A stretch of 37,016 nucleotides of DNA from Phormidium tanganyikae FI6-MK23 (lineage in GTDB: Bacteria > Cyanobacteriota > Cyanobacteriia > Leptolyngbyales > Leptolyngbyaceae), in the NCBI GenBank assembly GCA_019359175.1, contig JAHHHU010000031.1, positions 1 through 37,016 on the forward strand, read 5' to 3'. Of this stretch, positions 1-37,016 are shown piece by piece. The translations under genes were made by a program, and so were the position numbers. Below the pieces are notes generated by a model that worked only from the letters and a program-made list of their open reading frames with translations, did not search any database and was not told the DNA's origin. Within the stretch, counting starts at the first letter, position 1, and every line of letters starts with the position of its first letter.

Positions 1-71
1 CGTTCACCACGTTTCACCGCAGCAATTGCTTTGGAGCGCATATCTTCGCTGTAGGGGGCAGCCATAGCCAT
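1..71 (-). CDS. IS630-like transposase, N-terminus only (runs off the left edge)
   Basis: Reading leftwards from an ATG at 71 gives MAMAAPYSEDMRSKAIAAVK and continues off the window. The pattern PYSEDMRxKAIAAVxxGE is the start of the helix-turn-helix DNA-binding domain of IS630-family transposases, which cut and paste DNA at TA dinucleotides. Only about 23 codons are visible, so the catalytic DDE domain cannot be judged. The second ATG, two codons later, is an equally good start. The neighbouring sensor gene stops abruptly just upstream of this ORF, which suggests that the element inserted into that gene. The family call rests on a short but characteristic stretch. Confidence 0.7.
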   Translation of the reverse strand, partial: MAMAAPYSEDMRSKAIAAVKRGE

Positions 72-125
72 GCTTCACAACACTACCCCTCTAATATACG
101 TCCTAATACGCTTTGGTAACGCTAT
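1..125. mobile_element. End of an IS630-family insertion sequence, partial
   Basis: This stretch holds the transposase 5' end and about 50 bp of AT-rich leader, up to the point where the coding sequence of the adjacent sensor ends (stop codon at 122-124). The exact terminal inverted repeat cannot be fixed because the other end lies outside the window. A TA dinucleotide, the usual IS630 target, is present at 123-126. The boundary is an estimate, good to perhaps 20 bp. Confidence 0.45.
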
Positions 126-1192
126 AACGCCCCGGAACTGAGTAAAAACGTCGATCGAGTGTTGGCATTGATTTGCTCCATGAAATCCGCTTCTGGAACA
201 GTCACCAGCATCAGCCAATCAATGCCGCGTGGATCAGCGATCGGAATGACTTGTAGAAAATAGTTCGATCGATCAAATTGAGTGTTAAATTGCTGCGGTC
301 GAGTAATGTTCTCAAATCCGCCATAGTTCTGCTGTACATGAGCTGCACTTGATTTGAGGAGCGGTGCATCTGTCTCAAGCACAGAACGGCGTTTGGGCTG
401 TCCATCGCTATCCGCAACAAACGGCTCTTTTACGGTAGAGGATGCGACAAATAAACCATTACGCTCAATAATGAACACCTGTCCCAATCGACCAATTTTC
501 AGCGTTTTTGGATATTTACTAATGTCTGAAAGGACAAGTGAGGTTCCCAGCACGTAGCGGAGGTTCCCGCCCGCATCATACACAGGTAGAGCTGCATTTG
601 TTCCGATCACAGGCGATGCTTTCCAAGCAAAAATCGGACTCCAGACCGCTTGTTTTTGTCGAATTGCACTTTGATACCAAGGCCGATCGCGCGGATCAAA
701 GCGACCTGGAGCGGCTAAAGGTTGACCCCGACGACATTGCTGATCGAGTGCAACGGCTCGAACTGAGTCATCGATCGAGACCTTGCGTTCGTGAATTGCC
801 AACTGTCCGTTTGCAGCCCGAACAATCCCGATAAAATTACCTTGAGGATCGCTCAAGTGAGTTGCGCTTACGGTCGGATAGATTTGAAGCTGGCGGCAAA
901 GATACTGTTCTAACGTTGCAGAATTTAGGGAATTAAGTTCGATCGCGTTTGCGTTGTTCGCATTGGCTAGATGTGCGGTTTCGAGATAGGAACGAATATG
1001 ATCTTCAGTCCGATGTTCGACTTCTTGAATGAATTGATTGGCAAGACGACTCACCGATCGCTGTCCGTTCTGCCAAGAGAGATAGCCAACCAGTCCACTC
1101 GTACCGACCGTGAGCAACACAAAAGGAACCGTTAAAACGAGACGTAGCGGAACTTTTAGGCTGTGATGTCGCTGTCTGCGAAGAAACATCAT
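122..1192 (-). pseudogene. Cache-domain membrane sensor, C-terminus lost (truncated histidine kinase or cyclase)
   Basis: This 356-residue ORF has an N-terminal membrane segment (about residues 16-37, LRLVLTVPFVLLTVGTSG) and then a periplasmic double-Cache/PDC sensor region. Typical cues are RDRPWYQSAIRQKQAVWSP near residues 168-186 and the segment GIDWLMLVTVPEADFMEQIN near the end. In complete proteins this is followed by a second membrane helix, HAMP and a kinase or cyclase output domain. Here the protein stops a few residues later in LLSSGAL, exactly where the IS630-like element begins. It therefore has no output domain and is probably non-functional. Its ATG overlaps the stop of the upstream response-regulator fragment by four bases (ATGA), so the two were once a translationally coupled operon. 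The original output domain cannot be determined from this window. Confidence 0.75.
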
Positions 1193-1899
1193 AGTTTGAT
1201 CGGTTGCTTAAAGATTTCAGTCTGAAGGCGCGATCGATCAATCCGGCTGATCACTCGTGGAACTAGCTCCGATTGAATCAGCGATTTGCTAATAAAATCA
1301 TCAGCTCCTGCTGCGAATACCTGTTGAATGGATGCTGCATCTGTGTGAGCTGTCACGACTAGAATCGGCAAATGGCTCCACTGAGCATCTTGGCGCACGA
1401 TGCGACACAGATCAATGCCGCTCAAGGTTGGCATTTCTAAATCAATGATTAATAGATCGGGTTGGGTTGTGCAGAGCGTCTGCCAGAATTGCTCTGGGTC
1501 CTGCAAGCTTGTGACCTGAAGCCCCCACGGGTGAAGCAGATCAGACAACGTTGAGAGCATGACAGAATCATCATCCACAAGCAGCACTTTTGCGATCGCA
1601 GTTGCTTTCTGTAAGTGTTGGGCTTTTGGTAATACCTGCTGGATTACCTCAAAGACTTTGGCAAGTTCGATCGGTTGAGTGAGAAACTTCTGAACGCCTA
1701 ACCGAGATGCTGTAATCCGCGCCCTTAAGCTTTCATGCTCGGTAATTACAACGATCGGAACTGCTGGAAACTGTGATTTTAGCTCGGTCAGTAGCGCTAG
1801 ACCTGTTGCCTCTAAGCTGCGTTTAGCTTGCACATCTAGATTGAATAGAATTGCTTGAGGATTCGTTTGGGCGATAGTTTGTTTCGCACTAGTCGCCAT
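1189..1899 (-). pseudogene. Two receiver domains: C-terminal fragment of a broken hybrid response regulator
   Basis: The ORF begins inside a receiver domain. Its first 85 residues (PQAILFNLDVQ, PIVVITEHE, GVQKFLTQPI) match the second half of a REC fold but lack the first beta strand and the acidic pocket. A complete receiver follows (AKVLLVDDDSVMLSTL, phosphoacceptor Asp in LLIIDLEMP, Lys in DDFISKS). The missing start of the first receiver (PRVLVIDDRDSFTAQLRAD) lies immediately upstream in another frame and ends at a TAG at 1889-1891, so the break is a single-base frameshift near 1889-1900. The apparent ATG at 1899 is probably not a natural start. The ORF overlaps the sensor gene by four bases. 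Confidence 0.75.
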
Positions 1900-2325
1900 C
1901 TGTCACAGTTTCAATGCAAAGCCCCCAATTTGCGGCATCGGCTCGAAGTTGTGCTGTGAATGAGTCTCGATCGTCAATCACTAGCACGCGAGGAAGTTCG
2001 GCTAAATTTGCTCGAAGCGTTGGAGGTTTAGCGAGTTCTTGCTTTAGATGCGTAATTAAGGTTAAAATCTGCGATCGTTCAGTTTGGTTGAGCGACTTTT
2101 CTTGAATGAGTAAATGTTCGATCGAGCTAGTTTTGAACCCACCTCATACCCAAATGAACCTAGTGCCCCCGTGAGTTTGTGAGCTTCCTTTACTGCGTTG
2201 TGCTGCTCTTGTGGACTTAGGTTTTCAGCTTGTGTCGCTTGCTCTAACACCTCGATTCGGGCTGCAAAGGTGTCTTGATATCGCGCTAAGCGAATTCTTT
2301 CTTCTGGAATCGGTTCTTGGCAGCG
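1889..2325 (-). pseudogene. Hpt domain and first half of a receiver, frameshifted middle of the hybrid regulator
   Basis: Reading on from the OmpR-type ORF, one frame gives IPEERIRLARYQDTFAARIE and then AHKLTGALGSFGYEVGSK, a histidine-phosphotransfer domain with its phosphorylatable His (AHKLTG). Near 2115-2135 this frame drifts into nonsense. A different frame then resumes the Hpt helix (SSIEHLLIQEKSLNQTER), a linker, and the first half of a receiver (RVLVIDDRDSFTAQLRADAA), ending at a TAG at 1889-1891. Two frameshifts therefore bound and split this piece. Together with the flanking ORFs the ancestral protein was REC, winged helix, Hpt, REC, REC. Sequencing error is a possible alternative, but three breaks plus the truncated partner sensor favour real decay. 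Confidence 0.75.
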
Positions 2326-3044
2326 CTAGATTGCTGAACCCGATCTACTTGACGAGACGGCTTACTGGATGTCGCTCTAAGTCGATAGCCCATTCCGTAA
2401 ACCGTTTCTAGCAAATCTGCCTGCATTTCAACTGCTTTTAGCTTGCGGCGTACGTCTTTGATCAGATTTGTGACTGTGCTTTCACCCGGACAAGCATCGA
2501 TCGACCATAAGCGATCGATAATCTCACTCCGACTAAACGCCCGCTGCGGATTTCTCAAAAAAAGTAGCAGCACACTATATTCTTTTGGTGATAAAGAGAG
2601 CGGTTGTTCAATGTATAAGACTTCTGCTGAAACCGGATTCACGCTCAGATCTCCCCATGTCAGCACTGTCGGAGCTAATTTCGTTTCTCCGCGCCGCAGT
2701 AAGGCACGAATTCGCGCTAACAATTCAGATAAGTCATACGGCTTTGTAAGATAGTCATCCGCCCCTGCATCCAGTCCGCGCACAATATCTGCACTCGAAT
2801 CTTTTGCAGTCAGGAGCAAAATGGGCTTTTGGAAATCCTGCGATCGAAGCTGACGACAAAGGCTAATTCCATCAATTTTAGGAATCAGCAGATCTAGCAA
2901 AACTAGCTCATACTCCCATTCGATCGCTAGAGATAGCCCAGTTTGTCCATCGGTTGCGACATCCACTGTGTAATGTTGAGCAGTAAGCGCCTCTACAAGT
3001 AAATCTGCGATCGCTGAGTCATCTTCAATTAATAAAATTTTCAT
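2286..3044 (-). CDS. OmpR-family response regulator (REC and winged helix), N-terminal piece of a broken hybrid regulator
   Basis: These 252 residues begin with a receiver domain: MKILLIEDDSAIADLLVEAL, phosphoacceptor Asp in ELVLLDLLIPK near residue 51, Lys in DDYLTKPYD near residue 101. A trans_reg_C winged helix follows, from about residue 125 (LSPKEYSVLLLFLRNPQRAF, STVTNLIKDVRRKL, ETVYGMGYRL). These two domains are intact, so the piece could still bind DNA. The last residues, NRFQKKEFA, come after a frameshift, and the Hpt and receiver parts continue downstream in other frames. No intact sensor partner remains beside it. There is no strong ribosome-binding site ahead of the ATG at 3044. 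Confidence 0.75.
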   Translation of the reverse strand: MKILLIEDDSAIADLLVEALTAQHYTVDVATDGQTGLSLAIEWEYELVLLDLLIPKIDGISLCRQLRSQDFQKPILLLTAKDSSADIVRGLDAGADDYLTKPYDLSELLARIRALLRRGETKLAPTVLTWGDLSVNPVSAEVLYIEQPLSLSPKEYSVLLLFLRNPQRAFSRSEIIDRLWSIDACPGESTVTNLIKDVRRKLKAVEMQADLLETVYGMGYRLRATSSKPSRQVDRVQQSSAAKNRFQKKEFA

Positions 3045-3407
3045 AACTCATGTATTTGGAGATGCTTCCCTTTGGCGCGACCTATCGAGATACCCAGTAA
3101 TCTCCTATTCCTCAATGAGTGTTTAACATCTATATCTTGTAGGATTTTGTACCCCATGAGCATCTACCAATCGATAGATGACGAATCGCTTTATCGATTC
3201 GCTTTAACATAGCTGTAAAAGCGGAATAGCCAGAAATACTTTCATTAATCTCAATGGAAGAGAAGGTTGCATAAATTGAATTAGGACTAAATTGCGACTA
3301 TCACGACTATCAAAAGAAAGGCTTGAGGCAAGCGAAGGGCAACCGCAGATAGAGGTTCACAAAAGTTAAGCTGCTTAGAATTAAAGAGAAGTTTTAGCAG
3401 CAAGATC
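3045..3407. other. Intergenic region between the signalling locus and the DUF2945 gene
   Basis: These 363 bp separate divergent genes and must hold both promoters. No RNA gene or strong hairpin is obvious. The sequence is AT-rich. A GAGAAG motif at 3389-3394 lies about 13 bases before the ATG at 3408, so it is only a weak ribosome-binding candidate. No reliable -35/-10 pair could be assigned. Confidence 0.5.
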
Positions 3408-3629
3408 ATGAGCGACAAATTAAAAAAGGGCGACCACGTTGAATGGAATACATCCGGCGGTAAAACTGAAGGTGACATTAAAGAAGTCATCACAGAACCA
3501 ACCGATTTTAAGAATCATCATTTTGAAGCATCAAAAGAAAATCCTGAGTATTTAGTTGAAAGTTCAAAAAGTGGAAAAGATGCCATTCATAAAGAGGAAC
3601 AACTGAAGAAAACGAAGGAGAAAAAGTAA
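3408..3629 (+). CDS. DUF2945 (HVA1 / Tudor-like) small protein
   Basis: This small charged protein of 73 residues starts MSDKLKKGDHVEWNTSGGKT and carries EGDIKEVITEPTD and PEYLVESSKSGKDAIHKEEQ. That is the pattern of DUF2945, the hypervirulence-associated Tudor-fold family, which is usually 65-75 residues long, so it is full length. Its biochemical role is not established. In many bacteria it sits next to a DUF3140 gene. Here the DUF3140 gene follows directly but is destroyed, so the usual pair has lost one member. The C-terminus is lysine-rich (EEQLKKTKEKK). Confidence 0.85.
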   Translation: MSDKLKKGDHVEWNTSGGKTEGDIKEVITEPTDFKNHHFEASKENPEYLVESSKSGKDAIHKEEQLKKTKEKK

Positions 3630-3630
3630 T

Positions 3631-3834
3631 AGTTCAACATACTGCAACTCACAATCAGGAGACTCTAAAAGAGTTTCAAGAAGCGATTAATATGTCAGCT
3701 AAAGAATTAGAAGCTTGACTAAAAACGGAAGAGTCTCTATCCGTTGGAATGAAAAGCAGCGAAGATGCGGAACCGACTGGACATCTACCTATTCTCTAAA
3801 AAATTGGGGACATGAGCCACTAAAAGACAAGTGA
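3631..3834 (+). pseudogene. DUF3140 gene remnant: premature stop plus internal deletion
   Basis: Just after the DUF2945 stop, one frame reads ETLKEFQEAINMSAKELEA, then TGA at 3716-3718, then LKTEESLSVGMKSSEDAEPT. DUF3140 proteins normally read AWLKTEES here, so TGA replaces a Trp codon. A second frame carries the family's C-terminal signature TDWTSTYSLKNWGHEPLKDK and ends at 3834. The middle of the protein (by my recollection of the family about 40-45 residues, including the K-rich ILxKKKDDYT region) is missing. The two parts join at about 3765-3785, inside a sequence that can be read in either frame. No start codon is obvious for the upstream part. The gene is certainly non-functional as it stands. 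Confidence 0.8.
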
Positions 3835-3878
3835 TTTAATAAAGCGATCGCGCAATCTAACCTTATACACAAACGATT

Positions 3879-4892
3879 ATGACCCCTGAGCTTGGATTAG
3901 TTTGTATTTCCGCATCAAAAACGGTGCGATTTAAGACGATCACGCGCAAGCGATTATTGCAATTCGATTTAGTCGAACAGGAACGATTGCTGCGCGAATT
4001 GTATGCGGAAAATTTGCGACGATTGGGAATTGCGATCGAGTTTTGTGCCAGCAATGATATTCGACTTTATCGATTAAGTTCAGGACTATTTCCGTTTGCC
4101 GATGATCCGATGGGTGCGGCAGTTTTAGACGAGTTTACCGAAGGAATGGGGTTAGTTGGAGAACAGGCGACGCGGCTTGGAGTTCGGTTAGTTTTGCATC
4201 CGGATCAGTTCGTCGTGTTAAGTTCCGATCGACCTGAAGTAATCGAAAATAGCATCAAAATTTTATCAATGCACGCGCGGACGTTTGATCTGTTGGGACT
4301 ACCGCGATCGACTTGGGCATTGATGAACATTCACGGGGGGAAAGGAGATCGAGCAGAGCGGTTGATCGATTCGATTCGCAATCTCCCGGATAACATTCGC
4401 TTACGGATCACGCTCGAAAATGATGAGTACACTTACGGCGCAGAGCAAATGGTTTCGATCTGCAAAGCGGCAGGTGTTCCGCAGTTGTTTGACGCGCATC
4501 ATCATGTGATTCACGAGAAAGTGGAGAGCTATGAGGATGAAAGTGTGATTTGGGCGCTTGAAGAAGCTCGATCGACTTGGGAGAATCCGGATTGGCAAGT
4601 GGTTCACATTTCAAACGGTGCAGAGTCATTCTTGGATCAGAAGCATAGTGATTACATTACGGTGATGCCAAGTTGCTATCGTCAAGCACCTTGGATTGAG
4701 ATTGAAGCTAAACAAAAGGAGTTTGCGATTCAGAAGCTACAGGAAGAGTGGTTGTATTCGGATTTGAATGTGTTGCCACCTGTGGTGGTTGAGACTGAGG
4801 AGAAGAAAGAGGACATTCAGATTGAGGCGGTGACTCCATCGACTCAGGATGATGAGCCTTCTGAGTTGGTAGAGCAAGTGGTTTCGGTGTAG
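3879..4892 (+). CDS. uvsE: UV damage endonuclease UvsE (UVDE)
   Basis: UvsE nicks DNA 5' of UV photoproducts and starts an excision pathway separate from UvrABC. The 337-residue protein matches the UVDE TIM-barrel: LGLVCISASKTVRFKTIT at the start, NDIRLYRLSSGLFPFADDP, LVLHPDQFVVLSS, NIHGGKGDRAERLIDSI, RITLENDEYTY and LFDAHHHVIH. The conserved His, Glu and Asp residues in these segments are the expected metal ligands. The C-terminal 40 residues, rich in Glu and Val, are not part of the catalytic fold. The stop codon lies inside the first unit of a 41-bp tandem repeat. The gene is monocistronic as far as can be seen, and a MITE-like element follows it. Confidence 0.93.
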   Translation: MTPELGLVCISASKTVRFKTITRKRLLQFDLVEQERLLRELYAENLRRLGIAIEFCASNDIRLYRLSSGLFPFADDPMGAAVLDEFTEGMGLVGEQATRLGVRLVLHPDQFVVLSSDRPEVIENSIKILSMHARTFDLLGLPRSTWALMNIHGGKGDRAERLIDSIRNLPDNIRLRITLENDEYTYGAEQMVSICKAAGVPQLFDAHHHVIHEKVESYEDESVIWALEEARSTWENPDWQVVHISNGAESFLDQKHSDYITVMPSCYRQAPWIEIEAKQKEFAIQKLQEEWLYSDLNVLPPVVVETEEKKEDIQIEAVTPSTQDDEPSELVEQVVSV

Positions 4893-4969
4893 TTGGGAGT
4901 TATTGGTTTCGTTGCTTGTTTGTTTTGGTGTAGTTGGAAGTTGTTGGTTTCGTTGCTTGTTCGTTTTGG
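4888..4969. repeat. Two tandem 41-bp units spanning the uvsE stop codon
   Basis: Unit 1 (4888-4928) and unit 2 (4929-4969) are adjacent direct repeats starting TGTAGTTGG and ending GTTTTGG, with about four mismatches. The uvsE stop codon TAG (4890-4892) is in unit 1 and is copied in unit 2. The duplication therefore leaves the protein unchanged and only lengthens the 3' flank. Confidence 0.9.
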
Positions 4970-5243
4970 ATTGAAAATCTACCGTGTACGCACAAGTCGT
5001 TTATCGCTCCGTTTCGGTCGGCTTCTGCCCCCTAAGTCCCCCAAATTTGGGGGACTTTGAAGCTCAAAAAAGTCTTGGCGTTCTGGAAATTCCTTCTCAA
5101 AGTCCCCCATTCTGGGGGACTTAGGGGGCGAGAGGTCTAGGCGATCACAGATCAATCGACTTGTGTGTACACAGTATGAAAATCGGAGCTAACGATGCAA
5201 AGTTTGCGCCCCGGATTAAAATACTCTAATTTTAGGATTGGTT
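4893..5243. other. Gap between uvsE and the DHH gene, mostly repeats
   Basis: The 351 bp contain the second part of the 41-bp tandem repeat, a complete MITE-like element (4980-5176) and a short leader. No gene is visible. The leader of the next gene has AGGA at 5234-5237, which supports its ATG at 5244. Confidence 0.7.
4980..5176. mobile_element. MITE-like palindromic element with an 8-bp target duplication
   Basis: The element starts TACCGTGTACGCACAAGTCG and ends CGACTTGTGTGTACACAGTA, imperfect terminal inverted repeats of about 20 bp. It is flanked by a perfect 8-bp direct repeat TGAAAATC at 4972-4979 and 5177-5184, the mark of transposition. Inside are two long inverted arms: one with CCCCCTAAGTCCCCCAAA, the other with TTTGGGGGACTT-like and GGGGGACTTAGGGGGC sequence. 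Transcribed, it would fold into a long hairpin. It encodes nothing. The 8-bp duplication argues against IS630/Tc1 mobilisation (TA duplication) and fits families such as ISAs1, which make 8-10 bp. Related sequence recurs near 26063-26141 and 34381-34834. Confidence 0.85.
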
Positions 5244-6323
5244 ATGACTTTTACAGTTGATGCTACAGTCGGAACTCCGAATCAAGAAGTTGCAATTCAA
5301 GCTTTTAGGCAGTTTGTTGATCAAATCTCGCATTCTTCTAGAATTGTTGCTGTTCATGATTCGGATGCGGATGGAGTCACGGCTGGAGTCGTGTGGCAGC
5401 GGGCATTTGAAAGAGCAGGATTTGCTTCAGTTCATCGAGTGATTCCCGATCGAGAACGCAACGCCTGGACACCGAACAATCGAGCGATCGTACAATCCGC
5501 AAATCCCGCTCATCTATTCGTAATGGATTTGGGAAGCCGTTCTGAGCCTGTGATTTCTGGCGTTCCGACTTGTTTTATTGATCATCACCATCCTGAAGGT
5601 GTGCCCGATGGTGATACCTTGATCACCGCTTACACTTGGGAACCAATTCCAAATACTTCGCTGATCATTTGGGAACTGTGTCAAACGATCACAGATATTT
5701 CCGATCTCGATTGGATTGCTGCGATCGGAACATTGAGCGATTTAGGCGAGCGCGCTCCCTTTGAGCTACTAGCCACCGCAAAACGCAAGTACACTGCAAA
5801 GTATCTCAAAGAAGCAACCGCGCTGGTTAATGCCTCTCGGCGTGCTTCTCACTACGATCCTGAAGTGGCTGCTCGATCGCTGTTGAATCACTCAAGTCCA
5901 AAAGCGTTAGTAAATTCGGATAGTGCAGACGTGCAACAACTGAGATCGGCGCGTGAAGAAGTCAAACGCGAACTTGAGAAAGCACGAAAAGCAGCTCCAA
6001 TTTTTTCGGGAAATGTCGCTCTGATTCGGATGAACTCTCCCTGTCAAATTCATCCGCTGATTGCTCAGAGTTGGTGTGGACGATTGTCTAAACTAATCGT
6101 GATTGCAGCAAATGAGGGTTATATGCCGGGACGAGTGAACTTTGCGGCTCGATCGAACAGTGCCAACGTTCTCGAATTTCTTCGGAGTCAGAAGCTTTCG
6201 GCTGGAGAAGGAAGCTACGCACACGGACACGATCAGGCATCGGGGGGCACTTTGAGCATCGAACTTTGGAATGAATTGTTAGCAAAACTTGGATTTCCAG
6301 AAACCACTTTTGCGAAATCGTAA
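5244..6323 (+). CDS. DHH-family phosphoesterase (DHH plus DHHA1)
   Basis: This 359-residue protein belongs to the DHH superfamily (RecJ, NrnA and related metal-dependent phosphodiesterases). Motif I is HDSDADGV at residues 38-45, motif II MDLGS near 94-98, motif III DHHHPEG at 113-119 and motif IV GTLSDLGE near 165. The C-terminal DHHA1 part carries GHDQASGGTL, the usual glycine-rich nucleotide-contacting loop. All catalytic Asp/His positions are present, so it should be active. It is too short to be full RecJ, and its true substrate (short oligonucleotide, pAp, cyclic dinucleotide or other) cannot be told from sequence. An ATG at 5244 preceded by AGGA at a 6-base gap is preferred over a TTG two codons earlier. 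It is 100 bp upstream of the next gene, so membership of that operon is uncertain. Confidence 0.87.
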   Translation: MTFTVDATVGTPNQEVAIQAFRQFVDQISHSSRIVAVHDSDADGVTAGVVWQRAFERAGFASVHRVIPDRERNAWTPNNRAIVQSANPAHLFVMDLGSRSEPVISGVPTCFIDHHHPEGVPDGDTLITAYTWEPIPNTSLIIWELCQTITDISDLDWIAAIGTLSDLGERAPFELLATAKRKYTAKYLKEATALVNASRRASHYDPEVAARSLLNHSSPKALVNSDSADVQQLRSAREEVKRELEKARKAAPIFSGNVALIRMNSPCQIHPLIAQSWCGRLSKLIVIAANEGYMPGRVNFAARSNSANVLEFLRSQKLSAGEGSYAHGHDQASGGTLSIELWNELLAKLGFPETTFAKS

Positions 6324-6423
6324 AACTACCTCTCAAGACTGAGCGATTTCTCTCTAAGGTAGATGCCACTTCAAGTTTGAATAAACGAGCATAGAAATGA
6401 AAATCGAGTTATTCAAAAGATAA

Positions 6424-7551
6424 ATGCACGGTAGCTTAGTCACGCCCCTGCCAGATCAATTAATGCCAGCGGCAATTGAATCCATTGTTAAGAGCAATCC
6501 CTACTACAAAGCTGAACAAACGTTCAGCAAACTCATCGAAGCTGAGGACTTAGATCAGCGACTGAGCCAATTTGAGACTCAAATTCGATACTTTGAAACT
6601 GCGCTAACCTTTGCACTCAAGGAAGCTTACGATCAAGCGCAAGGTTCCGATGCCGCTCATCTATTCTTGCAGCGTGTCCTCTACCGCATCAATCGCTTAA
6701 ACCTATTTTGGTATGATGACCTAAATCACTATACCAATGAGCGATCGACGTATTTACAAAAAGTTCGCAACGAGATCGAAGCGGCTTGGCAGGCTTGGGA
6801 ACTCAAGCAGATTGATGTTGACTCTTATCATTCAGTCGATATCAAGCAAGCATTGCTCGATCGATATCAAGCGGATCTTGATCCTGAGCTATCCGCCGAC
6901 GCGCTCTATCTGCGTAAAGAGATGCCGTTTGAAGGCTACCGCTATCTTTTAGCGATTACCTCATTTGATGGTTTAGTGGAAGCGAGTCGTTTATCTCGGA
7001 TTCTTGGTGGTGCTGCGAACGAAGTCCAAGCTACATTAACTAAAGTATTGCTTGAGGAATACGGGAATGGTCGGTTGTCACGAAAACATTCCACGTTTTT
7101 CGCGAAAATGATGACCGAATTAAGTCTCAGCACTCAGCCCGAAGCTTATTTCGATCTTGTTCCCTGGCAAGCTTTAGCCACAACGAACCATAACTTCTTA
7201 CTGACTGAATGTAAGCGTCATTTTCTGCGCTACAACGGCGGACTCGCTTACTTTGAAGTAGCAGGCCCTTCTGCCTATCGGAACTATCTTGCAGCAGCAC
7301 AGCGGCTAGAACTCTCCGAAGGTGCAATGGGATATTGGGATCTGCACATCAAAGAAGACGAAAGACATGGGCGATGGATGATCGAAAACGTGACGTTGCC
7401 TCTCGTCGATATGTATCCGCAGCAAGCCTGGCAGCTTTTGTTGGGATATGACCAAGAGAAACTCATGGGCGATCGAGCAGGTGCAGCGATCGTAGAAATG
7501 ATTCGCCATGGTGTAGAGACTGAATCTCTTCCCGCGATCGGACTTGCGTAA
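6424..7551 (+). CDS. Iron-containing redox enzyme, haem-oxygenase-like fold (HDO superfamily)
   Basis: The 375-residue, mostly helical protein has the signatures of the haem-oxygenase-like diiron oxidase/oxygenase group. These are LLEEYGNGRLSRKH at 209-222 (E-E-Y-G-x-G with a His ligand) and HIKEDERHGRWM at 308-319 (H-x2/3-E/D-x3-H). Members of this superfamily do unusual oxidations such as N-oxygenation, C-C cleavage and chain desaturation, often in small-molecule biosynthesis. No haem proximal-His motif is recognised, so a non-haem iron site is inferred. It starts a packed cluster: the methyltransferase begins 39 bp downstream. A biosynthetic role is suggested by context, but substrate and product are unknown. 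Confidence 0.8.
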   Translation: MHGSLVTPLPDQLMPAAIESIVKSNPYYKAEQTFSKLIEAEDLDQRLSQFETQIRYFETALTFALKEAYDQAQGSDAAHLFLQRVLYRINRLNLFWYDDLNHYTNERSTYLQKVRNEIEAAWQAWELKQIDVDSYHSVDIKQALLDRYQADLDPELSADALYLRKEMPFEGYRYLLAITSFDGLVEASRLSRILGGAANEVQATLTKVLLEEYGNGRLSRKHSTFFAKMMTELSLSTQPEAYFDLVPWQALATTNHNFLLTECKRHFLRYNGGLAYFEVAGPSAYRNYLAAAQRLELSEGAMGYWDLHIKEDERHGRWMIENVTLPLVDMYPQQAWQLLLGYDQEKLMGDRAGAAIVEMIRHGVETESLPAIGLA

Positions 7552-7590
7552 TCGATCTTTGTTGTGATTTGAATTGATGAGGGTATTACC

Positions 7591-8349
7591 TTGACTGGGA
7601 CACTAACTAGACCAACGCAAACCGTCACTGAAACTGAAGTATTTTCCTGCCCTGAAGAGTCGCATTTTTATTCACATTGTTTAGAGCGATTAGTATTTTC
7701 GCAATGTACTGATGCGCGTTTGATTGTTGAATTCGGTTCGGGTGATGGCAGTCCAGTGATTAATTCACTGATGCGCGCTGCTTCGCAGATCCCGGAGGGA
7801 TCGCGCTGTAAGGATGTGATTCACGGTTTTGAACTAAATCCATCCGCTTATGATGTCGCAAAATCGAGAGTTGATCAGTGTGAATTGCACGATCGATATG
7901 TTTTGCACAATAAGTCATTCTTTGATGCAGCTCCGAAAGATGCTCACTGTTTGATTGCAAATCCGCCTTATATTCCTGCTCCAGATAATCAAATTCGGAT
8001 GCCACTCTTACATGGTGGATTTGATGGAGCAACGCTTACCAATCGGCTGTTAACGCTGAACTATCCGAGCGTGATGGTCTTGGTGTCGAGCTACTCGAAT
8101 CCGTTAGGTACATTAGAATGTGCAGCGGAACAAGGATATGTAGTTACAGATTTTATGGTGACACCATTGCAGTTTGGTTACTATAGTTCTGAACCAAAGG
8201 TTAGAAACTGGATTGAAAAGCTGCGGGAAAATGGCCAGGCGTTCTATTCGGACAATATCTATTTCCTAGCAGGTGTTCTGTTCCAGCATTCCAGCATTGC
8301 ATCTGTTGATCTGACAGATGAATTAGTTCAAGTGATGACTGCACTGTAA
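7591..8349 (+). CDS. SAM-dependent methyltransferase with an NPPY motif
   Basis: This is a 252-residue class I Rossmann methyltransferase. Motif I is LIVEFGSGDGSPV at about 44-56, an acidic residue follows in IHGFELNP (about 78-84), and motif IV is NPPY at 124-127. NPPY is typical of enzymes that methylate a planar nitrogen (adenine N6 or a glutamine amide, as in PrmC), but is not exclusive to them. The start is TTG at 7591 with GAGGG about 9 bases upstream. The nearby ATG at 7576 runs into a stop in its own frame. It lies between the HDO-type oxidase and the GT2 gene. A small-molecule or protein substrate is as plausible as a nucleic acid. Confidence 0.82.
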   Translation: MTGTLTRPTQTVTETEVFSCPEESHFYSHCLERLVFSQCTDARLIVEFGSGDGSPVINSLMRAASQIPEGSRCKDVIHGFELNPSAYDVAKSRVDQCELHDRYVLHNKSFFDAAPKDAHCLIANPPYIPAPDNQIRMPLLHGGFDGATLTNRLLTLNYPSVMVLVSSYSNPLGTLECAAEQGYVVTDFMVTPLQFGYYSSEPKVRNWIEKLRENGQAFYSDNIYFLAGVLFQHSSIASVDLTDELVQVMTAL

Positions 8350-8394
8350 AACTTAGTGTTGAGGGTGTGATTGATTTGCACCCTTTTGATTGAT

Positions 8395-9264
8395 ATGTCT
8401 AAAGTTGATGTCTTAATTCCAACCTATAATCGTTCTTCAGCATTAGCGGTCACATTAACCAGCCTGATCGCACAGACCTTTAAAGATTTCAATATCATCA
8501 TCTCTGATCAAACGGATGATTCAACAACGATCGCATCAAATCTAGTTCAAACTCCGATTCGAGTTTTACGATCGCATAATCATAAAGTTCAAATCCATCA
8601 CCATTTACCTCGTCGCGGGATGGCAGAACAAAGACAGTTTTTGCTCGATCAGGCAACTGCCCCTTATGTTCTATTCATTGATGATGATCTGGTTCTAGAA
8701 CCGTTTGTGATTGAGCAATTCGTTAATGCGATCGAGCAAGAAAACTGCGGATTTGTGGGCAGTGGATTGATCGGATTGAGTTTTGCTCAAGATATTCGAC
8801 CGCACGAACAAGCGATCGAGTTTTGGGATACTCCCGTGCAGCCCGAAAAGCTCCAGCCTGGAATGCCCGAATGGGAGCGCTGGAAATTGCACAATGCTGC
8901 GAATTTGTATCACATTCAGCGATCGCTCAATATCACCCCAGATCAGCCCCGCAAGTATCGGATCGCTTGGATCGGTGGCTGCGTGATGTACAACGCTCAA
9001 AAGCTTCGGGATGTTGGCGGGTTTAGCTTCTGGACAAAGCTACCTGAGAATCACTGTGGCGAAGATGTATTCGTTCAACAGCAAGTAATGGCAAAATATG
9101 GTGGATGTGGTGTGCTTCCGTCTGGGGCATATCACCAGGAATTGCCGACTACGGTTGTCGATCGTAGTTTTAATGCTCCTGTTTTGCTCTCGATCGACGA
9201 GTCATTTTGTGAAAAAGCATCTACGATCGAAGAAGATGAATTGAGCCTAACGTATGATTCCTGA
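8395..9264 (+). CDS. Family 2 glycosyltransferase
   Basis: The 289-residue GT-A protein starts [20 protein letters not shown]. It has the nucleotide-sugar region IISDQTDD, the metal-binding DxD as LFIDDDLVL near residue 100, and a C-terminal acceptor segment with [19 protein letters not shown] and [10 protein letters not shown], the last carrying the usual catalytic-base acid. No membrane helices are visible, so it is probably cytosolic. An alternative TTG start at 8371 has GAGGG just upstream and would add eight residues. The ATG at 8395 places the conserved VLIPTYN strand at the usual distance from the N-terminus. The 3' end overlaps the next gene by 11 bp, so the two are likely translationally coupled. 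Confidence 0.85.
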
Positions 9265-10261
9265 GTTCTTTGATCGTGCTTCCGTCGGTTCTGTTTGGCG
9301 TGTTCCGTATCAACAGCGGGCGATTGAAGCAGAGCAATGGGCAAAACAGCATGGAATTCCGCCTGCAAACGTCGATCAAGTCCGGGTGTGTCTTTTAGCG
9401 ATCGATGTTCAGAACACTTTCTGTATTCCCGATTTTGAGTTATTTGTAGGAGGTCGATCGGGAACTGGAGCCGTTGAAGATAACATACGACTGTGTGAGT
9501 TCATCTATCGCAATTTGGGATTGATTACCGAAATTGCTCCCACCATGGATACCCACACTGCAATGCAAATCTTTCATCCGGTCTTTTGGATCAATGAAGC
9601 TGGAGAACATCCCGTTCCGGCAGCAGCGTTAATTCCATTTGAAGATGTGCAAAAAGGAGTGTGGCGGGTCAATCCAGCGGTTGCAGCAAGCCTGAGAACA
9701 GACTATGACACCTTAAATCGTCATGCACTGCACTACACTAAGCAGCTAACCGATGAAGGAAAGTATCCGCTGACGGTGTGGCCCTATCATTCAATGTTAG
9801 GTGGAATTGGTCATGCGTTGGTTTCTGCGATCGAAGAAGCAGCATTTTTTCACTGCATTGCCCGCAAGAGTCAGACGAACTTTGAAATCAAAGGAAATCA
9901 CCCGCTGACTGAGAATTACTCGGTGCTGCGTCCTGAAGTTCTGACCACAGTTGGGGGTGAACTTCTCGCACAGAAAAACAGTCAATTGATTGATAAATTA
10001 CTCCAGTTTGATGCTGTGATCATTGCAGGTCAGGCAAAGAGTCACTGTGTTGCTTGGACGATCGATGATTTGCTCACCGAAATCCAAGCTTATGACTCCA
10101 GCCTGACCCAGAAAGTGTATCTGCTCGAAGATTGCACTTCTCCGGTTGTCGTTCCGGGCGTGGTCGATTACACCGAGCAAGCGAATCAAGCTTATGAGCG
10201 CTTTGCTGACGCAGGAATGCACTTGGTGAAATCGACCGATACGATCTCCGATTGGTTTTAG
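9254..10261 (+). CDS. Cysteine hydrolase of the isochorismatase/nicotinamidase superfamily
   Basis: This 335-residue protein has the superfamily's catalytic triad: Asp51 in [11 protein letters not shown], a Lys near 134 in [10 protein letters not shown], and the nucleophilic Cys near 267 in [14 protein letters not shown] metal-site segment [15 protein letters not shown] is also present. It is longer than typical nicotinamidases (about 200 residues) because of an N-terminal extension of about 40 residues and a mid-protein insert ([18 protein letters not shown]). Substrates in this superfamily include nicotinamide, isochorismate and N-carbamoyl compounds, and sequence alone does not choose. It overlaps the GT2 gene at its start and ends four bases inside the convergent rbsC gene, with no terminator between them. 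Confidence 0.83.
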
Positions 10262-11253
10262 CGAGACGATCGACGACGGAGACGATCGATGGTAACTGCC
10301 ACAATAATCACTAAACCTTTGACGACTAGCTGCCAGAAATAAGACATATTCAGCAGCGTCAAACCATTGTTGAGCACCGCAATGATCAATGCACCGAGTA
10401 AGGTTCCAGGCATCGTTCCGATCCCACCCGTGAAGCTCGTACCACCGAGAATTACAGCTGCGATCGCATCCAATTCGTACCCGTTCCCTAACAGTCCCGT
10501 CGCACTGTAGAGGCGGCTCGAACTCATAATGCCTGCCAATCCTGCTAATAACCCACTGACACCGTACACAAACAGGAGCACACGATTGACCTTAATCCCA
10601 GTCAGTCTTGCTGCGCGTTGGTTTCCTCCAACCGCATAGATTTGCACACCGAGGACAGTTCGACGCAGTACAAACCAGCTTGCAAGTACTGTTAGTAGTG
10701 CAATTACAACCAGCCACGGGAACGGACCTAGATAGCTATTTCCTACCCAAGCAAAGTTGAGATCCCGGTTCAGCACAGTTGTACCGTTTGCAACCAGGTA
10801 TGCAGCCCCCCGCAAAGCAGTCAAACCACCCAGCGTCACAATGAATGGCGGCAAATCCAGGAAGGCGATCAACGAACCATTAATCAACCCGATCGCCAAT
10901 CCGGTTAACAATGCGGCTGGAATCGCTAACCACCCTAAAGCACTCGAAAGCGACACTAATACACCAACAACGGCAGAAACGCCCAGAATCGAACCAACAG
11001 AGAGGTCAATCCCTCCAGTCAGAATTACGAAGGTCATCCCCGTTGCTAGCACGATGTTGATTGATGCTTGGCGTAGAATGTTCACCGCATTTCCAGGAGT
11101 CGGAAAGTTAGGCGTGAGAACCGAGAATAGAATGCAGATTAGAATCAGAATCGGTAGAATGCCAGCTACTTGAAGCCAGTTATTTGCAGGTTTGCGTTGA
11201 CCCGCAGGACTATTAGAGGGTTCTCTTAATGGGCGCAGTTCAGTTTGACTCAT
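10258..11253 (-). CDS. rbsC: Ribose-type ABC importer, permease RbsC
   Basis: This is a 331-residue polytopic membrane protein of the BPD_transp_2 family. It shows the RbsC-type hallmarks [57 protein letters not shown] (cytoplasmic loop that contacts the ATPase) and [24 protein letters not shown]. About eight to ten hydrophobic helices are visible. The ATG overlaps the rbsA stop by four bases, showing a tight operon rbsB-rbsA-rbsC. The 3' end overlaps the convergent hydrolase gene by four bases. The sugar may be ribose or another pentose or hexose, because this family is promiscuous. Confidence 0.92.
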
Positions 11254-12800
11254 AGTGCGGCGACCTCCGATGCGCCAGTAGCGTAAGCCATAATGTTTTC
11301 TTGGGCAATTCGCTGTCGTGAACCGTCAATTTCACCGACGATTCTGCCTTGACGCATCACTAACACTCGATCGCTAAGTCCAATCACTTCCGGTAGTTCG
11401 CTCGATACCATCAGTACCGCAACGCCTGTTTTCGCCAAATTGCTGATGATTCGGTAGATTTCGCTCTTTGCACCGATGTCTACGCCGCGTGTTGGTTCAT
11501 CGAGAAGTAACACTCGCGGTTTGATCGCCAGCCATCGAGCGAGTAGCAGTTTTTGCTGATTCCCCCCAGACAGATCCATTGCGCGAATCTCTAGGTTTGC
11601 GAGTCGAATATTGAAGTCTTCAACAGCACTATTGGCAATTCTGCCGAGTGTTCCCCAGTTGATCACGCCTGCTTTAGAGTCTTGCTTCAGCATATTGAGC
11701 GTGATGTTTTTACCAGAACTCATTTCGAGAAATAAGCCCTGATCTTTTCGGTCTTCGGGGACATAACCGATTCCTGCTGCGATCGCATCTCCAGGAGAGC
11801 GAATCTCGACCTTCTGACCGTTGAGAAACACTTCACCGCTCGTTTTCGGATCGGCTCCAAAAATCAGCCGCGATAGTTCCGTTCGTCCCGCTCCGACCAG
11901 TCCCGCCAAACCAACAATTTCGCCTGCTCGAAGCACCAAATCTGTCGGTTGAACTTTGTGCCCGTCGCTGATCTGTCGAACTTCTAGAACAACATTGCCA
12001 GGATTTGTCTGGTGTTCGTGTTCATAAAAGCCCTGCATCGATCGACCCACCATCATTTGCACCAGTCGTTCTGGAGAAATTTCAGATCGATCCAGCGTTC
12101 CAATATACTGACCATCTCGCAGGACACTCACTCGATCCGCCAGCGCGTACACCTCTTCCATTCGGTGACTGATGTACACGATCGCAATTCCATCGCGTCT
12201 CAGTCGGTGAATCACCTCAAAGAGACGTTCGGTTTCTCGATCGGACAGTGCCGCCGTTGGTTCATCCATCACCAGAATGCGGCTATTGTCTTTGAGGGCG
12301 CGGGCGATTTCGACTTGTTGCTGTTCAGCGATCGACAAACTCGACACCACATCATCCGGCGAAAAACTTGCGCCCAAACTTTGTAGTACCCTAGCCGCTT
12401 CTCGTTGCATTCCTTCACGATCCAACAGTTGCCCACGGCTCAACTCGTTGCCCATGTAGATATTCTCAACAACCGTGAGATTCGGAGCTACATTCAGTTC
12501 TTGATAAATCAAGTTAATGCCAGCTCGTCTCGCAATACCTGGATCAGTAATATTGAGCCGTTGACCATTGACCCAGATTTCGCCTTCATCGGCAATGTAA
12601 GCTCCCGCTAAAATCTTCATCAGCGTGCTTTTTCCGGCTCCGTTTTCACCCATCAGGGCATGAACTTCACCGGGATAAAGCGTGAGATTGACGTTTTGCA
12701 GTGCGGGAACACCATTGAACCGTTTGGTAATGCCCTTCATTTCGAGAACCGGAGTCGCAGTTGGGGCATGGTGCGACACGGATTGTTCATTCATTGTCAT
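11250..12800 (-). CDS. rbsA: Ribose-type ABC importer, duplicated ATPase RbsA
   Basis: The 516-residue protein has two ABC cassettes in tandem, as in RbsA. The first has Walker [15 protein letters not shown], signature [15 protein letters not shown] and Walker [12 protein letters not shown]. The second has a degenerate A loop ([14 protein letters not shown]), signature [15 protein letters not shown] and Walker [14 protein letters not shown] non-consensus second cassette is normal for this family. The ATG at 12800 overlaps the rbsB stop (TAATG) and has AAGGG about 9 bases ahead. A GTG three codons upstream is possible but less likely. It powers the RbsC channel at the inner face of the plasma membrane. 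Confidence 0.92.
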
Positions 12801-13777
12801 TACTGCCACCCTTTGTATTGGCTCACGTTGTCTCGCGTAATTAGCCGCACCGGAATCTGAATGTTGGGATTCGCAGGTTTCTGACCGTTCAGGATGTCAT
12901 TTCCGACTTGTACGGCTCTTTGAGTCATGCCTAATGGATTTTGAGCAGCAGTAGCGACAAAGATACTGCTTTTATCTTCGATCGCTGCTTTTGCTTCTGG
13001 TGCGCCATCCACTCCCACAATGAAAAAATCACTGCGTTTTGCTTGACGCGCTGCTAGTTCCGCACCAACTCCACACGGATCGTTAATCGCAAAGACAGCA
13101 TCGATTTTCGGAAACGAGGTGAGCAAGTCACTCATCACGCGCAATCCACCATCTCGGCTGCCTTCTGCATTCTGGTCTTTGGAAAGAACCTTGATTCCTG
13201 GATATTTCGCGAATACTTTTTCACAGCCTTCGACGCGATCGAATACCGACTGCACCGGAGGACCGTTCACAATCACGATATTGCCTTTGCCTTTTAAGCG
13301 ATCGGCAATGTACTGACAGCTAAGTTCTCCCGCTTGCACATTGTTCGAGGTAATGGTGGCATCGACTCCACCCCCAGCCCCCGTATCGACTGCAATCACA
13401 ACCGTTCCAGATTGTTTTGCTTTTTCAACCGCAGGCGCGATTCCTTTACTATCCGCAGCGTTGAGAATAATCAAACTGGTGTTGGCTGCAATAAAGTTTT
13501 CGATCTGATTGAATTGCTGGTTCAAGTCATATCCTGTCGAAACAACGGTTGTGCGAACTGCATTGCCGCCGATCTTTTTCGCTTCGGACTGTGCGCCTCT
13601 GCCCATCAGCACAAAGAAAGGATTACTCAAATCGCCAACTGTTACAGCGACCGATCGTAGTTTTGAATTGTTATGGTTGGCTTGCTGTGTCGATGAACAA
13701 CCAACCATAACACCACTGATTAGACCCAAAACGCTCACCGCACTTACACCACGGTGTAACGCTTGAAATTTACTCAC
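12800..13777 (-). CDS. rbsB: Ribose-type ABC importer, substrate-binding lipoprotein RbsB
   Basis: The protein of about 325 residues begins with a signal peptide (hydrophobic [17 protein letters not shown]) whose Cys forms a lipobox-like site (MVGC|SS), so it is probably lipid-anchored in the periplasm. The rest is a periplasmic-binding-protein-4 fold: [67 protein letters not shown] and [11 protein letters not shown], all typical of ribose/galactose-type binders. GTG at 13777 is preferred because it gives a compact signal peptide and has GGGGG about 9 bases upstream. A TTG at 13816 would add 13 residues. No rbsK or rbsR lies nearby. Confidence 0.88.
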
Positions 13778-14187
13778 GTCCGTTTTTCCCCCAACAAGTG
13801 ATTGAATGAGAGCCAACAGAATCTAAATCTGCACGTCGATCGACCTGTCTTCGATCAGAACTTCATGCCTGAATGGTGGCGAGATATTTGAGCAGAGGAC
13901 GATCCAAACTCGCGCTGCTACAAAGAATCATGTTTAAATCAAGTGTTGAAGTGAATCTGAAAACAGTTTTTCTATAAAGCAAAGAGATGAGAGTTGCAGA
14001 GCTATATTCAAATTGAATCTCTGTTATTCATCGTGCAATTATTCAGAAATTCCATACATCCACCGAAAAGAGTACGTCTAGAGATAGAGAAAACAAGTTC
14101 GCAGGCGAAACTAGCTCTGGCTGATAATTTACGGCTTTATTGCCTTTGATAATCGCTAGAGCATTTCACAAAATGTAACCTAGAATA
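13778..14187. other. Intergenic region upstream of rbsB
   Basis: These 410 bp separate the formamidase stop from rbsB, both on the minus strand, and should contain the rbs promoter. The sequence is AT-rich. No repeat, RNA gene or clear terminator hairpin was recognised, and no operator could be assigned. The length is generous for a simple promoter, so a regulatory leader is possible, but nothing specific supports it. Confidence 0.45.
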
Positions 14188-15519
14188 CTAAGCTTTCTTT
14201 ACCCAAAGCGATCGCGGCATCAGGTTATGAATCGTTTTAGCACCGGATTCGACTCGCCCAATTCGCGCATCCATCGCCAAACTCGCTAAAGCATAACTGT
14301 CTAATAGCGAAAGCTTCTTGAGTTGAGCAATCCGCTCGATCATTTGCATCGCAGAAAGATTCATCGCAGTCATCACATCCGCATCGGTGGCAGTCGTGAC
14401 ATAACTATCGCGCGTGTCTTTCACTGAATTTGGCGAAAATTTTGGACTCGCTTTCTTTGGCAACATACAGTAAACGCCTTTCACCTGATTGACAACTTCA
14501 GCCACTCGACAATCGCCATAGTCGCTCATATACTGCTGTGCTTCTTTGCTCGATAACCGTTTCCACTCTGAGACGAATTTGACGGTTTCTTCGTTCAGCT
14601 TGTCGATCGCTTTATTCAAATCGCGATCGTATCCCAAGGTAATCCAGTGCGTCGGCGTTTCGATTCGAGGAAACGAGAGCGGCATTTTTTTCATCACTTC
14701 GATCGTCAGATTCAACTCACTGAAAGCACTCTCGATCGCGGTTAGATTAATCTCTCCATTTCCTTGTGCCGCATGAGAATCGCCCGACCACAACAACGCC
14801 CCATCCACAAACACAGGCAAATAGATCGTTGTTCCCTGCACCAATTCACGACAGTCCAAATTCCCGCCATAAGCTCCGGGTGGAACAGTGCTGTATTGAC
14901 CGCTTTCTGCTCTCGCAACGCCAATAATTCCAGGAAACGGACGCACAGGAATTTCGATTCCAGGTAGGAATTCTGTCACGCCACGACCCAGATCCAGATA
15001 GAAATGCTTCACTTGCGCTTGAGTGAACTTATCTGGGAATTGCCCTAATTTCAGATTGCCAGGTAAGTTCCAATTCGCGCCATAGCTGCGAGGGACAATG
15101 CGATTGATCCGAACCTTCAGCACATCACCAGGCATTGCACCTTCAACAAAGATCGGGCCTGTGACGGAATGAGGACCTCGACCGGGATAATCAACGCGGA
15201 GCTTAGTAATTTGCTCGATCGACATTCCCGGCAGAATCTGATTCAGCGATGCCATCATCGTTTCCATCACGACGGTATCACCGGATTTAATCCGAGCGCG
15301 AGGCGGCTCTGCATTGTTAAACCAACCCCACTGTGCCGTTTCATTGTTTGCAGGCAAGAGATATACGCCGCCTTGATATTGACCGAGATAGCCCTGTCTC
15401 AGCGCATTGATTTCGGGACGCTTCGAGGGTTGGTTTTCTTGGGCATTGACTTTAGAAAGCATAGATACGGCGGCAGCACTCGCGGCACTCCCAATCAGAA
15501 AATCGCGACGGTTAGACAT
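14188..15519 (-). CDS. Exported acetamidase/formamidase family protein
   Basis: The 443-residue protein begins MSNRRDFLIGSAASAAAVSM, a twin-arginine (Tat) signal with an AxA-like cleavage region (KVNAQ), so it is likely exported folded. The mature part matches the FmdA_AmdA family: SGDTVVMETM, HSVTGPIFVEGAMPGDVLKV, GIIGVARA, GNLDCRELVQGTTIYLPVFV and WSGDSHAAQGNGEI. These enzymes release ammonia from formamide or acetamide. Export of such an enzyme is less usual but recurs in cyanobacterial annotations as far as I recall. An upstream GTG/ATG at 15555 would bury the Tat motif, so ATG at 15519 was chosen. It lies 78 bp downstream of mutM on the same strand. Confidence 0.85.
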   Translation of the reverse strand: MSNRRDFLIGSAASAAAVSMLSKVNAQENQPSKRPEINALRQGYLGQYQGGVYLLPANNETAQWGWFNNAEPPRARIKSGDTVVMETMMASLNQILPGMSIEQITKLRVDYPGRGPHSVTGPIFVEGAMPGDVLKVRINRIVPRSYGANWNLPGNLKLGQFPDKFTQAQVKHFYLDLGRGVTEFLPGIEIPVRPFPGIIGVARAESGQYSTVPPGAYGGNLDCRELVQGTTIYLPVFVDGALLWSGDSHAAQGNGEINLTAIESAFSELNLTIEVMKKMPLSFPRIETPTHWITLGYDRDLNKAIDKLNEETVKFVSEWKRLSSKEAQQYMSDYGDCRVAEVVNQVKGVYCMLPKKASPKFSPNSVKDTRDSYVTTATDADVMTAMNLSAMQMIERIAQLKKLSLLDSYALASLAMDARIGRVESGAKTIHNLMPRSLWVKKA

Positions 15520-15597
15520 AAGGGTAACTGCAATAAGGATTCGGTCGGAATCCATTATTTCCTACGAACTCGTTGGAAATTGTGATAAACAATACCC

Positions 15598-16437
15598 TTA
15601 CTGCTTTTGAGGTTGGCAGATTGGGCAGAAGTGAGCCGATCGACCCGCTAATCTCACCCGCTCGATCGGACTTTCACAAGTCCGACAAAGAGCGCCATCT
15701 CGCCCATACACCCAAGCAATCCCGCCATAGTTACCATTCACCCCCGACACATCCCGAAAATCACTAAAACTCGTGCCTCTCGCTGCAATGCTATCTTTCA
15801 GCACTCGAATCACATTGGCTCTAAGTCGGGTCGTTTGTTCGATCGACAATTCTGTACACAACGTCTCAGGATGAATCCCACTCAAAAACAAAGCTTCATC
15901 CGCATAGATATTTCCAACACCTGCAACTAAAGCTTGATCGAGCAGCGCATTTTTAATCGGACGTTTTCGGTTCTTTAGCTGTTCGTAGAAATAGAGATCC
16001 GAAAAGTCATCTGAAAACGGCTCATGTCCCAATCGCTGAAGTCCAGTAATAATCGACTTCGGATCAACATCGCCGACAACGTGCCACATTTGCCCAAAAG
16101 TCCGCTGATCCACAAACCGAAGCTCTCGATCGTCATCAAAAAACAATCGCACTCTCGTATGTTTGTGCAATGGTTCCGATTGTTTCATCCACAAAAGCTG
16201 TCCGGTCATTCGCAAATGCACACCGAGCCAGCCGATCGGTTCAAGTTTTGCTAAAAGGTACTTTCCGTAGCGATGCCATTGCGCGATCGACAAGCCTTGC
16301 AAACTTGAGACGAACTGATCAGAGATCGGATAAGCGATCGTGCGATCTAGTAACACTTCGCCACCAACGATCGGCTGATTCAGCGTGACTTGATTTAAAC
16401 CGATCCGAACAGTTTCAACTTCAGGCAGTTCTGGCAC
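15598..16437 (-). CDS. mutM: Formamidopyrimidine-DNA glycosylase MutM (Fpg)
   Basis: MutM removes oxidised purines such as 8-oxoguanine. The 279-residue protein starts with a GTG codon followed by PELPEVETVRIGL. Pro2 is the Schiff-base nucleophile and Glu3 the general acid, which fixes the start at 16437 rather than further upstream. YGKYLLAKL carries the conserved Lys near residue 57, and HLRMTGQL follows. The C-terminus has a complete zinc finger (CRTCESPIER to HFCPICQ). Length and motifs are normal. It follows psaE on the same strand, an arrangement also reported in other cyanobacteria, but a strong terminator separates them here. Confidence 0.95.
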   Translation of the reverse strand: MPELPEVETVRIGLNQVTLNQPIVGGEVLLDRTIAYPISDQFVSSLQGLSIAQWHRYGKYLLAKLEPIGWLGVHLRMTGQLLWMKQSEPLHKHTRVRLFFDDDRELRFVDQRTFGQMWHVVGDVDPKSIITGLQRLGHEPFSDDFSDLYFYEQLKNRKRPIKNALLDQALVAGVGNIYADEALFLSGIHPETLCTELSIEQTTRLRANVIRVLKDSIAARGTSFSDFRDVSGVNGNYGGIAWVYGRDGALCRTCESPIERVRLAGRSAHFCPICQPQKQ

Positions 16438-16465
16438 AACGAATCCACTCGTAAAATCCCATTCT

Positions 16466-16507
16466 AAAAAAATCGAGCCAGTACCAACAGAAGAAAGGTA
16501 CTGGCTC
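16466..16507 (-). terminator. Strong intrinsic terminator after psaE
   Basis: On the minus strand GAGCCAGTACC (16507-16497) and GGTACTGGCTC (16485-16475) form a perfect 11-bp stem with an 11-base loop. It is followed at once by GATTTTTTT (T-run 16472-16466). It sits 22 bases after the psaE stop and ends about 29 bases before the mutM start, so most psaE transcripts should stop here. Confidence 0.88.
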
Positions 16508-16529
16508 AACTGTAATTATGACAGAGATT

Positions 16530-16820
16530 CTACTCTGCGGGCTTTTTCGCTGCGGGTTTTGCAGCAGATTTTGCACCAGCAGCAGCAGGGGCAGCCGCTT
16601 TCTTCGCGGGAGCCTCAACCTCTTCGAGTTCGCTCAGGGCGAAGTTATTCGTGTTGACACCGCCAGCTTGACCGCTGTAACCAGTGTAGTTAACCTTCTC
16701 AAACCGCACAATCACCGGATATTTGATGCCGCTTTGGTCGATCGAGGCAACTGTACCGACATCGCGATACCAGTACGACTCTCTACGCAGGATGCGGACT
16801 TTAGAACCACGTTGAACCAT
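16530..16820 (-). CDS. psaE: Photosystem I subunit IV, PsaE, with a long Ala/Lys/Pro tail
   Basis: PsaE sits on the stromal (cytoplasmic) face of photosystem I, helps dock ferredoxin and supports cyclic electron flow. Residues 1-68 are the SH3-like PsaE core: [47 protein letters not shown] and [13 protein letters not shown]. Cyanobacterial PsaE is usually about 70-76 residues. Here a tail of roughly 28 residues made almost wholly of Ala, Lys and Pro follows. AAGGAAGAG precedes the ATG at 16820 by a few bases, and the in-frame upstream extension has no PsaE similarity. A terminator follows the gene, so it is mainly monocistronic. Confidence 0.96.
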
Positions 16821-16937
16821 GACTGTTCTCTTCCTTTTATTTTGAAAATTAACGAACTCGGATCGGTGCAAAAAACAGATGATGCCGCGTCAATTTTCCC
16901 CAATTTACTACGGGAGTTGAACCGAAGCGCGATCGCT

Positions 16938-16955
16938 GTTACAGGTTGAAACAAT
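16938..16955. promoter_or_regulatory. Degenerate HLR1-like sequence upstream of psaE
   Basis: HLR1, the RpaB-binding element of high-light and photosystem I genes, is two direct copies of (G/T)TTACA(A/T)(A/T) two bases apart. GTTACAGG TT GAAACAAT fits with about four mismatches, most in the flanking and second-half positions. It lies about 118 bases upstream of the psaE start, and a TTGACG-type -35 lies about 47 bp nearer the gene. RpaB is encoded in this window. The match is weak. Confidence 0.3.
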
Positions 16956-16965
16956 CCGAAATAAA

Positions 16966-17745
16966 TCAGCCTAAAGTCACGTCCAAAAACATCATCAGCA
17001 CAAATCCGATCATCACGCCCAGAGTCGCTTGCTTCTCGGTTCCCAAACTATGTGACTCCGGAATAATCTCATCGCTGATTACAAACAGCATCGCTCCTGC
17101 CGCAAATGCCATTCCCCACGGCAGCACGATCGACGCAATTGACACTACTCCCGCCCCGATTACGCCCCCGATCGGCTCCGCCAATCCCGTCAGTAACGCC
17201 ACTCCGAACACATTGCGTTTACGATATCCTTCGGCTAAAAGCGCGATCGCGACAACCAAGCCTTCTGGAAGGTTCTGCAACCCGATTCCGAGCGTGAGTG
17301 CGATCCCATTGGCTACATCACCCCCACCGAATCCAACCCCAACCGCCAAGCCTTCCGGGAAGTTGTGCAGCGTAATCGCAATCACAAACAGCCACACTTG
17401 CCGCAATCGATTAGAGTTCGATCCTTCTGCGCCTTTGATAAAGTGTTCGTGCGGAAAGTAGCGATTCGCCAACCAGAGAAACGCACCACCGAGCAGAATT
17501 CCGACAACCACGATCGAAGCCGCTACCGATCGATTTTGAGTCAGCTTCTCTGCCGCTTCGATTCCTGGAATGACTAACGAGAACGAAGTTGCCGCCAACA
17601 TCACACCCGCCCCAAATCCCAACAGCGCCCCTTGAGTTTGAGGTGTAATCTCTTTGATGAAGAAAATCGGCAACGCACCGACTCCCGTAGCAAGTCCTGC
17701 AACTAAACTTCCAGTCAAGCCGAAAAGCGTGACGTTATCCGCCAT
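16966..17745 (-). CDS. ZIP-family metal transporter (ZupT/GufA type)
   Basis: The 259-residue protein has eight hydrophobic segments and the two ZIP metal-site helices: LHNFPEGLAVG in helix IV and LQNLPEGLVVA in helix V. A further acidic/His segment is ISDEIIPESHS. It imports divalent metals such as zinc, iron or manganese across the plasma membrane, and selectivity cannot be read from sequence. ATG at 17745 is the natural start (MADNVTLFGLTGSLVAGLAT). A longer reading adds 48 non-membrane residues that belong to the overlapping cruG frame. Its start overlaps the end of cruG by 11 bp, so translation is probably coupled although the functions seem unrelated. Confidence 0.9.
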   Translation of the reverse strand: MADNVTLFGLTGSLVAGLATGVGALPIFFIKEITPQTQGALLGFGAGVMLAATSFSLVIPGIEAAEKLTQNRSVAASIVVVGILLGGAFLWLANRYFPHEHFIKGAEGSNSNRLRQVWLFVIAITLHNFPEGLAVGVGFGGGDVANGIALTLGIGLQNLPEGLVVAIALLAEGYRKRNVFGVALLTGLAEPIGGVIGAGVVSIASIVLPWGMAFAAGAMLFVISDEIIPESHSLGTEKQATLGVMIGFVLMMFLDVTLG

Positions 17746-18973
17746 AAGTACGTCCTCGCCAGCTTTTCGGCTTTCGAGTAGAAGAAAGGAAAATTCGGAA
17801 GACTGCCGCCGGATCAGCGATCGGGGAAAGCCAAAACAGCCAAGCGCCTTTTGCAGAAGATCGATCGTAAGACTGTAAGACCGCCGCATTCAACCCAATC
17901 CGCATCGCCATCAATGCTCCATTCAATCCCAATGCGATCAGGGCAGGTAACGTGGGATTTCCAGAACCGACAATCCAAGCGCTAAAAATCAGCAACGGTA
18001 ACGGTAACGCCTGAACCAAAATCAAAAAGGCTAAATCGCCCCAAACTTGCGCCGGAGTCGCCGCATCTTTGAGATCCAACGATCGACCCCATTCGCTCCA
18101 AGTTTCCGCCATGCCTTCATACATTCGGACTTTGAGAATGTTCGCGCCATCGAGAAACCCGACTTTCGCACCCGTCGCGGCAATGTTGCGAACCAAAGTC
18201 ACATCATCGCAGAATGAGCCTTTCGCGCTCGTATAGCCGCCGACTTGAGTTAAAAGCGATCGACGACAAAAGAAACACTGCCCATTCGCCATCACTCGTT
18301 CCGCTGAACTGCCAATTTCTCCAGCCGCCCCGAAACGATACACCAACGTCATCAACAAAGCAGGCTGAAGCCAAAATTCACCCGGATATTTGAGAATAAA
18401 CCTCGGTGACAGCGTGATCAAATCGTAGCCTTCAGTAGTCGCCGTTTCGAGCAGACTACAAACCAAACTCGGATGCGGAATCGTATCTGCATCAATCCCC
18501 AAAATCCACTCGCTGTCTGGGGAACTCGCCAAATATCCGTTATGCAATGCCCACGGACGACCCACCCAATCCGAGGGAAGCGGATCATCATTCATTAATC
18601 GAAATCTCGGATCGCTCGTTTGTGCAGCTTTGACCAAATCTTGAGTCTTATCCGTCGATCGACTATCCACGATCGTAATTTCTCGCACCTCATACGTTTG
18701 GCGCGTCAGTCCTTCCAGACACGGCGAAATGCGATCGGCTTCATTCAACGTTGGCACAACCACACTCACCGCCCCGAAAAACGCAGGTTTCGGCAACTGA
18801 GGCTGAAGGGGAGGACGACGCACCGCACCTTTGAGCAACCGGGATAGTAAAATCGCTGCCGCCGGAATCTGAATAAGCAACAACCCGAAGAAAAACACAT
18901 CCTGAAACGCAAAAGCCTGGGAATTGACTAACCCCAGGCAAATAATTCCGGCTTGTCCGATGAAATTCGCCAA
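17735..18973 (-). CDS. cruG: Carotenoid 2'-O-glycosyltransferase CruG
   Basis: CruG adds the sugar to the 2'-hydroxyl of myxol in myxoxanthophyll synthesis. The 412-residue protein has an N-terminal membrane helix, a GT2 domain (AVSVVVPTLNEADRISPCLE, ITIVDSRSTDKT, WILGIDADTIPHPSL with its DxD, GSFCDDVTLVRN) and C-terminal membrane helices (LAFLILVQALPLPLLIFSAW and later). This architecture and the position directly after cruF are as known for CruG in cyanobacteria. The start is TTG at 18973. An in-frame TAA five codons upstream excludes a longer start, and no ATG follows within the first helix. There are 74 bp between cruF and cruG, and the 3' end overlaps the ZIP gene. Confidence 0.87.
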   Translation of the reverse strand: MANFIGQAGIICLGLVNSQAFAFQDVFFFGLLLIQIPAAAILLSRLLKGAVRRPPLQPQLPKPAFFGAVSVVVPTLNEADRISPCLEGLTRQTYEVREITIVDSRSTDKTQDLVKAAQTSDPRFRLMNDDPLPSDWVGRPWALHNGYLASSPDSEWILGIDADTIPHPSLVCSLLETATTEGYDLITLSPRFILKYPGEFWLQPALLMTLVYRFGAAGEIGSSAERVMANGQCFFCRRSLLTQVGGYTSAKGSFCDDVTLVRNIAATGAKVGFLDGANILKVRMYEGMAETWSEWGRSLDLKDAATPAQVWGDLAFLILVQALPLPLLIFSAWIVGSGNPTLPALIALGLNGALMAMRIGLNAAVLQSYDRSSAKGAWLFWLSPIADPAAVFRIFLSSTRKPKSWRGRTYGG

Positions 18974-19047
18974 TCCTCTAACCCTTTATCTATGTAAAAA
19001 ACGTACTGAATCAGGCAGAGAAGATCAAACCTCTCTGCCCACTGTAT

Positions 19048-19971
19048 TTATTTTTGAGAAATGCCCACCGAAACCGCTGGAACATCACGCGCAATGGCAC
19101 CGGAGAGCGAGGATTCGATTCCCTGAGCAGGTTTCGTCATCCACCAAAGCGCGATCGCAGGTACAACACCCAGCACAACGCTCATCAAAGTCGGAATCAG
19201 ATAGCGCGAATCCAGTTCCGCCACCGTAATGATCGCCCCAAACGCAAAGTTAATCAAATACACCACCAAAGGCACGGTTAACTGAGCGCGAGTCAAGTTC
19301 AGCGGGGCTTTTCCCCAAAACAGAGCAGCGACAAACATAAAAACCGCCCCTGTTCCGAGCCAGCCCGACACATTCCGATAGGGCATTCCAAAGAACTCTC
19401 CAACCTCACCAAACTCCCAAAACGGATAAGAAGCCTGACTCATCGCTGGATCAAGCACAAAATCCCAAGCGGTGAGCAACACCGAACCGAGCGCGATCGC
19501 TCCAGTCAGTTTTGCCCACATCGGTAATTTCAAACTTTCCAAGCCCGATCGCGCCAGCACATAGCAGCACAACCCGACATAAAACCACGACAGCGGAATC
19601 GTAAACGGTACAAGACCCGCGATCTTATAGCCCAATCCGCTCAAATACCCATACGCGCCAAACGGAAATCCCGTACTCGTTCCGAGCAGTTCACTTCCAA
19701 GCGAGAGAATAATCGAAGGCAACATAAAAGTGAGCCAGTGCCGAATTCCGAGCGTCCGGTAAGCATAAATTGCTACCGTAATCGCGCCCAACAGGATATA
19801 TCCTACACCTCCATTTGCCATGCTCCAGCCGAAGGCAGATTGCCCGATCGTAGGAAGAGCAGCGATAAATTCTGGATTGGGCAGCACCAGCAATAATCCT
19901 GCTAATCCAAAAGCCAGCGCCATCGAATGTCCTATTAAACACAGGCGCTCCACAGTAACCAGATGCTTCAT
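19048..19971 (-). CDS. cruF: Gamma-carotene 1'-hydroxylase CruF
   Basis: CruF hydrates the 1',2' double bond of gamma-carotene-type molecules on the route to myxol glycosides. The 307-residue integral membrane protein matches the CruF family, with many hydrophobic helices and the segments SELLGTSTGFPFGAYGY, GLVPFTIPLSWFYVGL, AWDFVLDPAMSQASYPFWEF and GMPYRNVSGWLGTGAVFMF. The conserved Glu/Asp/Arg in these loops are likely active-site residues. GAGGAAACGGT precedes the ATG at 19971. Linkage to cruG on the same strand is the arrangement expected for the pathway. A promoter should lie in 19972-20127, where TGTAAACTGTATGAC on the minus strand may be a -10 region. Confidence 0.9.
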   Translation of the reverse strand: MKHLVTVERLCLIGHSMALAFGLAGLLLVLPNPEFIAALPTIGQSAFGWSMANGGVGYILLGAITVAIYAYRTLGIRHWLTFMLPSIILSLGSELLGTSTGFPFGAYGYLSGLGYKIAGLVPFTIPLSWFYVGLCCYVLARSGLESLKLPMWAKLTGAIALGSVLLTAWDFVLDPAMSQASYPFWEFGEVGEFFGMPYRNVSGWLGTGAVFMFVAALFWGKAPLNLTRAQLTVPLVVYLINFAFGAIITVAELDSRYLIPTLMSVVLGVVPAIALWWMTKPAQGIESSLSGAIARDVPAVSVGISQK

Positions 19972-20127
19972 ACCGTTTCCTCAGAAAATATGGCACTTTT
20001 TTGCCTGTCATACAGTTTACAAATCTTCAGGCTCATTCTGGCGTTTCTCAGGATGCTTTTTTAAGATTTGGGCGAAAATTGACGCTCTCGCTGCGTTTAG
20101 AATCTAGCAGGTCTGATTAAATCCGTC

Positions 20128-20307
20128 ATGCCAATTCCGAACGCCGAAAACGCGATCGTCGAGATTCGCAAACTTCGAGACTACTGCTTGAATCCAAATC
20201 ACGACAACGGAAAGCACAAAGCGCGGCTTTCCCTAGCGAGTCTCGGCATGACGGCTGAATCTGCTGAAGAACTCCGCGAAATCCTGAAACGCTCTCCTCG
20301 GTTGTGA
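20128..20307 (+). pseudogene. DUF6883-like small protein, probably truncated
   Basis: This 59-codon ORF starts MPIPNAENAIVEIRKLRDYC and continues LNPNHDNGKHKARLSLASLG to EELREILKRSPRL. The pattern IPNAxxAxVxxxKLxDYxLNP with HxxGxHKAR(L/V)F is that of DUF6883, whose members are usually about 110 residues and continue after ELRExLL with a beta-rich half. That half is missing: no matching sequence follows in any frame before the next gene. Its HKAR motif survives. The rest is probably lost to a deletion just after 20290. Whether a short product is still made is unknown. Confidence 0.65.
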
Positions 20308-20344
20308 AAAGAGATGCAGTTTCAATTTTTCTTTTTGTACCTTT

Positions 20345-20373
20345 TTTCATCGCTTCCAGTTCCCTGCTATGAT
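20345..20373 (+). promoter_or_regulatory. Candidate extended -10 promoter for the permease operon
   Basis: TGCTATGAT (20365-20373) is an extended -10 (TGn-TATGAT). TTTCAT lies 17 bases upstream at 20345-20350 as a weak -35. Transcription would start near 20380, about 20 bases before the permease ATG at 20402. Confidence 0.45.
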
Positions 20374-20401
20374 CCCCTCAATCTCATCACGTTCGGACTG
20401 A

Positions 20402-21430
20402 ATGGCTCAGATTAATAGTGCGTTCACCCTCTTCTTGAGTTTGATGGTCGAGGCAATGCCCTTTTTGCTGCTTGGGGTGTTGTTCTCTGGACTGCTTCAG
20501 TTTTTTGTGAATGAACAGAAACTTGTGGCGATCTTGCCAAAAAATGCGTTTTTGGGTGCCTTCGTCGGTAGCTGTATTGGGTTTCTGTTTCCGGTGTGTG
20601 AATGCGGAAATATCCCTGTGGCGCGACGTTTGATGCTGCAAGGTGCGCCGATATCGGTCGCGATCGGCTTTTTGCTTGCAGCTCCAACGATTAACCCGAT
20701 CGTATTTTGGGCAACCTGGACAGCCTTTCGCGATCAGCCGGAAATTGTCTTTTTCCGAATCGGATTTTCGCTGGTCATTGCCACGACCATCGGATGGGTG
20801 TTCAGTGTTCAGAAAGATGTGCGTCCGCTCCTCCAGTCGAGTGTTGCCGCGTATCTGACTCGCAAACTGGATGCGCCAACTGGATCGGCTTCGCCTCTAC
20901 TTCAGCCTGGGACTTACTTTCTTGGACAGTCGGCAAAACCGCTGATTACCGATCCGTATGAGCTTCAAGTGGCAATGGGAGGCGCGAACACTGCGTGGAG
21001 CGGAGCTACCGCGAAGCCCGTTGATTATCGTTTGAGATTGCTGCTCGATAATACGATTCAGGAAATGCGGGAATTGGGCGGAGTTTTGGTTTTGGGAAGT
21101 GCGATCGCGGCGACGCTTCAAGTGTTTGTGCCGCGCGAAATTATTCTGGGCTTGGGTCAGGATAATGTGACTTCGATTCTGGCGATGCTAATTCTTGCGG
21201 CGGTCGTTTCGATTTGCTCTACGGTTGACTCATTTTTTGCTTTGTCATTCGCATCGACGTTTACTAGCGGATCGCTGATTGCGTTTCTGGTATTTGGCCC
21301 GATGATCGATCTCAAGGGTGTGGGATTGATGTTGTCGGTGTTTAAGCCGAGAGCGATTTTCTATATTTTTGGATTGGCGGGTCTGTTGACGTTTCTATTC
21401 TGTTTGTTTGTGAATTTGTATATCAGTTGA
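20402..21430 (+). CDS. Permease of the ArsP_1/DUF318 family
   Basis: The 342-residue membrane protein has the family's two halves. The first carries VEAMPFLLLGVLFSGLLQFF and GFLFPVCECGNIPVARRL, where CECG is the conserved cysteine motif. APISVAIGFLLAAPTINPIV follows. The second half has GGVLVLGSAIAATLQVFVPR, AAVVSICSTVDSFFALSFAS and FGPMIDLKG. About eight helices are visible, with a hydrophilic central loop. Some relatives export organoarsenicals, but most have no known substrate. It is followed at once (stop and start overlap) by a TIGR03943 protein, its regular partner, so the two probably form a single complex. Confidence 0.87.
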   Translation: MAQINSAFTLFLSLMVEAMPFLLLGVLFSGLLQFFVNEQKLVAILPKNAFLGAFVGSCIGFLFPVCECGNIPVARRLMLQGAPISVAIGFLLAAPTINPIVFWATWTAFRDQPEIVFFRIGFSLVIATTIGWVFSVQKDVRPLLQSSVAAYLTRKLDAPTGSASPLLQPGTYFLGQSAKPLITDPYELQVAMGGANTAWSGATAKPVDYRLRLLLDNTIQEMRELGGVLVLGSAIAATLQVFVPREIILGLGQDNVTSILAMLILAAVVSICSTVDSFFALSFASTFTSGSLIAFLVFGPMIDLKGVGLMLSVFKPRAIFYIFGLAGLLTFLFCLFVNLYIS

Positions 21431-22197
21431 TGATGTCTAAAATTCCTTGGCGTATTTTAACCCCGTGGTTAGATTTGGTCGCGATCGCGGCTTGGGGCTT
21501 GGCGATTCTGAAGTTCTGGCTGACGAATGAGCTATTTTTGCTGATTCATCCGAATTACAAGATTTTGACGATCGCAGCCGGATTTTCGCTGCTAGCGGTC
21601 AGCGGCGTGAAAGGGTTTTTTGTTTGGAAAGCGAGTCGGAATGCGCGACCGATTCAGAGCGATTTGCCGCATATCACGCTATTTCCACCGGGAGTTAGTA
21701 GTGCATTGTTGTTGCTGGTTGCGATCGCAGGATTGCTGATCACGCCGCGACCTTTTGCAAGTCAAACGGCTATCGATCGGGGTGTGAATGACTCGATCAC
21801 GCTGACGCGAGTTAGACCGCAAACCTTTCGCGCTTCTGCCCGTACCGAAGATAAGAGCTTGATCGATTGGATTCGGACGCTTCAGGTGTATCCGGAACCG
21901 GATGCCTACACGGGACAAAAAGCGAAATTGCAAGGGTTTGTAGTCGCGACACCAGAGATACCCGAACAGTATTTCTTGCTGACTCGATTTGTAATTACGT
22001 GCTGTGCGGCGGATGTGTATCCGGTGAGATTGCCTGTGAAACTGACTACGGGAACGCGATCAAATTACAAGGTCGATTCCTGGCTGGAAGTCGAAGGGCA
22101 AATGATCACGGAGACTTTGGCGGGCAAAAGACAGCTCGTGGTTCAGGCGAATTCATTAAAACCGATCCCAGAGCCGAAGAATCCCTACGATTACTAG
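21430..22197 (+). CDS. TIGR03943-family protein, partner of the permease
   Basis: The 255-residue protein has two N-terminal membrane helices (LVAIAAWGLAILKFWLTNEL, ILTIAAGFSLLAVSGVKGF), a third near residue 95 (VSSALLLLVAIAGLLIT), and a soluble C-terminal domain. That domain contains the family segment LQGFVVATPEIPEQYFLLTRF followed by VITCCAADVYPVRLPV with its CC pair, and ends in an OB-like region (SWLEVEGQM). Genes of this family almost always sit next to ArsP_1-type permeases. The upstream TGA overlaps the ATG at 21430, so translation is coupled. A TTG one codon earlier is possible. Function is unknown. Confidence 0.85.
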   Translation: MMSKIPWRILTPWLDLVAIAAWGLAILKFWLTNELFLLIHPNYKILTIAAGFSLLAVSGVKGFFVWKASRNARPIQSDLPHITLFPPGVSSALLLLVAIAGLLITPRPFASQTAIDRGVNDSITLTRVRPQTFRASARTEDKSLIDWIRTLQVYPEPDAYTGQKAKLQGFVVATPEIPEQYFLLTRFVITCCAADVYPVRLPVKLTTGTRSNYKVDSWLEVEGQMITETLAGKRQLVVQANSLKPIPEPKNPYDY

Positions 22198-22316
22198 AAA
22201 ACTTCACAAATAAGCGTTTGTTGCGAAAATTCGCCACTTTTGTCTGAGTGAGACATTGGGCGTTGAAGAGTATTTTTAGAACTGAAATCAGTGCGTCTTA
22301 CTCCAACGCTTTCAAC

Positions 22317-23564
22317 ATGATGCGATTCAATCCACGGATTTTCTTCGATCAACAAACCCTGCGCAGATTTCGTGCGGTTCTCAATCGCAACAAAACCTTT
22401 TATTCGATTTTCCTGCTCTCCGTTTTTGCAATTCTTCTCAGCGCTGCTACTCTTGCTCAACTGCCTGCTCAGACGATGGGAGAAATTCAGCCGCCGCTTT
22501 CGACTCGTGGGGCTGAGATTGTGGATGCGAGAAAGCGATCGGTATTGCTCAGGGGTGTGAATTGGTTTGGGATGGAGACGGAGACACAAGCGCCGCACGG
22601 ACTTTGGGCACGCGACTATAAAGAAATGCTGTCGCAGATTAAAAGCCTGGGATACAACGTGATTCGGTTTCCGTATTCGGTTCAGGGATTGCGGGCGAAC
22701 GAAATTAGCGGGGTGAATTTCGAGATTGGAAGCAATCGGGACTTGCAGGGGAAAAAGCCGATCGAGGTGATGGACGCAGTGATCCAAGAGGCGGGACGGC
22801 AAGGATTAATGGTGCTGCTCGATAGCCATCGACTGAATAATCAGCGGATTCCTGAACTTTGGTATGGCGATGGTTTTACTGAGGAGGATTGGATCGGAAC
22901 TTGGACGCTGCTGGCACAACGGTACAAAAATCAGCCGAATGTGATCGGGGCGGATTTGAAGAATGAGCCACACGGGAAAGCAAGTTGGGGAACGAGCGAT
23001 CGCACAACCGATTGGAGACTGGCGGCGGAACGGGCAGGGGAAGCGATTCTAAAAGTGAATCCAAACTGGCTGATTGTGGTTGAGGGCGTTGAAAATAATG
23101 TGCCAGGGCAGCAACTCAAACAGCACTGGATGGGCGGAAATCTTGAAGGAGTAAGGCGTTTTCCGGTGAGATTGTTGGTCAAAAATCGCGTCGTTTATTC
23201 GCCTCATGAATATGGTGCAGGCGTATTTAATCAGCCTTGGTTTTCTGCGATCGACTTTCCCAGAAATCTCTCAACTCGCTGGGAAAAAGCCTTCTTCTAC
23301 ATCGCACGACAAAAAATCGCCCCAATCCTCATCGGTGAATTTGGAGGGCGGCAAGTGGATCAAACTTCCAAAGAAGGACTTTGGCAGCGTCAGTTTGTCG
23401 AGTATCTCAAACAAAATCAGCTGGGATTTGCCTACTGGAGTTGGAATCCCAACAGTCAAGATACGGGGGGAATCCTGCGCGACGATTGGAGCGCGATCAA
23501 CCAACCGAAGCAGGAGCTATTAAATCAATTGCTGCCCGTTCAAACGATGCAGGCGCAAAAATAA
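22317..23564 (+). CDS. Secreted glycoside hydrolase family 5 (endoglucanase-like)
   Basis: The 415-residue protein has a long basic N-region and a hydrophobic segment (FYSIFLLSVFAILLSAATLA), consistent with a signal peptide or membrane anchor. A GH5 TIM-barrel follows: LLRGVNWFGMETE, YNVIRFPYSVQGLR, MVLLDSHRLNN, VIGADLKNEPHG (acid/base Glu), VYSPHEYGAGV, ILIGEFGGRQVD (nucleophile Glu) and FAYWSWNPNSQDTGG. All GH5 catalytic residues are present. GH5 enzymes cut beta-glucans and beta-mannans, and this could process the cell's own polysaccharides or environmental cellulose. ATG at 22317 was preferred to a GTG at 22248, which adds 23 residues without any signal-peptide feature. The gene ends 53 bp from the convergent rpaB. 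Confidence 0.88.
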   Translation: MMRFNPRIFFDQQTLRRFRAVLNRNKTFYSIFLLSVFAILLSAATLAQLPAQTMGEIQPPLSTRGAEIVDARKRSVLLRGVNWFGMETETQAPHGLWARDYKEMLSQIKSLGYNVIRFPYSVQGLRANEISGVNFEIGSNRDLQGKKPIEVMDAVIQEAGRQGLMVLLDSHRLNNQRIPELWYGDGFTEEDWIGTWTLLAQRYKNQPNVIGADLKNEPHGKASWGTSDRTTDWRLAAERAGEAILKVNPNWLIVVEGVENNVPGQQLKQHWMGGNLEGVRRFPVRLLVKNRVVYSPHEYGAGVFNQPWFSAIDFPRNLSTRWEKAFFYIARQKIAPILIGEFGGRQVDQTSKEGLWQRQFVEYLKQNQLGFAYWSWNPNSQDTGGILRDDWSAINQPKQELLNQLLPVQTMQAQK

Positions 23565-23568
23565 ACAG

Positions 23569-23595
23569 GGCGGGGAGATGTTCAGTTTCCTCGCC
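23569..23595. terminator. Hairpin between convergent GH5 and rpaB genes
   Basis: GGCGGGGA (23569-23576) pairs with TCCTCGCC (23588-23595) with one G-T wobble and an 11-base loop. On the minus strand it is followed by CTGTTTATTTTT, so it probably ends the rpaB transcript. On the plus strand the following tract is less T-rich. Confidence 0.5.
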
Positions 23596-23617
23596 TATGT
23601 TTAAAAATTCGGTTCAA

Positions 23618-24349
23618 CTATTCGATTTCACCGGGTTCTAAGATGCGTTGGAATAGATAGCCCGTTCCGCGTGCCGTTAGAATCAGTTCAGGATTGCTTG
23701 GATCGTCTTCGAGCTTGGCACGCAGTCGAGAAATGTGGACATCCACAACGCGCGTATCGACGTGACGTTCGGGTGTGTAACCCCAAACTTCCTGGAGAAT
23801 CTCCGATCGCGAAAATGGCTCTCCCGATCGACTCACCAAAAGTTCGAGCAGGCTGAATTCCATTCCGGTTAACCGGATGCGTTCGTCGCCTTTGTAAACT
23901 TGGCGCTTGTTTGTATCGATGCGGATGCTGTTGATGTGAATCACACCCGAACTGGGAATTCCCGTGACCCCCGTTTTGTCCACGCGACGCAGAACTGATC
24001 GAATTCGGGCTTCGAGTTCTTTCGGAGAGAACGGCTTGACGACATAATCATCTGCACCGAGTTCAAGACCAGTGATACGATCGGCAACATCACCGAGCGC
24101 AGTTAGCATGATGATCGGCACGTCGGATTCTTTGCGGAGTTCTTGGCAAACCCCGTAACCGTCGAGCTTTGGCATCATCACATCGAGAACCACGAGATCA
24201 GGTTCAGCGTTGCGGAAAGTGTCGAGCGCTTCTTCACCGTCTGCGGCTGTCACCACGTCGTACCCAATCATTGAGAGACGGGTTTCGAGAATGCGGCGGA
24301 TGCTGGCTTCATCGTCTACAACCAGAATCTTTTCTTTATGACTTTCCAC
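23618..24349 (-). CDS. rpaB: Response regulator RpaB
   Basis: RpaB is the essential OmpR-family regulator of cyanobacteria. It activates photosystem I genes and represses high-light genes through HLR1 sites, and is phosphorylated by NblS. The 243-residue protein is nearly canonical: MESHKEKILVVDDEASIRRI, phosphoacceptor Asp56 in LVVLDVMMPKLDGYGV, Lys105 in DDYVVKPFSP, and winged helix with TGMEFSLLELLVSRSGEPFS, RVVDVHISRLRAKLEDD and ARGTGYLFQRI. GTG at 24349 gives the family's usual N-terminus, with AAGGAG about 11 bases upstream. A GTG four codons earlier would touch that site. It is divergent from radA across a 174-bp region that contains an HLR1-like element. Confidence 0.95.
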   Translation of the reverse strand: MESHKEKILVVDDEASIRRILETRLSMIGYDVVTAADGEEALDTFRNAEPDLVVLDVMMPKLDGYGVCQELRKESDVPIIMLTALGDVADRITGLELGADDYVVKPFSPKELEARIRSVLRRVDKTGVTGIPSSGVIHINSIRIDTNKRQVYKGDERIRLTGMEFSLLELLVSRSGEPFSRSEILQEVWGYTPERHVDTRVVDVHISRLRAKLEDDPSNPELILTARGTGYLFQRILEPGEIE

Positions 24350-24481
24350 GATTTGTAACACTCCTTAAGTCAAATCTGTAGTCGTTAATTTTTTCAACTT
24401 TTATTATGGAGATAGTAGCTCACTTTTTAATCTTCAGGCTAGCAAATCCTGATTATGTCTGAGCTTCAGGCTTTCTTAAGC

Positions 24482-24499
24482 TTTACGAAAGTTCACAAG
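24482..24499. promoter_or_regulatory. Candidate HLR1 site between rpaB and radA
   Basis: TTTACGAA AG TTCACAAG matches the HLR1 direct repeat (two (G/T)TTACA(A/T)(A/T) halves two bases apart) at 13 of 16 positions. It lies about 133 bases upstream of the rpaB start and 25 bases upstream of radA, overlapping any radA promoter. RpaB could therefore control its own gene and radA. Sequence match only. Confidence 0.4.
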
Positions 24500-24523
24500 C
24501 AAACTTATCATTAATTTTTGCGA

Positions 24524-26002
24524 ATGCCCAAAGTACGATCGACGTTTGTTTGTAATGAGTGCGGGGCGGAGTTTCCTCAACATTTCGGTCGCTGTCCGTC
24601 CTGTTCGACCTGGAATTCTCTCGAAGAACAGGCGGCGCGTCCGGCCGCGACTCCCGCAATGGCGCAGGTGACACGGATACGCGGATCGAATGGGAAGGGC
24701 AAGACTTCAAATACTCCCGCACACGCGATCGCGTCTCTAAAACTGGACGAGATTTCTGAACAGTCGCAGAATCGGCTTGCTTCGGGATATGTGGAACTCG
24801 ATCGCGTTTTGGGTGGCGGGATCGTGCCGGGATCGCTCGTTTTGATTGGTGGTGATCCAGGAATCGGGAAATCAACGCTATTGCTTCAGACCGCGAATCG
24901 ATTGGCGACTCGATATCGCACGCTGTATGTGTGCGCGGAAGAATCGGCGCAGCAGGTAAAATTGCGGGCGCATCGATTGGGTGTGGGGAAACAGGCAACC
25001 AATGAAGAAACGGAATTATTAGAGCAATCCGAGGGCAGTCTTCACCTGTTGCCGGAGATTGATCTGGATACGATTTTGGCTGAGTTGGAGTCGTTAAAGC
25101 CGCGCGTGGCGATTATCGATAGTATTCAGGCGTTGTATTACAGTGCGCTGACTTCGGCTCCCGGATCAGTGTCGCAGGTGCGCGAATGTACATCAATCCT
25201 GATGCAAGTTGCGAAACGTCAGAATATTACGCTGTTTATCGTCGGGCACGTCACGAAAGAAGGCGCGATCGCAGGGCCGAAAGTCCTCGAACACTTGGTT
25301 GATACAGTGTTGTATTTTGAGGGCGATCGATTTGCGAGCCATCGATTATTGCGATCAGTGAAAAATCGATTCGGCGCAACGCATGAGATCGGCGTGTTTG
25401 AAATGGTCGATCAGGGTTTGCAAGAAGTTCTGAACCCGTCGGAGTTGTTCCTAGGAAGTCGCGATGAGGCAGCTTCGGGAACGGCGACGATCGTCGCGTG
25501 TGAGGGAACTCGTCCGATCGTGGTGGAACTGCAAGCGTTGGTGAGTGCGACGAGTTATAGTTCGCCACGTCGATCGACCACTGGAATTGAGTACAACCGA
25601 CTCTTACAAATTCTGGCAGTGCTAGAGAAACGAGTAGGCATTCCGTTATCAAAACTCGATGCCTATGTCGCGTCGTCGGGTGGATTGAATGTCGGTGAGC
25701 CTGCGGCGGATTTGGGGGTTGCGGTTGCAGTTGCGGCGAGTTTTCGCGATCGTATCGTTGATCCGTATACCGTTTTGATCGGGGAAGTCGGTTTAGGCGG
25801 ACAAGTGCGCCCAGTTTCTCAGACGGAATTGCGACTCAAAGAAGCGGCGAAACTGGGATTTAAGAAAGCGATCGTGCCAAAAGGTGCAACTTATGGGGAT
25901 GTGGGGATGGAAGTGATTCCGGTGGCACGAGTGCTAGATGCGATTAGTGTGGCGCTGGCGGGAAGTCGGGCCCGACAACCGGAAGAGCATGAGGAGGAAT
26001 AA
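24524..26002 (+). CDS. radA: DNA repair protein RadA (Sms)
   Basis: RadA is a RecA-related ATPase that drives branch migration and helps process recombination intermediates. The 492-residue protein has, in order, a zinc finger (C10, C13, C24, C27), Walker A GGDPGIGKSTLLLQ with Lys116, VAIIDSIQ as Walker B, the RadA-specific motif LRSVKNRFGATHEIGVF, and a Lon-like C-terminal domain (VASSGGLNVGEPAADLGVAV, GEVGLGGQVRPV). Length and motifs are normal. ATG at 24524 starts MPKVRSTFVCNECG. A TTG two codons earlier is unlikely. It is divergent from rpaB and has an interspersed repeat immediately downstream. Confidence 0.95.
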   Translation: MPKVRSTFVCNECGAEFPQHFGRCPSCSTWNSLEEQAARPAATPAMAQVTRIRGSNGKGKTSNTPAHAIASLKLDEISEQSQNRLASGYVELDRVLGGGIVPGSLVLIGGDPGIGKSTLLLQTANRLATRYRTLYVCAEESAQQVKLRAHRLGVGKQATNEETELLEQSEGSLHLLPEIDLDTILAELESLKPRVAIIDSIQALYYSALTSAPGSVSQVRECTSILMQVAKRQNITLFIVGHVTKEGAIAGPKVLEHLVDTVLYFEGDRFASHRLLRSVKNRFGATHEIGVFEMVDQGLQEVLNPSELFLGSRDEAASGTATIVACEGTRPIVVELQALVSATSYSSPRRSTTGIEYNRLLQILAVLEKRVGIPLSKLDAYVASSGGLNVGEPAADLGVAVAVAASFRDRIVDPYTVLIGEVGLGGQVRPVSQTELRLKEAAKLGFKKAIVPKGATYGDVGMEVIPVARVLDAISVALAGSRARQPEEHEEE

Positions 26003-26014
26003 GGGATTCTGTTT

Positions 26015-26188
26015 AACGTAAGTTCGACGGAAGTAGCTGGCTCCGATTAGAAATTCGGGAAGCTCCCTAAATCCCCCATTCTGGGGGACTTTGAACCAGA
26101 AATCTTGTCTTGAAGTCCCCCAGAATGGGGGATTTAGGGGGCAGTTATCCGCTTGCAACGAAGCGAAAGAGCGTGTCGAACAGACGTT
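26015..26188. repeat. Interspersed palindromic (MITE-like) element after radA
   Basis: The core is a near-perfect inverted repeat of 29-base arms (26063-26091 and 26113-26141, one mismatch) with a 21-base loop. The left arm starts CTCCCTAAATCCCCCATTCT. The outer ends AACGTAAGTTCGAC (26015-26028) and GTCGAACAGACGTT (26175-26188) are also inverted repeats (12 of 14), which suggests an element of about 174 bp. The CCCTAAATCCCCCATTCTGG core is shared with the elements at 4980-5176 and 34381-34834, but the ends differ from those of the first. No convincing target duplication was found. Confidence 0.75.
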
Positions 26189-26210
26189 TATTTAATTCCA
26201 GATTCATAAA

Positions 26211-26257
26211 TTGAAAGGGGGACAGTTTGAGACTCACTCAGACTGCCCCTCTTTCAA
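26211..26257 (+). terminator. Long hairpin, possible terminator of radA
   Basis: Two 21-base arms (26211-26231 and 26237-26257) pair with two G-T wobbles and one mismatch around a 5-base loop. The left arm is TTGAAAGGGGGACAGTTTGA plus one base. There is no T-run after it, so it is not a textbook terminator. It may be another repeat or protect transcript ends. Confidence 0.5.
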
Positions 26258-26324
26258 CAGATACTAAGCATTCAAAGAGTATGGTAGGCTCTCGATCGAT
26301 TTAATAAAATAATGAGATAAGCTC

Positions 26325-27335
26325 ATGAAGGGACACGATATCGTCGTGATCGGAGCTTCAGCAGGCGGAGTAGAAACTCTCACAAACCTGGTGCAAAAAC
26401 TTCCCCCGGATTTAAATGCCGCCATTTTTGCCGTTCTACATTTCCCCCCTCACGCTGTCAGCGTCCTACCTAATATTCTCAACCGCCTCAGAACGTTACC
26501 TGCGTGTCATGCCGAACATGGCACCGAGATCGAACCCCGACGAATCTACCTCGCACCGCCCGATTATCACTTACTCATCGGACACGATCGTATTTCGCTC
26601 AGTCACGGCCCACGCGAAAACGGGTTTCGGCCTGCGGTCGATACGCTATTCCGATCAGCCGCTCATTATTATCGTCAGCGGGTGATTGGTATCGTTTTAT
26701 CTGGCACACTCGACGATGGCACAGCAGGACTGTTCTCGATCAAAGAACACGGCGGCATTGCGATCGCTCAAGATCCAGAAGAAGCGCTCTTTGCTGGAAT
26801 GCCGCGCAATGCGATCACAGGGGTCAAAGTCGATTACATCTGGAAAGTGCCAGAAATCGCTGCCCAATTGCCTGAGCTAACTGAAAACCCGATTCAAGAG
26901 AAAAAGCTGATGTCTGAAGAAATTGTGCACGAAGGCGAATGGGTGCAGCAAGAAAAAACCGCGATCGAACGAGGTGAACGCTCTGGTCTGGCATCGGCGT
27001 TTACTTGTCCTGACTGTGGTGGAGTGCTGTGGGAATTGCGCGATCGAAATTTGATGCGGTATCGCTGTCATGTCGGTCACGCTTATTCGCCGGAAAGTTT
27101 GCTGGCGGCAAAAGACGATAGTTTGGAGCGGGCGTTGTGGGCAGCAAATCGGGCACTTGAAGAGAAAGCAGCTTTAGCTCGACGGATGGCAACGCGGGCA
27201 AAGGAATCAAATCATTGGATGTCAGAGGCTCAGTTTTCAGAACGGGCTCAAGAGGCGGAAGCTCAAGCAGGTATCCTTCGACGGGTCTTGTCTGAGCAAA
27301 TTGGATTGAAATTAAGTCAGGAGGACTTCGAGTAG
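26325..27335 (+). CDS. CheB-type methylesterase without receiver domain, with zinc ribbon
   Basis: The 336-residue protein is a CheB_methylest domain at residues 1-185: VVIGASAGGVETL with nucleophile Ser12, LHFPPHAVSVLPNIL with the expected His, and LSGTLDDGTAGLFSIKEHGG with the Asp, then AMPRNAI. It lacks the N-terminal receiver that regulates classical CheB. The C-terminal half has a zinc-ribbon-like segment, FTCPDCGGVLWEL to MRYRCHVGHAYSPE (Cys pair, then Cys and two His), followed by a helical region rich in Ala and Glu. This form usually accompanies a CheR with PAS domains, as it does here 124 bp downstream. It is probably part of a sensory, not necessarily chemotactic, module. Confidence 0.87.
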   Translation: MKGHDIVVIGASAGGVETLTNLVQKLPPDLNAAIFAVLHFPPHAVSVLPNILNRLRTLPACHAEHGTEIEPRRIYLAPPDYHLLIGHDRISLSHGPRENGFRPAVDTLFRSAAHYYRQRVIGIVLSGTLDDGTAGLFSIKEHGGIAIAQDPEEALFAGMPRNAITGVKVDYIWKVPEIAAQLPELTENPIQEKKLMSEEIVHEGEWVQQEKTAIERGERSGLASAFTCPDCGGVLWELRDRNLMRYRCHVGHAYSPESLLAAKDDSLERALWAANRALEEKAALARRMATRAKESNHWMSEAQFSERAQEAEAQAGILRRVLSEQIGLKLSQEDFE

Positions 27336-27459
27336 AGTTTGGTGAAGTTTGCTAGGGGTAGCGCTTAAGACGAAGCAGTACAGCAAGTCGTTTGCATACG
27401 GTAAATTAGAAAACTAGGGCGATTTGATGATTACGCTAAACGAATAGGGACTATCCCAA

Positions 27460-29313
27460 GTGACAGATTCTTCACCTGATACAAACATTGAAGCACTGCT
27501 AGAGTACGCGAGGCGGACGCGCGGATTTGACTTTACGGGCTACAAGCGACCGAGCCTGATTCGACGCATCAATAAACGCATGCAAACCCTCGGCGTGGAA
27601 GGATATGACAAATATCTAGGCTATCTCGAAGCCAATCCTGAAGAATTTAATTTGTTATTCAACACGCTATTAATTAACGTCACGTCTTTTTTTCGCGATC
27701 GACCCTCTTGGGATTTGATCCAGCAAGAAGTGCTGCCCAAAATTGTTGCTCAGAAAGACTCTACTGAGTCGATTCGAGTTTGGTGTGCGGGCTGTGCATC
27801 GGGGGAAGAAGCTTACACGATCGCCATTACGATCGCAGAAGTGGTCGGGATCGAAGCCTTTCGCGATCGCGTCAAAATCTATGCAACTGATGTCGATGAA
27901 GAGGCGCTAACTCAAGCTCGTCAAGCTACCTACTCCGAGGAAGATTTATCCAACTTAACGCCCGAACAGCTCGAACTATTCTTTACGGAATCCGACAACG
28001 GCTATACCTTTCGCAAAGATCTCCGACGCGCGATGATCTTTGGGCGACACGATCTGATTCAAGATGCTCCGATTTCTAAAATCGATCTGCTGACCTGCCG
28101 CAATACGCTGATGTACTTCAATGCCGAAACGCAGGCACGGATCTTAGCTCGATTTCATTTTGCCTTGCGCGAAGGCGGCCATTTATTCCTGGGCAAAGCG
28201 GAAATGTTGCTCACCCATTCCAGTCTATTTGCCCCGCTTCATCTCAAGTGCCGCCTCTTTACCAAGGTGTCAAAAATAACGTCGAGCGATAGCTTGCTGA
28301 TCTTGGCGCAAACAGGAAGGGAAAGCGCGATCGCAGTCTCCTCCGAACACGTCCGACTGCACGAAGCGGCGTTTGATGCTGCGCCCTCGGCTCATTTGGT
28401 GATCGATAGCGATGGAAGCCTGGCGCTAGTCAATGGAAAAGCTCGATCAACGTTCAATCTTTCCCTGCAAGATGTCGGTCGTCCACTGCAAGATTTAGAG
28501 ATTTCTTATCGTCCTGTGGAACTGCGATCGTGCATCGAGCAAGTGTATCGAGATCGTCGCATGGTCTATTTGCGCGATGTGGAATGGATGCGATTTCAGG
28601 ACTTGATTTATCTCGATGTCCAGATTTTGCCGCTTATAGATCTCGTCGATCGCATTCTCGGTATCAGTATCAGCTTTATCGATGTCACTCGCGCCAAACA
28701 CTTGAACGAGGAATTAGAACATTCCAATCAAGAGCTAGAAATGGCTTACGAAGAACTGCAATCAGCCAACGAAGAACTCGAAACCACGAACGAAGAACTG
28801 CAATCCAGTAACGAGGAATTAGAAACCACGAACGAAGAACTGCAATCGACCAACGAAGAACTAGAAACGATGAACGAGGAACTGCAATCGACCAACGAAG
28901 AACTGCAAACGGTGAATGAAGAACTAGAACGACGCGGCTCAGAACTGAATCGAAGCAATGCGTTCTTAGAATCGATCTTAGCGAGCTTAAAAGGCGGGGT
29001 AGTGGTTGTCGATCGTGATCTTCGAGTCCAGATCTGGAACTTCAAATCAGAGGATCTGTGGGGCTTGCGCCCAGAAGAAGCCGTTGAGCAAAATTTTCTC
29101 AATCTCGATATTGGGCTTCCGGTCGAGCAGTTGCGGCAGTCGATTCGGAGTTGTCTTTCAGGTTCGTTGGATAGTGATACAGAGATTGTTCTACCTGCGA
29201 TCAATCGTCGCGGACGAAGTATTCAATGCCGCGTAACTTGTACGGCTTTGATTGGAACTGAACGAGAAGCCGAAGGGGTGATTTTGCTGATGGAAGAATG
29301 CGCGATCGAGTAA
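27460..29313 (+). CDS. CheR-type methyltransferase with long coiled coil and PAS domains
   Basis: The 617-residue protein starts with the CheR helical domain (YARRTRGFDFTGYKRPSLIR), then the CheR methyltransferase (residues about 75-270). Its SAM motif is VWCAGCASGEEAYTIAI at 107-123, with DLLTCRNTLMYF as a later motif. A PAS domain spans about 300-410. Residues about 415-505 form a long coiled coil of repeated NEELQSTNEELETTNEEL-type heptads, and a second PAS domain ends the protein (VVVDRDLRVQIWNF). GTG at 27460 has AGGGA about 9 bases upstream. With the CheB ahead of it this resembles the CheB-CheR-PAS proteins that are fused, often to kinases, in other bacteria. No kinase domain follows here. 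Confidence 0.9.
   Translation: MTDSSPDTNIEALLEYARRTRGFDFTGYKRPSLIRRINKRMQTLGVEGYDKYLGYLEANPEEFNLLFNTLLINVTSFFRDRPSWDLIQQEVLPKIVAQKDSTESIRVWCAGCASGEEAYTIAITIAEVVGIEAFRDRVKIYATDVDEEALTQARQATYSEEDLSNLTPEQLELFFTESDNGYTFRKDLRRAMIFGRHDLIQDAPISKIDLLTCRNTLMYFNAETQARILARFHFALREGGHLFLGKAEMLLTHSSLFAPLHLKCRLFTKVSKITSSDSLLILAQTGRESAIAVSSEHVRLHEAAFDAAPSAHLVIDSDGSLALVNGKARSTFNLSLQDVGRPLQDLEISYRPVELRSCIEQVYRDRRMVYLRDVEWMRFQDLIYLDVQILPLIDLVDRILGISISFIDVTRAKHLNEELEHSNQELEMAYEELQSANEELETTNEELQSSNEELETTNEELQSTNEELETMNEELQSTNEELQTVNEELERRGSELNRSNAFLESILASLKGGVVVVDRDLRVQIWNFKSEDLWGLRPEEAVEQNFLNLDIGLPVEQLRQSIRSCLSGSLDSDTEIVLPAINRRGRSIQCRVTCTALIGTEREAEGVILLMEECAIE
28702..28960 (+). repeat. Degenerate in-frame tandem repeat encoding the CheR coiled coil
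   Basis: Units of 21 bases such as AACGAAGAACTGCAATCGAC recur head-to-tail, each encoding NEELQST, NEELETT or a close variant. The DNA copies differ mostly at third positions, so they have diverged while keeping the protein sequence. Unequal recombination could lengthen or shorten the coil in steps of seven residues. Confidence 0.75.
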
Positions 29314-29347
29314 GGATTCGATGAGATGGACTAAAGCTCTCGTCATT

Positions 29348-30238
29348 TCACGATCTTGCCAGCAATCCGATCGCTAATTTCGCCGCCCCAACCATTCCCG
29401 CTCGATTCCCCAATTCCGCTGGAATGATTTGCAATCCCTCGCGCGAGGTTGGCATCACTCGTTGTTCAATTTCTGCGATCGCACTCGGTAAAAAAAACTC
29501 AGCACTCGCACTCACCCCACCCCCAATCACGATCGCTTCTGGTGTCAGCACATAAATCAAGCTAGTTAATCCAACGCCCAGATCGCGCCCATACGATCGC
29601 CAAAACTCCAGGGCTTCTGGATCATTCGATCGAGCGAGCCGCCCTAATTCATCTGGTTCCTTTCCGGTGCGTCGTCGAATTGCCTGAATCGAAGCGTGCT
29701 GCTCTAGCGATCCACGATTGCCGCTGTTACAGGGCGCACCTTCTGCATCAAGACTGATTAAACCTAATTCTCCCGCTGCGCCGCTGTGCCCGATGAATAG
29801 CTCACGGTTGAGAATAATCGCGCCACCAACACCCGTTCCCAACGTCAGCAAAATAAAATTGCGAAACGATCGACCCGCTCCGAGCCAAGCTTCTCCCAGT
29901 CCCGCGCAGTTCGCATCATTCGATGCGATCGTCGGTCGTTCCGTTTTTGCTTCTAGCCAATCTGCTAGCGGGACATCGATCCAATCGGGTAAATTAATCG
30001 CAATTCGGGCAATTCGTCCAGCGGCATCCGTTGGCCCCGGCATTCCAATCCCGATCGCACAAGCTTCTCGATTTGGGTCAAGTTCCTCGATCGCAGTTAC
30101 GATCGTACTCAGCACAGATTCTGGAATGGCGGGCTGCGGTGTCGGAACGAAACACGATCGAAGACAGCTTCCATCGCTCCAAAACCGTCCTACCTTAATC
30201 GTCGTGCCGCCCAGATCAATCCCTAGAACCTGCTTCAT
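29348..30238 (-). CDS. ROK-family sugar kinase lacking the usual zinc ligands
   Basis: The 296-residue protein begins MKQVLGIDLGGTTIKVGRFW, the ATP-binding loop of ROK proteins. It continues with IGIGMPGPTD, IASNDANCAGLGEAWLGAG (catalytic Asp in SNDAN), TLGTGVGGAII and GHSGAAGELGLIS. The usual zinc site, GH with CxCGxxGC, reads GLIS with CNSGNRGSLEQHAS here: the His and two Cys are gone. It has no helix-turn-helix, so it is a kinase rather than a repressor. A glucokinase or fructokinase role is possible. It starts inside the upstream small gene (23-bp overlap), and ATG at 30238 is chosen because residues upstream of it are not family-like. Confidence 0.88.
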   Translation of the reverse strand: MKQVLGIDLGGTTIKVGRFWSDGSCLRSCFVPTPQPAIPESVLSTIVTAIEELDPNREACAIGIGMPGPTDAAGRIARIAINLPDWIDVPLADWLEAKTERPTIASNDANCAGLGEAWLGAGRSFRNFILLTLGTGVGGAIILNRELFIGHSGAAGELGLISLDAEGAPCNSGNRGSLEQHASIQAIRRRTGKEPDELGRLARSNDPEALEFWRSYGRDLGVGLTSLIYVLTPEAIVIGGGVSASAEFFLPSAIAEIEQRVMPTSREGLQIIPAELGNRAGMVGAAKLAIGLLARS

Positions 30239-30470
30239 GCTTTGCGACTTCCCACGCCTGCGCCACCGCCTCACTCAGCCAATATCGCTGCTGAACATCT
30301 AGCAGACTATCATCTTCCATCACTTCTGCTTTGATTTCTTCGAGCGATCGACCCTGCGATCGCGCATTTGTAATCACACCCGCGATCGCGCTCAAGATTA
30401 ACTCCTCAATCACGGGAGATTGTGGCAGTAAGGTAGATTCGGAAACTGGTGGCGAAATAGGATAATTCAT
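30216..30470 (-). CDS. Small conserved-looking hypothetical protein
   Basis: This is an 84-residue acidic helical protein (VIEELILSAIAGVITNARSQ, SLEEIKAEVMEDDSLLDVQQ, YWLSEAVAQAWEVAKHEA). I do not recognise a characterised domain. Its 3' end overlaps the ROK kinase start by 23 bp, and both lie on the minus strand. The overlap and good coding character suggest a real gene translated together with the kinase. Nothing in the sequence points to a function, and no signal peptide or membrane helix is seen. Confidence 0.65.
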   Translation of the reverse strand: MNYPISPPVSESTLLPQSPVIEELILSAIAGVITNARSQGRSLEEIKAEVMEDDSLLDVQQRYWLSEAVAQAWEVAKHEAGSRD

Positions 30471-30609
30471 AGGGCTGATCTAATGTCGCGTCTGCAATCA
30501 GGAATAATGAGAAAGATGTGAAGTTTTTTAAGTTGGTATCAGGAGTAGCTCGTTTCCCAGTGATTTGTCAACCCGCTTTAGTTCTTGATTCGGAGTTTAG
30601 ATCCCACGC

Positions 30610-32697
30610 ATGAAAGAAATCCTTTACCTCGAAGTCCCTACCCCTGATACTGAGGCTGTGATTCAGTGGTTGCATACGGGCTACCGTCCCACATCGGGTC
30701 AGAAAACGCTGACTCCTGCGGGAATTCGGTTAACGCTTGGGGGCGAACTCTCGATGTTTGTCTGGTCACTTCAGCGATCGACGTATCTCAAAGTCTTTCG
30801 CACAAGCGCGATCGCATGCGAGAAGCAGCTCTTAAACAACTTAGTCACCGACATTAGAACACAGTTTCCGCAAGTCTACCCAGAGCCGCCAAAAATTGAT
30901 TTATCGCAACAATCGATCTTTGAAGCCTTAGGTGCGTACTATCCCAAAACGGTTGAGTTCTTTAAGAAGATTCCGAATGGGGAATATGATCTCAATCGGG
31001 TGTACTGGTGGGAACAGCGGTGGCGCGAGGGTGTTCGGACACCGCAAACGCCGCGCCAGGTTGTATTTATGACTGATGATGGCAATATAGCCCCCGCAAA
31101 ACCTGCATTCGATCTGATCTATGTTGGGGGTGCGTTAGGGATTGTTCATGCGGCAGTGATGGCAAAATTGGGCTACCGCGTTTTACTCATCGAGCGGATG
31201 CCGTTTGGACGGATGAATCGAGAGTGGAATATTTCGCGTAGTGAATTTCAGAGCTTGATTGATTTGGGACTGTTCACAGTGGCAGAGTTCGATCGCGTGA
31301 TTGCGAATGAATATGTGGACGGGTTTCATAAATTCTTTGATGCGAACAATCCACCGCAAGCAAAAGCGAAAATTCTCCATACGCCGACTGTTTTGAATAT
31401 TGCGATCGATGCCGAAAGGTTTCTCAAACTCTGTGGTGAAAAACTGCGCGAATCAGGCGGCGAAGTGTGGGACGAAACGGAATTTCAACGCGCGGATATC
31501 AATCCTGATAAAGTCACGATCTATGCGAAACATCTACCCACCCAGAGCGATCGAGAAATTACGGGACGATTGTTAGTGGATGCGATGGGAACAGCTTCCC
31601 CGATCGCGTGGCAGTTAAACGGCGGACGAGCGTTTGATAGTGTTTGTCCGACAGTTGGAGCGGTGATTTCTGAAGGCTTTGAGCCGGAGGTTTGGGATAC
31701 GCACTATGGCGATGTGCTGAACAGTCACGGAGACATTTCGCGCGGTAGACAACTGATTTGGGAACTGTTTCCAGCCGAAGGAAAAGAACTAACGTTCTAT
31801 CTATTTCATTATCATCAAGTGCATCCCGAAAACCCTGGATCGCTGTTAGAAATGTACGAAGATTTCTTCGCGATTTTGCCGGAGTATCGTCGCTGCGACA
31901 TGGAAAAATTAGTCTGGAAAAAGGCGACGTTCGGATATATTCCAGGGCATTTCAGCACCAATAGTCGCGATCGCACAATCGCTTTCGATCGATTAATTGC
32001 GATTGGAGATGCCGCCTCGCTTCAATCGCCGCTAGTCTTTACCGGATTCGGTTCACTGGTGCGAAATCTTTCTCGTCTGACTCACTTATTAGATACCGCG
32101 CTTAAACATGACTTACTTAGTAAACAAGCGCTAAATGCAATTCGGGCGTATCAGAGCAATGTTTCTGTCACCTGGATGTTTTCAAAAGGCATGATGGTTC
32201 CGACTGGCAAATCGTTGCCGCCGCAGCAAGTGAATTCGATGCTGAATACTTTCTTCGATGTGTTGGCGACTCAGCCGCCTGCGATCGCGGATGCGTTTAT
32301 CAAAGATCGGGTGACATGGACGCGATTTAATGCGATGGCGATCGTGGCAGCGTTGAAAAATCCGGCTCTTTTGCTGTGGATTTGGCAGATGGCAGGCGCG
32401 AAAGATTTGCTGCGCTGGACAGGCAACTATCTCAATTTTGGGCTGAATGCGTTTATCAGTTGGATTGTGAGTGGTTGGTTTCCGAAACTGCTGTTTCAGG
32501 TTCAGCCCTGGTTAGAAGCTAAATTTCCGGCGATTTGGCTCTGGGGATTGTCGCAGAGTTACGCGCTGACGTATGGAATGGGCAAGCCTGATATCATGCC
32601 GAAATTCAAGTTATCGAGACTGAGAACGCCGATCGGAATCAATCGATCTCGTTTGGAAAATCGAGAGCCAGAAACCGGAAATCGTCAGGTTGGGTAA
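30610..32697 (+). CDS. cruA: Lycopene cyclase, CruA type
   Basis: The 695-residue flavoprotein has a Rossmann FAD-binding motif, FDLIYVGGALGIVHAAVMAK, at about residues 166-185, then IERMPFGRMNREWNISRSEF, a hallmark of the CruA/CruP lycopene cyclase family. Further cues are TPTVLNIAIDAERFLKLCGE, the second FAD segment LIAIGDAASLQSPLVFTGFG, and C-terminal hydrophobic helices. CruA converts lycopene to gamma- or beta-carotene. CruP is a related protein with a different role and is usually shorter, and the length near 700 favours CruA. About 160 residues precede the FAD domain. With cruF and cruG elsewhere in the window this gene supplies the cyclisation step before myxoxanthophyll modification. 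The CruA/CruP choice is an inference. Confidence 0.82.
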   Translation: MKEILYLEVPTPDTEAVIQWLHTGYRPTSGQKTLTPAGIRLTLGGELSMFVWSLQRSTYLKVFRTSAIACEKQLLNNLVTDIRTQFPQVYPEPPKIDLSQQSIFEALGAYYPKTVEFFKKIPNGEYDLNRVYWWEQRWREGVRTPQTPRQVVFMTDDGNIAPAKPAFDLIYVGGALGIVHAAVMAKLGYRVLLIERMPFGRMNREWNISRSEFQSLIDLGLFTVAEFDRVIANEYVDGFHKFFDANNPPQAKAKILHTPTVLNIAIDAERFLKLCGEKLRESGGEVWDETEFQRADINPDKVTIYAKHLPTQSDREITGRLLVDAMGTASPIAWQLNGGRAFDSVCPTVGAVISEGFEPEVWDTHYGDVLNSHGDISRGRQLIWELFPAEGKELTFYLFHYHQVHPENPGSLLEMYEDFFAILPEYRRCDMEKLVWKKATFGYIPGHFSTNSRDRTIAFDRLIAIGDAASLQSPLVFTGFGSLVRNLSRLTHLLDTALKHDLLSKQALNAIRAYQSNVSVTWMFSKGMMVPTGKSLPPQQVNSMLNTFFDVLATQPPAIADAFIKDRVTWTRFNAMAIVAALKNPALLLWIWQMAGAKDLLRWTGNYLNFGLNAFISWIVSGWFPKLLFQVQPWLEAKFPAIWLWGLSQSYALTYGMGKPDIMPKFKLSRLRTPIGINRSRLENREPETGNRQVG

Positions 32698-32713
32698 TCC
32701 ATTACAAAATCCT

Positions 32714-32738
32714 GCGGAGATGTGAACGATCTCATCTC
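32714..32738 (-). terminator. Weak hairpin between convergent cruA and the histidine kinase
   Basis: GGAGATG and CATCTCC form a 7-bp stem with a 10-base loop in the 54-bp gap between the two stop codons. On the minus strand it is followed by GCAGGATTTTG. This is a weak bidirectional terminator candidate. Confidence 0.35.
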
Positions 32739-32751
32739 CACAGCAACGAAA

Positions 32752-34071
32752 TTATTGCAGTTGGCGAGGGAGTTCGACGCGGAAAGTAGTTCCTTGACCG
32801 ATTTTGCTCTCGATCGAGATTGTTCCTCCCATCAATTCCACCAGAGCATGAACGATCGCGAGTCCTAATCCTGTCCCGCCGCTGTTTCGGGTTGAAGATT
32901 GGTTGACTTGCCAAAACTCGTGGAAGACTCGATCGTGATCGCTGGGATCGATGCCGATTCCGGTATCTTGAACCGCGAGAAGAATCCGTCCTTCTGGAAG
33001 TTCCCAAATTCCGAGCGTCACTTGCCCAACTTCGGTGAACTTAATTGCATTTGAAAGCAAATTCGTGATGATCTGCCGCACTCGAACCGGATCATTGACG
33101 ATCGATAATGTTTCTTGAGCGATATCAACGTTCAAAGCGATGCCTTTTTGGTCGGCAAGACAGCGAAGCTCTTGGGCAGTATCCGTCGCAATTTTAGTCA
33201 AATCGAATCCGGTGGGGCGCAGTTGTAGCCTTCTGCTTTTAAGCTTTGAGAAGTCTAGGAGTTCTTCGATCAGTTCGAGAAGATGTTGGCTATTGCGAAG
33301 AATGCGATCAACCATATGCGCCAAGTTCTGATCTTCGAGTGAAGCAACGCGCTTCAAGAGCAGATGAGAAAAGCCCAAAATAGCATTCATGGGCGTGCGT
33401 AGCTCGTGCGAGATCGTCGCCATGAACTGATCTTTTAAGCGATCGCTTTCGGCCAGTTCGAGGTTTTGCAATTTGGCTTCGTGCAGTTGGGCTTCGCTGC
33501 GCTTGCGGTTGCTAATATCGCGAATTAACCATCGGAGCGCGATCGCGATGCCAGAGGCATCGCGAACAGTTTCCACTGTGATGGCACTATCTATTGGATC
33601 AGAACGTCGTCTGCACAGACACACTTCCCACTCTTGCACTCGATGAATTGCGGGAAGCTGATTTAGAACCACCCGAAAGGCAGAGCGCTGATCTTCGTGG
33701 ATAAAAGTGATCAGAGGCTTTTGCATCAAGTGCCGATGAGAGAGATTGAGCAATTCTGTCGCCGCTCGGTTTGCTTCGCGCACGGTGCCATACAAATCTG
33801 TAACGAGGTAGGCATCGGGGGCAAATTCAAATAATTCTTGATATCGTTGTCGTTCGGCTTCGATCGTTGTTTGAGCCATCAACAAGGATTCATTTTGCAA
33901 TCTCAGTTCTTCTTCGGCGACGTGCAATTCTTCTAGGGCTGCTCGTAGCTCCTCCAGGCAAGCCATCATTAAGTGAGGACTTTCGTTTGATGCGTCTCTC
34001 GCATTTTCGTACAGCGACTGGGTTCGCTGCTGTACGGTCTGAATGTACTCACTTAGTAAGTCCGTTTCCAT
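32752..34071 (-). CDS. PAS-domain sensor histidine kinase (soluble)
   Basis: The 439-residue protein has an N-terminal coiled coil (EELRAALEELHVAEEELRLQ), a PAS domain at about 72-195 (ELFEFAPDAYLVTDLYG), and a HisKA domain with the phosphorylatable His222 in ATISHELRTPMNAIL. The HATPase_c domain has N box NLLSNAIKFT, G1 DTGIGI, F box FHEFWQVNQ and G2 GGTGLGLAIV. All catalytic boxes are intact. No membrane helix is visible, so it is probably cytoplasmic and senses through PAS. No response regulator is adjacent, so it is an orphan kinase. The opposite-strand cruA gene ends 54 bp away. Confidence 0.9.
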   Translation of the reverse strand: METDLLSEYIQTVQQRTQSLYENARDASNESPHLMMACLEELRAALEELHVAEEELRLQNESLLMAQTTIEAERQRYQELFEFAPDAYLVTDLYGTVREANRAATELLNLSHRHLMQKPLITFIHEDQRSAFRVVLNQLPAIHRVQEWEVCLCRRRSDPIDSAITVETVRDASGIAIALRWLIRDISNRKRSEAQLHEAKLQNLELAESDRLKDQFMATISHELRTPMNAILGFSHLLLKRVASLEDQNLAHMVDRILRNSQHLLELIEELLDFSKLKSRRLQLRPTGFDLTKIATDTAQELRCLADQKGIALNVDIAQETLSIVNDPVRVRQIITNLLSNAIKFTEVGQVTLGIWELPEGRILLAVQDTGIGIDPSDHDRVFHEFWQVNQSSTRNSGGTGLGLAIVHALVELMGGTISIESKIGQGTTFRVELPRQLQ

Positions 34072-34279
34072 GTTTATTAAAGGTGGCTATACAGCGTTTC
34101 AATCAAGGTATAAAAATGAAAGCAAGTCTATAGTCCAAGATTTTGGACAAATATGTATCTAACTAAGTTAAGAGTTTATAGTTAAGAACAGAGACATTAA
34201 GAAGCGATCGAGAAATTAAACTTCCTAGACTTTAAGCGAAATGCGATCGTTTTTCAATGCAAAAAAATTGAGCAATTAA

Positions 34280-34311
34280 AAAACTCTGATTTTGAGAAAA
34301 ATCAGAGTTTT
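34280..34311. terminator. Perfect 14-bp hairpin with GAGA loop
   Basis: AAAACTCTGATTTT (34280-34293) and AAAATCAGAGTTTT (34298-34311) are perfect inverted repeats with a GAGA tetraloop and A/T tracts on both sides. This can act as an intrinsic terminator in either direction. It lies 208 bp upstream of the histidine kinase start, so it may insulate the kinase promoter. Confidence 0.65.
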
Positions 34312-34464
34312 GGGATTTATTCGATCGTTTTTCAACATGGGTTCGATAGAGATAATTCAATTCGATTTGAATCTCGGAAGCCCCCCAAATCCCCCATTTT
34401 GGCGGGGTGGTTTCATTGTGGGAGTAAGAAAATGAGGATGGACTGAAATCACTAACATAAGCTG

Positions 34465-34650
34465 ATGCCATCGTTCTCCACGTTTCGACGCATCTTGCAA
34501 CAAGTTGATGCCCAGGGTTGGGTCGATAGCTTTAACGTCTGGGTGTTGACTCATGCGCCCGACCTGGCGGGGCAACTGTTGTCGTTGCCTTCGGCTCACG
34601 CGAAGCGTGCAGGATGGCAACGACAACAGTTGCATTGGCGCGACGCTTGA
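34465..34650 (+). pseudogene. N-terminal fragment of an ISAs1-like transposase
   Basis: This 61-codon ORF begins MPSFSTFRRILQQVDAQGWV and continues DSFNVWVLTHAPDLAG. The pattern PSxSTxRRxLxxxD...FxxW is that of the N-terminal DDE_Tnp_1-associated region of ISAs1-family transposases. No catalytic Asp or Glu region follows. After residue 40 the reading runs into a hairpin and is unlike any transposase. Confidence 0.55.
34572..34633. repeat. 18-bp perfect inverted repeat inside the IS remnant
   Basis: GCAACTGTTGTCGTTGCC (34572-34589) and GGCAACGACAACAGTTGC (34616-34633) are perfect complements around a 26-base loop. The loop holds a second small hairpin, CACGC-GAA-GCGTG (34597-34609). The structure sits at the junction of the two transposase remnants. 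Confidence 0.9.
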
Positions 34651-34724
34651 ACCATCGCACCCTGCCTGATTGCATCCGCGACCTCGCCAATCAAGTTGAG
34701 CAGGTTTTTGCTTGGCTCACCTAG
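34614..34724 (+). pseudogene. Possible C-terminal fragment of the same transposase
   Basis: This 36-residue ORF starts ATTTVALARRLNHRTLPDCI after its Met and ends FAWLT just inside the right inverted repeat. Its place at the 3' end of the element, and a pattern RxLxxRTLPxxxRxLxxxxxxVxxxL reminiscent of ISAs1 transposase C-termini, suggest it is the tail of the same gene. It is too short for certainty. Confidence 0.4.
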
Positions 34725-34764
34725 TGCCGCATCTCTCTTCCCTGCTCACAATGAAACCACCCTG

Positions 34765-34834
34765 CCCAGAATGGGAGATTTAGGGGCGAAGGGTTTGAGC
34801 GATGACAGATCAAAAAATTTGTGTGTACACGGTA
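34765..34834. repeat. Right half of a MITE related to the one after uvsE
   Basis: From GCGATGACAGATC at about 34799 to TTGTGTGTACACGGTA ending at 34834, the sequence closely follows the right end of the 4980-5176 element (GCGATCACAGATC to TTGTGTGTACACAGTA). The matching left terminus TACCGTGTACGC is not found at the left side of this locus. Confidence 0.7.
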
Positions 34835-34896
34835 GGTTTAATAGCCTCGGCTTTACATCGCTTCAGTTCTTTAATCTCAACCAAAAGTTTGCCCTT

Positions 34897-36003
34897 CTAG
34901 TCGGGCATTTCCTCGATGCTGCGCGGTTCGACTTTCGGCTGCTGATTCATCTCATGGCGATAACGACTCGAAGCTTCATAAACCTGCATCCGAACTCGCT
35001 GAATTGAGCCAAGCGGTTGATGTTCGGCAATACAGTGCCAAGCGTTGAACGATAGCACTTCATCGACATAGACACGACGGGCTGGACTGTACGCCTCCTG
35101 TGCCGGAATGGTGAGTTTAGCGATCGCTTGGTAGGGACTTTCTTGCTCTGACCACTGAATCGAAGCATCTTCGATCGGCATCGTCTCTAGATTGGTGCAA
35201 AGTTGGACGCGCAGTTCATACTCGGCGCTCTGTTCGCGAAAGAACTCAACCACTAGGTCACGTAGAGCAGAAGGATCGTCGGTTTTAACTGTTTTACCCA
35301 TCAATGGCTGGAGATTGTCTGATAGAGGAATCGCGCTAATTTTAGCAATATAGTCTCCATAGCGCAGCGCGGCAGAGGTGTAGTAGGTGTCTCCCAGAAT
35401 GTGCGTTTCTGGCAGAGTAATGCCTAATGCCGTCGGATATAGGTCGATTCCTACCTTTTCAGTCACCGCGCTCACAGTTCGTAGCGCAGTTGTTAGAAGT
35501 TGCTGTGCTTCTTCGGGGGCACTAACTACAACCTTTTCTTGAAGTAGCTGTTCATTCAGGTAGCGAGTGACATTGCCTGCCGGAAAAACTGGACGATTGA
35601 TCATCAAAAAATCTTGAGTCAGGGCATCGGGTTCAGCGCTCAATAGTTTAGAACCTTCCACCCCAATCACCTTGATCGCCATGCCGCGAAATGCAGACAT
35701 TCCATCTGGCATGATGTCGCCGGGAGCGGTCGAGAAGCGAATCATCACTGGGTAGGTTCGGGGTTCGCGGAACAATCCTTGCGCTAGTGGTTCAGGCAGG
35801 TTGTCGTAAATCTTCAGTTCTCCCTTGAGTCCTCCGTGCCCCTTGGCATGAGCGCCGCGCATGGCATGACGATGCTTATCAAACACCTTTTGTCCCATCC
35901 GACTCACCGAGTCAAGCGTTTCGCGGATGAGCCTATCTTCGTCGGGTTGTTTTACTTCAACGGCATCCGAATAGCGAATGTACTGTTCTAGCGAGTCTGA
36001 CAT
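34897..36003 (-). CDS. Catalase-family haem protein (minicatalase-like)
   Basis: The 368-residue protein matches the short catalase-like family. RHAMRGAHAKGHGGLKGEL contains the expected distal His region, YPVMIRFSTAPGDIMPDG and FRGMAIKVIGVEG follow the catalase core, and QDFLMINRPVFPAGN and the C-terminal RVRMQVYEASSRYRHEMN could supply the proximal tyrosine. It lacks the long C-terminal domains of full catalases (about 480 residues or more). Such proteins may act as peroxidases or bind haem without strong catalase activity. No signal peptide is visible. It is divergent from the LivF gene, with 140 bp between them. Confidence 0.85.
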   Translation of the reverse strand: MSDSLEQYIRYSDAVEVKQPDEDRLIRETLDSVSRMGQKVFDKHRHAMRGAHAKGHGGLKGELKIYDNLPEPLAQGLFREPRTYPVMIRFSTAPGDIMPDGMSAFRGMAIKVIGVEGSKLLSAEPDALTQDFLMINRPVFPAGNVTRYLNEQLLQEKVVVSAPEEAQQLLTTALRTVSAVTEKVGIDLYPTALGITLPETHILGDTYYTSAALRYGDYIAKISAIPLSDNLQPLMGKTVKTDDPSALRDLVVEFFREQSAEYELRVQLCTNLETMPIEDASIQWSEQESPYQAIAKLTIPAQEAYSPARRVYVDEVLSFNAWHCIAEHQPLGSIQRVRMQVYEASSRYRHEMNQQPKVEPRSIEEMPD

Positions 36004-36143
36004 AAGATTCCTGAAGAGCTTGATTCTAGACCGTCGTAGTTTAACAATTTGGTATCGAGTTTGCCGGATGAAGCTAGCGATCGCATGAGAAAACTGTACA
36101 AGAGTGATAGAGTTTGATTTTAAGTTCTTCTTTCACTCTTCCT

Positions 36144-36872
36144 ATGACTTCTCCGATCCTTGAAGTTCAAAACGTTCACGCGGGTTACGTTAAAGATCTT
36201 GATATTTTGCAAGGCGCAAATATGAAGGTTTATCCGGGTGAGTTAGTGGCGATCATTGGGCCGAATGGAGCCGGAAAATCAACGCTTGCAAAGACCGTAT
36301 TCGGGTTGCTGAAGCCGCACATCGGGAACATTCGCTTCAATGGAAATGAAATTGCAGGACTACGATCGGATCAAATTGTTCAGCGAGGAATGTCCTACGT
36401 TCCACAGCTTGCGAATGTGTTTCCCTCTTTGACGATCGAAGAAAATCTCGAAATGGGGGCATTTGTGCGAGACGTGCCGCTTCAGCCGCTCAAAGATGAA
36501 GTCTATCAGCGGTTTCCTAGACTAGCAGAACGGCGAAAGCAGCGAGCAGGAACGCTTTCGGGCGGAGAACGGCAAATGCTAGCAATGGGAAAAGCATTAA
36601 TGCTGAAACCAAATTTGTTGCTACTGGATGAACCTTCAGCAGCATTGTCTCCCATCTTAGTAAATAGTGTTTTTGAGCAGATTCGGGAGATTAATCGCGA
36701 TGGAACTGCGATCGTCTTAGTTGAACAAAATGCCCGTAAAGCTTTGGAAATGGCAGATCGAGGTTATGTCTTAGAATCGGGACGCGATCGCTTTGAAGGC
36801 ATCGGTTCAGAGTTGCTCAACAATCCGAGAGTGGCAGAACTCTATTTGGGTGCGGGTAAAGCTCACGGGTAG
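36144..36872 (+). CDS. livF: LivF-type branched-chain/neutral amino-acid ABC transporter ATPase
   Basis: The 242-residue ATPase starts MTSPILEVQNVHAGYVKDLD. It has Walker [13 protein letters not shown], the LivF-typical GMSYVPQLANVFPSLTIEENL, signature LSGGERQMLAMGKAL and Walker B LLLLDEPSAAL, then VLVEQNARKAL with the switch region. LivF-type ATPases power uptake of branched-chain or neutral amino acids (NatE in cyanobacteria) together with LivG, LivH, LivM and a binding protein, none of which lie in this window. ATG at 36144 is preferred to a TTG at 36114, which adds ten non-family residues. It is the last complete gene before the right edge. Confidence 0.9.
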   Translation: MTSPILEVQNVHAGYVKDLDILQGANMKVYPGELVAIIGPNGAGKSTLAKTVFGLLKPHIGNIRFNGNEIAGLRSDQIVQRGMSYVPQLANVFPSLTIEENLEMGAFVRDVPLQPLKDEVYQRFPRLAERRKQRAGTLSGGERQMLAMGKALMLKPNLLLLDEPSAALSPILVNSVFEQIREINRDGTAIVLVEQNARKALEMADRGYVLESGRDRFEGIGSELLNNPRVAELYLGAGKAHG

Positions 36873-37016
36873 AATACGATCGGGAGCATCCCAAATGTGC
36901 AAAAGACTCAAGCTGCTCAGGTTGCATTGAGATAAACACAGCGCAACTTGAGCATCTGATTGACATTCTCCCGCTTCCCCTGTGCTCCCGACCGTTTCAA
37001 TCACCGGTCGATCTGC
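36873..37016. other. Right edge, no recognised gene
   Basis: These 144 bp follow livF. A minus-strand reading frame is open from the edge down to 36807 but overlaps livF and resembles no family I can name. The wording ...GATTGACATTCTCCCGC... near 36957-36973 is of the kind seen at the 3' ends of some IS200/IS605-type elements. That is only a hint. Confidence 0.25.

Follow-up and report, generated by a model that had tools for sequence, protein, structure and literature searches.

The window analyzed here is a 37,016-nt stretch of DNA from Phormidium tanganyikae FI6-MK23, the entire contig 27 of a genome assembly of 5.74 Mb in 77 contigs (96% complete). Between a uvsE gene and a gene with a DHH domain it contains a short element with inverted ends, flanked by two exact copies of an 8-bp sequence. 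Three questions arise: What kind of mobile element is this, which transposase could have moved it, and is 8 bp the real length of its target duplication? With a probability of about 0.85, we consider it an old, probably immobile, non-autonomous MITE of the IS4 family, similar to IS50 and Tn5, whose 10–11 bp duplication lies in a C...G palindrome and has been trimmed. An anonymous cyanobacterial repeat is linked in this way to an IS4-type helper, and its duplication length is corrected. The related insertion sequences (ISs) appear to be a Tn5-like system found in nature that strongly prefers C...G palindromes. The main interest lies in this target choice and in an apparent parallel insertion.

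The element and its copies

The features of the locus are collected in Table 1. The exact TGAAAATC repeats occupy positions 4972–4979 and 5177–5184 (100% identical), and the inverted ends, 4980–5002 and 5154–5176, are 87% complementary across 23 bp. The first-pass annotation had described a MITE of 197 bp with terminal inverted repeats. Both the type and the length stand: The core is short and non-coding, it has inverted ends, there are dispersed copies, and related genomes have empty sites. It had also called the element complete, which is not supported, since the terminal G is missing at the right end. The element lies in a tandem gap, with both neighboring genes on the + strand.

Table 1. 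Features of the MITE locus (window positions)
Feature	Position	Strand	Remarks
uvsE (UV damage endonuclease UvdE, PF03851)	3879..4892	+	Upstream gene; the MITE is on its 3' side
Left target copy GATTGAAAAT	4969..4978	+	Putative original 10-bp duplication, judged from the family duplication length and homologous empty sites
Left terminal inverted repeat CTACCGTGTACGCACAAGTCG	4979..4999	+	Outer C conserved across the family
MITE core, 197 bp	4980..5176	.	No overlapping ORF of at least 100 aa
G/C-rich left arm of internal palindrome	5027..5052	+	88% complementary to 5104–5129; fold
G/C-rich right arm of internal palindrome	5104..5129	+	Inverted repeat with 5027–5052; fold
Right terminal inverted repeat	5157..5176	-	T at 5177 where the terminal G is expected
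Right target copy TGAAAAT	5177..5183	+	Probably 3 bases shorter at the element junction, compared with the G006 and G003 empty sites
Target base C	5184
DHH-domain gene (PF01368)	5238..6323	+	Downstream of the MITE

The end motif, with at most three mismatches, is found three times in the window, against 0.33 expected, and this number was reached in none of 100 shuffles. In the whole genome there are 51 matches with at most two mismatches, against 1 for a reversed-pattern control. The whole element has at least 90 BLAST matches in its own assembly (40 of 157 first-look candidates scored), found on both strands, a count to be read in the knowledge that a palindromic MITE matches itself on both. 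We have compared 43 distinct rows from this genome (G000) in a tree, partial copies counted. Together with the 51 end motifs, they provide the other copies that the first-pass annotation had proposed to look for. The family is not limited to one genome: The element is matched at 1e-5 in 25 of 58 genomes, its own included (with up to 14 candidates scored in each).

The nearest copy in the same genome, among those scored, is 91–93% identical, so no recent burst is visible. The exact repeats had been taken as a sign of fairly recent movement. With this degree of divergence, and with no helper-type transposase in the assembly, that claim is not supported: Recent movement of the window copy is not demonstrable by sequence comparison.

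A literature query joining the motif GTGTACACAC with cyanobacteria and insertion sequence gave no match, and no description of this family was found in titles and opening abstracts, a body of text that leaves most of the subscription literature outside its coverage. Nezha is reportedly a cyanobacterial MITE of Zhou 2008, and it is similar to our family as a named element of this type, a likeness by description only, not by sequence. It is mentioned as a cyanobacterial MITE elsewhere too (PMC3733652; cited in PMC10969869).

Insertion sequences with the same ends

The exact 20-base end is present in at least 112 stretches of genome_contigs (several stretches per genome), and 111 of the 112, among the matches listed, are from Cyanobacteriota. 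We have looked for paired ends in 80 of these 112 loci. Among these 80, one complete IS was found, 1487 bp long, at positions 31–1517 of L179, from Pseudanabaena sp. UWO311. Its 443-aa ORF matches the IS4 family profile NF033590 with 374.6 bits (cut-off 160), is barely over the cut-off of Pfam DDE_Tnp_1, and is similar to the Tn5 transposase with an E value of 4.7e-28. The open frame of this copy starts only downstream of a stop.

A homologue of this transposase is found at 1e-10 in 18 of the 58 genomes. Genome G012 has 13 places with a near-full-length IS. The two examined, L233 and L251, are 1484 bp long, with ends CTACCGTGTACACACAAATC and CTACCGTGTACACACAAGTG. Genome G006, which belongs to the genus of the window, has three such places; the two examined (L234 and L252) are 1472 bp long and their ends are more diverged. 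The frames are open, without stops, over 455 aa in G012 and 477 aa in G006, although the start codons and the N-terminal segment are approximate. The YREK motif, Y-(2)-R-(3)-E-(6)-K, is present in all three transposases checked (L179, L233, and L234). By eye, the duplications measure 10 bp in L251, 11 bp in L233, and 10 bp in L234; the complete ISs L179 and L252 show no clean duplication by eye. These lengths come close to one turn of the helix (some 10 bp), as is characteristic of the IS4 family.

The MITE and the ISs are alike only in their ends of about 20 bp. These shared ends suggest that this IS lineage would be the helper of the MITE. The idea of a helper other than the usual IS630/Tc1 type had been put forward in the first-pass annotation, and our results bear it out by pointing to the IS4 family. 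An IS630/Tc1 MITE would have a TA duplication, which is seen neither at the window copy nor in the family.

A full-length IS with the same ends, the other expectation of that annotation, exists in other genomes (L179, L233, and L251), and none was found in the genome of the window. In this assembly, which consists of 77 contigs and is 96% complete, there is no homologue of the transposase at 1e-10, and only two sub-cut-off NF033590 fragments are present, one covering 41 profile positions and the other 76. We have scanned 30 of its 31 PF01609 loci for the ends, allowing up to 7 mismatches in 21: None is framed by them. A close pair of ends in L086 corresponds to a MITE copy, not to transposase ends, and two 7-mismatch matches in L096, on opposite strands with about 1.8 kb between them, have been taken as chance. 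Three loci in which a single end has no partner (L061, L063, and L066) show no transposase-like ORF by eye. In G012 no whole MITE is found: Its four matches are pieces of the inner palindrome only (40 of 111 candidates scored).

One of these pieces, C1:3853791, is about 100 bp from the ORF of an IS copy, which fits palindromes as targets. We should also note that the sole non-cyanobacterial record with the exact end, among the matches listed, is L164, a MAG of Acidiferrobacterales (JAHQWE010000029.1). It reflects either a binning error or a transfer.

The closest known relatives are in the IS50 subgroup, tabulated with ends CW------Y---CA-A--W-, a size of 1350–1550 bp, and duplications of 8–9 bp (PMC2266710). 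The putative helper ISs are similar to it in their ends, their length (1472–1487 bp), the YREK motif, and a transposase homologous to that of Tn5. They differ in three features: The duplications are mostly 10–11 bp here, against the 8–9 bp of that table; the targets are C...G palindromes; and they are found almost wholly in cyanobacteria, whereas most members of the subgroup are from proteobacteria according to the same source (PMC2266710). Because of the 10–11 bp mode, we have placed these elements in the IS4 family as IS50-like, not as strict members of the IS50 subgroup.

Target sites

The target preference appears in the flanks of the ends. In 116 flanks of exact ends, the frequency of C is 0.61–0.75 at positions -15 to -10 and that of G is 0.76 at -1. 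The 42 flanks from the genome of the window also show C at -15 to -13 (0.60–0.64), with G at -1 in just 0.31. An example of these palindromic targets is CCCTCT-CCCAAGCTGGG-AGAGGG.

Over the six bases outside the duplication, the arms are complementary at 3.20 of 6 positions on average; random places give 1.53, with 2.02 as the highest value among 500. When the right arms are shuffled, the mean is 2.72 and the highest value is 3.16. As the excess over shuffled arms is slight, the C...G composition is clear and base pairing is only suggested. Twelve elements from the genome of the window give 2.92 (shuffles: mean 2.68, highest 3.75).

A target defined by arms has a precedent in the IS4 family: IS231A has the target consensus GGG(N)5CCC. 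In its subgroup, duplications are 10–12 bp (PMC2266710) and the ends are CAT, so it resembles our lineage in family, duplication length, and arm-defined target; on the other hand, here it is the left arm that has C and the right arm that has G, and the ends are different. Insertion into palindromic repeats is described for ISRm22, an IS4-family element of Sinorhizobium that is found in intergenic palindromes, the REP repeats (PMC1525189, where the text counts nine copies and the table gives 10/10). ISRm22 differs in its subgroup, IS4Sa (PMC2266710), and in its host, and the comparison is by description, not by sequence.

Simple ORF calling around the 42 copies in the genome of the window places 23 of them between convergent genes, 13 in tandem gaps, and 3 in divergent gaps; 2 are in an ORF and 1 is at an edge. 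Among the 39 that can be classified, 23 are therefore convergent, and at least one gene 3' end faces the MITE in 36. MITE-free gaps of at least 60 bp, taken from the window and ten other stretches of the same genome (n = 34), include only 2 convergent gaps, with 18 tandem and 14 divergent ones. The difference is significant by Fisher's test (p = 1.2e-6 for convergent and 9e-4 for divergent gaps). With gap cut-offs of 20 and 100 bp, the convergent controls are 6/45 and 1/28 (p = 2e-5 and 1e-6), and a smaller separate control has 5 tandem, 3 divergent, and 1 convergent gaps. Convergent gaps are strongly over-represented among the MITE sites.

There is also a wider interpretation, which we consider less likely than not. 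A Tn5-like lineage spread among cyanobacteria might read the shape of the palindrome, a hairpin or bend in the middle of the C...G arms, instead of a fixed sequence. Its IS and MITEs would repeatedly colonize palindromes that resemble terminators, where they do no harm, at the 3' ends of genes, and in different species they would enter at exactly the same base. As the MITE itself carries such palindromes, each insertion would then create new landing sites.

The same spacer in related genomes

Two congeners, G003 and G006, have the spacer between uvsE and the DHH-domain gene without the MITE. The empty site is CCCCGGAATGGAATTCGGGG in G006, where the spacer reads CCCCGGAATGGAATTCGGGGCTAACAG, and CCCGGAATAGAATTCGGGG in G003, where it reads CCCGGAATAGAATTCGGGGCTAACAG. 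From these sequences, the site before insertion was probably a C...G palindrome. A single repeat had been expected at an empty site, and each genome does have one homologue of it, TGGAATTC in G006 and TAGAATTC in G003; they are diverged, and the exact TGAAAATC is not present. In G005 and G007 the spacer is shorter and the palindromic site is absent.

Another case is G002, which has a MITE at the same junction. By eye, its left junction and its orientation are equal to those of the window copy, and degradation is seen at its right end and in the flank on that side. In gene trees, G002 groups with G003 and G006, not with G000 (support 82/99 for uvsE and 88/89 for the DHH gene). In the MITE tree of 69 rows, the window copy pairs with another copy from its own genome, L002 (97/92), and the G002 site copy appears with other G002 copies (99/91), except one G002 row, L283, which is placed elsewhere. 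A reduced tree contains 42 of the 69 rows, the fuller ones, picked by hand; the 27 left out include single rows of other genomes, partial G000 rows, and G002_L271, L282, and L283. In this tree one branch separates the 12 G002 rows from all others (100/97), and the window copy is in no starred branch. With these 42 rows, a clade uniting the window copy with the copy at the G002 site is rejected (p-AU 0.000125), in a test chosen after the first MITE tree was known.

The grouping of the G002 site copy with copies of its own species points to two independent insertions at one palindrome, in G000 and in G002, which we take as the best reading of the trees. The coincidence is to be expected, since the palindrome would determine where an element enters. 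A single insertion in an ancestor shared by G000 and G002, with precise losses in G003 and G006 and later gene conversion that made the copies within each genome alike, seems to us rather unlikely. It would explain the equal left junctions and orientations, the gene trees that separate G002 from G000 have moderate support, and the joint-clade test is post hoc, with the window copy outside any starred branch of the reduced tree. Nevertheless, this history requires a precise loss, duplication included, and both the rejection of the joint clade and the 12-row G002 group stand against it, as does the pairing of the window copy with L002 in the fuller tree. If the two insertions are independent, a shared MITE site in this family is no proof of shared ancestry.

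A second case in G002 is L307, where a MITE lies directly downstream of a gene whose homologue precedes L017, a MITE copy in the genome of the window, on its left side. By BLAST the orientation is opposite. Its duplication, with 10 of 11 bases matching, is within the palindrome CCCCCAAGTTTGGGGG. This is possibly a second parallel colonization of the 3' region of one gene. No empty site is readable for L017, whose flanking genes are separated in the relatives; for L010 the right flank is present in the relatives, and the homologous spacer was not found.

Ends and duplication length

The 8-bp duplication proposed in the first-pass annotation is exact at the window copy. As the length typical of the family, it is not supported. 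Among the two-ended copies in this genome, 19 of 21 start with CTA and 19 of 21 finish with TAG, so the family ends are CTAC...GTAG. Judged from these other copies, the element begins at C4979, one base before 4980. The window copy has this conserved C at its start, and finishes with GTAT. The terminal G is likewise missing from its nearest relative in the genome, L002, which ends in GTAA.

In these 21 elements, the identity between both flanks has its peak at 11 bases (0.481, against 0.293 for mismatched flanks), and at 8 bases it is 0.286, against 0.265 in the control. One of them, L065, with 73 bp and 6+6 mismatches, is likely to be spurious and has been kept in the counts. A repeat of at least 70% identity is found in 12 of the 21, in 6 of these at 11 bp. 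Of the 70 elements with both ends in named contigs, such a repeat flanks 51, and it is perfect in 25. The best lengths of these 51 repeats, each taken as the best score among 8–13 bp, a selection that adds noise, are 8 bp (4 cases), 9 bp (6), 10 bp (19), 11 bp (17), 12 bp (3), and 13 bp (2): A 10- or 11-bp duplication is found in 36 of 51. The other elements, 9 of the 21 and 19 of the 70, have no repeat at the 70% level.

As the terminal G is missing, the 8 bp of the window copy are probably a trimmed 10–11 bp duplication. In the simplest reading, GATTGAAAAT (10 bp) would have been present at each side, and about 4 bases would since have been lost at the right junction: the last G of the element and three bases of the duplication. 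The conserved terminal C of the family coincides with a C of the target itself, and for this reason the repeat appears to have 8 bp. The same element could instead have a genuine 8-bp duplication, TGAAAATC, with ends TAC...GTA. Such an origin would agree with the exact repeats, with the four cases in which 8 bp scores best, with the 8–9 bp tabulated for the IS50 subgroup (PMC2266710), and with the missing G in L002. We consider it improbable, because the conserved CTA and TAG extend beyond these ends in 19 of 21 copies each, and because flank identity peaks at 11 bases and at 8 hardly exceeds the control.

The most probable history is the following. A Tn5-like DDE transposase from a full-length IS with CTACYGTGTACACACAAGTC ends would have cut the MITE out, in a cut-and-paste route like that known for IS50 and IS10. 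The MITE would then have been pasted downstream of uvsE, into the center of the spacer palindrome with its C-rich and G-rich arms, where staggered cuts about 10–11 bp apart would have duplicated the palindrome center. The loss at the right junction would have come later.

Predicted RNA folding

A strong RNA hairpin on the 3' side of uvsE had also been predicted, and our calculation agrees: For the transcript of the element, the folding energy is -110.6 kcal/mol (z -10.6). If transcribed, this hairpin may affect the 3' ends of uvsE mRNA. In 18 copies, two-sided change is found in 4 of 52 pairs, with a covariation term of +0.46. With such negligible covariation, the pairing can be attributed to conservation of the palindrome, and there is no sign in these copies of selection at the RNA level or for an effect on uvsE. 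A functional RNA under selection, a uvsE terminator or mRNA stabilizer instead of a mobile relic, would fit the very strong fold and the position of most copies next to gene 3' ends, and is very improbable in view of this covariation, the unoccupied sites in G003 and G006, the short spacers in G005 and G007, and the absence of Rfam matches in the window.

Variant copies and local duplication

Shorter derivatives with the same ends are present in the genome of the window: one of 90 bp (L068, 10876–10965) and two of 133 bp (L069, 1535–1667 and 9333–9465). In two copies the flanking repeats are inverted, not direct. These are L025 (G000 C75:245219–245418), with AGCTTCAGATA...TATCTGAAGCT, and the second 133-bp derivative in L069, with GTTTCAAC...GTTGAAAC. 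They correspond either to insertion at the exact center of a palindrome, without a visible duplication, or to a later rearrangement.

The spacer between uvsE and the MITE contains another repeat. A 29-nt stretch at 4900–4928 recurs 41 bp further on, at 4941–4969, with 93% identity. It is present once in the sister spacers of G003 and G006, so it was probably duplicated locally in the lineage of the window.
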